Source of the DNA: Bacillota bacterium
Lineage (GTDB): Bacteria; Bacillota; Limnochordia; DTU087; JAAYGB01
Assembly (NCBI GenBank): GCA_012727955.1
Contig: JAAYGB010000042.1
Location: 1 to 42,650, forward strand
Reading direction: 5' to 3'
Length of the DNA stretch: 42,650 bases
In this document: positions 1 through 42,650 of the stretch, piece after piece
How the letters are laid out: every line of letters begins with the position of its first letter
How positions within the stretch are numbered: the stretch's first letter is position 1
Translations under genes and position numbers: made by a program
Notes under the pieces: model-generated
Database searches by the model: none
What the model was told of the DNA's origin: nothing
Seen by the model: the letters and a program-made list of their open reading frames with translations, nothing else

Positions 1-1
1 C

Positions 2-196
2 AGTCACGATCATACCACCCCGGAGTACATTGCCCTGGCCAAGTCCCAAGGGGCCCGCTTTGTCCTGGGCAGCGATGCCCACTCGCCCCAGCGGGTAGGA
101 GACTTTGCCAAGGCCATCGCCTTGGCTAAAGAAGCGGGTCTTGGTCCCGAGGACATTCGCAACGCCGAAACAGAAAAGGGGTATCAGCCCTGGTAG
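2..196 (+). CDS. PHP-domain phosphoesterase, C-terminal end (partial)
   Basis: Only the last 64 codons are present; the gene begins before the window. The visible peptide contains LGSDAHSPQRVGDF, the late metal-binding S-D-A-H motif of the PHP (polymerase and histidinol phosphatase) superfamily, followed by a helical tail ending in YQPW. YcdX-like PHP proteins are trinuclear-metal phosphoesterases. In many Clostridia a YcdX-like gene lies just upstream of murB, rapZ, yvcK and whiA, and here rapZ follows after 64 bases, which supports the family call. The substrate cannot be told from this fragment. Confidence 0.75.
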   Translation, partial: SHDHTTPEYIALAKSQGARFVLGSDAHSPQRVGDFAKAIALAKEAGLGPEDIRNAETEKGYQPW

Positions 197-260
197 CAGA
201 ATCGTATCCATATACTAGCTACCAGCTCGAGGAGTCATTATCGGTAAAGGGGTATCACTC

Positions 261-1169
261 ATGCAGAAGCTGAAATTCGTACTGGTCACCGGGCTATCGG
301 GAGCAGGAAAAACCGAGGCCATTCGTGCCTTGGAAGATATGGGCTATTTTTGTATCGATAACCTACCGCCAGCCCTGATTCCTAGATTCACCGAGATGTT
401 TGAACAATCCCCTCCCAGCGGTGAGGTCCAACATGTGGCCGTAGTTTGCGACATTCGAGGCGGACAGTTTTTCGACCACCTGATTGAAGCTTTGGAGGAG
501 CTAGAACGCAACGGCTTTAGTTACAGCGTCCTCTTTCTCGAAGCTTCTTTGGATACCTTGGTACGTCGCTACAAGGAGACCCGACGCCGACATCCCTTGG
601 CTCCTGAGGGCAGCATTGTCCAAGGAGTCAAGGAGGAAAGCCGGCGCCTAGAGCAGATTCGGGGTAAGGCCGATATCATCATCGATACTACGGATCTCAC
701 GCCCCGAATGCTCCGGGAGCAAATTGCCTCCCGGTTTGCGCAAAGCACCCGAGGGCGATTTCAGGTCAGTGTGGTTTCCTTTGGCTTTCGACACGGAATT
801 CCCATTGATACCGATCTAGTCTTTGACGTTCGTTTCTTGCCCAATCCCCACTATGTCCCGTCACTGTCGCCCTTTACCGGCAATGACGAGGCTGTGAAGA
901 ACTACGTGTTTCAGTGGCCAGTCACCCGTCGGTTTATCGCCAAACTCGAGGATCTACTGAAATTCCTCCTGCCTCAATACGAGAAGGAGGGTAAGCCACA
1001 ACTGGTCATTGGCATCGGATGTACCGGGGGACAACACCGGTCGGTGGCCATCGCCAACCATATCAACCAGTTTGCCCGAGGACTTGGCTATGAGACCTAT
1101 ATCCGCCATCGAGAACTGACTCGCAAAGAGCTTGACACAGGGTATCGAGAAGGAGAGCCATCCCAATGA
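261..1169 (+). CDS. rapZ: RapZ/YvcJ-family nucleotide-binding protein
   Basis: 302 residues, the normal length of the family. The Walker A motif GLSGAGKT is at residues 11-18, directly followed by EAIRALEDMGYFCIDNLPP, a very conserved RapZ/YvcJ stretch. The C-terminal half carries GIGCTGGQHRS, the conserved signature of the regulatory domain. In Escherichia coli RapZ senses glucosamine-6-phosphate and guides RNase E to the sRNA GlmZ; in Bacillus the homologue YvcJ hydrolyses GTP and affects competence. The stop codon overlaps the start of yvcK by four bases (ATGA), so the two are translationally coupled. The nag genes just downstream fit an amino-sugar role, but its targets in this organism are unknown. 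Confidence 0.95.
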   Translation: MQKLKFVLVTGLSGAGKTEAIRALEDMGYFCIDNLPPALIPRFTEMFEQSPPSGEVQHVAVVCDIRGGQFFDHLIEALEELERNGFSYSVLFLEASLDTLVRRYKETRRRHPLAPEGSIVQGVKEESRRLEQIRGKADIIIDTTDLTPRMLREQIASRFAQSTRGRFQVSVVSFGFRHGIPIDTDLVFDVRFLPNPHYVPSLSPFTGNDEAVKNYVFQWPVTRRFIAKLEDLLKFLLPQYEKEGKPQLVIGIGCTGGQHRSVAIANHINQFARGLGYETYIRHRELTRKELDTGYREGEPSQ

Positions 1170-2473
1170 AGGCCTTCAAATGGTTGTATCCCGGAATGAA
1201 AGTCAAGCGGTGGATTGCCCTGGTTTTCTTGGGGATCCTCTTGCTCAGCACAGGTATGGCCATCGTGTTGGAAGTTGGGTTTGTCAGTGCCTTAGAGCAG
1301 AACATTGTCCAGGGATTCCGTCGGTTGGATAATCGCCTAGGAGAAACAGGAAGCTGGCTCTTGGCCCTGGCAGTCTTTCTTGCCGGCATTTTCCTCGTCA
1401 TCCATGGGTTTACCCGGGCCATTCAGTCCGTTGCCTATGTGCTGCGACCGGATGGCAACGGAGAGGACCTGGTGGATCTCGTTTACTCCCGGCGGTACCT
1501 GGCGGAGAACGGTCCTCAAATTGTGGTGATCGGCGGAGGGACGGGGTTGTCAACCCTCTTGCGAGGACTAAAAAAATACCCGGCCAAACTGACGGCCGTG
1601 GTCACGGTAGCCGACGACGGCGGCAGCTCCGGCAGGTTGCGAGATGAGATGGGCATTCTTCCTCCCGGCGATATCCGCAACACCTTGGCGGCCCTGGCCG
1701 ATACAGAGCCCTTGATGACCCAGCTGTTTCAATACCGATTTAAGCAGGGTTCAGAACTTGAGGGCCACAGCTTTGGCAACCTGTTCATTGCCGCGATGAC
1801 CGACATCACCGGTGATTTTGAGTTAGCGATCAAGGAGTCCTCCCGAGTCCTGGCTGTTAGGGGCCAGGTCATTCCCTCTACCCTGGCGGAGGTCCAACTA
1901 GAAGCCCTCTATGCCGATGGATCCACGGTCTGTGGCGAGAGCTTGATTCCTGAGGCGGGAAAACCCATCAGCCGGGTCCATCTGTTACCCGAGGACTGTC
2001 CCGGCACTCCCGAGGCGGTGCGAGCCATCAGCGAGGCCGATATTATCATTCTCGGTCCTGGAAGCCTTTACACCAGTGTACTGCCAAATCTTCTGGTGAA
2101 GGACATTCGCGACGCGGTGAAAAACTCATCGGCACCCAAGGTATATGTCTGCAACGTGATGACTCAACCGGGAGAAACCGATGGATACACTGCGGCAGAC
2201 CATGTCCAGGCTTTACTGGATCACGTCGGGCCCAAGGTAGTTGACTATGTGATCGTCAATGATGCTGCCGTTGAGCCCCACCTTCTGCGCAAGTACGAAG
2301 CCGAGGGTGCCATCCCGGTATATCCTGATGTAAACAGAATTCGGGCAATGGGCATTGAACCCATCGCCCGACCCCTGATCAGTCTAACGGACTTGGTGCG
2401 TCACGATCCCACGGCCTTGGCCAAATGCATTTTCGATATTGCCCTGCGGGGCAACAATTCCAAGGCCCACTAA
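1166..2473 (+). CDS. yvcK: YvcK/GlmR gluconeogenesis factor with N-terminal membrane segments
   Basis: 435 residues; the CofD-like core begins near residue 115 with VVIGGGTGLSTLLRGLK and continues through VVTVADDGGSSGRLR and PPGDIRNTLAAL, all diagnostic of YvcK. Bacillus YvcK (GlmR) binds UDP-GlcNAc and stimulates GlmS, controlling carbon flow into peptidoglycan. The protein is about 115 residues longer than the B. subtilis form. The extra N-terminus holds two hydrophobic helices (about residues 15-37 and 62-85), so it is probably membrane-attached. The start overlaps the rapZ stop. The usual next gene, whiA, is absent: the following genes are nagB and nagA on the other strand, 14 bases after the stop. 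Confidence 0.95.
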   Translation: MKAFKWLYPGMKVKRWIALVFLGILLLSTGMAIVLEVGFVSALEQNIVQGFRRLDNRLGETGSWLLALAVFLAGIFLVIHGFTRAIQSVAYVLRPDGNGEDLVDLVYSRRYLAENGPQIVVIGGGTGLSTLLRGLKKYPAKLTAVVTVADDGGSSGRLRDEMGILPPGDIRNTLAALADTEPLMTQLFQYRFKQGSELEGHSFGNLFIAAMTDITGDFELAIKESSRVLAVRGQVIPSTLAEVQLEALYADGSTVCGESLIPEAGKPISRVHLLPEDCPGTPEAVRAISEADIIILGPGSLYTSVLPNLLVKDIRDAVKNSSAPKVYVCNVMTQPGETDGYTAADHVQALLDHVGPKVVDYVIVNDAAVEPHLLRKYEAEGAIPVYPDVNRIRAMGIEPIARPLISLTDLVRHDPTALAKCIFDIALRGNNSKAH

Positions 2474-2487
2474 TTCCATCCCGATGC

Positions 2488-3216
2488 CTATTTAAGCCCT
2501 GCCGCAGCCGCTTCATCCAGCAGGAAAATACAGTTGGGATGCAGCTGAAGAACGGAAGCAGGCACCTCGGGGGTTACCGGTCCCTGGATGGACTTGGCCA
2601 CCGCGTCGGCCTTGGAAGAACCACTGGCCATCAGCACAATTTGACGGGCCTGCATGATGCTCTTAATTCCCATGCTGATGGCCTGCTTGGGGACATCATC
2701 GGGGCTGGAGAAAAACCTCGAATTAGCCTCGATGGTATCCTGGGTAAGATCGACGAGATGGGTGGTGGAGCCAAACTCAGTCCCGGGCTCATTGAATCCG
2801 ATGTGGGCATTGGTACCGATGCCCAGAATCTGCAGGTCAACGGGACCGTGGGTTGCCAACAGCTCCTCGTAGCGAGCACACTCCGCTGCAGCATCGACCA
2901 CATCGCCTCGGGGGATGTGGGTCTGTTCCAGAGGTATATCTATGTAGTTGAACAACCGTTCCTGCATATAGTAGCGATAACTGGCCGGGTGGCTGCCTGC
3001 TAGGCCCCAATATTCATCGAGGTTAAAGGTAGTAACTTGAGCAAAGGACAGGTTTTCCTCCCGATGGATTTTCACCAGTTCCTCGTAGGTTTGCTCCGGA
3101 GTACTGCCGGTGGCAAGTCCCAACACCGAGGCGGGGTTAGCTCTGACTTGATCGGCGATCATTTGTGCAGCGTACCGGCTCATCGCGGCATGATCTGGAA
3201 ATATCATGGTTTTCAC
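2488..3216 (-). CDS. nagB: Glucosamine-6-phosphate deaminase
   Basis: Converts glucosamine-6-phosphate to fructose-6-phosphate and ammonia, the last step of amino-sugar catabolism. Family motifs are LGLATGSTPEQTYEEL (sugar-phosphate loop), FNLDEYWGL with the catalytic Asp, and LGIGTNAHIGFNEPG. I place the start at GTG 3216, which overlaps the nagA stop (GTGA) and has GAGGTG eight bases upstream; this gives 242 residues, the usual size. The open frame extends further upstream but only inside nagA. It is translationally coupled to nagA and converges on yvcK. Confidence 0.95.
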   Translation of the reverse strand: MKTMIFPDHAAMSRYAAQMIADQVRANPASVLGLATGSTPEQTYEELVKIHREENLSFAQVTTFNLDEYWGLAGSHPASYRYYMQERLFNYIDIPLEQTHIPRGDVVDAAAECARYEELLATHGPVDLQILGIGTNAHIGFNEPGTEFGSTTHLVDLTQDTIEANSRFFSSPDDVPKQAISMGIKSIMQARQIVLMASGSSKADAVAKSIQGPVTPEVPASVLQLHPNCIFLLDEAAAAGLK

Positions 3217-4484
3217 TGGTTTAACACCTCTTCTACAGGATAGTATGTTCCTCGCAACACAATCTCTTCTACCACTAAGCTTTCCCGGTCCCAAATCACC
3301 AAGTCTGCGTCTTTGCCCGCAGCCAACTCTCCCTTGCGATGACTGACTCCGATGGTCTGAGCTGGGACCAAGCTGGCCATAGCTACAGCCTGCTGGAAGC
3401 TGATTCCCAGCTGCTGCACCAGGATCCGCACCGAACGATCTAAAGTTACGGTGCTGCTGGCAATAGTGCCATCGGCAAGGCGACAGGCCCCATCTTGGAC
3501 ATAGACCACTAAATCACCGAGCTCATACTTGCCATCGGCTAGACCCACGGCTTGCATACCGTCGGAGACCAAAGCGATGCGCTGCCAACCCTTGCTCTTA
3601 ATGGTCAAATCCACCACCGGCAGCTCAACGTGAACATTGTCAACAATCAGCTCCGCCACCATACGATCATCGCTGAGGGCCGCTCCCACCAGCCCCGGTT
3701 GACGGTGGTGAAGTGGCTCCATTCCGTTATACAGGTGGGTACAGCGCCGAGCGCCTTGGGAGATGGCGTTGGTGACACAGGACCATTCCGCCGTAGAATG
3801 GCCCAGACTGACGGCAATCCCCTGCTCCCTCAGCCAGCTAATGGCCTCCTTGGCCCCCGGCAGTTCCGGAGCTAAGGTGATGGTTAACAATTTGGCTCCC
3901 GCCAAGTCTACTAGGGACTTCAGCTCCGCTACCTTAGGATCTCTGATCACCGAAGGTTCATGGGCTCCCTTGCGTTTTATGTTAATGTAGGGTCCCTCAA
4001 CATGATATCCCAAGGGTTCCGCGGTATTGTCCAGACCAGCCACCTCATCAAGCTGGGAAGCGGCTGCCATCACCCTTTGCATCTCTTCCAAAGAAGCTGA
4101 TACAGTGGTGGGCACAAAGGCTGTGGTGCCAAAACTTGCTAATCCCTGGGCCATGCGAGCCAGGCCCCGTCCATCAGCCTCCATGACATCGTAGCCCATG
4201 GCTCCATGGATATGGATGTCAATCAAACCCGGCGTCACATAGCGCCCCTTGGCATTGACTATCTGCAGGGGTTCACACTGCTCCCGGGGCAGTTCCTCTT
4301 CGGTGTCACTGCTTTTCCCCACCCTCTGATTGACCACATCCACCCAGTCCGGTAATTCTTGGCTGGGACCTAGGTCAGCGATTTCCCGATTACGGATTAG
4401 CACAAATCCTTCAGGCCACACTGTTTCCGGTGTACACACCGTACCTTGCCACACCAGCAACCAACCCAAACTATCCACCCCCAT
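3213..4484 (-). CDS. nagA: N-acetylglucosamine-6-phosphate deacetylase
   Basis: Amidohydrolase-superfamily enzyme that removes acetate from GlcNAc-6-phosphate to feed NagB. Visible motifs are the metal-binding GLIDIHIHG, HVEGPYIN with the metal-ligand Glu, SLGHSTAEW, CTHLYNGMEP and the catalytic Asp in ALVSDGMQAVG. An ATG at 4484 gives 423 residues. A TTG at 4514 overlapping the previous stop (TTGA) would add ten residues and couple it to the upstream gene, so the start is uncertain. Both versions are somewhat longer than typical NagA (about 385-395), mainly through an acidic insert around residues 35-65. It lies between a secreted repeat protein and nagB in one operon. Confidence 0.93.
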   Translation of the reverse strand: MGVDSLGWLLVWQGTVCTPETVWPEGFVLIRNREIADLGPSQELPDWVDVVNQRVGKSSDTEEELPREQCEPLQIVNAKGRYVTPGLIDIHIHGAMGYDVMEADGRGLARMAQGLASFGTTAFVPTTVSASLEEMQRVMAAASQLDEVAGLDNTAEPLGYHVEGPYINIKRKGAHEPSVIRDPKVAELKSLVDLAGAKLLTITLAPELPGAKEAISWLREQGIAVSLGHSTAEWSCVTNAISQGARRCTHLYNGMEPLHHRQPGLVGAALSDDRMVAELIVDNVHVELPVVDLTIKSKGWQRIALVSDGMQAVGLADGKYELGDLVVYVQDGACRLADGTIASSTVTLDRSVRILVQQLGISFQQAVAMASLVPAQTIGVSHRKGELAAGKDADLVIWDRESLVVEEIVLRGTYYPVEEVLNQ

Positions 4485-4510
4485 CTGATAAACCCCAAAT
4501 CCCCTAGCCG

Positions 4511-5518
4511 TCAATTGTCCGGCCGGAGAACATGAACAATATTAGGATATTCAACAGCCACGATGGACTTGGTTCCATCGGCGGAGAAAACACCGGCCGC
4601 GGAAGAGGCCAAGCCCCATCCTAAAGATACCCGGGAGCTAGTGGTGACTAACTTCCCTTCCTGCCAGGCATAGACCTGTACCCGACCGCGATCATCGGCT
4701 ACCACCACCTGATCGTCCTGGGAAAAGACCGTTAACCCAAAGACCGCGGCCGGGCTTAATTCCTGACTGGACACCCGGGTCAAAGTATCTCCCTTGATGA
4801 TCCAAATCTGGATAGTTCCCCCTTGTGTGGTCTGCCCCACATCAATGACCAGGTCACCGACGGTACCTCCGACCACAACTCCCGAAGCTAAAGCCCGAAT
4901 CACACCGATGGGCGGACTTTCAGCTACGACCTCAAGACCCTGGGGAGTCCACTTCAGCACCCGCAAAGCTTCTGTGGCAAAATAAGCGTTTTGGTCTACT
5001 ATCTGGGTCAAAGCCACCAGATCCGGTTTTCCCGGTCCCCCCTCAACGGCAGCCACTTCCTGAATGGGCCAAGGAGTCGTCCCCCGCCAGACTTCTTTTA
5101 GGACCCCTGACTGCCATTGATACATCAAAGTGGCCTTATCGCCTAATACCAACACTTGGGGAGAGCCTGTACCCATAAAATCTCCGGCGGTGACTGCAAT
5201 ATGTCCCGGACTGTCATACAGGTTAGGGCTTTTCCAGAGCACCTCAAATCCGTCGTGACCTAAGGAAACTACATAGAAGAAGGTTTCCCGGGCTTCATAG
5301 TTCCTTCCCACCAACAAGAGCTCATCCACACCATCACCGGTGACATCGGCCGCGGCCACTTGAATGATGGAATCCGCCAAGAAACCTTCAGTGGAAAAGG
5401 CCACCTTGTAGTTGCAGAGATCGGCAGCTTGGGCTGCAACTGCCATCACAAATACCAAGATCATGGCGAAACACCCGGCAATCCCCGGGACTTTTCCAGT
5501 CAATGACACCATTGGCAA
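4511..5518 (-). CDS. Secreted FG-GAP/VCBS-like repeat protein
   Basis: First gene of the nag operon. From the TTG at 5518 (GGGGAG six bases upstream) the product begins with a signal peptide: a short charged stretch, a hydrophobic core GCFAMILVFVMAVAAQA and cleavage near AQA-AD. The mature part is built of beta-strand repeats such as AADVTGDGVDELLLVG and VTAGDFMGTGSPQVLVLG, typical of VCBS/FG-GAP beta-propellers in exported proteins. No enzyme motif is visible. An alternative TTG at 5563 also has a strong AGGAGG site and would add 15 residues. The gene end abuts or overlaps nagA. The role is unknown; surface binding of a glycan is a guess from context. Confidence 0.7.
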   Translation of the reverse strand: MPMVSLTGKVPGIAGCFAMILVFVMAVAAQAADLCNYKVAFSTEGFLADSIIQVAAADVTGDGVDELLLVGRNYEARETFFYVVSLGHDGFEVLWKSPNLYDSPGHIAVTAGDFMGTGSPQVLVLGDKATLMYQWQSGVLKEVWRGTTPWPIQEVAAVEGGPGKPDLVALTQIVDQNAYFATEALRVLKWTPQGLEVVAESPPIGVIRALASGVVVGGTVGDLVIDVGQTTQGGTIQIWIIKGDTLTRVSSQELSPAAVFGLTVFSQDDQVVVADDRGRVQVYAWQEGKLVTTSSRVSLGWGLASSAAGVFSADGTKSIVAVEYPNIVHVLRPDN

Positions 5519-5683
5519 ATCTAGCTCCCCTCTACACTTTGACAAATTGTTACTAGATTCCAACTGTTCTCCTCCTGCCAAAGCAACTCCTGCTTGACAC
5601 AATTTGCATAAACCAAAGCTTTCCGGGAACACTTCTATGGGTACTACTTTATTTGCCTAACTACATTGGCAGGAGGGGATCGT

Positions 5684-6634
5684 TTGTCAACATCATCACA
5701 ACCAATGGAAATTCCTGATCCCTCGCCACCCATGTTCGGTTCAGACGATTGGATTCAGTCAGACCATCCCCCTACTGCAGCAGGCGTACCCCATGGGGGC
5801 GGTCAACTACCGGATCGATACGGAGAAGACGGCATCACCTTGCTCATGCGAGAACCGGGCTGGGTGTATGCATACTGGGAGATCACCGATACAACCCGCC
5901 AGTGGGCTCTGCAGCAGTTCGCTCCAGAGGCTAGGGATCAAGTCAGAAGCGTCATCCGCATACTCAGCTTTGAGCCCAAGGGTCAGGGGGAGCATGGGGA
6001 GCAGGAATTGGTGGCCTTTGAGGTCCCCAGTCTCAATCACTCCTGGCATATCGGTATTGACCGAGAGGCTGGAACCGTTGCCGCCGTCTTCGGATTTTTA
6101 GGCCCCGACGGCAATTTCGTGGAAGCCGTCCGCTCCCGAGCCGTGACTGTGCCCTCCGGCAGCGAAAGCCCCTTCATCGATGAGCAGTGGCTCACCCTCC
6201 GAGCCCTATACGAATCCCGAACTGTGGGAACGCAATCGAGCCCGGGGCTCTGGATGAGTCGGAGTCTCACGCAGCACATCTTTGGGCACAAACTTCCCTT
6301 CAGTCCAGGCATATCTAGTCCGGGTATTTCTAGCCCGGGAGTCTTTGGCACGGCGCCGACGGAGTCCTGGGAACTTGCCGGCACCAATCCCGATGATCTT
6401 GGGCTTTCCGTTGACACCCGAGTGATTCTCAGCGGTAGGGCCAGGCCGGGAAGTAAGGTCACAATTAACGGCGACCCGATACCGATAGCCTCCGACGGCA
6501 GCTTTACGGTGCAGTATCAGCTGGACGACACCACTTTGGTGCTGCCCATCGAGGCCCTATCCGCCGATGGTCAGCAAAGGCTTCGGATTACTCCCGTGAT
6601 TAGACGGGACACCTATTTTCAGGAGAGCCGGTAA
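5684..6634 (+). CDS. DUF4912-domain protein of the alpha-glucan locus
   Basis: The start is TTG 5684, chosen because AGGAGGGG lies five bases upstream; a TTG at 5666 has no such site. Residues about 45-165 match DUF4912: DGITLLMREPGWVYAYWEIT is the typical opening. The middle has a short Gly-Ile-Ser-Ser-Pro repeat (three near copies coded around 6300-6340). The C-terminal 75 residues, from SVDTRVILSGRARPGSKVTI, form a compact beta-domain resembling Ig-like modules. No signal peptide is seen. DUF4912 proteins are often found beside GH57 branching enzymes, as here. A carbohydrate-binding or scaffolding role in glycogen synthesis is inferred from context only. Confidence 0.8.
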   Translation: MSTSSQPMEIPDPSPPMFGSDDWIQSDHPPTAAGVPHGGGQLPDRYGEDGITLLMREPGWVYAYWEITDTTRQWALQQFAPEARDQVRSVIRILSFEPKGQGEHGEQELVAFEVPSLNHSWHIGIDREAGTVAAVFGFLGPDGNFVEAVRSRAVTVPSGSESPFIDEQWLTLRALYESRTVGTQSSPGLWMSRSLTQHIFGHKLPFSPGISSPGISSPGVFGTAPTESWELAGTNPDDLGLSVDTRVILSGRARPGSKVTINGDPIPIASDGSFTVQYQLDDTTLVLPIEALSADGQQRLRITPVIRRDTYFQESR

Positions 6635-6674
6635 GGATGAAGCAGCAAGTTTGCGATGAGGATGTGTTGAGTCG

Positions 6675-8300
6675 TTGAAGAACCAAGGAACCGTTGCCAT
6701 TGTCCTCCACTCACATCTTCCCTATGTCCGACACCCGGAAAGTGAAGCAGTCCTAGAGGAACTTTGGCTATATGAGGCGATTACCGAAACCTATATTCCC
6801 TTTCTGCAGATGTGTGAACAGCTGTTGGCCGAAGGAATAGAGTTTCGCTACACCGTCTCCGTCACACCAACTTTGGCCCATATGCTCGACGATGCTTTGC
6901 TCCGGGCCCGCTACCAGCGCCATCTGGAACGGCTGCTGGAGCTGGCGGAGAAAGAAGTGGTGCGAACCCGTTGGCAACCGGAGTATCATGCCGTAGCCTG
7001 CCACTACCGGCGGAACCTCGCCAGTATTCACCAATTCTGGTGCCGGTTCGGCGGCGATCTGCTCACGGCCTATCGGGAGCTGCAACAACGGGGAGTAATT
7101 GAAATTATTGCCTCTGCAGCAACCCATGGATTCTTGCCGCTACTGCAGCCCAACCCACAAGCAGTCCAGGCTCAGATCACCATCGGTGTCGAAGCCTATC
7201 GACGAACCTTTGGCGTTGAACCTAGGGGCTTTTGGCTGCCGGAGTGTGGGTTTTATCCCGAGGTTAGTCAATATTTGGCGGAAGCCGGTCTCAGGTACAC
7301 CTTTCTCGATAGCCATGGGATCATCCACGGTCGACCCAGACCCCGATATGCCGTCTACTCCCCGGTTTATTCTCCGGAAGGGGTAGCCTTCTTCGGTCGG
7401 GACTGGGAATCCAGTACCCAGGTCTGGAGTGCCACGGAGGGGTATCCTGGAGATCCTATCTATCGAGACTTTTACCGAGACATCGGCTTTGATCTCGACT
7501 GGGAGTACATCGCTCCCTATTTACCCGCGGGCATTCGGGGATTTACCGGACTAAAATACCATGCCATCACCGGCAAGACGGCAGACAAGAAAATCTACCA
7601 ACCCCAGGCAGCGATCGAAAGGGCAGCGGTCCATGCGGGACACTTTATGTTTAACCGAGAGCACCAGATTCGCTGGCTGTCGACACATATGGACCGGGAA
7701 CCCATCGTTGTAGCTCCCTATGACGCTGAGCTATTTGGCCACTGGTGGTATGAGGGGCCTTGGTTCCTATATTATTTGGCCAAAAAGGCCTATTACGACC
7801 AGAAGATCTTCCGCTTAGGAACACCCGGTGACTATCTTGGCAGACATCCCACCCATCAGATCCTACTCCCTTCGCCCTCGAGCTGGGGAGATGGTGGATA
7901 CAACCGGGTGTGGCTGAACGACAGCAATGAATGGATCTATCGTCATTTGCATCAGGCGGTAAGGCGAATGGAACGCCTGGCAGCCGCTCATCCCGATGCC
8001 CAAGGCCTAACCAGAAGGGCCTTGAATCAATGTGCCAGGGAACTTCTATTGGCACAATCCAGCGATTGGGCCTTTATCATGACCGCAGGAACGATGACAG
8101 AATATGCAGTGCGACGGGTCCGAGAGCACCTGGGCATCTTTACCCAGCTATACCACCAGATTGACACCGGCCAGATCGACCCTGCCTGGCTGGGGGAAAT
8201 CGAGTATCGGGACAATATCTTTCCCTGGCTGGATTATCGGGTATATAACCCTGCCCTTCCTAGACAGCAACCAGCCAGGCAGATCATAAGAACAGGATGA
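6675..8300 (+). CDS. GH57 1,4-alpha-glucan branching enzyme
   Basis: 541 residues, close to the size of Thermotoga AmyC-type enzymes. All five GH57 regions are visible: HSHLPYVRH (residues 12-20), ATHGFLP (149-155), GFWLPECGF with the likely nucleophile Glu190, APYDAELFGHWWYEG with the likely acid/base Asp350, and SSWGDGG; a DUF1957-type C-terminal helical part follows. It should form alpha-1,6 branches in glycogen-like glucan in the cytoplasm. The start is TTG 6675; an in-frame stop at 6657 excludes earlier starts, and no strong ribosome site is seen. It follows the DUF4912 gene by 40 bases in the same transcript. Confidence 0.93.
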   Translation: MKNQGTVAIVLHSHLPYVRHPESEAVLEELWLYEAITETYIPFLQMCEQLLAEGIEFRYTVSVTPTLAHMLDDALLRARYQRHLERLLELAEKEVVRTRWQPEYHAVACHYRRNLASIHQFWCRFGGDLLTAYRELQQRGVIEIIASAATHGFLPLLQPNPQAVQAQITIGVEAYRRTFGVEPRGFWLPECGFYPEVSQYLAEAGLRYTFLDSHGIIHGRPRPRYAVYSPVYSPEGVAFFGRDWESSTQVWSATEGYPGDPIYRDFYRDIGFDLDWEYIAPYLPAGIRGFTGLKYHAITGKTADKKIYQPQAAIERAAVHAGHFMFNREHQIRWLSTHMDREPIVVAPYDAELFGHWWYEGPWFLYYLAKKAYYDQKIFRLGTPGDYLGRHPTHQILLPSPSSWGDGGYNRVWLNDSNEWIYRHLHQAVRRMERLAAAHPDAQGLTRRALNQCARELLLAQSSDWAFIMTAGTMTEYAVRRVREHLGIFTQLYHQIDTGQIDPAWLGEIEYRDNIFPWLDYRVYNPALPRQQPARQIIRTG

Positions 8301-8320
8301 GCCCTTGGCTCATCCTGTTC
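8290..8320. terminator. Bidirectional hairpin between GH57 and glycosyltransferase genes
   Basis: A perfect 14-bp inverted repeat (8290-8303 with 8307-8320) and a three-base loop overlap the stop codon of the branching enzyme and lie before the convergent glycosyltransferase stop. There is no long T-run on either side, so it may end transcripts weakly or protect 3-prime ends. Confidence 0.6.
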
Positions 8321-8344
8321 TCCTTTAGCGATACAGTTTTGATG

Positions 8345-9667
8345 TCAGTGGACCACGGCTTGCCGAGCGGCCACATACTCCTCTTCCGTGCTGGTATACC
8401 TTTCAGGAATCTCCTCCTGGAACCATTGACCTAACCGAGCCAGTACCGCCAAGTCTACCCCGTCCCTTTCGCTTCTCCACTCCGAGCGGGCAAACTCCTC
8501 CATAACGACGCGATACAACTCCTCGGTTTGCCTGGCGATGGTAGCCCAACTGTACTTGGTGGCCACCTCGGCATAGGCGTTGGCCGCCAGCTTCGCCGAA
8601 AACTCCTCTGCCTTCAAAGCGGCGACAAGATTGTCCGCTAGGGATTGGACATTCCCGGGATAGGCTTTATAGCCGTTGTCACCGTGACGCACAATTTGAG
8701 CAAAACCGCCGGTATCGGAGACAACTACCGGTACCTTAGCGGCCATTGCCTCCAAGGCCACGATTCCAAAGGGCTCATATAAACTGGGAAATACCGCCAC
8801 ATCAGAGATGGCAAAGAGCTTGTTGCGCAGCACATCATCCACATGACCGACGAAATAGACCCGATTGGCAATCCCCAACTCCGCGGCCCGTTGGCGTAGG
8901 TAACCTTCCGACGGTCCGCTGCCGGCAATGATAAACTTCGTCGCATTATGGCGTCGCAGTACCTCTGGAACTGCGTCGATCAGCACTCCCCCACCCTTTT
9001 CGTGCACCAGTCTCCCTAAGAAAAAGACAATCTTTTCGTCATCCGCGGCATATTGTTGACGAAAACCCTCCATTTCCTCGGCCGGAGGACGTCTGAGGCG
9101 ATCTACGTGGACTCCGTTGGGGATGACAGCGATCTTATCCTGCGGAGTCTGAAAGACGTAGGAAATCTCACCCTTCATGAAATCACTACAACAAATGACC
9201 CGCCAGGCTTCATAGGTGAGCCACCATTCTACGTTACTGATCCGACGCTGCAGGTCGTTGTGTAGACCGTGATTTCTTCCAAACTCCGTAGCATGAATCG
9301 TCGCCACCATCGGTCTTTTCCACGAGTACTTCAGTCCTTTGGCGGCAAAGGCCGCTAGCCAATCATGGGCGTGAATCAGGTCAAAGACATGACCTTGACG
9401 CATCAGCTGAATCGCGGCCTCCATGAAATTCAGGTTGAGGAGCATCGCCGAGTCCACAATGTCCTTGGAGCTGGGTCCCGATGGGTTGACCCTATGCACC
9501 ATCACCCCGTTCATCTCTTCATCCTGGGGGCACCCATCGGCGTGAACGGTCAAGACATGGACTTCATGACCCAAAGTTACCAAGGCCTCCGACAACTCCA
9601 TCACATGCCGGGCTAAGCCGCCCACTAGTTTTGGCGGATACTCCCACGAAAGCATCAAGACTTTCAT
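8345..9667 (-). CDS. GT4-type glycosyltransferase, glycogen synthase-like
   Basis: 440 residues with GT-B fold. The N-terminus MKVLMLSWEYPPKLVGGLARHV carries the KxGGL-like donor loop found in starch/glycogen synthase relatives. The C-terminal domain has VIPNGVHVDRL, FFLGRLVHEKGGGVLIDA and the E-x7-E region FPSLYEPFGIVALEAMA. It probably extends alpha-1,4-glucan from a nucleotide-glucose donor, acting with the adjacent branching enzyme, but GT4 enzymes vary and a different acceptor is possible. The ATG at 9667 has AGGG seven bases upstream. It is convergent with the GH57 gene and follows the glucodextranase-C-like gene by 81 bases. Confidence 0.85.
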   Translation of the reverse strand: MKVLMLSWEYPPKLVGGLARHVMELSEALVTLGHEVHVLTVHADGCPQDEEMNGVMVHRVNPSGPSSKDIVDSAMLLNLNFMEAAIQLMRQGHVFDLIHAHDWLAAFAAKGLKYSWKRPMVATIHATEFGRNHGLHNDLQRRISNVEWWLTYEAWRVICCSDFMKGEISYVFQTPQDKIAVIPNGVHVDRLRRPPAEEMEGFRQQYAADDEKIVFFLGRLVHEKGGGVLIDAVPEVLRRHNATKFIIAGSGPSEGYLRQRAAELGIANRVYFVGHVDDVLRNKLFAISDVAVFPSLYEPFGIVALEAMAAKVPVVVSDTGGFAQIVRHGDNGYKAYPGNVQSLADNLVAALKAEEFSAKLAANAYAEVATKYSWATIARQTEELYRVVMEEFARSEWRSERDGVDLAVLARLGQWFQEEIPERYTSTEEEYVAARQAVVH

Positions 9668-9748
9668 AAACTCACCCTCTACTCAATTCTCATGCTCAGT
9701 GGTAGTATGCCCGACGAAAACTCCAATATATCCCTGATCCGGCAGCCG

Positions 9749-10651
9749 CTATCCATCCCTGCGGCGATAGAGCCCCCAGAGAAAACCAATAGCCAAAGCA
9801 ACCACCGCGGCCAACATCACCGCCAAGAGAATTACAGGATAGGGATAGCTGGGTTTTTGGGGATAAACACAGTGGATTAACGCCAAGTGTTGGTCGCTAA
9901 AGGAGCTGAGCTGGCTTTCCTGGGAACCCGTTGCCCCCTCTGTGTCAGCTAGCAAATCAAGCACATTGGGCCCCAAGCCCTGGGGATCCTTACCCCCAAA
10001 CCGCCAGATGCTACCGGCTTCATCCACCACCCGATAGTGATCAGGGCCCAAGGGATCAAAGCCGCCTACCAATACAGCGATCCCGGTCTGACTACTCAGC
10101 CCATCAATCCATTCCTTCGGCACCTGAGCCCGCAGGGTGGAGCCATCGGGCAAAGCATTGACATCAATGGCCCTGCCGGAATCCTCCGGTGAGATGTAGA
10201 TTTTCGCCTGGGACCAGGGGGCGATCTTGATCCGATACTCCCAACCGGAGCCGGGAGCAAATTGTACCCGGGGCCCCTCGGGGTTGACAACCCCCAAATA
10301 CCCGGACCCTTCGATGGTGTCAAGATAGATATCAATCAGTTGCCAATCAAAGCCCTCGGGGGCCCTGCGAGGATTGGTGGTGGCAGCCATAACTACATCA
10401 AAGAGCCAGTATTCATCACTGTCCCAGATCCTCACCGCCAATAAATCAAACAACCCGGGACTGGCTTGAAACACATCCTCTGTCGGATAAGTATAGGTCC
10501 CCGGTCCAAAGTCATCGCCCCGGGGATCACCATATTCCAAGAGCAAAACCGCCGGTTCCGATGCACTGGCGATATTACTCCACAGCATGAAAATCAATAA
10601 GACGAAGACCAACCCCAACCAAACCACGCTGTACCCCGCTTGCCCCTTCAC
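9749..10651 (-). CDS. Membrane-anchored glucodextranase C-terminal-like (DOMON-like) protein
   Basis: 300 residues starting at GTG 10651 with GGAGGG five bases upstream. A signal peptide or membrane helix (residues 8-30) is followed by a domain opening with GDPRGDDFGPGTYTYPTEDVF and WQLIDIYLDT, the pattern of the glucodextranase C-terminal domain family (PF09985) that accompanies extracellular alpha-glucan enzymes. A Ser/Gln-rich linker leads to a second hydrophobic helix (about 273-293) and an RRRDG tail, so the domain is tethered outside the cell. No catalytic residues are recognised; alpha-glucan binding is an inference. It lies upstream of the glycosyltransferase on the same strand. Confidence 0.72.
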   Translation of the reverse strand: MKGQAGYSVVWLGLVFVLLIFMLWSNIASASEPAVLLLEYGDPRGDDFGPGTYTYPTEDVFQASPGLFDLLAVRIWDSDEYWLFDVVMAATTNPRRAPEGFDWQLIDIYLDTIEGSGYLGVVNPEGPRVQFAPGSGWEYRIKIAPWSQAKIYISPEDSGRAIDVNALPDGSTLRAQVPKEWIDGLSSQTGIAVLVGGFDPLGPDHYRVVDEAGSIWRFGGKDPQGLGPNVLDLLADTEGATGSQESQLSSFSDQHLALIHCVYPQKPSYPYPVILLAVMLAAVVALAIGFLWGLYRRRDG

Positions 10652-10732
10652 CGTATCCCTCCCCCAAGCTGCGACCTGTTAACTGTATTAGTTGTATTCA
10701 CGGGAAGGGGCAAGTATAACTATAACTAAGGG

Positions 10733-11464
10733 TTACCTGACGGGCTCGGGTCCCAAGGGAATCGGACGCCGTTTATGCTCACTGATGTGGTGTAGGTATT
10801 CGATGCGCTCTCTGGCCTTGTCGCTAACTGGCTCACCCTTCAGATAGCGATCCAGTTCATCATAGCCAATGCCCATTTCCTTTTCGTCGGTCTGGTCGGG
10901 CCACAGGCCAGCAGTAGGTACTTTATTGACAACTTCCTCGGGCACCTGCAGGTAACGGGCCAGCTCCCACACTTCAGACTTCACCAAGTTAGCCAAGGGC
11001 AACAGATCTACCCCAGCATCACCATACTTGGTAAAGTAGCCCACGTGAAGCTCATCCTTGTTTTCGGCGCCCACCACCAGGTAATTTGACAGAGCCGCGT
11101 GCAAGTACGCGGTGACCATTCGCAATCGGGGCTTCACATTGGCTCGAGCCAGCAAGGGCACTGCCTCAGGATCCAGATTTGCCTGGGCAAAAAGGGCATC
11201 GTACACCGGCCCCAGGTCAACGGTCTTGACCGGTATCTGTAACGCCTCCGCCGTAAGCATTGCATCCTTGGCATCCTGAGGATCACTGTAACAGGGCATA
11301 ATTATCGCCAACATCCCATCGGGACAGGCAAGCTTGGCCAAGGCAGCGGCCACCGCGGAATCCACTCCTCCCGACAACCCCACGACAAATCCCTTGGCGT
11401 TGGCCTGCTCCTTATGCTCCTGCAACCACTGCACTATTCTATCTGCCGTTTTCCTTGCATCCAT
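10733..11464 (-). CDS. nadE: Ammonia-dependent NAD+ synthetase
   Basis: 243 residues, the length of the short ammonia-using form without a glutaminase domain. The N-type ATP pyrophosphatase P-loop is VGLSGGVDSAVAAALA. Further motifs are VVGAENKDELHVGYFTKYGD and VPTAGLWPDQTDEKEMG, the conserved deamido-NAD-binding and lid segments. It adenylates nicotinic acid adenine dinucleotide and amidates it with ammonia. The ATG at 11464 has GAGGTG six bases upstream. The leader contains a 26-bp tandem duplication, and the gene is divergent from glnA, its possible partner in nitrogen handling. Confidence 0.95.
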   Translation of the reverse strand: MDARKTADRIVQWLQEHKEQANAKGFVVGLSGGVDSAVAAALAKLACPDGMLAIIMPCYSDPQDAKDAMLTAEALQIPVKTVDLGPVYDALFAQANLDPEAVPLLARANVKPRLRMVTAYLHAALSNYLVVGAENKDELHVGYFTKYGDAGVDLLPLANLVKSEVWELARYLQVPEEVVNKVPTAGLWPDQTDEKEMGIGYDELDRYLKGEPVSDKARERIEYLHHISEHKRRPIPLGPEPVR

Positions 11465-11474
11465 AGATCACACC

Positions 11475-11526
11475 TCTAGTCTTCCAGTTTTCTCTTTCCC
11501 TCTAGTCTTCCAGTTTTCTCTTTCCC
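11475..11526. repeat. Two perfect 26-bp tandem copies in the nadE leader
   Basis: Copies at 11475-11500 and 11501-11526 are identical and directly adjacent. Read on the nadE strand the unit is purine-rich, and each copy ends in AGAGG, so the ribosome-site core is duplicated; only the copy next to the gene has correct spacing to the ATG. Confidence 0.9.
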
Positions 11527-11536
11527 TCTCGCCTCT

Positions 11537-11565
11537 AGTTTATCTCCCTTTTAGTTAACAGGCAA
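11537..11565 (-). promoter_or_regulatory. Predicted nadE promoter
   Basis: On the minus strand TTGCCT (11565-11560), a 17-base spacer and TAAACT (11542-11537) resemble a sigma-A promoter. Transcription would begin just before the tandem repeats. Confidence 0.5.
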
Positions 11566-11589
11566 TCTCCACAAAAACCTGACATATAC

Positions 11590-11619
11590 TTGACAAGGGC
11601 CCTGGCTCTTGCGTAAACT
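11590..11619 (+). promoter_or_regulatory. Predicted glnA promoter
   Basis: TTGACA at 11590-11595, an 18-base spacer and TAAACT at 11614-11619 form a good sigma-A promoter about 40 bases before the glnA start. I see no clear GlnR/TnrA-type box. Confidence 0.6.
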
Positions 11620-11660
11620 AGGCCCATATTATGACCTTAATGATGGGGGGACATGTCATT

Positions 11661-12986
11661 ATGAAAACAAAAGAGGACATCCTACGGTTGGCAAAGGAGA
11701 ATAATGTCCAATTTGTTCGCCTGCAGTTTACCGACATTCTCGGCATTGTCAAGAATGTGGCGATTCCCGTTAGTCAGTTGGAACGGGCCTTGAACAACGA
11801 AATTATGTTTGACGGCTCTTCCATAGAAGGCTTTGCTCGCATCGAGGAGTCGGATATGAATCTCAGGCCGGACCTTAACACCTTTGCGTTGTTCCCCTGG
11901 AGACCCAAGGAACACGCGGTGGCCAGACTGATGTGTGATGTCTACACCCCCGACGGCAAACCCTTCCCTGGGGATCCCCGGGGAGCCCTGAAGCGAGTAC
12001 TGAAGGAAGCTGCCGACATGGGATACGATGTCCAGGTGGGACCGGAAGCGGAATTCTTCCTCTTTCTCCTGGGAGAAGATGGAAAACCCACAACCATTAC
12101 CCACGACGAAGCCAGTTATTTTGACCTCGGACCCGTGGACAGAGGGGAAGATGCCCGCCGGGATATGGTCTTGGCCCTAGAACAGATGGGCTTTGAAGTA
12201 GAAGCCTCCCACCATGAGGTCGCTCCGGGACAACACGAAATTGACTTCCGCTACGATACCGCGTTGACCGCTGCCGATAAGGTGGCAACATTGAAGTTCG
12301 TTACGAAGGCCATTGCCCGGCAGCATGGATTGCACTGCACCTTCATGCCCAAACCGGTCTTTGGCGTGGCAGGCTCGGGAATGCACACCCACATTTCCCT
12401 CTATCGTGATGGTGTCAATGCCTTTTACGATCCCATGGGAAGGTACCAACTCAGTGATGTCGCGCTGTATTTCATCGGCGGTCTCTTGAAACATGCGCCG
12501 GCCTACACTGCCATTACTAATCCCTTGGTTAATTCATACAAGCGGCTGGTTCCAGGCTACGAGGCCCCAGTTTATATCTCCTGGTCTGCGCAAAATCGCA
12601 GCGCCCTGGTCCGTGTTCCCACCAGTCGCGGACAGGGCACCAGAGTGGAACTGCGTTCTCCAGACCCCTCATGCAATATTTATCTGGCTTTAGCCGTTAC
12701 CATTGCCTCGGGTCTCGACGGCATCAAGAACAAAATCGAGCCCCCAGAGTCCATGAGCAGTAACATTTACTCGATGAGCCCAGAGACCAGAGCAGCAGCG
12801 GGAATCAGAAATCTGCCCCGCAACCTCTGGGAGGCCTTAACGGAGCTCAAGAAGGACGAAGTGGTCTGCGCCGCACTGGGAGAGCACATCCTCTCGCGAT
12901 TTGTTGACGCGAAGACCATCGAATGGGAGGTCTTCAGCACTCAAGTCCACCAATGGGAAGTGGATCAGTACCTAGGCATTTTCTAA
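11661..12986 (+). CDS. glnA: Glutamine synthetase type I (alpha-like)
   Basis: Joins glutamate and ammonia using ATP, the main ammonia assimilation step. From ATG 11661, nine bases after a GGGGGGA site, the product has 441 residues, matching the shorter GSI-alpha subtype of Firmicutes; an in-frame ATG at 11631 would add ten residues. Motifs include [19 protein letters not shown] (with the Arg equivalent to B. subtilis Arg62, linked to feedback inhibition), GPEAEFFLF, the His-rich [11 protein letters not shown] and NRSALVRVP. It is a single-gene unit, divergent from nadE, ended by a hairpin. Confidence 0.96.
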
Positions 12987-12992
12987 CGGTTA

Positions 12993-13022
12993 TGGCCCTT
13001 CAATACCATGATTGAAGGGCCA
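12993..13022. terminator. Hairpin between glnA and alr
   Basis: A perfect 12-bp stem (12993-13004 with 13011-13022) and six-base loop lie between two converging genes. The tail is only weakly T-rich on the plus strand. Confidence 0.65.
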
Positions 13023-13032
13023 TTCCCTTAAC

Positions 13033-14163
13033 TCATCCCAGGTATATCCTGGGTATTCGTTCACTGATGAGACACACAATTTCGTAGTGAATCGTTCCCA
13101 TAATCCCCGCCAACTCGTCGGCGGAGATAACCTCATCACCTTGTCTGCCGATCAGGACCACTTCGTCGCCGATCTCAATGGGATCATCGCCCACATCGAT
13201 CATGCATTGGTCCATACAGATAGTTCCGCTGATCCGATACCTTCGACCCCGCACCAATACCTCCGCCCGATTACTCAACAGCCGTGAGTAACCATCGGCA
13301 TATCCCACTGGAATGGTGGCAATGGTGGTTTCCCTCTCAGTCATATAGCGGCGCCCATAGCTGATCCCCGTTCCCGCCGGAACTCGATGCACATAAGAGA
13401 CCCTGGCCTTTAAACTGAGAGCAGGCTGCAGATCCAACTGAACTATATCCGGGGCGGGCTGTAACCCGTACAGGGAGATACCCGCCCTAACAAGATCGAA
13501 TTCAGCCTCTGGGGCCACGGCAACGGTGGCACTGTTTGCCCCATGGACAATGGGAATTGAGATCCCCTCTTGCTGGAGCTCAGCAAGGACGCCGGTGAAC
13601 TTTGACAGCTGCTGCCGAAAGTAGCTGCGATCCACCGCGTCCGCGGTGGAAAAATGGGTAAATATCCCTTCTACCTCCAAATTCGGCAGCTCCAGTAGGG
13701 TCTTAATGAACTCTCGGGCCGCCTGCGGTCTTATACCTAAGCGACCCATGCCAGTGTCGACTTTGACGTGGACCTTCGCGATGGTCCCCAGGTCCAGGGC
13801 CGCAGCGGACAAAGACCTGGCTCCCTCCAGGGTGCAAACCGTCGCCGTCAATCCATTGGCAACAATCAGGGGCGCTTGGGCTGCCGGTGCCAATCCCAAG
13901 ACTAGAATCGGCCCCTCAATCCCGGCCCGACGCAGGGCAATCCCCTCTTCAACGATGGCAACGCCAATCCATTCCACTCCATAATCTCGACAGGTCGCGG
14001 CCACCTGGGCGGCACCGTGTCCATAGCCATTGGCCTTGACCACTGCCATCATTTGTGTCTGGGGCTTGAGCCCCCGTCTAATTTCCCGAACATTGCGGCG
14101 AATACAGGCAAGATCAATTTCCGCCCAGGCCGGCCTAATTATATCTTCCGGCAAACTTAGCAC
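13033..14163 (-). CDS. alr: Alanine racemase
   Basis: PLP enzyme that makes D-alanine for peptidoglycan. The PLP-lysine motif MMAVVKANGYGHGA is near residue 40, HVKVDTGMGRLGI and GIFTHFSTAD follow, and the C-terminal beta-domain has SYGRRYMTERE, VPVGYADG-like IPVGYADGYSRLL and CMDQCMIDVG. 376 residues is typical. The frame opens with GTG 14163; TTG 14154 is another candidate, since AAGGTG lies just before it. It follows nnrD/E by 25 bases as the last gene of the glmM-acpS-nnrD/E-alr run. The acpS-nnrD-alr order is conserved in Firmicutes. Confidence 0.95.
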   Translation of the reverse strand: MLSLPEDIIRPAWAEIDLACIRRNVREIRRGLKPQTQMMAVVKANGYGHGAAQVAATCRDYGVEWIGVAIVEEGIALRRAGIEGPILVLGLAPAAQAPLIVANGLTATVCTLEGARSLSAAALDLGTIAKVHVKVDTGMGRLGIRPQAAREFIKTLLELPNLEVEGIFTHFSTADAVDRSYFRQQLSKFTGVLAELQQEGISIPIVHGANSATVAVAPEAEFDLVRAGISLYGLQPAPDIVQLDLQPALSLKARVSYVHRVPAGTGISYGRRYMTERETTIATIPVGYADGYSRLLSNRAEVLVRGRRYRISGTICMDQCMIDVGDDPIEIGDEVVLIGRQGDEVISADELAGIMGTIHYEIVCLISERIPRIYLG

Positions 14164-14188
14164 CTTCTTCGATTCTCACAATCTTTCC

Positions 14189-15733
14189 TTATTCTGTAGT
14201 CTCAATCTCTTGAAAGGCCTGCCCCAAGCAGGCAATCAAATCCGAGGGTACTAGGCTGCGGTTACCCCACAATTTCACAGCCAAATCCCCCGCCAATCCA
14301 TGGACATACACACCACAGACAGCCGCCGCTAGGGCTGGAGTTCCCTGGGCCAACAAAGCAGCAATAATCCCAGTCAAAGCATCTCCCGAACCACCGGTGG
14401 CCATTCCAGAGTTGCCCGTGGGATTGATGTAGACGGAACCATCGGGTCCGGCAACGATAGTTCTGGCTCCTTTCAAAACCACCACGGTACCAAAGGACAT
14501 GGCACTGGCCTGGGCCATTTCAACGCGGTCGGCTTGAATAGTTGGAATGTCCGTATGCAACAGGCGAGCCAGCTCCCCGGGGTGGGGCGTGAGGACGGTT
14601 TTTTCTGGAGCCGCCAATCGCTCAACACCGCCGGTTTGAGCCAGACCATTGAGGCCATCGGCATCCACCACCGCGGGGATGGAATGCTCCGCTAATAGGT
14701 CCGTAACCAAGTGAGGAATCTCGCCTTGAGTTGTCAGACCAGGACCCACAGCCCAGGCATCACACTGGCTTAGGAACTGGTTGATCCGATCCCTAGCCCG
14801 GTACCCTACTATTCCCTGGGGCTCTTCCGGCAAGGGCATCGTCATACTCTCCGTCAGTTTTACCTCCAGAATCGGGTTCAGGCTTTCTGGTATTGCCAGG
14901 GTCACCAATCCAGCACCGGAACGCAAAGCCGCCTCGGTGGTCAAGCTGGCCGCCCCTGTCATGCCCACGGATCCTGCCAGGATGAACAAGCGCCCAAAAA
15001 TGCCCTTGTGTGCATCGGCAGGTCGTGCCGGCAAGTGTTCAGCCACATAGCTTCCAGTCACCAAGTGATAGGGACTGGAGTCAAAAAGTGACGGCGGCAG
15101 GCCGATGTCAGCGATAATCAGTTGGCCCACAAAGGGAATCGCCGGGTATTGCACCATCCCCAACTTTGGGGCCCCAAAGGTAACCGTATAGTCTGCCTGC
15201 ACGCAAACACCCATCGGACGGCCGCTTTTGGCATCAAGTCCCGATGGAATATCTATAGACAAGACTGGGCAGGCGCTTTCATTGACCAAGGTAATTACCT
15301 CTTCAACACTGGAGGAGACTCGTCCCGAGACTCCCGTTCCCAACAGGCCATCGATAATCAATTCCGAGGCGGCGAAGTTGACCTTGAGTTTGGCCAGCTG
15401 CCGCTCCTGGATCACATCAAAGTCCAATCCCAAAGCCACTACCATGTCGGCATTGGCCTTGGGATCACCGCTGAGCTGCTCCGGCGAAGTCATGAGAAAG
15501 AGCTTGACCTGGTAGCCCCAATTGTGAAGGTACCGGGCCGCTACCAAGGCGTCGCCGCCATTCCCACCCTTACCGGCCAGGATAGTAATCCTCTTTCCCT
15601 TGGGCACCAGTGCCGCTGCCTGATCGGCCACCGCCCGACCAGCATTCTCCATCAACACCACACTGGGTATTTTGAAAGTTCGTACCGCCTGCTCGTCTAT
15701 TTCCCGCATCTTCTCGCCAGTAACAACCTTCAT
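14189..15733 (-). CDS. nnrD: Bifunctional NAD(P)H-hydrate epimerase/dehydratase
   Basis: Repairs hydrated NAD(P)H. The N-terminal half (residues 1-210) is the YjeF-N epimerase, with VLMENAGRAVAD, ILAGKGGNGGDALVAAR and IDIPSGLDA. The C-terminal half is the ADP/ATP-dependent dehydratase (YjeF-C/CARKD) with PAVVDADGLNGL, VLTPHPGELARLL and the late NPTGNSGMATGGSGDALTG motif. ATG 15733 gives 514 residues; the frame runs ten codons further to a TTG at 15763 that has no clear ribosome site. It lies between acpS and alr in the wall-precursor cluster. Confidence 0.94.
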   Translation of the reverse strand: MKVVTGEKMREIDEQAVRTFKIPSVVLMENAGRAVADQAAALVPKGKRITILAGKGGNGGDALVAARYLHNWGYQVKLFLMTSPEQLSGDPKANADMVVALGLDFDVIQERQLAKLKVNFAASELIIDGLLGTGVSGRVSSSVEEVITLVNESACPVLSIDIPSGLDAKSGRPMGVCVQADYTVTFGAPKLGMVQYPAIPFVGQLIIADIGLPPSLFDSSPYHLVTGSYVAEHLPARPADAHKGIFGRLFILAGSVGMTGAASLTTEAALRSGAGLVTLAIPESLNPILEVKLTESMTMPLPEEPQGIVGYRARDRINQFLSQCDAWAVGPGLTTQGEIPHLVTDLLAEHSIPAVVDADGLNGLAQTGGVERLAAPEKTVLTPHPGELARLLHTDIPTIQADRVEMAQASAMSFGTVVVLKGARTIVAGPDGSVYINPTGNSGMATGGSGDALTGIIAALLAQGTPALAAAVCGVYVHGLAGDLAVKLWGNRSLVPSDLIACLGQAFQEIETTE

Positions 15734-15784
15734 GATCCCCACCCGTTCTGCCCTAACTCCCAAGCACTTCTTGCCAACTTCCCT

Positions 15785-16174
15785 TTAGCTATCACCTAGA
15801 GCAATCACATAGGCTACTGCCACGCTATCGTTGTGGGACATACTGATATGAAAGGTCTTAATCCCCATTTTCTCTGCCAACTGCGCAGTCTTTCCCAGAA
15901 GGTTGACATAGGGACGGCCGCTGGGTTCATGGAGGATCTCAATTTCCCGCCAAGCCACTCCCCGTCGCCAGCCGGTGCCTAGGGCCTTCATCACCGCCTC
16001 TTTCCCGGCAAAGCGGGCGGCCATTCGCTCCCACTGCGCCTTCTGATTTCCCCGCAGTATGTACTTAGCTTCCCGAGGAGAACAGATCTTGTCCACAAAC
16101 CGAGTACCCTTCCTTGTCCAGGCGCGGCCCACGCGGTCGATTTCGATGATGTCAGTACCAATCCCGAGAATCAA
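15785..16174 (-). CDS. acpS: Holo-[acyl-carrier-protein] synthase
   Basis: Transfers 4-phosphopantetheine from CoA to ACP. The start ILGIGTDIIEIDRV carries the metal-binding Asp of the AcpS family; RFAGKEAVMKALGTG is the second signature, and FHISMSHND the C-terminal strand. I place the start at TTG 16174, which overlaps the glmM stop (TTGA) and gives 129 residues, the normal size; the longer open frame upstream runs inside glmM. The start is translationally coupled to glmM. Confidence 0.94.
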   Translation of the reverse strand: MILGIGTDIIEIDRVGRAWTRKGTRFVDKICSPREAKYILRGNQKAQWERMAARFAGKEAVMKALGTGWRRGVAWREIEILHEPSGRPYVNLLGKTAQLAEKMGIKTFHISMSHNDSVAVAYVIALGDS

Positions 16175-17538
16175 CGGTCTGCCCCCAATTCCGCTTTGAT
16201 TACTCTGCTGATCATGTCCACTGCCTCTCGGAGCAAGTCCTCGTCTGAGGACTCTCCCATCACTCGAATCACCGGTTCCGTGCCCGATGCTCGCACATAG
16301 ATTCTGCCCTCGGTTCCCAGCATCGCCTCTGCCTGCTCTATGGTCCGGCAAATGACCTCACGATCTTCCCAGCGTTTGTCCCTCACGGAAATGTTCTGCA
16401 AGAGCTGCGGGAAGGGGGTGAGCACCTGGGCTAGCTGCGACAGCGGTTGGTTTCTCCCTTTCACTGCCGCCAACAACTGTAGGGCCGTTAGCACACCATC
16501 GCCGGTGGTGTTATGCCGGAGGAAAATGATATGTCCCGATTGTTCACCACCGAGATCCAAGCCCTGCTGCAGCATCGCCTCCAGAACATACCGGTCACCG
16601 TTAGGCGTTACCACCAACTTACCGCCGTGCTTTTCGATGGCCTTCTTGAGGCCGAGATTGCTGTACACCGTGGCGGCAATGGTGTTCTTCGCCAATTGAC
16701 CCCGGCTCATCAGCTCAATGGCACATATGGCCAAGATGCCGTCACCATTGACAATCTGGCCCTGCTCATCCACCGCGATCACCCGATCCCCGTCGCCGTC
16801 GTGGGCGATGCCCACATCGGCTCCATACTCCTTGACCGCGGCCTGAAGGACCTGAGGATAGGTCGAGCCGCAATTGACGTTAATGTCCTTACCGCTGCTG
16901 CCGGTATTGATTGCCACTACCTCTGCCCCCAACCGGGTTAAGACCTCCGGAGCAACTTCAAAGGCAGCGCCATTGGCGCAGTCAACCACGATCCGCATTC
17001 CATCTAGTCTGTGATTAACGGTTTGGATTAGCAGGTTGACATAGTCTTCGGTGGCCTTCGTGTATTCCCGGGCTCGCCCCACTCCCTCACCGACGGGACG
17101 AGGGATGTCACCGGAGCCCCGCAAAGTAGCAGTCACCAATGCTTCAATTTCCGCCTCGGTTTCATCGGGTAGCTTAAACCCGTCGGAGGTAAAGAACTTA
17201 ATTCCATTATCGGGAACGGGATTGTGTGAAGCAGAGATCATAACCCCGGCATCAGCTTCCAGATGCCGGGTCAAGTAGGCAACGGCCGGAGTAGGCACAA
17301 TCCCCAGTCTTGCTACATCTATTCCGACGGATGTAAATCCTGCAACCATCGCCGCTTCCAGCATGTCACCGGAAATTCGAGTATCTCGCCCGATCACAAT
17401 GAGGGGGCGCTCCCGCCGGGAGCTCTTGCCTTGGGTCAGAACCCAGGCTCCTGCCCTTCCCAGCTGAAAGGCTAGCTCTGGAGTGAGATCCCCGTTGGCT
17501 ACTCCCCGAACCCCATCGGTGCCAAACATCTTTCCCAT
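16171..17538 (-). CDS. glmM: Phosphoglucosamine mutase
   Basis: Interconverts glucosamine-6-phosphate and glucosamine-1-phosphate on the way to UDP-GlcNAc. 455 residues, as usual. Motifs are MFGTDGVRGVAN, the phosphoserine loop ISASHNPVPDNG (active Ser about residue 104), the metal-binding DGDGDR, the sugar-binding GGEQSGH and the phosphate-binding RASGTEPVIRVM. ATG 17538 has GGAGGT eight bases upstream. It heads the acpS-nnrD-alr cluster. The 226 bases upstream hold no gene, only a weak 6-bp inverted repeat (17717-17722 with 17742-17747), and no glmS-type ribozyme is recognised. Confidence 0.96.
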   Translation of the reverse strand: MGKMFGTDGVRGVANGDLTPELAFQLGRAGAWVLTQGKSSRRERPLIVIGRDTRISGDMLEAAMVAGFTSVGIDVARLGIVPTPAVAYLTRHLEADAGVMISASHNPVPDNGIKFFTSDGFKLPDETEAEIEALVTATLRGSGDIPRPVGEGVGRAREYTKATEDYVNLLIQTVNHRLDGMRIVVDCANGAAFEVAPEVLTRLGAEVVAINTGSSGKDINVNCGSTYPQVLQAAVKEYGADVGIAHDGDGDRVIAVDEQGQIVNGDGILAICAIELMSRGQLAKNTIAATVYSNLGLKKAIEKHGGKLVVTPNGDRYVLEAMLQQGLDLGGEQSGHIIFLRHNTTGDGVLTALQLLAAVKGRNQPLSQLAQVLTPFPQLLQNISVRDKRWEDREVICRTIEQAEAMLGTEGRIYVRASGTEPVIRVMGESSDEDLLREAVDMISRVIKAELGADR

Positions 17539-17764
17539 ACTGACATACCTCCATATCGCCGGAAGTTACACCAAGGAAGGACCGGCGATTTGCCACGATA
17601 TCTGTCTGCGGTTCCCTATGGGTGGGCCTATTATTCCCCCCAGGGCCCATGGCTAAGGGACTAATCAACCGCTATTTTACTACTAGTCTTGGTTTCTTTT
17701 TCGGTTCTTCTGCGCTGTGACAATCATTTCCTGCCATGGGCTGTCACGGGAGGTATCTGCGCAA

Positions 17765-19150
17765 CTAGTGTCGCTGTTTCTGCTCCTGTTGCTGTCTGAG
17801 GCTTTGCACCCCTCGCTCAATTTCATCGGCAAGATTGGCGGCCAACTCTTGGGCAGAGATCCCACCGGATAGGAAAGCAGTGGCCTCGGGCAGTACCGCT
17901 TCATCTAATAGCTTTTTCGCTAGCCCTTCCCATTCAGGCGTCAACCTGGGCCGAGCTCTGCCACTGCAGGCAGCCAAAAGCCCAGCCTGCTGCAAGGAAC
18001 TTAGCTTCAGTTGGTCGCTCCAAATCCCCAACAAAGGTTGATAGCTAGGCACACCGTAGCGAACTACGGAATAGAAGATTCCCATATACTTGGCATACAA
18101 CCGGCCAAAGTCTGCAGCCAACCGGGTATGAGCTGCTCCTTTATAGGGAGATTGCCGGAAAATCGCGACCCGATGGTCGATGGGTTCAGGCGGTCCCCAA
18201 GTGGACTGACAGGGAAAGGGAAGGAAGGCAATGTCGTTAGCACCAGGAGCGGTGTTAGACCACCGCTGCTTGGGAATTTTACCCAACACCCAAGGGCCCA
18301 CCGGCCCGATAATCGGTGAGTTTCCAGTGTAGAATTTCTCGAGGAAATCCCCCGCGGCAGTGGTAATTACCTTCCGAGAAAACCACAGAGAAATTTGCTC
18401 GGCGGTATCGGCGATCACCGACTGGGTCCAGCCCACCACACCATCCTCCATAAGAAGGGGAGCCCCTTGACCCTCTAGGATCAGGGCCAAGGCCTCGCCG
18501 GTCCCACCTTGCAGCACCAGGGCAGGCTGGGTGCCAACGCCGGCAGCCCTTTCCATCAGGCCCGTTAGATCAAGGCAAAGGGCTCGATACCCTTCGCTGC
18601 CATCACCGGCGGTCAACACATCGTGGAAACTTCTCCCCAACAGCCGTTGGTTGAGAGCTAAGAGCCGCACTTCACTCCAACTGGGCCAGGCCCAATAATC
18701 ACCATTGAACTGCATCCGCTCCCAAACGGGGGCAAAGTACTCCACCTCGCCCAAGCTCTCGGCAAACTTGGTTATTGGCAACTGCAAGGGATGCCGCTGG
18801 GCAGAGCTCAGCATCACCACATCCGGTGGCCGCCCATCGGCTATGGCCGTCTCCAAGGCCGGCAGCAATTGTCCCTGGGGCCACAACTTGAGCTCGACAT
18901 CGACATTAGGATAAACTCGCTGAAACTCTCGGATTGCCTGGCGAATTGCCCGTTCCTGTTCCTCCTTTATTTCCGGAGAGGCGGGAAAGATTTCATCCCA
19001 TAATACCAACTGATAGTCCTGATTGACATCGATTTTAGCTCTGGGATCGATAATGATCTCCGGCCGAAACCATATTCTCCAGCCAAGGACGAAAAGGGCC
19101 AACAGCGCCACCAGGCCCCCGAGATAGACCCACCACCTAGTTCTATCCAT
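17765..19150 (-). CDS. Membrane-tethered extracellular solute-binding-like protein
   Basis: 461 residues from ATG 19150, which has GGAGGTG five bases upstream and overlaps the previous stop (TGATG). An uncleaved-looking membrane helix (about residues 8-26) is followed by a family-1 substrate-binding-like fold: YQLVLWDEIFP, VYPNVDVELKLWPQG, IADGRPPDVVMLSS and later FYTGNSPIIGPVGPWVLG, the usual pattern of sugar-binding proteins. There is no lipobox Cys and no ABC permease or ATPase beside it. It is translationally coupled to an L,D-transpeptidase, so a wall-related sensor or carbohydrate-binding role is possible, but no ligand can be named. Confidence 0.75.
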   Translation of the reverse strand: MDRTRWWVYLGGLVALLALFVLGWRIWFRPEIIIDPRAKIDVNQDYQLVLWDEIFPASPEIKEEQERAIRQAIREFQRVYPNVDVELKLWPQGQLLPALETAIADGRPPDVVMLSSAQRHPLQLPITKFAESLGEVEYFAPVWERMQFNGDYWAWPSWSEVRLLALNQRLLGRSFHDVLTAGDGSEGYRALCLDLTGLMERAAGVGTQPALVLQGGTGEALALILEGQGAPLLMEDGVVGWTQSVIADTAEQISLWFSRKVITTAAGDFLEKFYTGNSPIIGPVGPWVLGKIPKQRWSNTAPGANDIAFLPFPCQSTWGPPEPIDHRVAIFRQSPYKGAAHTRLAADFGRLYAKYMGIFYSVVRYGVPSYQPLLGIWSDQLKLSSLQQAGLLAACSGRARPRLTPEWEGLAKKLLDEAVLPEATAFLSGGISAQELAANLADEIERGVQSLRQQQEQKQRH

Positions 19151-20085
19151 CACTTCACCTCCAAGAGGTAATAGGTATCCGGGCCAGCGATCCCGTCGAC
19201 GGCCACCCCGTAGTGTGCCTGGAGAGCCTTGACGGCCTCTTCTGTATCGGGACCGAAGCGAGCATCGGCCACCCCGGGAGAAAAGCCCATGTTGCGCAGG
19301 GCCAGCTGCAGGAAGACCACGTCTTGCCCGCTGTTACCCCGACGCAGAACTCGCTTGGGAAAATCAGGGTCTACCGGACCTATCGCTATCACCGGAGTAC
19401 CGATGGGCACCCAGTCGTAGAGCTCTTCCACGTCGTGGTTGAGCATCCGAAAACAGCCGGCGCTTTCGGCATCGCCAATGTGCCAAGGCTTATTCGTGCC
19501 ATGAATTCCATAGATGCCCCAGGGGACATTGATTCCCATCCAGCGAGTGCCAAAGCCCCCTCCCCAGTGCTTGTCTTTGTGGACGATTTTCCATTCGCCA
19601 ATGGGCGAAGGCGTCTTGCTGGAGCCCACGGTGATGGGGTAAGTCTTGTAAATCTGACCATCGGAATAAAGTTGCAGTTCCCGCTTGGGAATATCCACTA
19701 GGATGATCAACTCCCCCGTGGGCGGAGCTGACTTCGTAACCGCGGGCCGATCAAAGGATGCAGCCAGTGCATCCCAGGTGTCGGAATCAACCCGCCCGTC
19801 GACAGGCAATCCGGCTTCTTCTTGAAAGCGTCTCACTGCTTCCTCTGTAGCCCCATCGAAGCGACCGGTGATCGCTCCTTGAAAAAAGCCACGCTCCTGT
19901 AACCCTGCTTGTAGTTCCTCGACATCCCGACCGGTCATCACCGGTTCCGTCAAGAACAAGACACGATCCGTTTCGCAGGTGGCGTTCTTGAGGCTTACGG
20001 TACCGGCACCCCACGCCCCTTGCACCATCACTGCTACTACACAACCAACCACGGCAAGCAGCCAATAGACCCTCCGCTGCCTCAA
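19150..20085 (-). CDS. L,D-transpeptidase with two peptidoglycan-binding domains
   Basis: Secreted enzyme expected to make 3-3 cross-links or otherwise use tetrapeptide stems. The order is signal peptide, PG_binding_1 (about residues 50-110), YkuD catalytic domain (about 125-240) and a second PG_binding_1 (about 248-310). The catalytic signature runs from YGIHGTN (His195) to SAGCFRM (Cys211). The sandwich with a binding module at both ends is less common than a single one. I prefer TTG 20085, six bases after GGAGGGGGAG, over GTG 20103. It overlaps the solute-binding-like gene. Confidence 0.92.
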   Translation of the reverse strand: MRQRRVYWLLAVVGCVVAVMVQGAWGAGTVSLKNATCETDRVLFLTEPVMTGRDVEELQAGLQERGFFQGAITGRFDGATEEAVRRFQEEAGLPVDGRVDSDTWDALAASFDRPAVTKSAPPTGELIILVDIPKRELQLYSDGQIYKTYPITVGSSKTPSPIGEWKIVHKDKHWGGGFGTRWMGINVPWGIYGIHGTNKPWHIGDAESAGCFRMLNHDVEELYDWVPIGTPVIAIGPVDPDFPKRVLRRGNSGQDVVFLQLALRNMGFSPGVADARFGPDTEEAVKALQAHYGVAVDGIAGPDTYYLLEVK

Positions 20086-20132
20086 CAGCAACTCCCCCTC
20101 CACTGCTTAACGATAGGTTCTAAAAATACTAT

Positions 20133-20164
20133 GGGACACAGGGCATAACTATGCCTTGTGTCCC
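20133..20164 (-). terminator. Hairpin after the flavodoxin-like gene
   Basis: A 14-bp inverted repeat with one unmatched or wobble position and a four-base loop lies downstream of the 20230-20664 gene. On the minus strand it is followed by TATTTTTAG, a modest T-run. It also sits just before the L,D-transpeptidase start. Confidence 0.6.
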
Positions 20165-20229
20165 AGGCTTTCTCAGGGGCCTTATAGCGCTGTTTATGGC
20201 TAAATCAATGGTCAAATTAGCCAAGGGGA

Positions 20230-20664
20230 TTACCCTTGCCGGCGCCGCTCCAGCAACCGCACCAATCTCTCGGCAAAGATGGAGGCATCATCGGCTCCAC
20301 CGATGGCAGCAAAATCTTCAACCATCGCTCCCTGTTTTTCCAGAAGCCCCATTGCCGTACGCAGGGACTTAACAGAGCCGAGGATCCGGCTGTTGACAAA
20401 GGCCGCCGCAGTCTTCCCATCTAGACCGGTACAGCGAGGCAATACTGCCGATAGATCCGGTGGAAGCTTTCCGCCAAGCCATCCCAGGGTGGGACAGCCC
20501 AAAATCACCAAATCATACGCGGCACAGGGAATGGGCCGGGTTCCTTGGGTGTCTGCCGGAGTGGTGGTAACCTGTACGTTACCATTCTCCGCCAAGGCCT
20601 TAGCCAAAAGGTCTGCTAGTTTGGGAATTGGCCCCACTTGACTGAAGAGGATATTAACACGCAT
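20230..20664 (-). CDS. Flavodoxin-fold protein
   Basis: 144 residues from ATG 20664, seven bases after GGGGGA. The order VNILFSQVGPIPKLADLLAK, YDLVILGCPTLGW, KTAAAFVNSR and the final helix match a flavodoxin or NADPH-FMN reductase-like alternating fold. The phosphate loop is not the classical S/T-x-T-G-x-T, so FMN binding is not assured. The gene follows ribU (riboflavin uptake) on the same strand with about 110 bases between, and a hairpin ends it. The redox partner is unknown. Confidence 0.7.
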   Translation of the reverse strand: MRVNILFSQVGPIPKLADLLAKALAENGNVQVTTTPADTQGTRPIPCAAYDLVILGCPTLGWLGGKLPPDLSAVLPRCTGLDGKTAAAFVNSRILGSVKSLRTAMGLLEKQGAMVEDFAAIGGADDASIFAERLVRLLERRRQG

Positions 20665-20775
20665 TGACCAGTCCCCCATCAACGTTTTCGGGACAACCTA
20701 TTTCATCCCAATCTGGCCTTCGCCACCGGGATAGGCTTCCCTTTTTCCTGGGGGACTAGAAGGATAAACTAACCG

Positions 20776-21339
20776 CTACAGTTCTCGAAGGAAAAAGGAT
20801 CGCACACTGGCCCGACTGATTAAGGCAGCATACAACACCCAGGAAATAATCGTGGTAATAATTGCCTTCACTAGATTGAAGGGAACGGTGATGGTAAGCA
20901 CAAACTCCAGGAGCTGATCCTGAGTTACTCCCCACAAGGGGAGAAAAATGAAGTAGTTGCCCAGGGCCATCAGAAAGGTCATGCTGATGGCACCACACAG
21001 GCAGGCCACTCCAAAGCGGATTCCAAGACGGGCTTTAGCCATAGCCCGATAGGCCCAACCGAAGCCCAGCACCAGGCTCACTCCCGTCACGAAGTTGGCG
21101 GTCACTCCGACAATCCCTGCCGTGGACTTGCCAGACAAGAAGAACAGAACAGCCTTTACCAACTGCACAATGCTGCCGGCCAAGGGGCCCATAGCCAAAG
21201 TGGCAAAGAGTGCGGGAACATCACCGGGATCGTACTTGAGAAAGGGTGGAAAGGGTGGAATTGGAAACTCGATGAGAAACATCAACAAGAAAGCCATTGC
21301 CGACAACAAGCCAAGAAACACCTTTTTGCGCAGATCCAT
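20776..21339 (-). CDS. ribU: ECF transporter substrate-binding subunit for riboflavin
   Basis: 187 residues with about six hydrophobic segments and no soluble domain, the form of S components of energy-coupling-factor importers. The motif EFPIPPFPPFLKYDPGDVPAL after the first helix is diagnostic of RibU. It needs the shared EcfA/A-prime/T module, which is not in this window. An FMN riboswitch and an attenuator precede it, which confirms the riboflavin assignment. ATG 21339 has GGAGGAG eight bases upstream. Confidence 0.94.
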   Translation of the reverse strand: MDLRKKVFLGLLSAMAFLLMFLIEFPIPPFPPFLKYDPGDVPALFATLAMGPLAGSIVQLVKAVLFFLSGKSTAGIVGVTANFVTGVSLVLGFGWAYRAMAKARLGIRFGVACLCGAISMTFLMALGNYFIFLPLWGVTQDQLLEFVLTITVPFNLVKAIITTIISWVLYAALISRASVRSFFLREL

Positions 21340-21386
21340 GTTCTAAACTCCTCCTGGAAGCTGGCCTTACGGGACATTGGGACAGC

Positions 21387-21415
21387 AAAAAAGCCCCCGA
21401 AAATCCTCGGAGGCT
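21387..21415 (-). terminator. Intrinsic terminator of the FMN riboswitch
   Basis: Nine-base-pair stem (21407-21415 with 21392-21400, one G-U pair), six-base loop and a six-T run on the minus strand. It lies between the aptamer and ribU and would stop transcription when FMN is bound. Confidence 0.88.
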
Positions 21416-21462
21416 TGGTCCACATGCACCACAGGACACAACAAACCAGCGTTGTGCCGTTG

Positions 21463-21604
21463 TCTTCTCCCTTCCAGACTGTACTGTCGGTTCTGGACTC
21501 ACACCAGATCAACCATCATCGATGGCTCGCGGACTCGACTCAACAAGTCACACCGCCGGTCAGGAATTGAGGGACTAACCCTCTCACCTTGCCCCGAAGA
21601 CGCT
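21463..21604 (-). ncRNA. FMN riboswitch (RFN element)
   Basis: On the minus strand the conserved blocks CTTCGGGGCAAGGTG, ACCGGCGGTG, GTCCGCGAGC and CCAGAACCGACAGTACAG followed by TCTGGAAGGGAGAAG appear in the right order and spacing. This is the six-helix RFN aptamer. With the downstream terminator it forms a transcription-attenuation switch for ribU. Confidence 0.96.
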
Positions 21605-21666
21605 AAATGTATTTTGTTCAAGTTGAATATATCAATCCCACGGGCCGATGTCAACACTGGAAAAAT

Positions 21667-22422
21667 CTAGTTGGGCTTGCCCAGGGGCTCCAACCGCACG
21701 CTCCAGGATTTCTGCTCCTGTCCGAAGACGTGAAATTGACGCACCTTCACCCGGTGCCCCTCCTTCATCGCGACTAACTCATGGGGGCCCGGGGTCAGTT
21801 CAACGGTTTCCGGCAAAGTTCCGTGGTACTGGCCATCGACATAGAGCCTAACTCCCTCTTGATAGGAGTGCACCTTGATTGTGGCAGTGGCCCGGCGTCC
21901 CTGCCTCACGTTGATACTAGCCCAATCTGTGGCCCACCGCGTTTCCGACTGAGAGAGCCTAGTTTCAATCTGCCTCTGCAGAGTATCCCGATCTTGGGAG
22001 AACCAATCCCGAGGAAAGGTAATGGGATATTCCGTGGCTATCGCCCGCACTATCTCTCTACCACTAGGGCCCACCACCTGCAGCCGATAATCTCCCCCGG
22101 GAACTATCAGCGTTTCTCCTGCCTGCAGGTAATTGTCTCGATCATAGGCATTGGGAAAAATCAACTCCGCCCTACCGTTGGGCATGACGCAATACAAGGT
22201 CACGTAGGCATCATCGGAGGTGCGAACATATAGACGGACCGGCTCACCCACATAATAATCAGCGTCATGTTTGCCCCGGTCTGTCCATACTTCCACAGTA
22301 AGCTCTTCAGGCTCAGGCTTGATCACCAGCTGCAGCTTCGCTTCGGCCAAGACCCCACCGGCTACCAGAGCGAAAATCAGCAGGGTAAATCCTAGGATAT
22401 GCAAAGGACGTCGGTTTCCCAT
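21667..22422 (-). CDS. DUF4384 and PEGA-domain surface protein
   Basis: 251 residues. A signal peptide (residues 1-26, ending GGVLAEA) is followed by a DUF4384-like domain: YYVGEPVRLYVRTSDDAYVT, LIFPNAYDRDN and an IVPGGDYRL strand. After a basic helical linker a PEGA-like beta-domain (about 178-245) has VRLYVDGQYHGTLPETVEL and GPHELVAMKEGH. Both are common in exported or membrane-associated surface proteins. ATG 22422 has AAGGTGG seven bases upstream. It follows the sigma-factor gene but is separated from it by a strong hairpin. No function is known. Confidence 0.8.
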   Translation of the reverse strand: MGNRRPLHILGFTLLIFALVAGGVLAEAKLQLVIKPEPEELTVEVWTDRGKHDADYYVGEPVRLYVRTSDDAYVTLYCVMPNGRAELIFPNAYDRDNYLQAGETLIVPGGDYRLQVVGPSGREIVRAIATEYPITFPRDWFSQDRDTLQRQIETRLSQSETRWATDWASINVRQGRRATATIKVHSYQEGVRLYVDGQYHGTLPETVELTPGPHELVAMKEGHRVKVRQFHVFGQEQKSWSVRLEPLGKPN

Positions 22423-22479
22423 GATTAGGCCACCTTCCTTGGACTTTCCTCTGTTGCCCCTAGCCTACCATACTTCCCC

Positions 22480-22521
22480 TAGATCACACAAGCAGGGGTA
22501 GCCCCCTGCCTGTGTAATCTA
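22480..22521 (-). terminator. Long hairpin after the sigma-factor gene
   Basis: A 19-bp inverted repeat (22480-22498 with 22503-22521) with a four-base loop. On the minus-strand RNA the two imperfect positions become G-U pairs, whereas on the plus strand they are C-A mismatches, so it is best folded in the sigma-gene transcript. No T-run follows. Confidence 0.65.
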
Positions 22522-22562
22522 AAGATACTCTTTGCTGCCCCATGGGCCTAGGTCACCACCGC

Positions 22563-23339
22563 CTAGGATACCTTATTGGCCGCTTCTCGTAATTTATCTA
22601 TCGCCCTTCGCTCCAGTCTCGACACATGCATTTGAGATAAATCCAGCTGCTCGCCTACCTGCTGTTGAGACAATTCCTCAAAATACCGTAGGAATAGGAT
22701 CTTTTTGTCCCGTTCGTCCAGTGACACCAGGGCATCCTGCAGACTGAGACTTTCGATGACGTAATCGAAGGATTCATCATCTTGACCTAAATAGGTGTAG
22801 AAGGTGCCGCTATCCTCATCGTTACCAGAGCCTAGAGTGCCATCCAAGGATAGGGGAAAGCGATTGTTGACTACCCGATCCGCTTCCTCAATCTTCTCAC
22901 TGGAAACACCCAGTATCTCCGCCATCTCGTCACGGGATGGAGTGCGCCCATACTCACTGACGTAGCTTGCCTTGGCCTGTTGCAGTTTCAGACTTAAGTC
23001 CTTGACTCCCCGAGGTACCTTTAGATTCCAGGCTTTGTCACGGAAGTGGCGCTTAATCTCGCCCACGATTGTCGGAGTAGCATAAGTTTCGAACTTGACA
23101 CCGCGGCTTGAGTCATAGCGTTGAATCGCCTTGAGCAAACCAATCATTCCCACCTGGACTAAATCATCTAGCGGTTCGCCCCTTCCCTCAAACTTACGAG
23201 CCAGAAATTGAACCAAGCCATAGTACTTCTCAACCAACTGGTCAAGGGCTTCATCGGAAAGCTCTTCGCGATAGCCGTCCGAAGTCTCCACAGGTCTCTG
23301 AAAGTCCGAGTTGTCTCTTATGTACTGCATTTCAGCCAT
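22563..23339 (-). CDS. SigB/SigF/SigG-family RNA polymerase sigma factor
   Basis: 258 residues from ATG 23339, seven bases after AGGAGG. Region 2 reads DLVQVGMIGLLKAIQRYD and FETYATPTIVGEIKRHFRDK, region 3 TPSRDEMAEILGVS, and region 4 LSQQQVGEQLDLSQMHVSRLERRAI. The region-4 helix-turn-helix looks closest to SigB, but family members controlling sporulation (SigF, SigG) are similar. These factors are normally held by an RsbW/SpoIIAB anti-sigma kinase encoded beside them; no such gene is here. A near-consensus sigma-A promoter lies about 160 bases upstream. Its regulon is unknown. Confidence 0.9.
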   Translation of the reverse strand: MAEMQYIRDNSDFQRPVETSDGYREELSDEALDQLVEKYYGLVQFLARKFEGRGEPLDDLVQVGMIGLLKAIQRYDSSRGVKFETYATPTIVGEIKRHFRDKAWNLKVPRGVKDLSLKLQQAKASYVSEYGRTPSRDEMAEILGVSSEKIEEADRVVNNRFPLSLDGTLGSGNDEDSGTFYTYLGQDDESFDYVIESLSLQDALVSLDERDKKILFLRYFEELSQQQVGEQLDLSQMHVSRLERRAIDKLREAANKVS

Positions 23340-23496
23340 GCTCCATCCTCCTTCTGCAATAGATGATTTCCCCTCACTCACCTCTCAGTGACTGAAGATG
23401 TCCAGGTCGCAAGCCTGCCCCTAAAGAGGAGGCGCTCGATGGACTTCCTTCCTGGTTAACCTGCCGTATTTAAGTAGTTCTTCCAACTGTACTACA

Positions 23497-23525
23497 AGTA
23501 TACAGTCCCAGATATTGGTTGTCAA
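23497..23525 (-). promoter_or_regulatory. Predicted sigma-factor gene promoter
   Basis: On the minus strand TTGACA (23525-23520), a 17-base spacer and TATACT (23502-23497): nearly ideal for the housekeeping sigma factor. Confidence 0.75.
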
Positions 23526-23547
23526 TAGTCGTTACTATTAATAATAG
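23519..23547 (+). promoter_or_regulatory. Predicted pseudo-ABC operon promoter
   Basis: TTGTCA (23519-23524), a 17-base spacer and TAATAG (23542-23547). Its -35 box overlaps the -35 box of the opposite promoter over five bases, so polymerase could occupy only one at a time. Confidence 0.6.
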
Positions 23548-23858
23548 CGATTTCACATCTTTGCAACATGCCTTTTCGCATAAACCCGACGTTTTTGCAG
23601 GAAAAACCGGATTCCATCCGCGATTTTCCCCTTCAAGAACTTTAGATAGCGATAATTGTTACTAATTCGTTGCTGCTTTTAGCTGCTGCCGGTGAAAGGA
23701 TTTCAGCTCCAGATTACGATGAGCAGGGCAGGAAAAGGTCTATCCCTGCGCCGAAAAGAGTAAAAGGTCAAGCCTGTGAGCTCAGGCATCATGCTAACTT
23801 ATGCAGCATAGAGATTTATGTGAACCATGGACACGTCCACCATTGGGAGGTCAGGGTT

Positions 23859-24554
23859 TTGTCAACTTTAGAGATGAACGGGGTTACCCTCATGGGATGC
23901 ACCCAACAATACGATCTCAGTGTTAGTTCCGGGCAAGTGGCCATTGTCTATGGCGAAAGTCCAGCAATTCGCCAGAGCTTGCTCCGGGTGCTTTCCGGTG
24001 AAGATCTTCCGGCCAAGGGCGCCATCAGCCTCGACAACATGAACTTTTCCCAAATGAAACCCAAGCAGCGTCGGGAAATCCACGAGAGGAAATTCCGCTA
24101 CATAGCTAAGAACGATCTGCTGCTGGACTATCTCACCGCCGTGGAGAACTGCCTTATTCCAGAGGTCAATTTCACCGGGATTACCATCGAAAGGACCAAG
24201 ATTTTACTGCGGAAGTTAGGAGTAAATAGTCCCGAAAGACGGATGCCCCATGAGCTTTCTCCCCTGGAGCGAAGGCTAGTGGCGGTAGGTCGAAGTCTAA
24301 GGCTGAATCCCAAGGTCTTGCTGGGATATGAACCCGCCGGTGGATTAGATGCCCAGGATGCCGAAGCACTATATATCTCCTTGCAGCGAATTGCCAGGGA
24401 ACACAAACTGATCGTCATCACCACTGAAGCGGCTCTTCCCCCTTGCGGAGAAAATCAAGATTTTCTGCTACTCAAGCTCCATGAGCCAAAGATGTCGATG
24501 ACGACCCCAAAAAATGATGAAGGACAAGCAACACCCAGGGAGGTGATGCAATGA
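23859..24554 (+). CDS. Degenerate ABC-type ATPase (pseudo-ATPase), LolD/FtsE/MacB-like
   Basis: 231 residues from TTG 23859, seven bases after GGGAGGT; this gives the normal ABC ATPase start and length. The fold is complete by pattern, but each catalytic motif is changed. Walker A is GESPAIRQS (32-40), with Lys replaced by Arg38 and two glycines lost. The Q-loop Gln aligns with Lys84 (YIAKNDLLLDYLTAVEN). The signature is LSPLERR (133-139) rather than LSGGQ. Walker B is KVLLGYEPAGGLD with Asp replaced by Tyr157, although Glu158 and the D-loop remain. The H-loop His is Thr (VITTEA). ATP hydrolysis is therefore unlikely. The gene is intact and its stop overlaps the permease start (ATGA), so it is probably maintained as a non-catalytic partner. 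It could still bind nucleotide weakly. Confidence 0.82.
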   Translation: MSTLEMNGVTLMGCTQQYDLSVSSGQVAIVYGESPAIRQSLLRVLSGEDLPAKGAISLDNMNFSQMKPKQRREIHERKFRYIAKNDLLLDYLTAVENCLIPEVNFTGITIERTKILLRKLGVNSPERRMPHELSPLERRLVAVGRSLRLNPKVLLGYEPAGGLDAQDAEALYISLQRIAREHKLIVITTEAALPPCGENQDFLLLKLHEPKMSMTTPKNDEGQATPREVMQ

Positions 24555-25723
24555 GATTCACTTTCGGATTGTACGCTAATCGCCGGGCCAAAGCACTGCT
24601 ATTGCCTGCGCTGATCACTGCCACTGCCGTTGCTTTCATCGCAATGGGAAGTCTGCTGTTGACCGTCAACCCCGTCACCCAGGCCTGGCTGGAGACAAGG
24701 GCCGATTACTGGGTGGAAATATCGGGGCAAGTGACTCCCTCAGATATTCACGCCGCGCTGCCCGAGCTCACGGTGGATGTGATTCCTGCAGCGGTGGCTC
24801 ACCTATCCTACCCGCTGTTGGGAGGAGAAACGGCGCTCTTGCCGGTGTATGGACTATCACCGGAGGATACCGAGGCCCTGTTGGCCCATACAGGAAGCAC
24901 CACCGAAGGGGTCCTGCCCCAAGAAGATGGCTCTGAGCCCGGTGGGATGTACCTGCCGGAGTCCTTCCTGGCGGCAACTAACCTCAGGGTCGGTGATGAG
25001 TTCGAGAATGCCAATCCCTACCAAGAACCCTTTTCCTTTCTAGTAGAGGGAGTGGTTACCGGACCAATCCCCTTTGGATTGGCTACCTTAGAAACCGTCG
25101 CTAGTCTGCCGATCCAAGAACCGGTTCTCCTGGTACACTCCCCGGAAATGGAGGCTAGGCAATTGGCAGAAGAACTGCAGGCGGTCTTAGCGGGCCATGG
25201 ACTGATTCGAATCCTGTCACCGGAGTACTTTCAACACCTACAGCACGAACGGATGCGAACCTACCGTCTAGCCCTGCCCATGAGTCTAGTTACCTTACTA
25301 GCACTGATGACCATTGGTTTATCCTGGGCCAGCAGATCCCAGAGTGCCCTACTGGCAACGGAGCAGGCTTTGGCCAAAGTGTACTACCATTCCTTAGGTC
25401 CCTCGCTGTTTCGTCCCCTAGCAGTAGCTGCTCTCTGCGGCGGCTTAGGTTGGGTTTTCGGACTGGTCCTTGGACTGGCGGGCTCCGTAGGTATAGGCCG
25501 CCTGTGGTTATCCTCCCGGGGGCTGGCTTACACCCTCCCCTGGGGGACGATAGCGCCATCACTGTTTCTAGGACTAGCCCCAATATTTGCCGCTTTATAT
25601 CGTTGGAGTCAGGCCCTAACCCCAGATCTCTTTGATTTCCTCGGCCAAGAGCAGCAAATCAGCCGAGCCGCACCGGATTCTACCGACCTCAATCACGGCT
25701 CCAATATAGCGCCGGGAATCTAA
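24551..25723 (+). CDS. FtsX/MacB/LolE-type ABC permease
   Basis: 390 residues with the topology of this family: one membrane helix (about 15-38), an extracytoplasmic domain of about 200 residues (40-238), then three helices (about 240-260, 290-314, 332-350) and a polar cytoplasmic tail. The outer domain includes ALLPVYGLSPEDTEALL and LPESFLAATNLRVGDEF, which resemble the MacB periplasmic core. Such permeases do not move small solutes but transmit ATPase action to extracellular partners, such as wall hydrolases in FtsEX or lipoproteins in LolCDE. Its only partner here is the degenerate ATPase with a four-base overlap. A two-tier hairpin follows the stop. Confidence 0.85.
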   Translation: MRFTFGLYANRRAKALLLPALITATAVAFIAMGSLLLTVNPVTQAWLETRADYWVEISGQVTPSDIHAALPELTVDVIPAAVAHLSYPLLGGETALLPVYGLSPEDTEALLAHTGSTTEGVLPQEDGSEPGGMYLPESFLAATNLRVGDEFENANPYQEPFSFLVEGVVTGPIPFGLATLETVASLPIQEPVLLVHSPEMEARQLAEELQAVLAGHGLIRILSPEYFQHLQHERMRTYRLALPMSLVTLLALMTIGLSWASRSQSALLATEQALAKVYYHSLGPSLFRPLAVAALCGGLGWVFGLVLGLAGSVGIGRLWLSSRGLAYTLPWGTIAPSLFLGLAPIFAALYRWSQALTPDLFDFLGQEQQISRAAPDSTDLNHGSNIAPGI

Positions 25724-25747
25724 CCGACATTTCCCACGACAACACGC

Positions 25748-25796
25748 CTAGGCAGTCAAAGCTTCGCATCCCATCGATGCGAACCCGACTGCCTAG
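25748..25796. terminator. Two-tier palindrome between the permease and LysM genes
   Basis: Outer arms CTAGGCAGTC (25748-25757) and GACTGCCTAG (25787-25796) enclose inner arms TTCGCATC (25763-25770) and GATGCGAA (25776-25783). It lies between converging genes and probably acts as a terminator in both directions, though no T-run follows at once. Confidence 0.65.
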
Positions 25797-25827
25797 CCTG
25801 TGCGCCACTAACGAACACCTCTCCTTT

Positions 25828-26730
25828 TTACATATTGTTTGGAATAACTCCACTGGCCACTGGGATATTGCCTGGTTCGTCGCCAATAATGTCGGGCTCG
25901 GCAGTGATCTCCACGGCCACGAAGCTGGTGCTGGGATTTTCCGTTTCTATCCTCCCCACGTACAGTCCACCGGAGACAAGGCTCATAGCCCCAGAAATGT
26001 AATCGCCCGCTGCATCCTCCAGCCACAATACATACTGAGTCGCATCGCCATCGAGCTCTTCAGGAGCCGGAGCATTATCCATGATGCCAATCACCGTATC
26101 ATCGACGTCATTGAGCAGTACCCAGGCCTCGACGTCGGCCACTGCCTCCAGCTCAGAAACTGTCAGCACCAGACACCGGCGTTCGGGGCTTGGAGGAGGT
26201 CCTACCTCCGTGGGAATACAGATTACCTGACCCACCTGCAAACGCATTGGATCAATACCGGGGTTGTATTGGATAATCAAATCCACTGTGACGCCATACC
26301 GTTGGGCCAGGGAATAGAAAGTATCCCCGCTGCGAATGGTGTACAGTATACCCGGACACTCCTTGGGCGGCGGAGCCATCCCAGGAATGCAGATGACTTG
26401 ACCCACCTGTAACCGATTGGGGTCGACCCCAGGGTTGGCTGCCAGCAAATCATCGAGGGAAACATTAAAGCGTCGAGACAATTGGTAGAAGGTATCTCCT
26501 GCGCGAATGGTATACAACTGTCCCCCGGGGCAGTCGGGTTCGGGAGCGATTCCCGGAAGACAGATCTGACTGCCCACCACCAAATTAGCGGGATCAACGT
26601 TGGGATTGGCGTCTAACAAGTCTGCCAAAGGTATGCCAAATTCCCGGGCGATGGCCCACATGGAGTCTCCCGACCGAATTGTGTACAGCCGTCCTCCCGG
26701 GCAGGGCGGGACCTGTGACCACATCACCAT
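25828..26730 (-). CDS. Triple-LysM protein with RskA-like C-terminal domain
   Basis: 300 residues from ATG 26730 (AGGAA nine bases upstream). Three LysM repeats occupy about residues 14-58, 70-114 and 127-171; each starts like LYTIRSGDTFY and is bracketed by two cysteines (CPGG before, ICLPG or ICIPG after), suggesting one disulfide per repeat. The C-terminal part (about 180-300) has WVLLNDVDDT, QYVLWLEDAAGDY and a late FVAVEITAEPD, a pattern like the extracellular end of RskA-type anti-sigma factors, but with no membrane helix or zinc-binding part. No signal peptide is present, as in spore-coat LysM proteins such as SafA. Binding to peptidoglycan is likely; the rest is inference. Confidence 0.8.
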   Translation of the reverse strand: MVMWSQVPPCPGGRLYTIRSGDSMWAIAREFGIPLADLLDANPNVDPANLVVGSQICLPGIAPEPDCPGGQLYTIRAGDTFYQLSRRFNVSLDDLLAANPGVDPNRLQVGQVICIPGMAPPPKECPGILYTIRSGDTFYSLAQRYGVTVDLIIQYNPGIDPMRLQVGQVICIPTEVGPPPSPERRCLVLTVSELEAVADVEAWVLLNDVDDTVIGIMDNAPAPEELDGDATQYVLWLEDAAGDYISGAMSLVSGGLYVGRIETENPSTSFVAVEITAEPDIIGDEPGNIPVASGVIPNNM

Positions 26731-26817
26731 CGACAACACTTCCTTTCCGCCTGATATAGGATCGGGTACCTAAGAGTTTGTTCCCTACATGATATGTGTC
26801 GATGGTCCTTTGGTGAC

Positions 26818-26852
26818 AAAAAAGCGAGGCGAGCCTAATAGACCCACCTCGC
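26818..26852 (-). terminator. Intrinsic terminator after the DUF362 gene
   Basis: On the minus strand a stem of about 12 pairs, several of them G-U, has a five-base loop TATTA and a run of six Ts. It ends the DUF362 transcript just before the LysM gene. Confidence 0.85.
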
Positions 26853-26871
26853 AATAACCTATATCCCTTTG

Positions 26872-27951
26872 TTAGTCCTCATCAACAGGAATTAGCTCGT
26901 ACTCGCGACTTCCCAGACCTAACCCTTCAGCATGGGCGATTTGGAAATTGTAATCGTTCTCTGGCCACAGCTCCTGGAGCAAATCGCCACCATGGGCCTT
27001 GGTCAAAAGGTCTACAGTAGCTTGGTCAATGGCTACCGGATCGTAGGAGGCCAAGATCCCAATATCGCTCACTACCTTCTCTTGAGCGCGACTGTCACAG
27101 TCACAGTTCTTGGTAACGTGAATCAGGAAATTGGCAAAGAACATCTTGCCCTCCTTCTCCTTGAGGGCGCCGTAGGCAAACTCAGCCATTTTTTCCTGCA
27201 GCTTCTGGGTGCTACCCTCGCCTTTGTTTTCAATGGCGTCAAACTTACAGGTAGTGAGACACTCTGCACAACCATAACAGACCTCAAGATCAATTTGGGC
27301 CTTGCCCTCTACCATGGAAATAGCTTCCACGGGACACCACTTAATGCAGAGACCACAGGCAGTACAGACCTCTCGATCCACTTCCGGTTGGATGTCGGAG
27401 TGTTGCATTTGTTTGCCGCTTCTGCTGGCGGCACCCATGGCCACATTCTTGATGGCGGCTCCCATGCCCGCAGCCACGTGACCAGTGGGATGGGACAGAA
27501 CAAATACTACATCGGCATGGAGAAAGTCGTTGGCAATATTAACACTGGTAAAGTACTTGCCTTCAATCTCTACTTGCGTATAGTTCTTCGATAGAAGTCC
27601 ATCGGCAATAATAACGGGAACGCCCACCTTGTCCGGGGTAAAACCATTGTCGTAGGCCTGCATCAAATGATCTACCGAGTTAAATCTGCGTCCCTTGTAC
27701 AAAGTGTTGGTATCGGTCAAATACACCTTCCCCTGGGCTGCCTTCAGATCATCCAGCAGGGGTCGAATGTACTCGGGCTTGATGAAACCGACGCCCCTTT
27801 GTTCACCAAAGTGCATCTTGACCCCAACATATTCACCGGGATTGACAATATCATAGGCTCCTGCTGCCTTCACTACCCGCCGAGCTTTGGCAGCAATGGA
27901 CTCCCGACTTTCACCGTCCTTGACGGGAATGAACCAAACCTTACTGGCCAC
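26872..27951 (-). CDS. DUF362 protein with two [4Fe-4S] clusters
   Basis: Starts best at GTG 27951, nine bases after GGAAGG, giving MASKVWFIPVKDGES, a typical DUF362 opening; ATG 27960 sits directly on the ribosome site. The DUF362 core covers about residues 1-180 and 280-350 (GVKMHFGEQRGVGFIKPEY, VFVLSHPTGHVAAGMGAAIKN). Between them lie two ferredoxin motifs, CTACGLCIKWCP and CYGCAECLTTC. A further Cys pair is in KNCDCDSRAQE. These proteins occur widely in anaerobes as electron-transfer proteins of unknown partner. It is a single-gene unit. Confidence 0.9.
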   Translation of the reverse strand: MASKVWFIPVKDGESRESIAAKARRVVKAAGAYDIVNPGEYVGVKMHFGEQRGVGFIKPEYIRPLLDDLKAAQGKVYLTDTNTLYKGRRFNSVDHLMQAYDNGFTPDKVGVPVIIADGLLSKNYTQVEIEGKYFTSVNIANDFLHADVVFVLSHPTGHVAAGMGAAIKNVAMGAASRSGKQMQHSDIQPEVDREVCTACGLCIKWCPVEAISMVEGKAQIDLEVCYGCAECLTTCKFDAIENKGEGSTQKLQEKMAEFAYGALKEKEGKMFFANFLIHVTKNCDCDSRAQEKVVSDIGILASYDPVAIDQATVDLLTKAHGGDLLQELWPENDYNFQIAHAEGLGLGSREYELIPVDED

Positions 27952-28063
27952 AAACAACATCCTTCCATTATGAAGATTAGGTCTGCAACATCATTCGCTG
28001 TTATACCAACTAAACCCTTCTTAAGGAGTATCCAGGAAAACGGGGGGATATGGTCGGGACATC

Positions 28064-28094
28064 AATCACCCCGTCGATACTCGACGGGGTGATT
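28064..28094. terminator. Perfect hairpin after the GerMN gene
   Basis: A perfect 14-bp stem (28064-28077 with 28081-28094) with a three-base loop, 28 bases past the GerMN stop on the minus strand. No T-run follows. Confidence 0.6.
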
Positions 28095-28122
28095 CTTCCC
28101 TATTCATCTTTGCCACTGGTCT

Positions 28123-28659
28123 CTATGGCTGAATCTTGCTTTCGTCCCTTTCAAAGGGAACATCGGTGGTCCAATGTCCTGCGAGGGATTCCACTGGCTT
28201 GCCTTCAATCAAGAGAAAGAATCCCCGCACTCCCTCCAGCTCCGACAATGAGTTAGCCAGCGAGAACAGCGTCATCGTTTCACCGGTGGAACCGCCCCAG
28301 TGATTGGTCTGCATCTCGGCAGAAAAATCCGTGTAGGCAATCCCGTCTCGAACCTCAACGCTAAGGAGTTTGGTTCCCTCGGGGATGGTTCGTCCCAATC
28401 CCGGCTCCGTGGGACCCTTAATCAATTCGTTAACTACTAACTCCGGCAAGGATTGATCTTTCCTAATCACTGTACGTTTTTCCGGGGCCAATCCAGTGGC
28501 ATCGGAATTGGTAAAGTACAGGGTTAACTCAACCTCTTGCTCCACCGGCTCATCGACGGAGCGGCGAAGCCAGTTGGGACCTGCCTCCCAGAGAATGAGA
28601 GCCAAGAGCACTAGGGCCAAGGCTCCCATTACTATCCATCTTGTCCTTTTTTCGCCCAT
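28123..28659 (-). CDS. Membrane-anchored GerMN-domain protein
   Basis: 178 residues from ATG 28659, five bases after GGAGGGG; the open frame upstream has no such site. A basic start (GEKRTRWIV) and one membrane helix (about 10-26) are followed by a GerMN domain: VELTLYFTNSDATGLAPEKRTV, LPELVVNELIKGPTEPGLGRTIP, GIAYTDFSAEM and the last strand VRGFFLLIEGKPVESLAGH. GerMN domains occur in GerM, needed for SpoIIIAH-SpoIIQ complex assembly in sporulating Bacillus, and in other exported wall-associated proteins. It is alone between a GH172 gene and a DUF362 gene. A sporulation role is possible, not shown. Confidence 0.88.
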   Translation of the reverse strand: MGEKRTRWIVMGALALVLLALILWEAGPNWLRRSVDEPVEQEVELTLYFTNSDATGLAPEKRTVIRKDQSLPELVVNELIKGPTEPGLGRTIPEGTKLLSVEVRDGIAYTDFSAEMQTNHWGGSTGETMTLFSLANSLSELEGVRGFFLLIEGKPVESLAGHWTTDVPFERDESKIQP

Positions 28660-28775
28660 ATCTACCCCTCCGTATTGCTGCCCAGGGTGCAACTTGACTA
28701 GCAACTTATTGTCAGTATACAACATCCTGTCACCGACTCAGGCAGCAATTCCTATCAGTTTAGCCTGGGACGGGG

Positions 28776-30990
<2,215 letters not shown>

Positions 30991-31064
30991 CTAAATAACC
31001 TCCCACAAGAAACCCAACAACGGCTATCCCTAGTATAGTCCCTGGGCGACCATTTTTGTACCGA

Positions 31065-31766
31065 CTACTGGTTCAACATGGTTTCCAGTTCAGCAATCAA
31101 GGGTTGTGCAGTGGGAGTGGTCTTGTTGCTCAGTATCTCTTTGGCAGTCAAAGCTTCTCCCCAAAATTCGTCATTGAGCTCTTCATCGACGGTTATAGCA
31201 GAACCATCGAGGGAAATCCCAGCAAAGATGCCCTTGCTCAGGGAGTAGCTGTAAATCGAGGCCTTCAGGTCCAGGTCTGTCCCCAGGCTCGCCCGGCGTC
31301 CCAAGGGCCCGGCAGCCACCGACAAGTCTCCGCCCAAGGTAACCTTATCGCCCCGAAGAAAGCTGTCCATTCCCTGCTCGTTGGTGATCACTAGAACCAA
31401 AGCCGTGGACTGCAATCCAAATTGCATTCCATAGGATACACCCTTAAGCGTGACAAAACTGGGGCCATACCAGGTCTTTGTCCCAGCATCGTAGCGCATC
31501 ACTAGGCCCTCTCCGTATTGGCCCCCGAGCATCAACCCAGCCTTGACCACCGAGGGGAAAATGGCCACCCCTTCAGCCCTTTGCAAAAGCTCAAGGAGCA
31601 TCTGCACATCGCTTTGCATCTGCATCTCTTTGAGGACTTTGGCCCCATCAGCGATGCGCTCCTGGCCAGAACTGGCCTGAGCCCGACCCAGGCCGCCCAT
31701 GAAGTTGATTGTTACCAACAGAATTAATAGAAGGGCTATGGGCCCCATCCTTCTTGCCTGAAGCAT
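31065..31766 (-). CDS. Secreted SYLF (Ysc84-like) lipid-binding-domain protein
   Basis: 233 residues. Signal peptide: basic MLQARR, hydrophobic PIALLLILLVTINFMGG and cleavage near AQA-SS. The SYLF domain covers most of the rest: AEGVAIFPSVVKAGLMLGGQYGEGLVM, GPSFVTLKGVSYGMQFG, VLVITNEQGMDSFL and LGGDLSVAAGPLGR. SYLF domains bind phosphoinositides in eukaryotes; bacterial members are exported and poorly known. ATG 31766 has GGAGGTG five bases upstream. It forms a single-gene unit with no partner visible. Confidence 0.9.
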   Translation of the reverse strand: MLQARRMGPIALLLILLVTINFMGGLGRAQASSGQERIADGAKVLKEMQMQSDVQMLLELLQRAEGVAIFPSVVKAGLMLGGQYGEGLVMRYDAGTKTWYGPSFVTLKGVSYGMQFGLQSTALVLVITNEQGMDSFLRGDKVTLGGDLSVAAGPLGRRASLGTDLDLKASIYSYSLSKGIFAGISLDGSAITVDEELNDEFWGEALTAKEILSNKTTPTAQPLIAELETMLNQ

Positions 31767-31862
31767 CTAGGCACCTCCAACTTTCACCCCAGTAATAGTT
31801 CAACACCCACGACACCCCTCCTGCAAAGAGAGGACCCAGGGCTTCGCTGCTACTGGGTCTTG

Positions 31863-31892
31863 TTGTCCTTAGTGTTACCAATATGTTATAGT
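31863..31892 (+). promoter_or_regulatory. Possible promoter of the AAA ATPase gene
   Basis: TTGTCC (31863-31868), an 18-base spacer and TATAGT (31887-31892). A 7-bp stem (31833-31839 with 31853-31859) lies just upstream. Confidence 0.4.
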
Positions 31893-31936
31893 TTGGATAT
31901 TAGAATACAAATTTGCCAACTATGAGGTGAATCCCG

Positions 31937-32753
31937 GTGAACTTCCTTCGCGCCGTCAAGAAGAAGCCCATTCCCCAACAGTTACAGGATCAGTTCCCCT
32001 TCAACCTGCCGGTAGTGCAGCTCCTTGACTCCCTGGAAACTGACTGCCCCGTAACCATCTTCGTCGGTGACAACGGCTCCGGTAAGTCAACGCTTTTGGA
32101 AGCCATGGCCATAGCCGCCAACTTAGTTACTATCGGCAGCGAAGATCTCAACACCGATCCGACGCTGGCCAACCACCGCCAATTTGCTCAGTATCTGCAG
32201 ATGGTGTGGAACCGGCGACCGCAACGGGGCTTCTTCCTCCGAGCCGAGGATTTTTTTCGGTTTTACCAGGCGATTGGCCCAGGAGCGAGCAGCGATGCTC
32301 GAGGAACTAGAGGCCGTTGATGCTCGATACCAAGGCCGTTCCCAGCTGGCCTTGACCCTGGCCCGAGCCCCCTATCGCAAGTCCTTGTATGCTTGGGAAG
32401 AACGTTACGGCACCGATCTTGACGCCAATTCCCATGGCGAAACCTTTCTTAAGGTATTTCAAGCCCGATTTGTTCCAGGGGGATTGTATCTCCTCGATGA
32501 ACCAGAAACGCCCCTTTCCTTCAATGGGGAATTAGCCTTCATGGGTCTACTATCGGAAATGGTGCAGCAGGACAGCCAGTTTATCATTGCCACCCATTCT
32601 CCCCTGCTGATGGCCTATCCCAATGCCAAAATCTACAGCTTTGACTCCCTTCCACCCCAGGTCACTGCCTTCGACGACGTGGACTCCGTTCGACTCACCC
32701 GAGACTTTCTCAATAATCCAGACCGGTTTTTCCGCTACCTGCTCGAGAGGTAG
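31937..32753 (+). pseudogene. AAA/ABC-type ATPase with one-base frameshift
   Basis: Two overlapping frames together encode one protein. The first, from GTG 31937 (GAGGTG seven bases upstream), has Walker A GDNGSGKS (44-51) and runs to GFFLRAEDFF. The second carries the rest: RRLAQERAAMLEE, LDEPETPLS (Walker B) and FIIATHSPLLMA (H-loop). The break is at a run of seven Ts (32251-32257). With six Ts the reading is AEDFFGFTRRLAQER, and a continuous protein of 271 residues results, as expected for predicted ATPases of this SMC-like class. It may be a sequencing or assembly error, a recent mutation, or transcriptional slippage. The substrate is unknown. Confidence 0.82.
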
Positions 32754-32850
32754 TTCACCTGCGGGACCGAAAGTGCGGTGACCAAATAGGAGCAAAGTCC
32801 ATATAATGCAGTGAAGTTAACTACCTTGTCACCCTTTGGGAGGTGTAGCT

Positions 32851-34350
32851 TTGCTGCAGATCTATGAAATCAGGCCTGGAGACAGCCTATGGGCCATCGC
32901 CCAAAGATTTGGCGTCCCGCTGCAGAGAATAATCGATTTGAACGACCCACCATATCTCGATCGCTTGACTCCGGGGCAGACTCTCCTGATCCCGACGGAG
33001 GATGAGCCGCAGCCACCAACCTTTGAGTACACCGTACAGCCGGGAGATACTCTGTGGGCCATCAGCCGCCGCTTTGGCGTCACTATTGAGGATATCCTCA
33101 GCCTTAACGACATACCGGACCCCAGTCGCATCTTCCCCGGCCAAGTGCTGATCATTCCCGGAGCGGCACCACCCCCGGAGCCAACCACCTACGTGGTTCA
33201 GCCGGGGGACACTCTTTGGTCTATCAGCCAAAGGTTTGGAGTTTCCCTCTCCGATCTTATCGAACTCAACGACCTAGCCGATCCCAGTTTGATTTACCCG
33301 GGACAGACCCTGCTGATTCCCCCAAGGGACACTCCCGCTCCCACGCCGCCACCGGTCCCCGGAGGCGACGGCTATCCGGCAATTGTCAACGGATATATCA
33401 CCGCCCAGGGCGCGCCGGACCGAGAACGGGTTAATCAAATCGGCTATGCCCTCAGCTATTTGTCGATCTTCAGCTATACATTCCAACCCGATGGAACCTT
33501 AAACACCATCAATGACCGACCGGCCATTGAAGCTGCTTTGGCTCAAGGGATCGGACCCTTGCTGACTTTAACCAATATCGTCGGGGCAGGCTTCAATTCC
33601 CAGCGGGCCCATGAGATTCTCAACAACCCAGAGGCTCAGCAGAATCTCATCGAGCAACTGGTAACGGAGATGCTGACCCGGGGCTATGTCGGAATCAACA
33701 TTGACTTTGAGTACGTATTTCCCGAAGATCGGGAACCCTTCAATCAGTTCATGCGTAACCTGAGGGCGGCTCTAGAGCCCGAAGGACTCCTGCTGACCAG
33801 CGCTCTCGCTCCCAAGGTCAGCGCCGACCAAGTAGGTCTTCTCTACGAAGCCCACGATTACCCTGCCCACGGGGAAATCGCTGACTATGTGGTCTTAATG
33901 ACCTATGAATGGGGTTGGCAAGGAGGACCACCCATGGCCATTGCCCCCCTGAACCAAGTAAGAAGGGTATTGGATTACGCGGTTACCGAAATTCCCCCGG
34001 AGAAAATCTGGATGGGAGTTCCTGTCTATGCCCGAGATTGGGCCATTCCCTGGGTGCAGGGAACCCGAGCTCGCACCTTCTCCGTCCAGGAAGCAGTCCG
34101 GCAAACCATCGATCAAGGAGTGCCTATCCAGTACGACGAAGTGGCCCAATCCCCCTTTTACCGTTATACCATCGACGGGCAAGAGCGAGAGGTTTGGCTA
34201 GAGGATGCCCGCAGTATCGAGGCCAAACTGGAGACCGCAGAAGAGTATCAACTAGCCGGCATCAGCCTGTGGAATGTCTACGGCATGTTCCCGCAGTTAT
34301 GGCCCCTGCTGGCGGATCGCCTCCAGATCCAAAAGCCCGCGTTGCCATAG
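32851..34350 (+). CDS. Triple-LysM GH18 spore-wall N-acetylglucosaminidase-like protein
   Basis: 499 residues from TTG 32851, five bases after GGGAGGTG. Three LysM repeats (about residues 3-48, 59-103, 113-157) each carry the pattern YxVQPGDTLWxIS and end in LLIP or LIIP. A proline-rich linker leads to a GH18 domain (about 175-490). The catalytic motif reads VGINIDFEYV, with acid Glu287 kept and the first Asp replaced, as in the YaaH/SleL group that cleaves cortex peptidoglycan during germination. YEWGWQGGPP and LAGISLWNVYG fit the same group. There is no signal peptide, as in YaaH. A hairpin with a T-rich tail follows. Confidence 0.92.
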   Translation: MLQIYEIRPGDSLWAIAQRFGVPLQRIIDLNDPPYLDRLTPGQTLLIPTEDEPQPPTFEYTVQPGDTLWAISRRFGVTIEDILSLNDIPDPSRIFPGQVLIIPGAAPPPEPTTYVVQPGDTLWSISQRFGVSLSDLIELNDLADPSLIYPGQTLLIPPRDTPAPTPPPVPGGDGYPAIVNGYITAQGAPDRERVNQIGYALSYLSIFSYTFQPDGTLNTINDRPAIEAALAQGIGPLLTLTNIVGAGFNSQRAHEILNNPEAQQNLIEQLVTEMLTRGYVGINIDFEYVFPEDREPFNQFMRNLRAALEPEGLLLTSALAPKVSADQVGLLYEAHDYPAHGEIADYVVLMTYEWGWQGGPPMAIAPLNQVRRVLDYAVTEIPPEKIWMGVPVYARDWAIPWVQGTRARTFSVQEAVRQTIDQGVPIQYDEVAQSPFYRYTIDGQEREVWLEDARSIEAKLETAEEYQLAGISLWNVYGMFPQLWPLLADRLQIQKPALP

Positions 34351-34372
34351 AGGGGCACAAAGAACCATTAGA

Positions 34373-34403
34373 TAAGGCAGAGGGCCTATAGCCTTCTGCC
34401 TTA
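34373..34403 (+). terminator. Intrinsic terminator after the LysM-GH18 gene
   Basis: A 13-bp stem with one G-U pair and a five-base loop, followed by GTTTTCTT on the plus strand. It also lies just past the convergent isomerase stop. Confidence 0.8.
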
Positions 34404-34409
34404 GTTTTC

Positions 34410-35225
34410 TTACACCTCTTCCCAATAATCCCGCATTGTCTTGAGATAATGGGGGTAGATCAGTTCCGGTTCCTCCAGCTCTGGGTGCCACTGTTTTTCC
34501 CACTCAAGAGACAACCAGCCGGCGTATCCGTTATCCTTCAACAGCTTGAGAACAGCCTTAACCGGTACGTCGCCTTCGCCGATGCGACAGTACTGGAAGT
34601 CCTCCTTAGTCCCCCGGGAATCCTTCCAATGGGTGTGGGCGACGTAGGAACCTAACCGCTCCCAGGTTTCTTCCGGCTGCTCACCAAAGAAGCGATAGGG
34701 ATGGTGGATGTCCCATAAAACCTTGACTTCATCCCGCTGGACCAGAGTCATTACTTCGAGGATATCCTCGCTGCGGGAAAAGTCGCCGTGGGTTTCCTGC
34801 AGCACGGTAACCCCTGTTCCCCGGGCGTAGTCAGCCAGTTTGACCAAGGCTCCGGCCACCTGCTCTACGATCTTGGGCCGCAGGTCCGGCGATGGAATTC
34901 TGTCCCCGAAGACTCTAATATAGGGGCAACCTAGCTCAGCAGCTAAATCGATGTGGGCTTTGCCTAGATCGATATTGGCCGCCACCCCGTCGGTGTCATC
35001 AAAGCGACAGGAAGTTCCCAAACAGCAGACGGTTAGACCCAAATCCCCCAGCTGAGCCTTGGTCTGGGACAGATTCGACGGCAGAAAGGGACGAGCCTTG
35101 GGCAGGTTCATCTCACCTTCGACGCCCCGAATCTCAATGCCGTCGTAACCCATCCCCTGGGCCTGCTCAAGGGTGTGTTCCCAAGTCCAATTGGGATTAC
35201 CCAAAGTTGTAAAGGATATTTTCAT
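34410..35225 (-). CDS. Sugar phosphate isomerase/epimerase-like TIM-barrel protein
   Basis: 271 residues of the xylose-isomerase-like/AP-endonuclease-2 fold. MKISFTTLGNPNWTWEHTL opens the barrel, and the metal-binding strands are VLQETHGDF, VLWDIHHPYRFFGE, YVAHTHWKDS and SLEWEKQWHPE, which supply Glu, Asp-His, His and Glu ligands. Members epimerise or isomerise free sugars or inositol derivatives, but specificity cannot be read from sequence here. ATG 35225 is ten bases after GGGGAGAG. It is a single-gene unit ending at a hairpin shared with the LysM-GH18 gene. Confidence 0.85.
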   Translation of the reverse strand: MKISFTTLGNPNWTWEHTLEQAQGMGYDGIEIRGVEGEMNLPKARPFLPSNLSQTKAQLGDLGLTVCCLGTSCRFDDTDGVAANIDLGKAHIDLAAELGCPYIRVFGDRIPSPDLRPKIVEQVAGALVKLADYARGTGVTVLQETHGDFSRSEDILEVMTLVQRDEVKVLWDIHHPYRFFGEQPEETWERLGSYVAHTHWKDSRGTKEDFQYCRIGEGDVPVKAVLKLLKDNGYAGWLSLEWEKQWHPELEEPELIYPHYLKTMRDYWEEV

Positions 35226-35434
35226 TGCTGTGGCGCTCTCCCCTTGGCCTCAGGAAAACGCCTTCCTCCCTCCCAAACAAGTTGTTAGCCTTCTTAATAT
35301 GTTATTGGCTCTCCCTTAGCCTCCTTCTTTCTCGCCCCTGGAGGGACCTCCGTTGCCGGAGAATCCCACTGCAGGATTCTGCTTCTGATATCGCAAACTA
35401 AGATGACATGTAGACTGTCGAAGGAGTAGTTAAA

Positions 35435-37468
35435 TTGCCTAAGAAAAGAAAGAAGAGGAATAGATCCCAAAGCGATCTGCTCTATCAGTTCCGGGGCTTG
35501 GTACTCGATGAATTTCAACGCCAAGCCGTCTGGTACCTGCGCAAGGACACCTCTCTCCTGGTCTGTGCCCCCACAGGTACCGGAAAAACTCTGATCGCAG
35601 ACTACTTAGTAGATATGACCCTAAAGGCAGGGGGAAGATTGATCTATACCGCGCCCATCAAAGCGCTGGTTAACCAGAAATTCCAGGAGTTTTCCCGCCA
35701 GTTTGGCCGGGACCAGGTGGGGATTGTCACCGGGGATGTCTCTGAAAACAACAATGCCAGTCTGGTAGTAATGACCACGGAAGTCCTGCGGAACATGTTG
35801 ATGCAAGACAGACTACCCGATGGACTAGGCTGGGTTGTTTTCGATGAAATCCACTACCTGGACCATCCAGAAAGGGGTACTGTGTGGGAAGAGGCGATCT
35901 TGTTGCTGCCAAAATCCGTGGGGATTCTGGGACTATCGGCGACGATCCCTAATGCCACCGAGATCGCTAACTGGATAGAAAGGGTGCATCGACCCATTGC
36001 CGTGGTCAGTCATGATCAGCGGGCCGTTCCCCTGCAGCACCTGTACTTCACCGGGGATAACCAGCCCGTCACCCACAGGGAGTTGGTGGCCCACTTTGCC
36101 TCCGATGAATTTGATCCCAAGGCAGGCACCATCCCGGTGGAGGACCGGTATTGGGAACGGGGTTGGCACCAGTCCTTTGGCAGCTCCCACCACCTGGATT
36201 TGATCAACTACGTCATTGGCCAGCGTCTCTTGCCCTGCCTGTACTTTGTCTTTAGTCGCCGGGGATGTGAAGCCAGGGCCGAGCAGCTAGCCCGTTCCGT
36301 CAATTTCCTCAAGCCCCAGGAAAAGCGAGCCGTGGAAGTTACCGTGCGCCGAACTATCCAGGATCGGGGTATCAATCGCGACGATATCCCCAACTTGAAT
36401 CAGCTGCAAGCCCAATGGTCCCGGGGAATTGGAGTGCACCACGCCGGCCTTCTTCCCATTGTCAAGGAAATCGTGGAAGAGCTCCTGTCCCGACGGCTGC
36501 TGCGGGTACTCTACGTGACGGAGACCTTTGCCGTAGGTGTCAATATGCCGGTGAAGTGTGTCTGTTTTGATTCCCTCTACAAATTCGATGGCAAGCGGCG
36601 ACGGCTGTTGACCCAACAGGAATACTTCCAAATGGCTGGACGGGCGGGAAGACGGGGTCTGGATCGGCAAGGTACGGTAATTACCCTGGTCAACGACTCC
36701 GAAGTCCAGGGAGCAGCCCTACCGGATTGGGAGGATACCAAACTGGAAGCCATCACCAGCAAGGTAGCCCTACGTTTTAATACAGTAGTTAATCTCTTGG
36801 CTCGATTTACTCCCAGTGAAATCGAAGCTCTCTTTGCCAACACCCTGGCGGCCTATCAATATCGCCAAGGCGACCACATTTCAGCCAGCGGCGAGCTGGA
36901 CCCCGTCACCCTGCTCAAGGAAGACTTTGACGGAAAGCTAGCGCTGTTAAGGGAGCTCAACTTCGTATCGGACCAGAAACTCACCCCTCGAGGCGAGACC
37001 TGTCGCGGGATTTTCGTCCAAGAAATCCTGGTCACAGAGCTATTGTTCCAAGGGGTATTGAATCGGCTCAAGCCCGAAGAAATCTGTTCCCTCTTGGCGG
37101 CCATCGTCTACGAAAGAAAACCGGAAGACCAGTTGCGTCAAACGAAGGCTCAAAACTGGCTGCCGGCGGTATCGCTGGTCATCGATCGTATCCGGCAGGC
37201 AGACCACCTGCGCCAACTGCAAGCAGAGATCTCCATTCAACCGCAAATTGGTCAAGTGGTGGCCGATTGGGCCCGAGGCATGTCGATGCGCAACCTGTTG
37301 AAGCAATACCCGATCTCGGAAGGGGACTTTGTCAGTGTGTGCCGCAAAGCCATCGACCTGGCCCGACAGATTCAAGGGGCCCTGCCTGCCGACGGGGCCG
37401 ATATCCACAAGAAGTTATCGGTGTGTATCGCCAAGCTGGACCGAGATGTGGTACAAGTCCACCTCTAA
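35435..37468 (+). CDS. Ski2-like DEAD/DEAH-box helicase
   Basis: 677 residues from TTG 35435, eight bases after AAGGAG. The basic start KKRKKRNR precedes the helicase core: Q-motif-like LDEFQRQAVW, Walker A APTGTGKT, TAPIKALVNQKF, VVMTTEVLRNML, box II DEIHYL, motif III LSATIPN, and in the second RecA domain GVHHAGLLP, TETFAVGVNMP and QMAGRAGRRG. The order and the GVNMP motif place it with Ski2/Mtr4/HelY proteins, which unwind RNA in exosome-linked decay in eukaryotes. A C-terminal helical domain of about 240 residues follows. In Firmicutes the role is undefined; RNA processing is likely. Confidence 0.92.
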   Translation: MPKKRKKRNRSQSDLLYQFRGLVLDEFQRQAVWYLRKDTSLLVCAPTGTGKTLIADYLVDMTLKAGGRLIYTAPIKALVNQKFQEFSRQFGRDQVGIVTGDVSENNNASLVVMTTEVLRNMLMQDRLPDGLGWVVFDEIHYLDHPERGTVWEEAILLLPKSVGILGLSATIPNATEIANWIERVHRPIAVVSHDQRAVPLQHLYFTGDNQPVTHRELVAHFASDEFDPKAGTIPVEDRYWERGWHQSFGSSHHLDLINYVIGQRLLPCLYFVFSRRGCEARAEQLARSVNFLKPQEKRAVEVTVRRTIQDRGINRDDIPNLNQLQAQWSRGIGVHHAGLLPIVKEIVEELLSRRLLRVLYVTETFAVGVNMPVKCVCFDSLYKFDGKRRRLLTQQEYFQMAGRAGRRGLDRQGTVITLVNDSEVQGAALPDWEDTKLEAITSKVALRFNTVVNLLARFTPSEIEALFANTLAAYQYRQGDHISASGELDPVTLLKEDFDGKLALLRELNFVSDQKLTPRGETCRGIFVQEILVTELLFQGVLNRLKPEEICSLLAAIVYERKPEDQLRQTKAQNWLPAVSLVIDRIRQADHLRQLQAEISIQPQIGQVVADWARGMSMRNLLKQYPISEGDFVSVCRKAIDLARQIQGALPADGADIHKKLSVCIAKLDRDVVQVHL

Positions 37469-37479
37469 GACCACACTGA

Positions 37480-38550
37480 TCACAGCTGGCACAGCTGGAG
37501 CACCTCCTCGGCCTCCCTTTGGGTTTCACAGGAAAGGCTCAGATACAACCCTTCCGGCTTTAGCTCCTGCAGCAGCCAGGGGATGTTTTCCTTCCGAACA
37601 CCATTGAGGACCAAGTTTTTCCCGGCGGCCTGGATTCGGTGGTAGATTGGCAGCCACTTGCGGCTATCCACGGGAGCTTCTCCATCACCGGGGACCCACT
37701 GGATTCCCGTCAATTCCGGGATAGCCAGGATCAGATCCAGATGGGGTATCTGCCCGGGGCCATCGAGGTGATAGATGGACAGCTGTAACCTGTGACACTG
37801 ATACTCCAAGTCCGGCAGGACAAACTCAGCAAACATCTGAGGCGAAATCATAGCAGAAAAATCACATTGAACCGGATACCAGGTATCCTCGCACCACAGC
37901 CCCAGCCAAGCCGAGGAGCCTGGTTGTACCCGGCGAATTTGTTCGTCGAGGAGTTCGTAGTATTGATGCCAAACCTCAAGGATCCGCCGGCTGTAATCCC
38001 TAACGGCATCGGGATGATCGATAAGGTCCATCAGCAGCGCACTGGTACCCCGCAGAGAAGCCACGATATCCAAGGGACCGCCCAGGTCTGTAGTTCCGAC
38101 GATATATCGATCCCTCCCGTCTTCTATCGCAGTCTGGGCTAGTTCCTGGGTAAGTTGCCACCAGGGATTACCCTCATCCACCGCCACCGGGGGTGGTTCC
38201 TCCCAATCGGCAATCAGCGGATCCTGATCAAACCAAACCGTTGACTCAGCAAAGACCGGCTCAACTCCTAGGTAAGTAGCCATAATCCCCGGCCCCAAAT
38301 TGATCCACCACAGAGGCAAGGCCTCTCCGCCATAGAAGGTCTGGGCAAAGATTGCCTCATGCTTCAGCCGCAGGTACTCTGGATCGGTCCACATTCGCCG
38401 CCAGTCAGTACCAATCTCGGGTACCGGTTCGTGGGGAAGGGGTTGATCCCGGGGTGCCTTGACCGCGACCACCACCCGATCGATTACCTCATGCTCCCAC
38501 CAAGCTTCCCAGCGCCTTTGACTCTCTTCCCAATCTCCTTTGAAATACAT
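37480..38550 (-). CDS. URO-D-like (uroporphyrinogen decarboxylase family) protein
   Basis: 356 residues. The pattern YFKGDWEESQRRWEAWWEHE, a central LGPGIMATYLGV, DLGGPLDIVASLRGT and late YHLDGPGQIPHLDLIL and GIQWVPGDG matches a large uncharacterised branch of the uroporphyrinogen decarboxylase/cobalamin methyltransferase fold, common in anaerobic fermenters. It lacks the heme-pathway context and is probably not HemE; a corrinoid-linked methyltransferase or another decarboxylase is possible. ATG 38550 has GGAGGA upstream. Its stop is 11 bases from the convergent helicase stop. Confidence 0.75.
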   Translation of the reverse strand: MYFKGDWEESQRRWEAWWEHEVIDRVVVAVKAPRDQPLPHEPVPEIGTDWRRMWTDPEYLRLKHEAIFAQTFYGGEALPLWWINLGPGIMATYLGVEPVFAESTVWFDQDPLIADWEEPPPVAVDEGNPWWQLTQELAQTAIEDGRDRYIVGTTDLGGPLDIVASLRGTSALLMDLIDHPDAVRDYSRRILEVWHQYYELLDEQIRRVQPGSSAWLGLWCEDTWYPVQCDFSAMISPQMFAEFVLPDLEYQCHRLQLSIYHLDGPGQIPHLDLILAIPELTGIQWVPGDGEAPVDSRKWLPIYHRIQAAGKNLVLNGVRKENIPWLLQELKPEGLYLSLSCETQREAEEVLQLCQL

Positions 38551-38626
38551 AGTAGGACTCCTCCATACCTAGGGAAATCAGTCACACATTCCCCACGGCA
38601 GGAAGGAGTCCTTTCAATATGACACC

Positions 38627-39343
38627 TTACAATAACTTTTCGCCGGCAGCTATCGCCGCCAGACCCTCGGGATCGAGAATCTCCACTCGCCTGCGATCCA
38701 CATTGATGATGTCAAACTCCCGCAAACGGGCAAAGGTGCGGGACAGGGTTTCTGAAATAGTCCCCAAACTACTGGCCAGAGCACTTTTGGGGATACTCAA
38801 GTTTACGACATTACTGTGTTGCTCCTTCGATTGCACCAGCAAATACCTTGCCAGCCGGGCTGAAACTTCCTTCAGCGATAAATCTTCTATCACATCGGCA
38901 AAGTGCCTCAGACGCTGAGACAAAGTGGCCAACATGTTCATCGCCAGCTGGGGTTGACGAAAAATCAACTCCTCAAACCCCTCCCGGGAAAAATACAGTA
39001 GGACAGCTGGGCCCAGGGTCTGGGCATTGGCAGGATACCTCTTCCCGGAGAAAACCGGCACTTCCCCGATGGGTTCTCCATCACCAAAGACATGGAGAAC
39101 ATGCTCCTTACCATCGGGGGACAACTTAAACACCTTGACTAATCCGGAAACCACGATATAAAACCCGGTGGCCAGCTCTCCCTCCCGCACCACGCTCTCA
39201 CCCTTATCAAAGCGAAGGGGGCGGGCCAGCTGGACCAAGGGAGTCAAATCCGGCTCTTGAAGGCCGGCAAAGAGCGGGCTTTCCTGCAACACCTGCCTGA
39301 TCTCATCGGCAGTCAGTAAAGTTTGATCTAATCTACTCACCAA
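38627..39343 (-). CDS. Crp/Fnr-family transcription regulator
   Basis: About 237 residues. The cyclic-nucleotide-binding-like domain (about 20-140) has FDKGESVVREGELATGFYIVVSG and FGDGEPIGEVPVFSGKRYPA. A dimer helix (SQRLRHFADVIEDLSLKEV) precedes the winged helix-turn-helix IPKSALASSLGTISETLSRTFARL. There is no N-terminal Cys cluster, so it is not an Fnr-type iron-sulfur oxygen sensor; its effector is unknown. The start is TTG 39343 or the next-codon GTG, both after GGAAGGT. It lies 35 bases downstream of the nucleoside hydrolase gene and probably shares its transcript. Confidence 0.93.
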   Translation of the reverse strand: MVSRLDQTLLTADEIRQVLQESPLFAGLQEPDLTPLVQLARPLRFDKGESVVREGELATGFYIVVSGLVKVFKLSPDGKEHVLHVFGDGEPIGEVPVFSGKRYPANAQTLGPAVLLYFSREGFEELIFRQPQLAMNMLATLSQRLRHFADVIEDLSLKEVSARLARYLLVQSKEQHSNVVNLSIPKSALASSLGTISETLSRTFARLREFDIINVDRRRVEILDPEGLAAIAAGEKLL

Positions 39344-39378
39344 CGACCTTCCTTGCTATCGGTAAAATCTTTTCCTTG

Positions 39379-40302
39379 TTAGGCAAACACCGAAAAATAC
39401 TTCCGGAAAAAGCCCTCCACATCAACATCCAGCGCGACGTAATGGCGCTTGCCGGGCTCCGCCGGCTCTATGGGAGAGGCAAACTCAATCTCGGTGGAAT
39501 CCCAATAGGTGTACCCCTGAAGTCGCTGGCTCACTAATTCCACCGAGACCACACCCCGGCGATACTTACAGATGTCGGGTTCGAAAATAGATACTGCCGC
39601 CAGGGGATCATGAAAGGTCAGGACGGAGGTGTTCCGGAACCAGACCTCTGCCATATCCCGCACCACATCCAACAGTCCCCCAGCAAAGCGGCGATTGACT
39701 TCGGCAGCTTCCAGGCGCACCTGGGTGGTAACATCCAGACCAATGGAGACATGAATGGGTACCGGAGCATTATACAGAATCGCAGTGGCATGGGGATCCC
39801 CAATCGCGTTCCACTCTAGGGGACCGGCCATCGGTCGATTGGTAAAGACACCGCCCATCACTACCAACTGCTTCAGCTTCCCTGCAGTCTCTGGATAGGT
39901 GGCAAAGAGCAGACCCACATTGGTGAAGGGGCCAACAGCCAGAAGAGTGACCTCACCGGGACGGGATTCAATGACGTCTCGCATAAACTCAATGGCGGTA
40001 TTTTCGGGAAAACTCTCCCGGTGGGGCCAGTTGACCAGCTTCTCCTTCTGCGGTGCCGCCTTCTGCTTTAGAGGAATCAGAAGAGGATTTTCCGTCCCAC
40101 TGTGAATGGGAATATCATCCCGACCTGCCGCCTTGCACAGGGCACTGGCCAGCTTGGCTCTCTCAACAGCCTCACCGGTAACGGTGGTGATTCCCACCAG
40201 TTCACAACGGGGTTCACTGAGAAGATAGGCCAAACAGGCTGCATCGTCGATATCCGAACCAATGTCAGTGTCAAACAGAACTGGGATCTTCTCTTGAGAC
40301 AT
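39379..40302 (-). CDS. Inosine-uridine preferring nucleoside hydrolase family protein
   Basis: 307 residues. The Ca2+-binding signature [19 protein letters not shown] at residues about 10-28 is diagnostic, with further [32 protein letters not shown] and the late THDP-like [12 protein letters not shown]. It should split ribonucleosides into base and ribose for salvage; base preference is not readable. No nucleoside transporter or ribokinase is adjacent. ATG 40302 has AGGAG nine bases upstream. It heads a probable two-gene unit with the Crp/Fnr regulator. Confidence 0.93.
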
Positions 40303-40364
40303 CCATCCACACTCCTATACTTGGCCGCTTCCCGTCGCGGGACCGATTGGTCCGCAAAGACAAT

Positions 40365-40394
40365 TTGCCAAGGGCCAATAAACTTGTGTACACT
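40365..40394 (+). promoter_or_regulatory. Possible promoter of the CCA-adding enzyme gene
   Basis: TTGCCA (40365-40370), an 18-base spacer and TACACT (40389-40394), about 60 bases before the GTG start. Confidence 0.45.
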
Positions 40395-40452
40395 GATAGA
40401 ACAGAGTTTCTGCAATCATCCTGACAAACCCTGCCCTAGGAGGTTGAATGTC

Positions 40453-41826
40453 GTGTTGCCAGCTCGGGTTTCCCTCACTGTCCCCGGCCCTGTACAGGAA
40501 CTGTGCGCCACTTTGCACAGGGCCGGTTATCAAGCTTACATCGTTGGCGGTGCCGTTCGGGATGCGATCCTGGGTCGGGACGTCCAGGACTGGGACGTGA
40601 CCACCGACTGCCTTCCCGACGAAGTAGCCACCTTGTTTTCCAAGGTAATCGCTACCGGTGCCAAGTACGGGACCGTTACCGTGATCATCCAGGGGCTGGC
40701 CATCGAGGTAACTACCATGCGCCAGGACGGCACCTACCGGGATCATCGCCGCCCCGAGGAGGTTATCTTCAGCCGAGACATCCGCCAAGACCTGGCTCGC
40801 AGGGATTTTACCATCAATGCCATTGCCTACTCACCCCTGACCCGGGAGGTAATCGATCCCTACAAGGGTATCAGGGACTTGCGGAGGAAGAGACTGCGCA
40901 CCGTAGGTGACCCCCACCGCCGCTTTGCGGAAGACGGCCTACGGATCATGCGGTTGTTTCGCTTTGCTTCCACCCTGGGCTTTGCTCCCACTCGGGCTAC
41001 CCTGAAGGCAGTGCAAGCCCCGTTGCTGCAGCCCATCAGTCGAGAGAGAATTGCTGCGGAGCTGGCTAAGCTCCTTTTGGGAAGTAACCTGCGTTCCACG
41101 CTGCGCTCAATGTACCGCTATGGGGTTCTAGAAGAGATAATTCCAGAATTGTTGGAGGGCGAGGGCATCGGCCAGGGAGCAATGCATCGCTACGATGTCT
41201 TGGGGCACAATTTGGAAACTGCAGCCTGCATTGAACCAAAGCTTCATCTGCGCCTTGCTGCCCTGCTCCACGACGTAGCCAAGCCCCGCTGTATGAGCAC
41301 CGATGCCAAGGGAATTCACTTCTACGGACACGATGTCGAGGGTGCGGCTCTGGCCGGCGAGATCCTGCGTCGCCTTCGCTTTGATAATAAGACTATAAAC
41401 AAAGTCACCCATCTGATTCGCTGGCACATGTTCAATCTCCACGGCTTTTCCTCGGATAGAGCTATCCGCCGTCTCATCAGCAAGGTTGGTCAAGACAATA
41501 TCCATGACCTACTGCTTCTGAGAAAGGCAGACATTGCCGCTTCGGCCACCGATATGCATCAAGGGTTACAGGCCTGGCTGCAGCTGAGAAACCGAGTAGA
41601 AGAGGCCCTGGCCATGCAATCTGCCTTTGGTCTTCGGGATCTGGCCATCGACGGGAGAGACGTAATGCAACTGGTGGGAATCCGTCCCGGGCCCCAGGTG
41701 GGAAGGATTTTAGAACAGCTCCTCAACGCGGTGCTGGCCGAACCGTCTCTAAACAATAGGGAAGATCTATCCAGGCTGGCCCTAGGGCTAGCCCAGCAAG
41801 CAGAGTCCGCGGAATCTGTCAAGTAG
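40453..41826 (+). CDS. cca: CCA tRNA nucleotidyltransferase with HD domain
   Basis: Adds or repairs the 3-prime CCA of tRNAs; a poly(A) polymerase of the same class cannot be excluded by eye. GTG 40453 lies eight bases after AGGAGGT and gives 457 residues; the open frame running back to 40102 is antisense to the nucleoside hydrolase and has no support. Motifs are the nucleotidyltransferase YIVGGAVRDAILGR, DVQDWDVTTD with the catalytic Asp pair, RRDFTINAIAY, and RRFAEDGLRIMRLFRFAS of the neck. A C-terminal HD domain follows with LHDVAKPRC and FYGHDVEGA. This is the class II bacterial form with a phosphohydrolase-like domain. Confidence 0.94.
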   Translation: MLPARVSLTVPGPVQELCATLHRAGYQAYIVGGAVRDAILGRDVQDWDVTTDCLPDEVATLFSKVIATGAKYGTVTVIIQGLAIEVTTMRQDGTYRDHRRPEEVIFSRDIRQDLARRDFTINAIAYSPLTREVIDPYKGIRDLRRKRLRTVGDPHRRFAEDGLRIMRLFRFASTLGFAPTRATLKAVQAPLLQPISRERIAAELAKLLLGSNLRSTLRSMYRYGVLEEIIPELLEGEGIGQGAMHRYDVLGHNLETAACIEPKLHLRLAALLHDVAKPRCMSTDAKGIHFYGHDVEGAALAGEILRRLRFDNKTINKVTHLIRWHMFNLHGFSSDRAIRRLISKVGQDNIHDLLLLRKADIAASATDMHQGLQAWLQLRNRVEEALAMQSAFGLRDLAIDGRDVMQLVGIRPGPQVGRILEQLLNAVLAEPSLNNREDLSRLALGLAQQAESAESVK

Positions 41827-41899
41827 GTAACCCCACCGATAATAGCGAATAAATTCCTTTATTGCACTTGTTGCCATCAACTTGCGAAGGGACTGAATT

Positions 41900-42631
41900 T
41901 TGCTTATGCCTAATAAGTATCGGAAGGGAGGTGTCAAGTCAGAACACACTATCATCCCTGGACTCGGCAGTCTGCTGAGAACCATCGCCCTTTGTCCCCA
42001 TATCCACTCCATCACTCCAGGGAGAATCTCCCGGCGGACCTCATCGGAGAAGTCCCAACCCCATCTGGAATTTCAGTACTTTCAGGAAACGGGCCTCAAA
42101 CTGATCGGCAAGTCCGGAACGGCAGTCCAAGAGGTTTTCGTGGTCTCCAGCAACGGCGAAAAGGCATACCAGTGGCTCGTTGACCACAACTTTCTTCAGT
42201 TGCCCACCAAGAAAAAGCAGACCTCCCAGACCAATCGCAAGAGTCGACCCAGCAAGGGAAAGGGCAAGCCAAAGCGCCACCGGCAGCTGACCGAGGCTTC
42301 CCCGATGACAGTTGAGCGCTACTATCGGCAACTGCGCAAGAGCGACGATCTATCGGCCCTAACGGAGGAACAGAAGCAAAAGTTGGAGCAGTACAAAAAA
42401 AAGCTTGAGCAAGAACAGCAATCCGCTGGTCCTGTCAAGCCACAAAGAGCTTCGGCCCGACCCAAGGCCAGGACTAAAGCGCAGGCCAAAGCTAAGACTA
42501 GGGGCAAATCCGGGGCTTGGGCGCAAGGACATACCGACAACGAGTTGGCCCAATGGCTGCAGGATGCCGACGCCATGGGTGAGGAACATTGGCAAGATCT
42601 GCTGCGCAAATTCACTCGAAATGATGATTAA
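41900..42631 (+). CDS. DUF2103-like protein with basic lysine-rich tail
   Basis: 243 residues from TTG 41900, eight bases after AAGGG; ATG 41906 is the alternative. The first 95 residues, with KYRKGGVKSEHTIIPGLGSL, SITPGRISRR and LKLIGKSGTAVQEVFVVS, resemble DUF2103 (predicted metal-binding). The rest is low-complexity: an arginine/lysine stretch (about 100-130), a short charged coiled coil ALTEEQKQKLEQYKKKLEQE, and an Ala-Lys-Arg-rich segment with repeats of the KAKT type. The C-terminus is acidic (TDNELAQWLQDADAMGEEHW). The basic tail suggests nucleic-acid or ribosome contact. It follows cca by 73 bases. The function is unknown. Confidence 0.7.
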   Translation: MLMPNKYRKGGVKSEHTIIPGLGSLLRTIALCPHIHSITPGRISRRTSSEKSQPHLEFQYFQETGLKLIGKSGTAVQEVFVVSSNGEKAYQWLVDHNFLQLPTKKKQTSQTNRKSRPSKGKGKPKRHRQLTEASPMTVERYYRQLRKSDDLSALTEEQKQKLEQYKKKLEQEQQSAGPVKPQRASARPKARTKAQAKAKTRGKSGAWAQGHTDNELAQWLQDADAMGEEHWQDLLRKFTRNDD

Positions 42632-42650
42632 GAAGAAGGAACTCCGGTCA

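Follow-up and report, generated by a model that had tools for sequence, protein, structure and literature searches.

A type VII-like ABC gene pair in a Bacillota bacterium whose ATPase-like subunit has lost its nucleotide-binding motifs

The window analyzed here is the whole stretch of 42,650 nucleotides, an entire contig of a draft genome (2.27 Mb, 66 contigs, 97% complete) from a Bacillota bacterium of the class Limnochordia. It carries a two-gene locus in which an ABC ATPase-like subunit is followed by a candidate permease (Table 1). The ATPase gene begins with a TTG codon at position 23859, placed 8 bases 3' of GGGAGG, and ends with a TGA stop at 24552-24554. The permease gene begins with an ATG at 24551, downstream of GGGAGGTGAT, and its stop codon lies at 25721-25723. 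The two genes overlap by ATGA and both have good ribosome-binding sites. An earlier sequence-only reading had described an uninterrupted ATPase frame with a strong ribosome site and the ATGA overlap, and its coordinates and frames were all correct on re-check. Codon statistics favor these frames, the other two same-strand frames being negative, and the 63 codons upstream of the TTG are not coding-like, which supports position 23859 as the start.

The pair is flanked by genes that are possibly sporulation-linked, a statement about location that implies no functional tie. On one side, a gene at 22563-23381 (minus strand) encodes a sigma factor of the SigB/F/G family. A near-consensus sigma-70 promoter (TTGACA-17-TATACT; 23525-23497, minus strand) lies upstream of it and is divergent from the ATPase gene. 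No synteny around this sigma gene was found in eight genomes of the same order. On the other side, a gene at 25828-26739 (minus strand) encodes a LysM protein with three SafA/ExsA-like stretches. This gene and the permease gene converge, and between them lies a long, near-perfect hairpin of about -32 kcal/mol, which has no T-run directly 3' of it on the plus strand and gave no match in an Rfam search.

Table 1. Features of the ATPase-permease locus and of its relative in a genome of the same order
Feature	Position	Strand	Evidence
Ribosome-binding site GGGAGG of the ATPase gene	23845..23850	+	sequence
ABC ATPase-like subunit (231 aa, starting with TTG) with replaced nucleotide-binding motifs	23859..24554	+	Pfam, NCBIfam, motif alignments, AF2, Foldseek
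Degenerate Walker A GESPAIRQS, residues 32-40	23952..23978	+	sequence, alignment
Q-loop position, Gln replaced by Lys84	24108..24110	+	alignment
Degenerate signature LSPLE, residues 133-137	24255..24269	+	alignment
Walker B Asp replaced by Tyr157; catalytic-Glu position E158 kept	24327..24332	+	alignment
Ribosome-binding site GGGAGGTGAT of the permease gene, within the ATPase gene	24538..24547	+	sequence
Four-TM permease, 390 aa, distant type VII (FtsX/MacB) relative (supported via the L161 bridge)	24551..25723	+	hydropathy, charges, bridge to L161 permease
Outer-domain motif VEGVVTGPIPFGLATLE, counterpart VSGVISGPVPIGAASFE in the G003 permease	25043..25093	+	unique to both among all open frames compared
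Strong hairpin, possible terminator	25744..25800		fold z = -6.3; 1 copy in genome; no Rfam match
Two-gene type VII-like pair, G003:C92, locus L161, order permease-ATPase	permease 5362-6489, ATPase to 7153		sequence comparison

The residues that mark an active ABC ATPase, namely the Walker A Lys and Gly, the Walker B Asp, the LSGGQ signature, the Q-loop Gln and the H-loop His, are all replaced in this subunit (numbered with the TTG as M1). The Walker A motif GPSGSGKST of homologues reads GESPAIRQS, its Lys becoming R38, and the signature LSGGE reads LSPLE. The H-loop position falls on T189 in some alignments and on E190 in others, with no His there, and the D-loop GGLD is kept. Alignments were made to solved nucleotide-binding domains (NBDs), to ∼40 ABC ATPases from the class, the same genome and one archaeal contig, and to 19 from genome and viral contigs. 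The register is ungapped through Walker A, Q-loop, signature and Walker B, and the ∼40 homologues retain these motifs with few departures. Every substitution named in the sequence-only reading (R38, K84, LSPLE, Y157 and the lost H-loop His) is present in this register. Eight substitutions (at G35, G37, K38, S39, Q84, G135, G136 and D157) jointly require at least 15 base changes, so the subunit has diverged, and a frameshift or isolated sequencing slips do not account for its state. Judged from these alignments, the residues for phosphate and Mg binding, gamma-phosphate sensing and dimer closure are lost in the window NBD.

The subunit scores 44.4 bits against Pfam ABC_tran (cut-off 25), as befits an ABC NBD fold. 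By the curated NCBIfam cut-offs it is neither a LolD nor an FtsE equivalog, its scores of 80.6 and 68.8 bits lying far under the respective thresholds of 307.75 and 264.85. An AF2 model built on a 20-sequence alignment reaches a pLDDT of 80.2 and a pTM of 0.77, although that alignment holds intact homologues only and may bias the model towards the canonical fold. A Foldseek search with this model returns LolD, YbbA, BceA, MacB and FtsE, LolD being the best. The window subunit is predicted to keep an NBD fold of the LolD/MacB/FtsE type. LolD, the type VII ATPase of LolCDE, is also its best NCBIfam and PDB-sequence match and resembles it in NBD length and in the kept stretches LTAVEN, ERRLVAVGRSL and EPAGGLD. 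In contrast to LolCDE, the window pair has replaced nucleotide motifs, a LolD score far short of the cut-off, and one permease in place of LolC and LolE. The label 'FtsEX-like' given by the sequence-only reading proves too specific, as the NBD scores higher for LolD than for FtsE and falls far below both cut-offs.

Hydropathy and charges give the permease a cytoplasmic, basic N-terminus, TM1, an acidic outer domain of 197 residues (40-236), TM2, a basic loop, TM3 and TM4. Four TM segments, the first two separated by a large outer domain, are the type VII layout and match the described topology of MacB and FtsX (PMC5985334). The permease has no Pfam or NCBIfam match at E<=1 and no PDB chain match; no FtsX or MacB_PCD model matches it directly, and it is absent from an FtsX search of its own genome. 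Compared alone with 37 MacB-type permeases, it gives no significant score (2 of 200 shuffles equal it and the reversed sequence comes close). Its best non-self match among all open frames compared, at a marginal E of 0.007, is a permease in another genome of the same order (G003). The local score between the two is 79, against a shuffle mean of 39, and none of 500 shuffles reaches it. The G003 permease scores 33.4 bits against Pfam FtsX (cut-off 25.5), and its best PDB matches, YtrF and MacB, are weak. A joint profile of both permeases matches MacB-type permeases with an E of 2.2e-6 over 296 columns, a signal that may owe much to G003. Type VII homology is reached through this intermediate, and the window permease is supported as a distant FtsX/MacB relative solely via the bridging G003 protein. 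The FtsX/MacB kinship proposed from sequence is borne out through this bridge, direct family matches being absent. Two other leads were rejected. A single-sequence AF2 model of the permease has a pLDDT of 41.6, so a fold search on it is meaningless. A match in genome G004 (34% over 68 aa) is due to chance, as it lies antisense to a valyl-tRNA synthetase frame and contains stops.

The G003 pair resembles the window pair in permease length and in the shared motif V-G-V--GP-P-G-A--E. It differs in its permease-first order, in a permease that passes the Pfam FtsX cut-off, and in an ATPase whose motifs (GPSGSGKST, FIFQQ, LSYGE, ADEP, VTHD) are intact for Walker A, Walker B, Q-loop and H-loop. The signature LSYGE and the D-loop ASVNPE of this ATPase are unusual. 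The intact G003 ATPase indicates that the dead state was derived in the window lineage, or is at least not general to the group. Within the order, this ATPase is the top match to that of the window, and others in the class score higher.

A second dead ATPase was not found among the matches aligned from 73 class genomes, 398 phylum genomes and public collections. No close orthologue of the permease appeared in the same class and phylum genomes or among genome contigs, viral contigs, plasmids and phages. All these searches reach only close to moderate relatives, and the G003 permease escaped the one made in the class. Among the genomes compared, no other belongs to the family of the window genome. 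The best phylum match of the ATPase (G442, 32%) was set aside, having intact motifs and adjoining an 867-aa frame that resembles two FtsX units and is unlike the window permease. The sequence-only reading had named as support for its claim the same substitutions recurring across genera, always beside this permease. That recurrence did not materialize: there is no second dead copy, and the nearest permease relative adjoins an intact ATPase. Searches of the open-licence literature likewise found no type VII system with a dead NBD.

With a probability of a little under one half, the locus can be read as a fast-diverging type VII-like pair in which the NBD, now a pseudo-ATPase, has been retained as a docking subunit that does not depend on nucleotide. 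The alternative that survives best, although it is rated unlikely, is a decaying remnant in which transporter function was lost and both genes are under relaxed selection, with no stop fixed yet. This was addressed by simulating neutral decay of an intact paralogue from the same genome (contig C40), which was mutated by substitutions only, without indels, until 9 of the 11 motif residues had changed. For the ATPase alone the median was 7 stops and only 0-0.7% of runs were stop-free. For the ATPase and permease frames together the median was 20 stops and the minimum 8 in 300 runs. Indels, if simulated, would make decay more visible. Since stops arise in more than 99% of neutral runs, the frames were held by selection while the motifs were lost. 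They were therefore kept by selection through most of the divergence, a conclusion that concerns past and not present-day selection. The stops that simple neutral drift to such motif loss nearly always leaves thus speak against decay, as does the preservation of both ribosome sites, the overlap and the four TM segments.

Other features speak for a remnant. Both proteins are highly diverged, and no other gene tested has an in-frame coding score as low as that of the permease. At columns conserved in at least 80% of 34 homologues, the window ATPase keeps 9 of the 23 that belong to the nucleotide site and 25 of the other 66. This equal retention rules out a preferential loss at the nucleotide site and indicates that the entire ATPase is diverging fast. 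At the 20 nucleotide-site columns conserved at 90%, every homologue retains at least 17. The nucleotide site has lost its special constraint, the rest of the ATPase also being far from the family. In a tree from which the G003 ATPase was left out as a duplicate, the window branch measures ∼10 changes per column, where the median is 0.16, and at this length its placement is unreliable. The even column loss and the extreme branch also fit general relaxation. Together with the single dead copy and the intact ATPase beside the nearest permease relative, which is likewise a point for a remnant, they count against a kept pseudo-ATPase.

A less probable explanation, regarded as quite unlikely, is that an intact NBD from another locus either forms a heterodimer with the dead NBD or takes its place. 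The genome does hold intact LolD-like ATPases on contigs C36 and C40, and complexes with one degenerate site are known. In BmrCD (PMC7828314) and MsRv1273c/72c (PMC12038006), catalytic motifs are lost in an NBD as they are here, but a second consensus site is kept, whereas the window pair has no co-encoded working NBD. The locus itself encodes a single NBD and a single permease, and the two closest intact ATPases adjoin permeases of their own. The Walker motifs and the signature are also lost together, which would affect both composite sites of a heterodimer.

That the subunit still binds or hydrolyzes nucleotide through the non-canonical residues R38, K84 and E158 is very improbable. E158 and the GGLD loop are kept and an Arg stands in place of the Walker A Lys, but the P-loop glycines, the Mg-binding Ser/Thr, the Walker B Asp, the Gln, the signature glycines and the His are jointly lost. 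In the AF2 model, the helix begins at residue 35, ahead of R38. An assembly or consensus error, conceivable in a draft of 66 contigs, has a negligible chance, as the register is ungapped, most substitutions take two or more base changes and codon usage resembles that of the neighbours.

For the kept pseudo-ATPase, then, the maintained frame, the predicted NBD fold and the permease kinship stand, while recurrence fails and no partner for the proposed switch or sensor was found adjacent. Under this preferred reading, the pseudo-ATPase NBD would stay docked to the permease, stabilizing or positioning it, and the complex, working independently of ATP, would be a static scaffold or tether and neither a pump nor a switch driven by ATP. 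The outer domain of the permease may hold or sense something in the envelope. FtsEX is among the closest known systems. The two pairs share the ATPase-permease order, the NBD fold and the TM1-outer domain-TM2-TM4 topology. In FtsEX, complex formation and partner recruitment survive the loss of ATP binding or hydrolysis and output does not (PMC7468199; PMC7828314). By inference, a complex without ATP-dependent output could still scaffold or sense. The window pair departs from FtsEX in its low FtsE score, in FtsE needing ATP for output, and in the absence of a hydrolase or adaptor gene among the neighbours scanned. In Bacillus subtilis, CwlO function requires that FtsE both bind and hydrolyze ATP (PMC7828314), so a version working without ATP would need a different task.

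The fuller proposal, that the pair forms a functional, nucleotide-independent type VII-like complex whose only co-encoded NBD is a structural pseudo-ATPase and which serves, without using ATP, as a scaffold or sensor in the envelope, is tentative and on balance doubtful. The pair is real and odd, a single instance with a putative function and for now a candidate system. Should it be functional, the loss of its ATPase need not end the usefulness of a type VII-like ABC complex, and the scaffolding role would be separable from the mechanical one that has been discussed for FtsEX and MacB. As a single-genome case, the window pair provides a test object for this idea, and the intact G003 pair from the same order is its natural comparison.
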